Below are positions 1-21,491 of a stretch of 21,491 nucleotides of DNA, piece after piece. Source of the DNA: a virus. The stretch spans positions 1 to 21,491 of the IMG/VR virus record IMGVR_UViG_3300027730_000175; one strand, written 5' to 3'. Under the pieces are notes generated by a model. The model searched no databases. It was not told the origin of the DNA and saw only the letters and a program-made list of their open reading frames with translations. Both the position numbers and the translations under genes were made by a program. The first letter of the stretch is position 1, and every line of letters begins with the position of its first letter.

Positions 1-140
1 AGCCAGCATCTGGTAATTTTGTTAGCAAAGAAAACAGACATAAGGCGGCAACGCCAAAACCTAAATTTAACCCAGCAATTTCTAAAAATATGCAAGACCC
101 TTTAGGGCAATACATGTGGTTATTTAACGGAATGAGATAA
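1..140 (+). CDS. C-terminal end of an unidentified gene (partial)
   Basis: The window opens inside an open frame (codons start at base 3) that ends at TAA 138-140. The visible tail is 45 residues, rich in Lys, Asn and Pro, and ends in DPLGQYMWLFNGMR. I do not recognise the family. In T4 the genes before the portal are the large terminase, tail sheath and tail tube, so a terminase or tail protein is possible from position alone. Nothing in this tail shows it. Confidence 0.6.
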   Translation, partial: PASGNFVSKENRHKAATPKPKFNPAISKNMQDPLGQYMWLFNGMR

Positions 141-151
141 ATCTAAATAAA

Positions 152-385
152 ATGGCAAAAAAAGTATTTATTTTAAAAACTTACGGTGTTGAACTTTACA
201 AATGGTCACCTATTGAAACTAATGTTAGGAAAAACCAAAACATTCAAAAAAAACCATATTACTGTAATGCAACGGCTGGGTCTCAAGGTCAGGATTGGAT
301 AACTAATTATGTTTATACTTTATCTGTTAGCCCAATAGGTGAGCAAGAAAGATTAGCATATGTAGAATGTGATTACGTACAGTAA
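152..385 (+). CDS. Hypothetical protein, 77 aa
   Basis: A short ORF in a tight gap between the upstream gene (stop at 140) and the portal start at 432. It begins MAKKVFILKTYG and ends in ECDYVQ. There is no signal peptide, membrane helix or known motif. It is rich in Tyr and Asn, and alternating hydrophobic residues suggest a small beta-rich domain. The start ATG is preceded by an A-rich stretch without a Shine-Dalgarno sequence, like most genes here. Co-orientation and spacing put it in the head operon; the function is unknown. Confidence 0.65.
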   Translation: MAKKVFILKTYGVELYKWSPIETNVRKNQNIQKKPYYCNATAGSQGQDWITNYVYTLSVSPIGEQERLAYVECDYVQ

Positions 386-431
386 TCTTTATTTTTTAGA
401 ATTAAAACTTACATTATAAAAAAATAATATT

Positions 432-3400
432 ATGGCAGAAAATAGAAATTTAACTATATTTCAAAGATTAGGGCAAATTTTAGGTCCTGATTCGGCAAAA
501 TTAAAACAAAGTCAACCGCAACCACAACGTTACAATATGGGTAACGATGTATTGCTTAAAACAGACAGCAAGGCTGACTTTGAAAGAGCTAAACTACAAA
601 CACAACAAAACAAATATTTGTCTCAAATGTGGAAAAAGGTTGAAAGCGGCCTTTTTCAACAATCAATAAACTATGAAACAACTCGTATTGGTTCGTATTC
701 TGATTTTGAAGCAATGGAATTTTACCCAATAATTGCAGCTGCTTTGGATATCATGGCAGAAGAGTCAACGACTCTTAGTGATAAAGGTAAAGTACTTAAT
801 GTTTATTCAGATAGCAGTCGTGTTAAAGGTATCTTAGAAGATTTGTTTTTCAACAGATTAGATATTCACACATCTTTACCAATGTGGACTAGAAATACAC
901 CTATCAGAGAAAACAGTGTTATACCATTATTAGATGGTACTGAGGTAACTATTAAAGAACTTTCTAATAGAGTTAAATCTGGTGAAGAAATATGGTCATA
1001 CGCTATACAAGATGGTACCAAAGCAATTGTACCAAGTAAAATAATATGGTGTGACCTTACTAGAAAAGATTCTGAATTATATCGTGTTACTCTTGATGAT
1101 GGTACGCACATTGACACAACCCCAGACCACGAATATATGCTTAGAGACGGTTCATTCAAAAGAGCTGATGAATTAACCAAAGGTCAGTCATTGATGCCTT
1201 TTTATACTAGAAAAAGTGAAAAGAAAAAAGATTGTATCGTAGGCTATGAAAAAATTTATAACCCTAACACAACTAAATATAGATTTACACATTCTTTAGT
1301 TGCACATGAATGTGTTAGAGATTCAAATTATGAAACTTCGGTTGGATGTCAATTTGATACACATCATGCTGATTTTAATAAATTAAATAATCACCCTAGT
1401 AATTTAGTTAGATTAACCCATTCTGACCATTTTAAATTACATGTTGACCATTTTGATAAAATATTAGGTTCGCCAGAAGTTATCAAAAAACGTATGGAAG
1501 GTATCGATAAATATTTACGTTCAGATGAAAGAAGAGAACGTTTAAGTGTTGAAATGTCTGGTATCTATCCTAAATATTTTGAAGCATATAATAATTCTGA
1601 TTTACATACAGAACATAATGAGATTCGTTCAAAAGGTATGTTATCAAATTGGAAAAATAGAGAATTTATAGAACAAACCAAAAAAGGTATGACTATAGAA
1701 ATTACTGATACTTGTTTTGACTATATTTCAAATATAATAAAAAATAACGAAAACTATGTTGGTGTTAATAAATTATCTGAATTGCTTAAAAATGATTCTG
1801 AATTTATTAATTTATTTAAAGAAGGTTATTCATTAAGAAAAGACATAGCAAAATCTATTAACCCAACTACTTTAACTAAAGTATTATTTAGAAAAACAAA
1901 CCAAAATTATTTTGATTTTGTGTTGTCAATTAAACCAAGTTTGGTGATTGACAAGTCATATATAAAAGCTAAAGCAATCTATCTAGGAAAAACCAAAGAA
2001 AAGACCTTATTAAATCATAAAGTTGTTTCTATTGTTAAATTAAATGAAACATCCGATGTTTATTGTTTGGAAGCTGTTGGTCCTAACGGTGAGCATGATA
2101 GACATAATTTCCCAGTCTTAGGTAAAGATGTAAACGATTTATACTCAAGGACTTCTGGTGTATTTTTGTCCAACTGTAAATATGGTGACAACTTTGTGTT
2201 TTTGAATATTGATGACGTGCATGGTGTTACTGGCGCTAAACAAATGCCAAACTATGAAATGGAAAGAAGAGAAAGTGGTTTATTTGATATGATTACTGGT
2301 AGGGAAACACCAAATGCAAATGTAGCAGTTGCAGACAAAGTTAAATTTTACTGGAGAGGCCGTGATGTTGAGTTTAATTCATGGCAAATTGCTCACTTTA
2401 GATTAACTGGTGATGACAGACGTTTACCATATGGTACTTCAATTTTGGAAAAGGCTAGACGTATTTGGAAACAGCTTATCTTATCTGAAGATTCTATGTT
2501 GGTTTATCGTGTAACTCGTGCGCCAGAAAGACGTGTTTATAAAATATACGTTGGTAATATCGATGATGCTGATGTACCAGCATACGTAAATGAAATTGCT
2601 GATAGATTTAAGAGAATTCCAATTACTGACCCACAAACTGGCCAAATGGACCTTAGATATAATCAATTATCTAACGACCAAGACTTCTTTATTCCAGTTC
2701 GTTCTGAAGATGCACCAAATCCTATTGACACACTTCCAGGTGCTAGCAACTTAGACCAAATTGCTGATATTGAATATTTGAGAAATAATTTATTTACAGC
2801 TTTGCGTGTACCAAAACCATTTTTAGGTTTTGATGAAGCAACTGGTGAAGGTAAAAACCTTGCTTTGCAAGACATTCGTTTTTCTAGAACCATAAACAGA
2901 ATTCAGCAATCAATGCTTCAAGAGCTTAATAAGATTGCGATTATTCATTTGTATTTGTTAGGTTTTGATGAGGACTTTGATAACTTTACACTTACACTTA
3001 ACAATCCATCTACTCAAGCTGAGATGCTTAAAATTGAACACACTCAATCTAAAGTAACACTTTATAAAGATGCTGTGTCTGATGCTGGTAATGGATTTGC
3101 AGCTATGTCAATGACTAGAGCTAAACGAGATATATTAGGAATGTCTGATGACGAAATCAAAAAAGATTTGCTTGAACAAAGACTTGAAAAAGCAGCTGCT
3201 GCTGAATTGGCTAATTCTTCTAACGTAATCAAACATACTGGTATGTTTGATATAGTTGACAGAGTATATGGTGACATAAAATCAGCACTTAAAGGTGATG
3301 GAGAAGGCGGAGAAGCCGCTAGTGGGGAAAAAGGTGCTACAACCACAAGTGGTGGTGGTGGTGGTGGATTAGGCGGTTCATTTGGTGGTGGAGGCGTAGG

Positions 3401-3788
3401 TGGTGAAGACCTAGATTTTGGTGGTGACGAAGAAGGTGAAGGTGAAGCTGCTACTGAAGCTGGTGCTGAAGCTGAAGCTGGTGCTGAGATAGGTGGTGCT
3501 GAAGAAGATGCTACTGAGGCTGGCGCTGAAGAGGCTGCACCAACTGAAGTAACAGAATCAGTTAAAAAAATTGACAAGCTATTGAAAGAACAAAAAAGAT
3601 TATTGACCAAGAAATTAGATGATAGAACCAAAAAATATAAAGGTAGATTTGTTGACGCTTTGTTAGACTCTATCATACCAACAAAAAAAGAGATTAACGA
3701 GAGAGTTAAAATTTACGATAAAAACGTAAAAATAAACAAAGATGTTGATGATATGATAAACGGCATTGATAAAATGTTGGGTGAGTAG
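432..3788 (+). CDS. gp20: T4-like portal vertex protein (gp20) interrupted by an in-frame HNH intein
   Basis: The portal is the dodecameric ring through which DNA is packaged and to which the neck and tail attach. The 1118-aa precursor has three parts. The N-extein, residues 1-156, includes the typical gp20 stretch with ESGLFQ and a Tyr-Pro-Ile helix region. The intein is residues 157-581. The C-extein, 582-1118, opens CKYGDNFVFLNID and contains the portal core (RAPERRVYKIYVGN; PKPFLGFDEATGEGKNL). Removing 425 intein residues leaves 693 aa, longer than T4 gp20 (524 aa). The excess is mainly a Gly/Glu/Ala-rich stretch at about 955-1040, followed by a basic helical tail. The position before the core, protease, scaffold and capsid genes matches T4 order. 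Splicing must occur for a working portal. Family call is firm; the role of the C-terminal extension is unknown. Confidence 0.93.
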   Translation: MAENRNLTIFQRLGQILGPDSAKLKQSQPQPQRYNMGNDVLLKTDSKADFERAKLQTQQNKYLSQMWKKVESGLFQQSINYETTRIGSYSDFEAMEFYPIIAAALDIMAEESTTLSDKGKVLNVYSDSSRVKGILEDLFFNRLDIHTSLPMWTRNTPIRENSVIPLLDGTEVTIKELSNRVKSGEEIWSYAIQDGTKAIVPSKIIWCDLTRKDSELYRVTLDDGTHIDTTPDHEYMLRDGSFKRADELTKGQSLMPFYTRKSEKKKDCIVGYEKIYNPNTTKYRFTHSLVAHECVRDSNYETSVGCQFDTHHADFNKLNNHPSNLVRLTHSDHFKLHVDHFDKILGSPEVIKKRMEGIDKYLRSDERRERLSVEMSGIYPKYFEAYNNSDLHTEHNEIRSKGMLSNWKNREFIEQTKKGMTIEITDTCFDYISNIIKNNENYVGVNKLSELLKNDSEFINLFKEGYSLRKDIAKSINPTTLTKVLFRKTNQNYFDFVLSIKPSLVIDKSYIKAKAIYLGKTKEKTLLNHKVVSIVKLNETSDVYCLEAVGPNGEHDRHNFPVLGKDVNDLYSRTSGVFLSNCKYGDNFVFLNIDDVHGVTGAKQMPNYEMERRESGLFDMITGRETPNANVAVADKVKFYWRGRDVEFNSWQIAHFRLTGDDRRLPYGTSILEKARRIWKQLILSEDSMLVYRVTRAPERRVYKIYVGNIDDADVPAYVNEIADRFKRIPITDPQTGQMDLRYNQLSNDQDFFIPVRSEDAPNPIDTLPGASNLDQIADIEYLRNNLFTALRVPKPFLGFDEATGEGKNLALQDIRFSRTINRIQQSMLQELNKIAIIHLYLLGFDEDFDNFTLTLNNPSTQAEMLKIEHTQSKVTLYKDAVSDAGNGFAAMSMTRAKRDILGMSDDEIKKDLLEQRLEKAAAAELANSSNVIKHTGMFDIVDRVYGDIKSALKGDGEGGEAASGEKGATTTSGGGGGGLGGSFGGGGVGGEDLDFGGDEEGEGEAATEAGAEAEAGAEIGGAEEDATEAGAEEAAPTEVTESVKKIDKLLKEQKRLLTKKLDDRTKKYKGRFVDALLDSIIPTKKEINERVKIYDKNVKINKDVDDMINGIDKMLGE
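900..2174 (+). mobile_element. Intein with HNH homing endonuclease domain inside the portal gene
   Basis: Residues 157-581 of the precursor (425 aa) separate portal sequence LPMWTRNT from CKYGDNFV. Block A aligns as PIRENSVIPLLDG, so residue 1 is Pro rather than Cys or Ser. Block B carries TPDH (230-233). Block F reads VYCLEAV followed by HNF (558-560), with Cys545 where Asp is usual. Block G is GVFLSN, ending in Asn581, with Ser not His as the penultimate residue and Cys582 as the first C-extein residue. Between the splicing blocks lies an HNH domain: THHADFNKLNN at 310-320, PSNL at 322-325 and DHFKLH at 332-337. The frame is open throughout, so the element looks intact. Boundaries are inferred from block alignment and extein continuity. 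Confidence 0.9.
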
Positions 3789-3810
3789 ACTCTTTTACAT
3801 AAAATAACAA

Positions 3811-3818
3811 TATTTATT
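3811..3818 (+). promoter_or_regulatory. Candidate late promoter element TATTTATT before the 263-aa core gene
   Basis: TATTTATT ends 15 nt before the ATG at 3834, in the 45-nt gap after the portal gene. No TTG or TTGACA element lies at the expected distance upstream. This fits a -10-only late promoter of the T4 gp55 type. The motif is AT-rich and will also occur by chance. Confidence 0.4.
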
Positions 3819-3833
3819 AAGTAAAATAGAACC

Positions 3834-4625
3834 ATGACAAATTTAACTAAAATAACAAAAAATTTCGGTAATATAAAAAGTGTTTACAACACACTTTTAT
3901 CCGAAAGCGTTATGTCAGAGGACAAATCAAAAAAAGAGTTATTTAAAAACTATGTTAAGTCTTTAAAAGAAAACGAAATACTTAAAACACAATTTTTGGT
4001 TTATACTAACATTGAACAGAAAGTAGAGAAAGATATCAATAAGGCCAGTATGTTTGTAAAAGAGAATATTGATTTGTTTTCTAAATACAATAAAAAAGAC
4101 ATATTTGAAGCAAATTCAAAATTGGTGCTTGACCTTTTATTTGAAAAAGACATAGAAGATGATAAAAAAGACTTATACGAAAGTATTTCTACTCTTATCT
4201 TCACAGAAAAAACACCAGAATCAATTGATAAAATAGTTGAAGCGACTAGCAAAATAGTTGATTACATCGTTAACAACAACGAGAAAGTAATTACTGAAAG
4301 CATAGAATTACCGAATAGCATGTTGACAACCATAATGGTTGACAAGTATAATCAAAAATACAGTACTCTAGACGAATCAGAAAAACAAATTATAAAAGTA
4401 TTGATTGAATCAACTGATGATGAAAAGAAAGAAGTTTATGGTAAAGTTGTTAGAGAGTGTATTGATTTGATTAACGAAAAACTAAAGGATTCTGACTTGG
4501 AAACAAAAGATAAACTATTACAAGTAAAAGATAGATTACTGAGTGACAAACAAGAAATAAATGAAGAATTCATAAAGAATGTTTCTAAACTTGTTGAGCT
4601 TAGAAGTAGTTTAAAAGAAAACTAA
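3834..4625 (+). CDS. Probable prohead core protein, 263 aa (gp67/gp68 position)
   Basis: A highly charged, Lys/Glu-rich, almost wholly helical protein with no membrane segment, lying where T4 has prohead core genes 67 and 68, between portal and protease. I cannot show homology. The support is composition, position and cleavage-site density. At least seven [LIV]-x-E|[S/A] tripeptides, the pattern cut by T4 gp21, occur at E24 (LLSE|S), E92, E116, E136, E155, E181 and E192. Such density is expected of a core component that is digested during head maturation. The start ATG follows an A-rich leader with a candidate late element 15 nt upstream. It could instead be an unrelated head assembly protein. 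Confidence 0.6.
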   Translation: MTNLTKITKNFGNIKSVYNTLLSESVMSEDKSKKELFKNYVKSLKENEILKTQFLVYTNIEQKVEKDINKASMFVKENIDLFSKYNKKDIFEANSKLVLDLLFEKDIEDDKKDLYESISTLIFTEKTPESIDKIVEATSKIVDYIVNNNEKVITESIELPNSMLTTIMVDKYNQKYSTLDESEKQIIKVLIESTDDEKKEVYGKVVRECIDLINEKLKDSDLETKDKLLQVKDRLLSDKQEINEEFIKNVSKLVELRSSLKEN

Positions 4626-4628
4626 AAA

Positions 4629-4862
4629 ATGGCATCACACAAAATACCTAGTGAAAATATCTTAAAGTTAAGAGAATTAACAGAAAAGATTTGCAATAGA
4701 ACTCCTAATGATGAACACTATGCAATATTAAAAGAACTAAAAGACATTATTGATGATGGTAAAGAAGAGGTTTCTAATTTAAAAACAACAACATCTAAGA
4801 TAAAGTGTTACGAAAAAATGTGTGTAAAGATAACGAATATACTAAACAACGTTAAATTATAG
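4629..4862 (+). CDS. Hypothetical helical protein, 77 aa
   Basis: Starts 3 nt after the stop of the 263-aa gene and ends 2 nt before the next ATG, so it is clearly operonic. The sequence is charged and helical (ILKLRELTEKICNRTP near the N terminus; two Cys near residues 60-65), with no membrane helix. It is T4 gp67-sized, but lacks the acidic tail of T4 gp67. I do not recognise it; a small head-assembly factor is the simplest guess from context. Confidence 0.6.
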   Translation: MASHKIPSENILKLRELTEKICNRTPNDEHYAILKELKDIIDDGKEEVSNLKTTTSKIKCYEKMCVKITNILNNVKL

Positions 4863-4864
4863 TC

Positions 4865-5203
4865 ATGGCTGATGAAACAGGAACTTGGGGTGATTACAGT
4901 AAGCTTGTTTTAAAAGAACTTGAGAGGCTTAATGATAATTATGACAGAATGAGGACTGATATGGACAGTCGTTTTTCTGAATTAAATCAAAAGCTTACCG
5001 AAGTTAAAAATGTTGAGGGTAAAGTAGAAACTCATGCCAAATGGATTGAAAAAGTTAATGATGTTTGGTCCGCATCCCAGATGAAAGAAGCCAAAGATGA
5101 AATTTACAAACAAAAGAATCGTTGGGCTGCCGCTATAGCTATTATTACTTTTGTTCAAATTGCAATTGGTATTGCAATTGCTTTGTGGGGTAACTTAAAA
5201 TAG
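4865..5203 (+). CDS. Coiled-coil protein with a C-terminal membrane helix, 112 aa (holin-like or membrane-anchored)
   Basis: Residues 10-80 are heptad-rich and charged (LKELERLNDNYDRMRTDMD), predicting a coiled coil. Residues 87-108 form one strongly hydrophobic helix (WAAAIAIITFVQIAIGIAIALW) close to the C terminus, ending in GNLK. The layout resembles XhlA-like hemolysin/holin accessory proteins and small phage proteins of unknown function with the same build. Only one membrane segment is present, so a classical multi-span holin is unlikely; a tail-anchored membrane protein or a prohead-assembly membrane anchor would also fit. Start at 4865, 2 nt after the preceding stop. Confidence 0.6.
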   Translation: MADETGTWGDYSKLVLKELERLNDNYDRMRTDMDSRFSELNQKLTEVKNVEGKVETHAKWIEKVNDVWSASQMKEAKDEIYKQKNRWAAAIAIITFVQIAIGIAIALWGNLK

Positions 5204-5207
5204 CCAC

Positions 5208-5236
5208 TTGACACATTCATTTTTTTTCATTATACT
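5208..5236 (+). promoter_or_regulatory. Host-type promoter (TTGACA-N17-TATACT) before the 144-aa gene
   Basis: TTGACA at 5208-5213, a 17-nt T-rich spacer, then TATACT at 5231-5236. Read in the Bacteroidota format it is TTG-N20-TATACTTG, one mismatch from TAnnTTTG. It lies just after the stop of the preceding gene and about 25 nt before the ATG at 5261. No TATTTAT late element is present here. Confidence 0.7.
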
Positions 5237-5260
5237 TGTGTTATAAAAACCAGGTAAAAT

Positions 5261-5695
5261 ATGAAAACAGGTAAAGAAATTAAATCAACCATTTTTAAGG
5301 ATTTCAATGTAATTTTTGGAAGTGTAAACAATAAGAACTCAAAGTCAGTTTACTTAAATATTTCTTCTTGGGCTGAGCCCAAAGACGATTGTGATGAAAA
5401 CTACAATAGAGCGATTAGAAATTTAAATAAAAAAGTAAAACAAGTATTATTTAGTTATTCATCTAATTTAGATTTTAACAAAGAAATGACAATTGTTGAT
5501 TTAGATTTGAGAGAATCTGGAATAAGAAAAGGAAAGAGAAGTTTCATGAGCTGTGAAACAACATTTTATTTAAATGTTATAAAGCCAGTTAATACTGAAG
5601 AAATGAAAGAAAATTTAAATAAACTAGCCGAAGTATTAATTGAAGAAGTTTTTAAAAAGTGTAATACATTTGACTTTCATAAAAGAAAAAGATAA
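5261..5695 (+). CDS. Hypothetical protein, 144 aa, in a self-contained expression cassette
   Basis: A basic, soluble protein starting MKTGKEIKSTIFKDF and ending in the basic tail DFHKRKR. It shows alternating strands in the first half (KSVYLNISSWAEP) and a helix near residues 115-135 (EEMKENLNKLAEVLIEEVF). I recognise no domain. Its context is distinctive: a strong host-type promoter lies immediately upstream and a strong terminator immediately downstream, in the middle of late head genes. That suggests expression from host polymerase early in infection, independent of the head operon, as for moron-like cargo genes. Function unknown; an early takeover or anti-defence role is only a guess from layout. 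Confidence 0.75.
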   Translation: MKTGKEIKSTIFKDFNVIFGSVNNKNSKSVYLNISSWAEPKDDCDENYNRAIRNLNKKVKQVLFSYSSNLDFNKEMTIVDLDLRESGIRKGKRSFMSCETTFYLNVIKPVNTEEMKENLNKLAEVLIEEVFKKCNTFDFHKRKR

Positions 5696-5700
5696 AAACA

Positions 5701-5730
5701 AACCCTAGAAATAAATCTAGGGTTTTTTTG
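5701..5730 (+). terminator. Rho-independent terminator after the 144-aa gene
   Basis: A perfect 9-bp stem, AACCCTAGA (5701-5709) and TCTAGGGTT (5716-5724), with a 6-nt loop and a T run to 5729. It begins 5 nt after the stop at 5695. It should also block read-through from the portal operon into the protease gene, which therefore needs its own promoter. Confidence 0.88.
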
Positions 5731-5741
5731 TTTGTATACGA

Positions 5742-5749
5742 TATTTATA
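5742..5749 (+). promoter_or_regulatory. Candidate late promoter element TATTTATA before gp21
   Basis: TATTTATA lies between the terminator and the gp21 ATG (5767), 17 nt before the start. A promoter is needed here because the terminator just upstream isolates gp21 from the portal operon. No -35 element is visible. Confidence 0.5.
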
Positions 5750-5766
5750 TCTATAAGCTAGCAAAT

Positions 5767-6486
5767 ATGGATATAAATTATAAAGACTTTAAAATATTAA
5801 AACGTGGTGAAACAGGCTGGGGTGGACTAATTGAACATGATGCTGGTTATATTAGTCCTGATGAACCTAGAAATCAAGCGTTCATAAATGAAATAAAAAA
5901 ACTTGATAGTGGTAAAATGATAATAGCAGAACCACTAGTTGTTTACGTTATATTACAAAAATATGGTGTTCTTAATCGTAACGGTAGAATATATCCAGAA
6001 CAAGTTTTAAAAAAGCAAGACGAAATATATCAGAAAGCTATTAGAGAGCGTAGTGCTGTTGGTGAATTAGACCACCCAGAATCTAGCATTATTGCTGGTG
6101 ATAGAATATCTCACAATATTATTGAGACTTGGTGGGAAGGTAAAACCCTTATGGGTAAAATGGAAATCCTTATGACGCCAGGTTTTATAAACTATGGTAT
6201 TGTTTCAACCAAAGGTGATGAGGTTGCAAATCTTTTAAGAAATAGAATTAAGATTGGTGTTTCTTCTAGAGGTGTTGGTTCACTTAAAGAAGGTAGAAAT
6301 GGTGAACAAATTGTTCAAGACGATTTTGAAATAATTTGTTGGGATGTTGTTACAGCACCATCAACACCAGATGCTTGGATATTTAGAGATGTTGCTGAAG
6401 CTAAACCTTACGTTGAAAGCGTTGAAAAGACAGCAAGTGTAATAAAAGAAAGTTTGAAAGACAAACTTGATAATTTCTTGTTATAA
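5767..6486 (+). CDS. gp21: Prohead core protease (T4 gp21-like, peptidase S80)
   Basis: Serine protease that assembles in the prohead core and cuts scaffold and capsid proteins at [LI]-x-E sites before DNA packaging. With the ATG at 5767 it is 239 aa. A TTG further up at 5728 lies in the terminator T run and is rejected as start. Candidate catalytic residues are His103 in GELDHPES and Ser166/167 in KIGVSSRGVGS; the WDVVTAPSTPDA stretch (about 192-203) matches the conserved end of the fold. LNRNGRIYP (about 69-77) is another family hallmark. The C terminus carries VIKE|SLKDKLDNFLL, which fits removal of an 11-residue tail by self-cleavage, as in T4. It lies directly before scaffold and capsid genes, as in T4. 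Confidence 0.92.
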   Translation: MDINYKDFKILKRGETGWGGLIEHDAGYISPDEPRNQAFINEIKKLDSGKMIIAEPLVVYVILQKYGVLNRNGRIYPEQVLKKQDEIYQKAIRERSAVGELDHPESSIIAGDRISHNIIETWWEGKTLMGKMEILMTPGFINYGIVSTKGDEVANLLRNRIKIGVSSRGVGSLKEGRNGEQIVQDDFEIICWDVVTAPSTPDAWIFRDVAEAKPYVESVEKTASVIKESLKDKLDNFLL

Positions 6487-6542
6487 TAAACATTTTTTTA
6501 TAAAATTTTTAGTCTTAATATGTCTTTTCGTAAAACTAGATA

Positions 6543-6582
6543 TATTTATTAAAAAATAAGATAGATATTGTAATATTTATCT
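6543..6582 (+). promoter_or_regulatory. Two candidate late elements and a near-palindrome before gp22
   Basis: The 117-nt gap before the scaffold gene contains TATTTATT (6543-6550) and TATTTATC (6574-6581), the second ending 22 nt before the ATG. The second overlaps a near-perfect inverted repeat, AGATAGATATT (6559-6569) and AATATTTATCT (6572-6582), with one G·T pair and a 2-nt centre. It could be a promoter plus an operator or a weak RNA hairpin. The rest of the gap shows nothing else. Confidence 0.45.
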
Positions 6583-6603
6583 AATAATAAAACAAACACA
6601 AAA

Positions 6604-7797
6604 ATGGCAGATAAAAAATCAATACTTGAAGAAGCTCTTTTGGATATCCAAAATATTCAAAGTGCTCTTAATGCCAACACTAAAGAAATACTTCGTAGCG
6701 TAGCTAAGGAAGAAATTGATGGTGTGGTGAAAGAGTCTCTAATCAAAGAGGCTTATGTGGAAGAAGAAATTGAAGAAGGCGCAGCCGAAAAGGTTGAAGA
6801 ATCTGAAATGGAATCTGAATCAAAAATGACCGAGGGTGAAATGCCAACAGAAGGTATGTACGAAGAAGATACATACGAAGAAGGTATGGATGCAATGGCA
6901 TCTGAAGAATTGGACTTAACTCAAGCGTCTGACGATGACGTAATCGCAGTTTACAAAAAATTAAGCGGTGATGACGAAATCGAAATCGTTGGTGACGAAA
7001 TTCACCTAACTGTCTCTGAACCAGGAGAATACGTAATTAAATCTTCAAACCTAGGCATGGATGATGAAATGGCTGGTGATGTCGAAGATGTTGACATTAA
7101 TGTTGATGACATTGAAGGTGGTGATGAAGTAGACTACGAAATCGAAATGGGTGATGAAGAAGGTGAACCTTCTGATTTGGCTGATGTAGATGGAGAAGAA
7201 GGTGAAGAGAGAGAAGGCGAGAAAGAAGAAGAAGAAATCGATGAAGTAATTTTAAAAGGTAAAGGTATGTCAGTTGGAGGACACGTTAATAAAACTGCTA
7301 CTGGTTCTACTGGTCAACCTAAAGGTGCTGGTGCTGATAATCTTAAAGAATCTGTAATCGCTAAAAAACTTGTTTCTGAAACAGCAAAAAAATACAATAC
7401 TTTATTGACTGAGTCTAAAAAACTTAAAGCTGAGAACGAAGAATTTAGAAAAGCTTTGAAAGAATTTAGAACAAAGTTAGTAGAAACTGTAGTGTTCAAT
7501 AGCAACTTGACTTATGTAACAAGATTGTTCATGGAACATGCGACAACCAAAGGTGAAAAACAAAACATCATCAAAAGATTTGATGAAGAAGTTACAAACC
7601 TTAAAGAGTCCAAAAAGTTATACAAAACTATTGCTAACGAATTAGTTTCTAGAAAGCCAATTACTGAAGCGATAGAAAGAAAAATAATGAAAGAGGGTAC
7701 CACTGGCAGTTCTAAACAATTAAACGAAAGCACCGCCTATGTTGACCCATCAACTAAGAGAATCCTTGATTTGATTCAAAGAGTTGAAAACAAATAA
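6604..7797 (+). CDS. gp22: Prohead scaffold/core protein (T4 gp22-like)
   Basis: Main scaffold of the prohead core, removed by gp21 proteolysis before packaging. At 397 aa it is longer than T4 gp22 (about 270 aa). The N-terminal half to about residue 215 is extremely acidic and low in complexity (runs of Glu and Asp; EKEEEEIDE). The C-terminal half (245-355) is helical and holds the most gp22-like segment, around NLTYVTRLFMEHATTKGEKQ (301-320). At least seven [LIV]-x-E|[S/T/A] sites occur: after E44, E249, E259, E270, E335, E355 and E375. Its place between the protease and major capsid genes is the T4 arrangement. The ATG at 6604 follows an A-rich leader (AACACAAAA). The call rests on order, composition and cleavage sites. 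Confidence 0.85.
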   Translation: MADKKSILEEALLDIQNIQSALNANTKEILRSVAKEEIDGVVKESLIKEAYVEEEIEEGAAEKVEESEMESESKMTEGEMPTEGMYEEDTYEEGMDAMASEELDLTQASDDDVIAVYKKLSGDDEIEIVGDEIHLTVSEPGEYVIKSSNLGMDDEMAGDVEDVDINVDDIEGGDEVDYEIEMGDEEGEPSDLADVDGEEGEEREGEKEEEEIDEVILKGKGMSVGGHVNKTATGSTGQPKGAGADNLKESVIAKKLVSETAKKYNTLLTESKKLKAENEEFRKALKEFRTKLVETVVFNSNLTYVTRLFMEHATTKGEKQNIIKRFDEEVTNLKESKKLYKTIANELVSRKPITEAIERKIMKEGTTGSSKQLNESTAYVDPSTKRILDLIQRVENK

Positions 7798-7825
7798 CAA
7801 AATAATAAAAAAAAATAAAAAAACT

Positions 7826-9721
7826 ATGTCACATTTATTAACATCTGGACAAGTGGGTAACATCGGATTAAACCACATGAAGGCTATCCGTAAAGAAACC
7901 CAATCAAAGTGGGAAAGCTTAGGCTTCCTTGAAGGTCTTAAAGGCCACGTAAAAGAAAACATCGCTCAGTTGTATGAAAACCAAGCTTCAACTTTGTTGA
8001 CTGAAACTACAACTGCGACTTCTTCTGGTTCATTCGAAACAGTAGTATTCCCTATCGTAAGACGTGTTTTCTCTAAATTATTAGCTAATGACGTTGTGTC
8101 AGTTCAAGCTATGAACATGCCTATCGGTAAATTGTTCTATTTCGTACCTCTTACATCTAGCCGTGTAGATGGTTCTACACCTCCTGTAGCTGGTAATAAC
8201 TATGATAATGTTAACTATAACAGTACAAACAGTCCTTACTCAGCTCACACATCATTTGCTTCTACTGGTATTCCATCTTGCGTATTGCCATCTAATGGAA
8301 GTTGTGCTGTAACACCTTTTATGGCTAAAAACTTATACGACATTTTCTACAATGACGGTATGTTTGACCAATCTAAAGGTACTCTTACTATCAGAACTTA
8401 TACTATCACAAACGCTAACGCTTCTGCATTAAGTGCTGGTGGTTCTTTCTCAACTCCAGCTCCAAGTACTTCATGGGCTACTGCTGCTGACGGTTCTGTA
8501 AGATACGCTATGTTAACCATTAGTGGTTTCACTGGTGGTGCTGGTTCACCTGCTGGTCGTGAAGTATTGACTGGTCCTGATGGTAACAACATGGACACTG
8601 AGTCATTCTTGGCTTCATTGCACTGTGTAACAACTAACGCAATTCTTGACAAAGATGGTAATACTATCATCGCTGCTGGTACTGAAGTTCCTTTCCGTAT
8701 CGTTACTCAACAATATGGTAAAGCTATCGTTCAAACAACAAACGTAAACTCTTCTGGTTACCCAGTATTGACTACACCAAATGGTGTTATGTATGTTGAG
8801 CTTGACCTTACTCACCCAGTAGGTACAACTGCTGGTTCTGCTGCTGCTGTAGTTCCAGGTACTTCAACCTATGATGGTTATGTTGGTGCTTCTGCTACAA
8901 CTATATCTGCTATCACTACAACTGCTGGTTTAGCTTTCTCATGGGCTGAATACGCTTCTCTTGAATTGGAAACTGAATTGAATGAAGTTTCTTTCAGACT
9001 TGATGAAGTTGTTGTTGCTGTTGAAGAAAGAAAATTACGTGCAACATGGTCACCAGAATTAGCTCAAGACGTTAGTGCATTCCACAACATTGATGCTGAA
9101 GCTGAATTGACTGCAATGCTTTCTGAGCAAGTTGCTGCGGAAATTGACCGTGAAATCCTTAGAGACCTTCGTAAAGCTGCTGCATGGCAATTGCGTTGGG
9201 ACTACAACGGATGGAGAAGAGCTTCTTCTGCTGCTAGCCCTTACACTCAAAAGGACTGGAACCAAACTCTTATCACTAAGATTAACCAAATCTCTGCTCA
9301 AATCCACAAGTCAACACTTCGTGGTGGTGCTAACTTCATCGTTGTATCTTCTGAAATTTCAGCTGTATTCGATGACTTAGAATACTTCCACGTATCTGAT
9401 GCTAACCCTGAGCAAGACCAATATAACATGGGTATCGAAAGAATCGGTACATTGGGTGGTCGTTATCAAGTATACCGTGACCCATATGCACCATCTTACT
9501 CTGTAATTATCGGTCACAAAGGTAAATCATTGTTGGATACAGGTTACATCTACGCACCATACGTGCCTTTGCAACTTACTCCTACTATGTACAATCCTTT
9601 CAACTTCGCTCCAGTGAAGGGTATCATGACTCGTTACGCCAAAAAAATTGTAAATAACAGATTTTACGGTCATGTGCGTGTAGACGGTGTACCTACTTTC
9701 AACGTAGCAGAACTTAGATAA
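7826..9721 (+). CDS. gp23: Major capsid protein precursor (T4 gp23-like)
   Basis: HK97-fold capsid subunit. The ATG at 7826 gives 631 aa; an in-frame TTG at 7784 inside gp22 is rejected. The N-terminal propeptide ends in STLLTE, and cleavage after E60 would mirror T4 gp23, cut after SFLTE. The mature protein would be 571 aa. Strong T4 gp23 signatures are ERKLRATWSPELAQDV (401-416), DAEAELTAMLSEQVAAEIDRE (about 423-443), GGRYQVYRDPYAP and the C-terminal YIYAPYVPLQLTP followed by FNFAPVKGIMTRYAKK. Residues of about 105-380 hold a Gly/Ser/Thr-rich stretch about 140 residues longer than the matching part of T4 gp23, probably an enlarged surface insertion domain. C-ending codons are more frequent than in neighbouring genes, as expected for very high expression. 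It is cotranscribed with gp22, only 28 nt upstream. Confidence 0.96.
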   Translation: MSHLLTSGQVGNIGLNHMKAIRKETQSKWESLGFLEGLKGHVKENIAQLYENQASTLLTETTTATSSGSFETVVFPIVRRVFSKLLANDVVSVQAMNMPIGKLFYFVPLTSSRVDGSTPPVAGNNYDNVNYNSTNSPYSAHTSFASTGIPSCVLPSNGSCAVTPFMAKNLYDIFYNDGMFDQSKGTLTIRTYTITNANASALSAGGSFSTPAPSTSWATAADGSVRYAMLTISGFTGGAGSPAGREVLTGPDGNNMDTESFLASLHCVTTNAILDKDGNTIIAAGTEVPFRIVTQQYGKAIVQTTNVNSSGYPVLTTPNGVMYVELDLTHPVGTTAGSAAAVVPGTSTYDGYVGASATTISAITTTAGLAFSWAEYASLELETELNEVSFRLDEVVVAVEERKLRATWSPELAQDVSAFHNIDAEAELTAMLSEQVAAEIDREILRDLRKAAAWQLRWDYNGWRRASSAASPYTQKDWNQTLITKINQISAQIHKSTLRGGANFIVVSSEISAVFDDLEYFHVSDANPEQDQYNMGIERIGTLGGRYQVYRDPYAPSYSVIIGHKGKSLLDTGYIYAPYVPLQLTPTMYNPFNFAPVKGIMTRYAKKIVNNRFYGHVRVDGVPTFNVAELR

Positions 9722-9740
9722 TAAAATATCTATATAACTT

Positions 9741-9770
9741 AAAAAAGGTGAGAGAAATCTCACCTTTTTT
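9741..9770. terminator. Bidirectional terminator between capsid gene and convergent glycosyltransferase gene
   Basis: A perfect 13-bp stem, AAAAAAGGTGAGA (9741-9753) and TCTCACCTTTTTT (9758-9770), around a GAAA tetraloop. The T run serves the plus-strand capsid transcript and the A run serves the minus-strand gene ending at 9785. Confidence 0.93.
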
Positions 9771-9784
9771 ATTTTGTATAGGTT

Positions 9785-10522
9785 CTATCTAGAAACACTA
9801 GTATTCATTCTAAAAACATACAATCTTTCTGGCAACTGATAAAATTTATAATTCGCAGCAGCTGCACGTTTCCATAAATCCCAATCTTCCATACCAATGA
9901 CGTGATTATAACCACCTATTTCATCTAAAGCTTTTTTCTTAATCATAAATGTACCATGAGCTAAAAAATTTGATTGAAAGATATTTTGTTTTATTACTTC
10001 ATCAGTTTCATATGCGCCTAAGCCCCATGATTGTATCATAAAATTATTATTGTTTAGTAACAATGTTTCTGTTGCTAAAAAATCAACATCATTATTTCTA
10101 AAATAATTTATTTGTTTCTCTAATTTTTCTGGTAGATAATAGTCATCACAATCTAAATAGGCTACTAACTCTGTGTCAATTAAAGACAAACCATGATTTT
10201 TTGCAAAGGCTAAACCTTGTTTATTGGGTCTTTCAACAATTTCTAAATTCAGTTTATAACTATTGTTTCTTACCATAGTAATAGTATTTGGCCAACACCC
10301 ATCTAACATCAACAAAACTTTAAAATCTTTGTACGTTTGCATCTCTAAGGATTGTAAAGCTTGATGTAAAAAATAATCATAGGTACCGTTAAAACTGTGA
10401 ACACACATCAAAACCGTGAGTGTTGGGTACTCATTTGTTCTGTTAATATACCCTCTCACTTTAGCGCCAAGCTCCGTGTCGTTTGAATACCGCTTCGTCA
10501 TTTTTAATATTTCATTACACAT
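9785..10522 (-). CDS. Family 2 glycosyltransferase (GT-A fold), 245 aa
   Basis: Transfers a sugar from a nucleotide-sugar donor; donor and acceptor are not evident. The N-terminal nucleotide-binding strand is LTVLMCVHSFNGTYDYFLHQAL (from about residue 35). The metal-binding motif is YLDCDDYYLP (D124, D126, D127). The acceptor-side motif is GMEDWDLWKR (210-219), typical of GT2. There is no membrane segment, so it acts in the cytoplasm on phage or host molecules. The start at 10522 fits a promoter ending 17 nt upstream; Met8 is an alternative. It has its own host-type promoter and a terminator shared with the capsid gene, so it can be expressed independently of late genes. GT2 membership is firm; substrate unknown. 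Confidence 0.88.
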   Translation of the reverse strand: MCNEILKMTKRYSNDTELGAKVRGYINRTNEYPTLTVLMCVHSFNGTYDYFLHQALQSLEMQTYKDFKVLLMLDGCWPNTITMVRNNSYKLNLEIVERPNKQGLAFAKNHGLSLIDTELVAYLDCDDYYLPEKLEKQINYFRNNDVDFLATETLLLNNNNFMIQSWGLGAYETDEVIKQNIFQSNFLAHGTFMIKKKALDEIGGYNHVIGMEDWDLWKRAAAANYKFYQLPERLYVFRMNTSVSR

Positions 10523-10539
10523 ATAAACTAATTTTTACG

Positions 10540-10571
10540 CAAATATACAATAAAAAACCCGAAGATGCAAA
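10540..10571 (-). promoter_or_regulatory. Bacteroidota-type promoter (TTTG-N20-TATATTTG) for the GT2 gene
   Basis: On the minus strand TTTG (10571-10568) is followed after 20 nt by TATATTTG (10547-10540), an exact match to TAnnTTTG at the usual spacing. The predicted start site lies about 12 nt before the ATG at 10522. The TTTG element sits inside the loop of the terminator of the upstream gene. Confidence 0.72.
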
Positions 10572-10582
10572 TTCTTCGGGTT
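10552..10582 (-). terminator. Rho-independent terminator after the zinc-ribbon gene
   Basis: Minus-strand stem AACCCGAAGA (10582-10573) and TCTTCGGGTT (10565-10556) with a 7-nt loop, followed by a T run on the minus strand (A run 10552-10557). It lies about 30 nt after the stop of the 278-aa gene and overlaps the promoter of the next gene. Confidence 0.88.
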
Positions 10583-10611
10583 ATTTTATGCGTTAACTTT
10601 TATTTTATTTT

Positions 10612-11448
10612 TTAGGCTTTAGTAGCACAAACTGGACAATATTTATATTCTTTTTTTAATTTATGTGCACAATTTGTGCAATATTTTTTTACGTTTACAT
10701 CATCAACTGTATTAATTTTTTGAGATGCTGGTAATAACTTATATTCAACAGTATGAAAAGAAAATGATTCAAATTTTTTAGCAACCGTTTTAAATTCTTG
10801 ACTTGAATGTGAGCCTTTCTCTACTCTACCAGTTTCAATTGATTTGGACTTTTTACTTCTAGGGGTATTTCTTATACTATCTAAATCATTTGAAAAACTA
10901 AGTTTGCTATCGTATGATGTATAAGTTATATTACTATTACACAAAAAACTGCTATTACTGCTAGTGCTTGTTAAATTAAGTCCAGTAGTAGTGGTAGTAT
11001 TCCCAATGATTGGTGAGCTAATGTGTGTTACCCATGGTCTATAAGTCAAATCTGGTTGTATCCAATTAAGTGCTGTTACAAATTGTTGTTCTTTATAAAA
11101 TTCTACTTTTAAATCACCATTATTTTCGATTGCTTTTTTTACTTCTTCAGTATTTGCAACTTCATAGGTATCAAATAAGAATTTTTGTGCAACATCAAAA
11201 TAACGGTCAAGGAACACACGTTGACCTGGATTCAATACCAAACCACCTTGTGAGATAGCTTTTCCGTTTAAGTGAATCTTGGCTAAGATTACGTCTGATG
11301 TTGGGTTAAAGATTTCAATTTGGAACTCTTGTCCTTTTTGAAGATAGAAAGTTGGCATATCGCCATCTTTGTTGTAGAGCTTAAGTCTGCTCTTGTTTAC
11401 AGCAATGTAAGCTGTTGGGACAGTTTCTGTCCAGATACTTTTTTTCAT
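10612..11448 (-). CDS. Probable virion protein with C-terminal zinc ribbon, 278 aa
   Basis: Residues 1-130 look like a compact beta-rich domain, with a Gly-rich turn in LNGKAISQGGLVLNPGQRVF (60-79) followed by a Tyr/Phe-rich stretch. Residues 145-215 are a Ser/Thr/Asn-rich linker with a TTTTT run. The C terminus is a zinc ribbon with C257-x2-C260 and C271-x2-C274 (YCTNCAHKL and KYCPVCATKA). There is no signal peptide or membrane helix. I do not recognise a named family. Isolation as a single-gene unit with a strong promoter, long structured leader and terminator suggests high expression, and late-region location suggests a capsid decoration or other virion component. That role is inference. 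Confidence 0.7.
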   Translation of the reverse strand: MKKSIWTETVPTAYIAVNKSRLKLYNKDGDMPTFYLQKGQEFQIEIFNPTSDVILAKIHLNGKAISQGGLVLNPGQRVFLDRYFDVAQKFLFDTYEVANTEEVKKAIENNGDLKVEFYKEQQFVTALNWIQPDLTYRPWVTHISSPIIGNTTTTTGLNLTSTSSNSSFLCNSNITYTSYDSKLSFSNDLDSIRNTPRSKKSKSIETGRVEKGSHSSQEFKTVAKKFESFSFHTVEYKLLPASQKINTVDDVNVKKYCTNCAHKLKKEYKYCPVCATKA

Positions 11449-11475
11449 GTTTATTAACTTTTAATTTTTGTTATT

Positions 11476-11534
11476 GTACTAACACCTTTGTTGCCTAAAC
11501 AACTCTAAACCGTTTTAATAGTCGGTGCTAATAC
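11476..11534 (-). promoter_or_regulatory. Structured 5' leader RNA of the zinc-ribbon gene
   Basis: In the minus-strand transcript GUAUUAGCACC (11534-11524) can pair over 11 bp with GGUGUUAGUAC (11486-11476), using two G·U pairs. It encloses a second 5-bp hairpin, GUUGU-UUAG-GCAAC (11503-11490). The G·U pairs work only in the minus-strand RNA; the plus-strand copy would have A·C mismatches, which favours an RNA function. The remaining leader down to the ATG at 11448 is A/T-rich and unstructured. Confidence 0.5.
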
Positions 11535-11548
11535 GTAGTTAACGCAAT

Positions 11549-11580
11549 AATAAATATAGTAATAAAACATTTTTTGTCAA
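11549..11580 (-). promoter_or_regulatory. Promoter of the zinc-ribbon gene (TTGACA / TATATTTATT)
   Basis: On the minus strand TTGACA (11580-11575) is followed, 19 nt after TTG, by TATATTTA (11558-11551), one base from TAnnTTTG. The same -10 region contains TATTTATT (11556-11549), the candidate late element. It could thus be read by both host and phage sigma factors. It sits just after the stop of the ParB-fold gene and about 100 nt before the ATG. Confidence 0.6.
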
Positions 11581-11586
11581 GTGCTT

Positions 11587-12309
11587 TTATTGAAAACTTG
11601 GCCCTAATTCACAAATTGTAGATTGTATTTGGTGCCAATATGTGTCCGCTTCATCAGCTAACGAATCACCTGTCATTCTATATCTACTAATTTCATCATC
11701 CAAAGTGTTTTGAGCATCTTTTAATCTGCTCAAAGGTTGGTTAATTTTTTCCATTATCTTAAACTTTTCTTTTTCATTTAAATGAGCTATTGCTTTTTCA
11801 GTTAAACTAAGAGCTTCTTCATAACTACCTATGGTCATTTTATTGCAGGCTGTTTTCATAGCTGGTGTCATATACTGACCATCAATCATTTCTTCATTTA
11901 TAGATTGTTTAATCATATCGATTGAACCTAGTGTTTTAAAATTATTACAAAATTTATCTCCAGTACCACCATCACAAGCAACACCGATTTGATTGTTCTT
12001 TTTTAAATTTTCATAGGACTTATTTAGCAACATAACTTTGGCTGATGATTCTCCAGCTAAAACAGTTTCAACCAATCTGTGATAACCGTCTAGTAAATAA
12101 TATTTTCTATCATAAGTCATAGCTACTTGCATAGGCTTGGCTTTGCTTTTTGATGGTCTTTTTTCTTTTATATTTTTAATCGCCCATTCTAAATTAACTC
12201 TGTCCAAAATCAATGAACTAAATGGTATGTTGATTGAAATACTACCTAGATGTTCATCTGCCATTGATTCTAAAATGACTCTTAATTTTTGTTTAATAAA
12301 TGATTTCAT
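11587..12309 (-). CDS. ParB-fold domain protein with capsid-targeting-like N terminus, 240 aa
   Basis: Residues 25-100 resemble the ParB N-terminal (ParB/Srx) fold. IPFSSLILDR is followed by a helix, then PMQVAMTYDRKYYLLDGYHRL (from about 59) with the hallmark DGYHR at 74-78, and LAGESSAKVMLL. The remainder is helical and carries no helix-turn-helix that I can recognise. The N terminus, MKSFIKQKLRVILE followed by Ser15, resembles the short leaders that target T4 internal proteins into the prohead and are cut by gp21 after an [LI]-x-E site. It could therefore be packaged and injected with the DNA. It lies 1 nt after the stop of the 468-aa structural gene. The fold is moderately sure; nuclease, nucleotide or DNA binding is not established. 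Confidence 0.65.
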   Translation of the reverse strand: MKSFIKQKLRVILESMADEHLGSISINIPFSSLILDRVNLEWAIKNIKEKRPSKSKAKPMQVAMTYDRKYYLLDGYHRLVETVLAGESSAKVMLLNKSYENLKKNNQIGVACDGGTGDKFCNNFKTLGSIDMIKQSINEEMIDGQYMTPAMKTACNKMTIGSYEEALSLTEKAIAHLNEKEKFKIMEKINQPLSRLKDAQNTLDDEISRYRMTGDSLADEADTYWHQIQSTICELGPSFQ

Positions 12310-12310
12310 T

Positions 12311-13717
12311 TTATTGAGATTTACGCAATTCTACTTGATTGATTATTTCAAATTCTAGTACGTTTTTAAGCGTTGTAACTTCTAGATTTGAGTAAGCTAA
12401 TATATCGATATAATAAGTGTTTGGTATTAAACTTAAGGTATCTATTAAAAAATAATAATAATTATTGGACATTTCTACTGGTTGGTAATCGACAACTGTT
12501 AGTTCGTTAACGCCCTCTAATACGTAAATTCTGTATTTTAAGTTATCAATATTTTGTGTTTGTTCAACTGTATAAGGTATTCTAGCAGAAACAATTGCCT
12601 TTCTAACATCACCACGTTTTATTTTTTCTTTGTTTTGGATACCGCTAATGTTAACAGCTACTTTCCTAGGCAGCATATCATTATCGCCTATGTTGTAGTA
12701 ACCCATTGAGTCTTTTACAACAAAATAAAGATTTATGTCTGGTCTATTAACACCATTTAATGTTATTCCAGTCCAAACATCATTGTACATTGTTTCTACA
12801 TTTGAGGCTGAAGTTGGCACCAATATATCAATTGAGTAAACGCCTAATGTAACATGTTCAACATCTGAAGGTGTATACGCTGAAAATAAATTACCAATAT
12901 TGTCATACACATTAACATATGGTTTTGTGTCTAAGTTTGTAGGGTTTCCAGCTATGTTAACGTATAAGTATAACTTATTTGGTTTATCTAAATAAAAGTT
13001 ATTTCTGTCATCCTTAATATGATTATCGTAGATTGTTTCAATGTATGGTTCATAGAACGTTTGGGTGTTATTGGTAAAGAAACCGACATATTGTAATCTA
13101 GTTGTATTCATCAACTCAAACGGTCTGGTATAAGCTATTCCTAAACCATAGTTTGTATCGCCTGTCAATAGACCATTAACATAATCTGTCATATCCATTT
13201 CAATATTTTCGTTTCCTTTATCGAAATGTTGTGTTGTTACTGTAATTGCAGATGCTGAACCAGAATATACACCAGAACCGCCTGACCAAAATTCACCAGT
13301 TCTTGGTTCAATCCAGTTTGAAGGCCCGTTGTAATAAGCACCTTGACCAGTTACTAAAATTGGTACGGAGTAATCATAACCGACACCATTATCCCAATTT
13401 TGATTAATTTTGAATAAGAGTAAATCAAACGATGTCGTTCTATCCATACCAGCCATTGTTCCATTTAACAATTCTGTGTCAAAAGAACCCGTGTTTGTAA
13501 GTCTTAAAGTATGTGTTAATTTGGTTAAGTCAGTAAATGTACCGCCAGTATATAAAGCTCTTAATCTAGTTTCATCAAAATGAAATAAGAAGCGGCTATA
13601 TTTTTGTTCACCTATTGCACCACCGTAAAATAATTCAGTAACTGGGTTCAAACCAGTGTTTACGTATTGGTTGCTTACAATTGTATTGTTTTTATCGAAA
13701 AATGTGTGGATTACCAT
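12311..13717 (-). CDS. Putative virion structural protein, beta-rich, 468 aa
   Basis: Opens MVIHTFFDKNNTIVSNQY and is dominated by alternating strands with many Tyr, Asn, Thr and Gly residues, no long helices and no membrane segment. The middle (about 140-215: WSGGSGVYSGSASAITVTTQ; MDMTDYVNGLLTGD) resembles jelly-roll carbohydrate-binding or DNRLRE-type modules. The latter part (about 235-460) looks like two or three Ig-like beta domains. I cannot name a family; a neck, tail fibre, baseplate or head-surface protein is likely from fold and context. A candidate late element lies 12 nt upstream of the ATG. Confidence 0.65.
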   Translation of the reverse strand: MVIHTFFDKNNTIVSNQYVNTGLNPVTELFYGGAIGEQKYSRFLFHFDETRLRALYTGGTFTDLTKLTHTLRLTNTGSFDTELLNGTMAGMDRTTSFDLLLFKINQNWDNGVGYDYSVPILVTGQGAYYNGPSNWIEPRTGEFWSGGSGVYSGSASAITVTTQHFDKGNENIEMDMTDYVNGLLTGDTNYGLGIAYTRPFELMNTTRLQYVGFFTNNTQTFYEPYIETIYDNHIKDDRNNFYLDKPNKLYLYVNIAGNPTNLDTKPYVNVYDNIGNLFSAYTPSDVEHVTLGVYSIDILVPTSASNVETMYNDVWTGITLNGVNRPDINLYFVVKDSMGYYNIGDNDMLPRKVAVNISGIQNKEKIKRGDVRKAIVSARIPYTVEQTQNIDNLKYRIYVLEGVNELTVVDYQPVEMSNNYYYFLIDTLSLIPNTYYIDILAYSNLEVTTLKNVLEFEIINQVELRKSQ

Positions 13718-13729
13718 CTTTGTTTTTAT

Positions 13730-13737
13730 TATAAATA
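13730..13737 (-). promoter_or_regulatory. Candidate late promoter element TATTTATA before the 468-aa gene
   Basis: Minus-strand TATTTATA (TATAAATA on the plus strand) lies in the 30-nt gap between the gp5-like gene and the 468-aa gene, 12 nt from the ATG. There is no -35 element. Confidence 0.5.
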
Positions 13738-13747
13738 TCGCAAAAGC

Positions 13748-14749
13748 TTAATTAATACGGACATTTTTCGATAACATCGATTTCTCTAAATCATTTGCTT
13801 TTGATTTAAATAAAGCAACTGTTTGTTTATTACCAGATACTGTCAAATCTGTTGCTGGATTTCCACTACCATTATGAACATGGTTTAATAAAGCATCTTT
13901 CATTAGTATTAAATATTCCAATAAAACATCGCCAAAAGGAACTTGATGAGCTTCTACTAATATTTTATTTAATTCATCATCTGTTATAAGAACGTCTGGG
14001 TCTGTTATATTAAATCTAGGGCTTCCATCTCTATGTGTAATAAGATTAATCTTATTTGCAACAATATTTGCTACCGTACCTCTAAGAGCAGCTTGTTGGT
14101 TCGTTGCTGGGTTTGTTACAACATCATTCTTTATTTGAATATAGGCTTGAGTTGTTGGGTTGTATTTGAAAGGATACGGGTTATTAAGATTTGGGGTTGA
14201 TTCAACAAACTTACCAGCTCTGATAACAATTTCATTTCTTTTTTGGCTAATATCTGTATTATATCTACCTTGTATTGAAACATCATCTGGTTTTGGAAAT
14301 ACACCATTTAATTCAGCTATTTGTGATGGGTTTACTGTTGGTGAAGATAGAGCAAATGTAAAACCATTTAACGCTGAATATAAATAAGGGTCCCTATCTA
14401 ACAGTGGGAGCTGTGAAATTATCGGCCCAACATATAATCTATCAGCATGTTGTTGTTGGTCACTAAAAGTAAGAATCATTACAACTTCACCTACTTTAGG
14501 TTGTATTTGTAAATGTTTTGGTAGCAACGGAAAACACCATGGTAATTCAGAATCGGTTCTGTCAGCGTCACCGCCAGTTGCGATAGGGCCTTTTATGTAT
14601 ACTTTTATTCTACCAAGTCCTCTATTTTGTTCTGGTCCTGTTTCGTTTTCTAAAACTTTTACAATACCATACTTTATATTGGTGCCTGAATTGATACCAT
14701 CGTAAACACTACCTTCGTTTCTTTGTGTTTTATTTGTACTATTAATCAT
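13748..14749 (-). CDS. gp5: Baseplate hub/spike protein with gp5-type OB fold, 333 aa
   Basis: T4 gp5 forms the central spike of the baseplate. The N-terminal part here has the gp5 OB-fold pattern: YGIVKVLENETGPEQNRGLG, then RIKVYIKGP, LPWCFPLLP (about 70-78) and QPKVGEVVMILTF (about 82-94), then DRLYVGPIIS. The C-terminal part contains LLNHVHNGSGNPATDL (about 290-305), a His-x-His segment common in phage hub proteins. Unlike T4 gp5 (575 aa) I see no T4-lysozyme domain in the middle and no long repeat region for a beta-helix needle. The start at 14749 follows the 58-aa gene's stop by one base, with AGGAGAG about 4 nt upstream, one of the few clear Shine-Dalgarno-like sites here. Confidence 0.8.
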   Translation of the reverse strand: MINSTNKTQRNEGSVYDGINSGTNIKYGIVKVLENETGPEQNRGLGRIKVYIKGPIATGGDADRTDSELPWCFPLLPKHLQIQPKVGEVVMILTFSDQQQHADRLYVGPIISQLPLLDRDPYLYSALNGFTFALSSPTVNPSQIAELNGVFPKPDDVSIQGRYNTDISQKRNEIVIRAGKFVESTPNLNNPYPFKYNPTTQAYIQIKNDVVTNPATNQQAALRGTVANIVANKINLITHRDGSPRFNITDPDVLITDDELNKILVEAHQVPFGDVLLEYLILMKDALLNHVHNGSGNPATDLTVSGNKQTVALFKSKANDLEKSMLSKNVRIN

Positions 14750-14750
14750 A

Positions 14751-14927
14751 CTACTCTCCTTTTAATCGTTTAACTAGTATCTTATTAGCATTGTCAAATC
14801 TTTTTTCTATTTCAAGCAGTTTATCAAAATCTTGAATCATTTTCAATTTTAAAGCTTCATGTTCAGCTTCCATTTTTTTAATTTCAAACAAAATTTCGTT
14901 GTTTGACATATTTTCTAAATCATTCAT
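14751..14927 (-). CDS. Small coiled-coil protein, 58 aa
   Basis: A complete ORF from ATG 14927 to TAG 14751 that fills the gap between two baseplate-region genes. The product begins MNDLENMSNNEILFEIKK and is a single long charged helix with heptad spacing, ending in KRLKGE. Its stop is one base before the gp5-like ATG, and its last codons supply the Shine-Dalgarno-like sequence for that gene, which suggests translational coupling. A small assembly chaperone or hub component is possible; function unknown. Confidence 0.65.
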   Translation of the reverse strand: MNDLENMSNNEILFEIKKMEAEHEALKLKMIQDFDKLLEIEKRFDNANKILVKRLKGE

Positions 14928-14939
14928 AGTATTAAATTT

Positions 14940-15371
14940 TTAACGTATTATACCATCTCCTATGCCCATAGCTGTTGTAAAACCTTGGCACACTACTGGA
15001 CCACCAGCGTTACCACCAAACGCTGTAACGGCCACTCCTGGAGGGATTACAACATCTACTTTGGCTTCATTTAAAATAGTGTTTACTATTTGTTGAACCC
15101 TGATTAATTCCATTGCTTCTTCAACGTTTGGTCCGTCAGCAAAAACATCACCAACAACTCTACCAGCATCTGATTGTTTGCTTATAACTTCTGATGCTAT
15201 TGCTTGTGCAGAAATTCCAGGTCTTAGCTTTGCTCCAACCATAACCAAAGGTGGTGGTAACGGTTCAACTGGTGGTTCTGGAATTTGAAAGGAGGTTAAA
15301 ATTAAATTTAAAATCCCATTAATTGATGAGAAATTAAAGCCTGATGTTGGTATTGGTTTAACGTCTGCCAT
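14940..15371 (-). CDS. Hypothetical baseplate-region protein, 143 aa
   Basis: Starts MADVKPIPTSG and has a Pro-rich stretch (IPEPPVEPLPPPL, about 30-42), a helix (NVEEAMELIRVQQIVNTIL, about 80-98) and a Gly/Val-rich C terminus (VVIPPGVAVTAFGGNAGG, then GDGIIR) of short strands and turns. The start codon overlaps the stop of the upstream 476-aa gene in a TAATG junction, so the two are probably translated together. No known motif; the Gly-rich tail does not match PAAR well enough to name it. Gene order suggests a baseplate or hub part. Confidence 0.65.
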   Translation of the reverse strand: MADVKPIPTSGFNFSSINGILNLILTSFQIPEPPVEPLPPPLVMVGAKLRPGISAQAIASEVISKQSDAGRVVGDVFADGPNVEEAMELIRVQQIVNTILNEAKVDVVIPPGVAVTAFGGNAGGPVVCQGFTTAMGIGDGIIR

Positions 15372-16801
15372 TACAATAAATTATCTAGTAAATTTCTTAT
15401 TAGGTTAGGTGGTAGCCCAATCAATGATTGTAACTGAGCTAACTTATTTGTGTTTTTTTCTATTTGTTTTTTAGCTATAGTTTGTGCTACAAGAATAGCT
15501 ATTTCTTTTAAGGCAATAGTCAATAGTATTTTAATTAATTCTACCGCAATAACTTTCATAATGTTATTAATCAAGTTTTTGTTCTTTTTGATAAAATCAA
15601 TTGGGTCACTAAATGTTGCTGTCGGCCCGTATACTATTTTATAGTTTATCAAAAATACAAGAATTACCTTTGGTGATAGAATAATTCCTACTATTGATTT
15701 AATCATCGAAACTATTATTTGTTGTATAAAATTAAGTTTTGATGAGACAACATCACTAGGGTTTGGTACATTAGCTGTACTCAAATTAGCCATGTTATTT
15801 AAGTTAGATGAAATAACATCTTTCTTTTGAGCTAACGTTGTTGCTAATAATAATTGTTGATTGTAAGAAGTCAAACTACCTATGGGTACTGAAGAAGGAA
15901 TATCATTTGCGGTTTTAATATTTTTAAAACCTCTTTTTCTAGCAGCTGCTTCAGCTTGTTGTTTTAATGTTTCTTCTTTTGAGAAACTAAACGCAGAATC
16001 ATTTATTGGCCCTTTGTTGACATTATTAACCATTTTGTCAACAACACCGTTTATTTTTTGTTCATTCTCTAAAACTTTTTGTGAGATACCAGCAACTGAT
16101 GAAACGGTACCATAAATGATATCCATTATTTTATTTAAAACATTTGCAGAATTTATTAATTGTAATGAATCAATAAAATCATTATTTAAATCAGTTAATG
16201 TTTTTGTGTCGTATGCTGGGGCCGCTGTTATCGTTAATGTATTATTAGGGTTACCGCCAGTACCTAATTCATTGAAAGTTATGTTTAAAATAGGACTACC
16301 TTGTGGCCACTGATATGTAACTGTTGGATTTTGAATTACTTCATATAGAAAAGTATTTAAATCACTACTACTTGTTAACGGTGTTACAACATCATTGTAA
16401 ATTAGTTTACCTGGAACAGAATTGGGGTCTGTTCTAAGCATATCTAAAAAATCTATTTTTCTTACTTCTATTACAATACCAGTGCCTGTTGATTGAATCC
16501 AAGTTGGTAAACTAGGGTCGACACCACAGCTAACGATTGATTTTAATTCAGTTTTTAAAGCTTTTTTTATAGCTCTTTCTATTTTAGGTAACGAATTGGT
16601 GAGTGTTTCTACAACAGTCGTTACCAATGCTTCAAAACCTACTAAAACTTTTATAAGGTCTGTTAAAAAAGTTATTGCATCACCATCATTGTTAATAGAT
16701 GGCATCGATGAGCTTGACTTTAGTTTTGGCATCCCAGAAGCTAAAGTTTTTGCGGCTGCAATTTTTCCAAAAACTTTTTTCTTTTTATTTATAACACTCA
16801 T
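15371..16801 (-). CDS. Large hydrophobic baseplate-region protein, 476 aa
   Basis: Residues 1-35 are basic and Ser/Lys-rich; 40-90 are helical; 95-195 look beta-rich (GTGIVIEVRKIDFLDML; NPNNTLTITAAPAYD); 200-345 are helical and charged. Two strongly hydrophobic stretches follow, at about 356-392 (IIVSMIKSIVGIILSPKVILVFLIN) and 415-445 (MKVIAVELIKILLTIALKEIAILVAQ). These could be membrane-interacting or buried in an oligomer. I do not recognise a family; genes of this build lie near hub genes in related phages as I recall, but I cannot show it here. TAATG overlaps at both ends tie it to its neighbours. Possible roles are a baseplate hub component or a membrane-penetrating tail-tip protein. Confidence 0.65.
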   Translation of the reverse strand: MSVINKKKKVFGKIAAAKTLASGMPKLKSSSSMPSINNDGDAITFLTDLIKVLVGFEALVTTVVETLTNSLPKIERAIKKALKTELKSIVSCGVDPSLPTWIQSTGTGIVIEVRKIDFLDMLRTDPNSVPGKLIYNDVVTPLTSSSDLNTFLYEVIQNPTVTYQWPQGSPILNITFNELGTGGNPNNTLTITAAPAYDTKTLTDLNNDFIDSLQLINSANVLNKIMDIIYGTVSSVAGISQKVLENEQKINGVVDKMVNNVNKGPINDSAFSFSKEETLKQQAEAAARKRGFKNIKTANDIPSSVPIGSLTSYNQQLLLATTLAQKKDVISSNLNNMANLSTANVPNPSDVVSSKLNFIQQIIVSMIKSIVGIILSPKVILVFLINYKIVYGPTATFSDPIDFIKKNKNLINNIMKVIAVELIKILLTIALKEIAILVAQTIAKKQIEKNTNKLAQLQSLIGLPPNLIRNLLDNLL

Positions 16802-17196
16802 TATAAATCTATTTCAGACTCGTTATCCGTTTCTTTTGATGTGTTTTTAAGCATTTCTCTGATTGATTTGAAGTCACTCAAAGAAGCTGAACCACTGCTT
16901 CTTTCTGAAATGGTTGCATCAACATCGCCACGATTTTTAATTATATCGCTTTGTAATTTTGCTAATTCTAATTTGATTCTTATTGCAGAATCTTTAATTT
17001 TAAGAAGCCCACCTTTTTCTTTAGCGATTTTTGTTAAGTCGTCAACATCGGTAGGTGTTGCACTAGTAGCAAGCTCATTTATTGTTCTTTGAGCGTCATT
17101 TATTTGTAAACAAGCATCATTATAAGTTTCTTGCATCAATGATTCGAGACTATCATTATTGTTTACCTTTACATCAGTTTTTCTTTTACGTGGCAA
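16801..17196 (-). CDS. Hypothetical charged helical protein, 131 aa
   Basis: Begins MPRKRKTDVKVNNN and continues with long charged helices (SLMQETYNDACLQINDAQRTI, about 18-38; LLKIKDSAIRIKLELAKLQSD, about 64-84), ending acidic (ETDNESEIDL). No membrane helix or metal site. Its stop overlaps the start of the 476-aa gene (TAATG), so stoichiometric coupling with that hydrophobic protein is likely; a chaperone or small baseplate subunit would fit. The upstream neighbour is the HNH endonuclease gene, 16 nt away. Confidence 0.65.
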   Translation of the reverse strand: MPRKRKTDVKVNNNDSLESLMQETYNDACLQINDAQRTINELATSATPTDVDDLTKIAKEKGGLLKIKDSAIRIKLELAKLQSDIIKNRGDVDATISERSSGSASLSDFKSIREMLKNTSKETDNESEIDL

Positions 17197-17212
17197 AATT
17201 TCTAAGTTTTAA

Positions 17213-17869
17213 TTAATTGTTATATTTATTCAAATTTCCTTCATAAACAACACCATTTATCTCCCTTGTTGTAGCCCATAATGGTTGTAAGTTAGATAAA
17301 CAATTAACTATCTTAATAGGGGTGTTTTTATCAAAAGATGACACTGGTTTAATGTGGTCTATATGCCATTGACCGTAATTATCCCAAGACATACCTTTAG
17401 TAAATAGTGATTCTAAATGTTGTTTAAGTTCTAAAGCTGAGTAACCTAACAAATCAATTGTTTTACCTTCTTTAGATTTACCCAGTCTTTTTAATGTGTT
17501 TTTTAAAAACAATCTCCATCTTAATGTGTGTGAATTTTTGTTATAGTTATAACGATATTTTTTCCTTTCATCAGTTTTTTCTAAATCACGATAATATTGG
17601 ATGTTTTCATCATAATATTCTCGTTTCTTTTTTTTAACCTCTGGTTTAGTACTATAATTCTTTAAATACTCTTTATTTTTTTCACTGTTCGCTAATCTAT
17701 ACTCTATATTATATTCAGTTATTTTAACTAAATTAGTTTCTTGATATTTAATCATGTATTTTCTAGTACATGATTTACATGTATTCCCAAAACCATCTTT
17801 AGAAGTTTTACGTTTTGTAAATTCATTAAGTGTTTTAACCAAATTACATTTATTACATGTTTTTTCCAT
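17213..17869 (-). CDS. Free-standing HNH endonuclease with N-terminal zinc finger, 218 aa
   Basis: Probable homing endonuclease of the kind scattered between genes in T4-like phages. The ATG at 17869 puts the zinc finger at once: C5-x2-C8 (CNKC) and C31-x2-C34 (CKSC). A very basic helical linker (about 35-135) follows. The HNH core is GQWHIDHIKPVSSF (166-179, with H169 and D171-H172) and NLQPLWATTREING (193-206), where the last motif residue is not His, as in several variants. A GTG further up at 17884 is possible but less likely. It sits between two intact small genes of the late operon, which supports insertion as a mobile gene. Unlike the intein's HNH domain, it has a zinc finger and a different core, so the two are independent. 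Confidence 0.87.
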   Translation of the reverse strand: MEKTCNKCNLVKTLNEFTKRKTSKDGFGNTCKSCTRKYMIKYQETNLVKITEYNIEYRLANSEKNKEYLKNYSTKPEVKKKKREYYDENIQYYRDLEKTDERKKYRYNYNKNSHTLRWRLFLKNTLKRLGKSKEGKTIDLLGYSALELKQHLESLFTKGMSWDNYGQWHIDHIKPVSSFDKNTPIKIVNCLSNLQPLWATTREINGVVYEGNLNKYNN

Positions 17870-17872
17870 ATC

Positions 17873-17880
17873 TATAAATA
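17873..17880 (-). promoter_or_regulatory. TATTTATA element directly before the HNH gene
   Basis: Minus-strand TATTTATA lies only 3 nt before the ATG at 17869. If it is a -10 element, transcription would begin at or after the start codon, so the gene would be leaderless or read from upstream. Alternatively it is a chance copy in AT-rich DNA. Confidence 0.25.
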
Positions 17881-17896
17881 TCACCGATTTAATTAT

Positions 17897-18124
17897 TTAC
17901 ATCATAGCACCATCTGGTACATTTGGTGGGTTAAGGTTTCTACCTTTTTTAATTAAAGCTGTTTGTAAAGCTTTAACCGCCATTGGTGGTAAATTTAGAT
18001 TGTCACACCCAATAGCATCACTTAATATTTGAGCGACTTCAAATTCATTAAAATAAATCATTGGTGGTATTGATTCATTCAATAAACGTCTATTCGCTTT
18101 ATCTATAGCTGATTTTTTACTCAT
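17897..18124 (-). CDS. Hypothetical protein, 75 aa
   Basis: MSKKSAIDKANRRLLNES at the N terminus, then a helical segment (FEVAQILSDAIGCDN) and a Pro/Asn-rich C terminus (NLNPPNVPDGAMM). It is the first gene of the late minus-strand operon, with a candidate late element 14 nt upstream. The N terminus contains LNE|S at residues 15-18, a possible gp21-type site, but a chance match is not unlikely. No recognisable family. Confidence 0.6.
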   Translation of the reverse strand: MSKKSAIDKANRRLLNESIPPMIYFNEFEVAQILSDAIGCDNLNLPPMAVKALQTALIKKGRNLNPPNVPDGAMM

Positions 18125-18138
18125 GATTTATATTTTAC

Positions 18139-18146
18139 TATAAATA
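18139..18146 (-). promoter_or_regulatory. Candidate late promoter element TATTTATA of the baseplate operon
   Basis: Minus-strand TATTTATA lies in the 50-nt gap between the sigma factor gene and the 75-aa gene, 14 nt before the ATG. It has no -35 element and marks the change from regulatory/glycosyltransferase genes to structural genes. Confidence 0.5.
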
Positions 18147-18174
18147 CCTCAAACAAAGGTTTTATTGCTATTTT

Positions 18175-18900
18175 CTACAACCCAGTTTGTTTTAAAAAGT
18201 CATAAAGTTGTTTATAGCGCTTCATTGCCAATCTAATGTCTTTCGTTGACAAATTGGTGTAATTCCTCATGGTTTCTAAAACAGAGTTTTTGTTATATTT
18301 GGAACCACCTTCCATAGCTTGAAATGCTGTTTCCCAATTTTCTAATATATCAATCAAAGCATAACCAACTTTTTTCTCGTTATCAGTTAGTTTCTTTTTT
18401 GCTGGTTGGTTTTCATCATTTAACTCTTCTTTTATACTATTTGTTATTTTACCTATGAAATCTTCCATAGAAAATGTTTCAGCATCTATTACGTAAGTTA
18501 AATCTGACCTTTCCTCCAAATCATCATACATATCTTCATATGAAGCGGTCTGTTTGATGTGTTTCTCGTCTTTGATTAAAAGACCTAGAATGTAGTTTTT
18601 ACTAATGGTTCCAAAATATGAATAAGCTTTTTTTCCTCTTCCACTTTCGAACTTATGTACTTTTGTCATTAAAAACGAAATGGTGTCACTATGTAAATCT
18701 TCAAATGTTTCACCTTTTCTATATAATTTGTACCTTTTAATTATCGACTCAATCATTTTATCGAGTGGCCCTCTAAGCCACTCGTTAAAAATTTGATTCC
18801 TTTCTTCTTCGTCTGTTGATTCTAAAAATTTAATTACTGCTTCTTCTTCATTTGGACCAAAATACATTTCATCTTTTCTTTTGCGTCCTCTTGCCACCAT
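18175..18900 (-). CDS. gp55: Late-transcription sigma factor (T4 gp55-like), 241 aa
   Basis: T4 gp55 replaces the host sigma factor on RNA polymerase and recognises late promoters that have only a -10 element. Residues of about 45-110 match sigma-70 region 2: DKMIESIIKRYKLYRKGETF, EDLHSDTISFLMTKVHKF (67-84) and GKKAYSYFGTISKNYILG (89-106). The basic N terminus (ARGRKRKDEMYFG) and an acidic middle (about 110-170) follow the gp55 pattern. The C-terminal 60 residues may be a degenerate region 4. T4 gp55 is 185 aa, so this one is longer. The ATG overlaps the stop of the upstream glycosyltransferase gene (TAATG). No late element precedes this operon within view, as expected for an early or middle gene. 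Confidence 0.83.
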   Translation of the reverse strand: MVARGRKRKDEMYFGPNEEEAVIKFLESTDEEERNQIFNEWLRGPLDKMIESIIKRYKLYRKGETFEDLHSDTISFLMTKVHKFESGRGKKAYSYFGTISKNYILGLLIKDEKHIKQTASYEDMYDDLEERSDLTYVIDAETFSMEDFIGKITNSIKEELNDENQPAKKKLTDNEKKVGYALIDILENWETAFQAMEGGSKYNKNSVLETMRNYTNLSTKDIRLAMKRYKQLYDFLKQTGL

Positions 18901-19697
18901 TAGACAGTTTGTTCTTGGTACGTTATGCTTCTATCTTTTGTAAAATAGTACTCTTTTTTAGCTTGAGCTAACCACCACTTGGCTTCTACTGGTGTCATAT
19001 AATCTTTATAAGACGAGAATAAAGAATCTGGTCTCTGATTCATGTGTTTATAACCAAATCTAGGGATAACCATAACTTTGATGGCTTTAAAAGTCATACG
19101 AAGTAGGAATTCATAGATGAAAGTTAGTTTGATACTTGCTTTGAAACCACCAAAGTCTTCGTAAATTGATTTCTTCATAACAATACCATCAATATTAAAG
19201 TTTTGATAAGCCAACAATGCGTTATTGTCTAAGACACCTAGTTCATCAGAAAAACTTTGGGCCCATACAGCTTCGTTTGTCAAACCAATAAATTGATTGT
19301 TTGAATCAACATCAATTACAATTGGCATAAAGATTTCAACTTCTGGATGTGCTTCACGATATTTTAAAACGTTTTTAAACCAAATTTTAGCGTATTCATC
19401 ATCCATCTCTAAGAAGCTAATCCATTCAGATTTTGCAACACTCACACCATAATTTGTTTGTGAAGCAAAGTCTGTTTGACCTTCATTTTCAGCAATTGTA
19501 ACTGATGATTTATAATCACCAAAATCAAAGGCTTTTACATATGTGGCAGCATCACTACCTTTTGGAACAACGATAACCAATTCATCTGGCCTTACTAGTT
19601 GTTCCTTTACACTTTGTACTGCATTAGTAAATAATTTTTTTGTATCATCGTTCAACTTGTGAACGGGTAAAATAACGCTTATGTTGTTTTTTTCCAT
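18900..19697 (-). CDS. Family 2 glycosyltransferase-like protein (GT-A fold), 265 aa
   Basis: The N terminus NNISVILPVHKLNDDTKKLF is the GT2 nucleotide-binding strand and helix. QTDFASQTNYGVSVAKSEW leads to FLEMDDEYAK, the DxD-equivalent site (D99, D100). NIDGIVMKKSIYEDFGGF (about 168-185) is the usual acceptor-side strand with Gly-Gly-Phe. The final GT2 [ED]-D-x-[LF] stretch is less clear; IYEFLLRMTF sits in its place. It is soluble with no membrane anchor. It starts 7 nt after the GT-B gene's stop and is translationally coupled to gp55 through TAATG. Substrate unknown. Confidence 0.82.
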   Translation of the reverse strand: MEKNNISVILPVHKLNDDTKKLFTNAVQSVKEQLVRPDELVIVVPKGSDAATYVKAFDFGDYKSSVTIAENEGQTDFASQTNYGVSVAKSEWISFLEMDDEYAKIWFKNVLKYREAHPEVEIFMPIVIDVDSNNQFIGLTNEAVWAQSFSDELGVLDNNALLAYQNFNIDGIVMKKSIYEDFGGFKASIKLTFIYEFLLRMTFKAIKVMVIPRFGYKHMNQRPDSLFSSYKDYMTPVEAKWWLAQAKKEYYFTKDRSITYQEQTV

Positions 19698-19704
19698 TTT
19701 AATC

Positions 19705-20871
19705 TTATTTAATTAAGTTGTTAGTTTCTTCTGTGAATTCGTTATACTGTGCTTCTAAATTTTTAATTAAAAAGTCAATTTCAGCTTCTCTGTTTTTAAT
19801 CAATTCACCATATATCGCTTTCATAGTTTCTTTTTGTTTCTCTTCAGTGTATTGGCCTTTACTTTCTTTGATACCTTCAAGCAAATCACTTGGTACTGAA
19901 TCTTCTAGCCATACTTTAAGGTATGTAGCAATAAGTTCTGGGATGTTAATTGTAGTATTGGTCCAAACACCGTTGTTTTTAATCAAAATATTTCCATCAG
20001 CGTCTTTGCTTTCCATCCATTCTGGTACCAAGTTAGGAATTTTGCCAATTACTGGTGTCTCACACTCCATAGCTTCAACTGGGAAGGTTCCAAAACCAGA
20101 TGGGTCATCAACCCAAATAGCCAAACAACATTTACCCAATTCTGTTGCAAATTGTTTTCTAGACAGACCTCTAAGTTCTTTAAACGTAATCCATTTGTAC
20201 ATAGGATACTGCAAGTAGAATGATTTAGCAATCTTAGCAGCATCACCATGATTCCTTGTTAAGATGGCAATCATAGGTATTTTTGGCTTATCGCTAGGTT
20301 TAAAGTATGACGGAATAGAAACTGGTACTATATGCGTTCTGATTGAAGGGAATAGAGTCGATAGATAAGACGCTTGTTTTTCGCTAGTAGTGATAACATC
20401 ATTAAAACCATAATCGGTATTCCATCTTTTACCAATTGGTAACAACTCTAAAAGATAATCGTAATTTTGAGAGAAAACAATTTTTTTACATGGGAAACCT
20501 TTCACTTGGTCCATGATGCTAGAAAATATTTCTGGGATAATAATAAAATCACTAGGGCTAATATTCAAATTTTGACTTTCAATCGATAAGTGTGGTAGAG
20601 CAGCATACTCCTCACCCAACCAATCTGAAATACCTTGACCAGACGCATCGCCTTTTAATTTGTAATCATTTTTTTCATGTAGAATAGATGCTTTATAACC
20701 TAATTCATTTAATACTTTTACATGTTCGTAAATGTTTGCGATTCCAGCGGTAGGGTTACCTTTAGTATCAATGGCAAAAAAATAAAGGCTAAAATCTTTA
20801 TTTTTCAATTTCTCCAAAACAGTCTTACCTTGGCTGATTTGTGTTTCAAATTGTTCTTTTTGTTGTTTCAT
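19705..20871 (-). CDS. GT-B fold glycosyltransferase (GT4-like), 388 aa
   Basis: Residues 1-25 are a charged helix. The N-terminal Rossmann half runs from about 26 (FSLYFFAIDTKGNPTAGIANIYEHVKVLNELGY) with the Gly-rich turn typical of GT4. The C-terminal half begins near 198 (IPMIAILTRNHGDAAKIA). The donor-binding motif DDPSGFGTFPVEAMECETPVIG (255-276) carries the conserved Glu266 and Pro273. It would use a nucleotide sugar to glycosylate an unknown acceptor. Its C terminus (QYNEFTEETNNLIK) is helical. It precedes the GT2 gene by 7 nt, so two enzymes of different fold are made from one operon, suggesting sequential sugar addition. Confidence 0.84.
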   Translation of the reverse strand: MKQQKEQFETQISQGKTVLEKLKNKDFSLYFFAIDTKGNPTAGIANIYEHVKVLNELGYKASILHEKNDYKLKGDASGQGISDWLGEEYAALPHLSIESQNLNISPSDFIIIPEIFSSIMDQVKGFPCKKIVFSQNYDYLLELLPIGKRWNTDYGFNDVITTSEKQASYLSTLFPSIRTHIVPVSIPSYFKPSDKPKIPMIAILTRNHGDAAKIAKSFYLQYPMYKWITFKELRGLSRKQFATELGKCCLAIWVDDPSGFGTFPVEAMECETPVIGKIPNLVPEWMESKDADGNILIKNNGVWTNTTINIPELIATYLKVWLEDSVPSDLLEGIKESKGQYTEEKQKETMKAIYGELIKNREAEIDFLIKNLEAQYNEFTEETNNLIK

Positions 20872-20891
20872 TTTTTTAATTTTTTGTAACG

Positions 20892-21248
20892 TTATTCTTT
20901 TTCTTTTAAGATTCCATAGTTCATTAATGTATTAAAACAAAGTTGATATGACAATGGTTTTTTTTCTAAGGCTCTATCAGCTCCTAGCGTTGTATCTTCC
21001 TCATCACCATCTTCAGATTCTAATAGTATTTCAATCATTGTTCTTAAAATATCAAAATTTGGAGCGTTGACCTCTTTCTGTTTATCAGTAATATGGATGT
21101 ATTCTTCAGTTGTTAAAATATCACCATTCACATCTTTGGTAGTTTTAAATTCTTTAATTTCAACCTTTTCATCTGGTTTTGTAATTGTGATAAATTTATC
21201 AAATGCTTTTAAATCAATGTAGTATACTACACCACCGTATTCAATCAT
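20892..21248 (-). CDS. Hypothetical protein, 118 aa
   Basis: Starts MIEYGGVVYYIDLKAFDKFI, a strand-helix opening, continues with short charged strands (EEYIHITDKQKEVNAPNFDI) and a helix (LRTMIEILLES), followed by the acidic stretch EDGDEED and PLSYQLCFNTLMNYGILKEKE. No membrane segment, metal site or known motif. Start ATG at 21248, one base after the preceding gene's stop (21250); the gap to the GT-B gene is 20 nt. It is probably in the same operon as the sigma factor. Function unknown. Confidence 0.65.
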   Translation of the reverse strand: MIEYGGVVYYIDLKAFDKFITITKPDEKVEIKEFKTTKDVNGDILTTEEYIHITDKQKEVNAPNFDILRTMIEILLESEDGDEEDTTLGADRALEKKPLSYQLCFNTLMNYGILKEKE

Positions 21249-21249
21249 G

Positions 21250-21491
21250 TTAATTAATTTCTTCGTATGTTGTTGTTATTGTTTTGCTTAGTATTTTCGT
21301 TCTAAGGTCATGGTTTTGAATGAAATCTAAAATAGATTCAATTTCGTAATCAGCTTTGACACCTTCATTGTAGCTAGCTTTAACTTTTACACTAATTTTG
21401 TCATTTGGTTTTGATTCTAGCGCAATTGGGTTTGCGGTAATTAAAACATCTAAATCACCCCACTCATCTTCATTTCTTTTTACAAATCTTA
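21250..21491 (-). CDS. C-terminal part of a hypothetical protein (partial)
   Basis: An open frame entering from the right edge and ending at TAA 21252-21250, two codons after TATGAAGAA-type sequence coding YEEIN. The 79 visible residues include RFVKRNEDEWGDLDVLITAN, a strand-rich KISVKVKASY and a helix (IESILDFIQNHDLRTKIL). I cannot identify the family. The stop is one base before the next ATG, so it belongs to the same operon. Confidence 0.6.
   Translation of the reverse strand, partial: RFVKRNEDEWGDLDVLITANPIALESKPNDKISVKVKASYNEGVKADYEIESILDFIQNHDLRTKILSKTITTTYEEIN

Follow-up and report, generated by a model that had tools for sequence, protein, structure and literature searches.

The window, a stretch of 21,491 bases that makes up the whole record of an uncultivated virus, carries on its forward strand an open reading frame for a T4-like portal (gp20) precursor of 1118 aa with one intein inside (432-3788; Pfam PF07230, Portal_T4, 4.3e-68; PHROG 213, portal, 2.9e-55). 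The N-extein comprises portal residues 1-156 (432-899, +) and ends in LPMWTRNT. The C-extein, the remainder of the portal (2175-3788, +), begins with CKYGDNF and has a Portal_T4 match at residues 643-912. A prohead protease gene and the gp23 major capsid gene lie 3′ of the portal ORF. On the reverse strand, a free-standing endonuclease VII/HNH-like gene (17213-17884; PHROG 1035, 1.1e-19) is a possible further mobile element, and a gene with a Sigma-70 region 2 match (18175-18900; 1.1e-5) perhaps encodes a late sigma factor resembling gp55. Two genes for family 2 glycosyltransferases, also on the reverse strand (9785-10522 and 18900-19697), are found amid the structural genes.

The portal intein and its boundaries

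Between the two exteins we found an in-frame insert at a conserved extein site (900-2174, +), an intein of 425 aa that runs from Pro1 to Asn425 (portal residues 157-581). It shows splicing-domain homology (Pfam PF14890, Intein_splicing, 2.2e-16; TIGR01445), has relatives in IMG/VR, and ends in Asn followed by a residue of the Cys/Ser/Thr set. An AlphaFold2 model of it had a mean pLDDT of 86, with solved HINT-type inteins among the best fold matches. A sequence-only reading had taken the insert for an intein, and this was confirmed both by these matches and by homologous portals without the insert, which give the exact junctions. Such intein-free portals run straight on from RNL or RNM into CKYGD (WIRNL/CKYGD in Microcystis phage Mel-JY01 and WIRNM/CKYGD in Flavobacterium phage immuto). 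Because they fix the junction, Thr156 is the last N-extein residue and Pro157 (codon cct, 900-902, +) is intein residue 1; relatives at the same site have T, L, M, V or I as their last N-extein residue. A start at Thr156 was ruled out, since the intein-free portals retain one residue between RN and CKYGD, and with the junction set in this way no other start is left that would begin the intein with Cys, Ser or Thr. Thus the earlier proposal that residue 1 is Pro157, with no N-terminal nucleophile, was borne out, and the residues it had named at F:4, B:12, G:5 and the penultimate position were all correct.

The splicing blocks were located as follows on the forward strand. Block B reads TTPDHEY (1116-1136), with Thr at B:7, His233 at B:10 (1128-1130) and Tyr235 at B:12 (1134-1136), the position of the class 3 Trp. 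An HNH homing-endonuclease insert with approximate limits 1212-2015 (HNH core about 1362-1430) matches PHROG HNH families, for example at 6.7e-8. Block F carries Cys at F:4 (codon tgt, 2064-2066), which is portal Cys545 and intein Cys389 and the proposed first nucleophile. The intein C-terminus (2166-2174) consists of Leu579 at G:5, Ser580 at G:6 and Asn581 at G:7, and the +1 residue is Cys582 (2175-2177). Near the N-terminus a further cysteine, intein Cys51 (1050-1052), stands in the motif WC(D/G).

A family of portal inteins with proline at residue 1

Relatives were collected by an IMG/VR scan with the window intein, in which 71 loci were fetched, and by two patterns that are blind to residue 1 and F:4. 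The pattern on the block F DRHNF motif, applied to DNA in IMG/VR, returned Cys at F:4 in 98 of 98 distinct stretches. The pattern on an N-domain motif returned Pro1 or Cys1 inteins only, and F:4 was Cys wherever block F was readable. Among 87 complete distinct inteins, a census resting on exact motif patterns that members without both motifs would escape, 82 have Pro1, 5 have Cys1 and all 87 have Cys at F:4; about 90 relatives have the Pro1/CysF:4-type layout. The Pro1 codons are CCA in 35, CCT in 33, CCG in 8 and CCC in 6. With Pro1 in 82/87 inteins and in all four proline codons, and Cys at F:4 in every one, the layout is not due to chance, and the use of all four codons indicates that the Pro residue itself is maintained. 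The sequence-only reading had suggested checking whether Pro1 and the block F Cys co-occur; their co-occurrence is essentially absolute, barring the few relatives with Cys1 and CysF:4.

Other positions are strongly conserved as well. His at B:10 and Asn at G:7 are invariant (87/87 each), and Cys51 is a second family-invariant cysteine, present in 54/54 Pro1 and 3/3 Cys1 rows of the family, in 1/25 class 1 portal rows and in 1/5 class 1 phage rows. More variation was seen at B:7, which is Ala in 27/87, and at the +1 residue, which is Cys in 72, Ser in 12 and Thr in 3. Its three portal insertion sites follow residues 156, about 321 and about 357 of the spliced portal, and the family includes natural mini relatives without the endonuclease; in forms of 159-236 aa the HNH region is mostly or wholly missing. 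Each member that was read lies in a portal gene, with no other extein seen. Isolated phages yielded no close relatives, their best matches being diverged; those that were read begin with Cys1 and have an identity of about 26-31%. In cellular genomes (GTDB set) there was a single match, a contig binned to Ca. Wolfebacteria (L212, NVTD01000053.1) in which two CysF:4 inteins interrupt a T4-like portal gene; the contig is probably phage DNA in that bin.

The members at site 156 with both Cys1 and CysF:4 are L139, L145, L161 (with near copies L175 and L206), L239 and L248. Sequencing error is an unlikely source of Cys1, which recurs in several contigs from separate metagenomes (L139 and L233, L145, L161/L175/L206, L239, L248). 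In trees L139, L145 and L161 fall within the family and the Cys1 rows nest among Pro1 rows; an AU test did not reject Pro1 as one clade (p 0.263). These members may represent either intermediates or reversions. More generally, there are known class 1 inteins that have Cys at F:4, and these are reported to be polyphyletic (PMC3196547). A Cys1 intein with CysF:4 was also observed in Aphanizomenon phage vB_AphaS-CL131, in a gene annotated as dCTP deaminase (L127; MG209611.1 68,324-69,991). As to selection, dN/dS in the splicing domain against the closest relatives was mostly 0.05-0.09, with one C-terminal comparison at 0.28, and in the endonuclease region it was about 0.10-0.18. The low splicing-domain values point to strong purifying selection on that domain and, together with Pro1 in four codons, indicate that the intein is under selection.

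The splicing route

Class 1 inteins start with Cys, Ser or Thr. In the window intein residue 1 is Pro, and the class 1 route is therefore excluded. Two class 3 features are present, a residue 1 without a nucleophile and Cys at F:4, and two are replaced, Trp B:12 by Tyr235 and Thr G:5 by Leu579. Class 2 features are also found, namely the residue 1 without a nucleophile, Cys+1 and Ser at G:6; the class 2 Asp at F:4 is Cys in all family members.

These features and the sequence relationships described below led us to favour, at a probability of roughly 0.7, an intein that is functional and mobile (HNH), splices in a class 3-like manner and most likely acquired its layout in a line of HNH class 1 inteins, independently of WCT class 3. 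By analogy with class 3 precedents, Cys545 (F:4) would attack the Thr156-Pro157 bond, with His233 (B:10) assisting, and a branched thioester would form at Cys545 in block F. The acyl group would then pass to Cys582 (+1) to give the usual block G branch, Asn581 would cyclise despite the lack of a penultimate His, and the 693-aa portal would result from an S-N shift.

The family resembles the WCT class 3 inteins (Msm DnaB-1, Mch DnaB1, MP-Be DnaB, mycobacteriophage TerL) in its non-nucleophilic residue 1, Cys F:4, HisB:10 and terminal Asn. It differs from them in that Trp B:12 is absent from the window intein and found in only 4/87 members (Tyr or Phe in 74/87), Thr G:5 is likewise absent and occurs in 1/87, and the penultimate residue is His in 0/87 (Ser in 62/87). 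The family further departs from them in its mostly Cys+1 residue, its HNH rather than mostly LAGLIDADG endonuclease, and its low profile similarity. Pro1 is not unprecedented, since Pro also seems to be the first residue of a canonical WCT class 3 intein, that of Mycobacterium phage Violet TerL, its junction being inferred from alignment. The missing WCT Trp and Thr count against the class 3-like route. This is not fatal to it, because AceL NrdHF, which has Met at B:12 and neither of the C-terminal catalytic His, was shown by experiment to splice by the class 3 route and tolerated a change of its G:5 Thr to Ala, at a rate tenfold slower (PMC7891396). AceL NrdHF is thus like the window intein in having no Trp at B:12 and no penultimate His, but it keeps Thr G:5, has Ala1 and Ser+1, and is encoded by a split gene (PMC7891396). 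The class 3 intein Bvi IcmO shares Cys+1 with the window intein, and in it Cys+1 cannot substitute for CysF:4; it differs in its full WCT set, its mini-intein form and its plasmid gene (PMC5222942). Searches of the open-access literature turned up no description of portal inteins with Pro1 and CysF:4.

Also counting against the class 3-like route is that Ser G:6 and Cys+1 occur as class 2 features. In a class 2-like route Cys582 (+1) would attack the Thr156-Pro157 bond directly, without a block F branch, and CysF:4 would merely assist. The published class 2 KlbA inteins have Ala1, Ser G:6 and Cys+1 (PMC4031507), so that the window intein fits them in these positions, its residue 1 being without a nucleophile. 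Class 2 nevertheless needs Asp F:4 and Thr B:7 (PMC4031507), whereas the present family invariably has Cys at F:4 and, in nearly a third of its members, Ala at B:7; moreover, class 2 has been described with Cys+1 only, and Ser+1 or Thr+1 is found in 15/87 members. The class 3-like route is favoured over class 2 on the basis of these three positions, and we regard direct attack by Cys582 as improbable. Far less probable still is that the intein is a splicing-dead relic or performs cleavage only. That the residue 1 nucleophile and the penultimate His have both been lost would agree with a dead element, but the portal is an essential head protein, and a gene for such a protein would not be expected to bear a dead intein. 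The invariance of HisB:10, CysF:4 and AsnG:7 across 87 inteins, the low dN/dS in most splicing-domain comparisons and the persistence of mini-inteins after endonuclease loss all argue against a relic as well, and the conservation data make it very likely that the window intein splices.

Origin of the block F cysteine layout

The sequence-only reading had posed a choice between a variant class 3-like mechanism and a block F Cys that evolved separately, and the evidence favours both at once: the nucleophiles are laid out as in class 3 without the WCT Trp and Thr, and by sequence the intein groups with class 1 HNH inteins. Its nearest relatives by sequence outside the family are the HNH class 1 inteins at sites 346 and 383 of the same gene family (for example L050, L053 and L051). 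They differ from it in having Cys1, Thr or Asp at F:4, and Ala at the Cys51 position where aligned, while those of site 346 share with it a block F loop of similar length. With hhalign, the family scored 253 against class 1 site 346, 249 against site 383 and 41 against class 3, and the family profile gave about 98-127 bits to the class 1 inteins of sites 346/383 and at most 18 bits to canonical class 3. In a PDB sequence search the nearest entry was class 1 NrdJ-1, and no class 3 entry appeared up to E=10. When long branches were left out of the tree, the Pro1/Cys1 family and the site 346/383 class 1 inteins formed one group (support 100/93). Canonical class 3 formed a group of its own (100/95; 100/99 with long branches left out).

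Class 3 inteins have been reported to be monophyletic and of phage origin (PMC3196547), and the family could instead be a highly diverged branch of that clade that lost Trp and Thr, with the same mechanism possible. The identical nucleophile layout fits such descent, class 3 inteins with changed WCT residues are known, and a tree that unites the family and canonical class 3 was not rejected by the AU test (p 0.097; p 0.234 without long branches). Against it stand the profile score to class 3, 41 as compared with about 250 to the class 1 inteins of sites 346/383, the separate and supported class 3 group, the HNH endonuclease, whereas 82.5% of class 3 inteins have the LAGLIDADG type, and the occurrence of Cys1 members in the family. 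We consider descent from the known class 3 clade unlikely, though less so than the class 2-like route. Similarity gives good support, short of proof, for an origin of the layout from HNH class 1 inteins apart from the WCT class 3 clade. We put at somewhat better than even the chance that class 3-type chemistry itself had a second origin, from HNH class 1 inteins in T4-like portal genes and without the WCT Trp and Thr.

Inteins at other sites of the same portal genes begin with Cys1 or Ser1 and have Asp (18), Thr (6) or Asn (1) at F:4, with Cys in none. Since these co-resident inteins differ, the loss of the residue 1 nucleophile and the gain of CysF:4 track the intein family and not the host gene. 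The family therefore bears on how the first nucleophile moved from residue 1 to block F, and three states are found among close natural relatives: Cys1 with Asp or Thr at F:4, Cys1 with CysF:4, and Pro1 with CysF:4. A WCT graft onto the class 1 intein gp41-1 failed, and it was proposed that class 3 had a separate, protease-like origin and that its direct evolution from class 1 is unlikely (PMC7664689). If the chemistry is confirmed, the family would be a natural counter-case to that view (PMC7664689). In addition, the natural minis of 159-175 aa and the tolerance of Cys, Ser or Thr at +1 may serve protein engineering.

More broadly, the T4-like portal genes of uncultivated phages in IMG/VR are an intein hotspot with at least eight insertion sites. 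The class 1 inteins at site 346 (L032, L041, L050, L058, L060, L064 and L067) have Cys1, Ser+1 and a penultimate residue that is not His but mostly Lys; alignment places Thr at their F:4 (DTGTITIDG), and the combination is unusual. Up to four inteins were identified in a single portal ORF of 1917 aa (L058, 4542-10292), and another intein-rich portal ORF lies at 2994-8852 of L067. The portal ORF of L148 is 2688 aa in length, with its inteins only partly counted.
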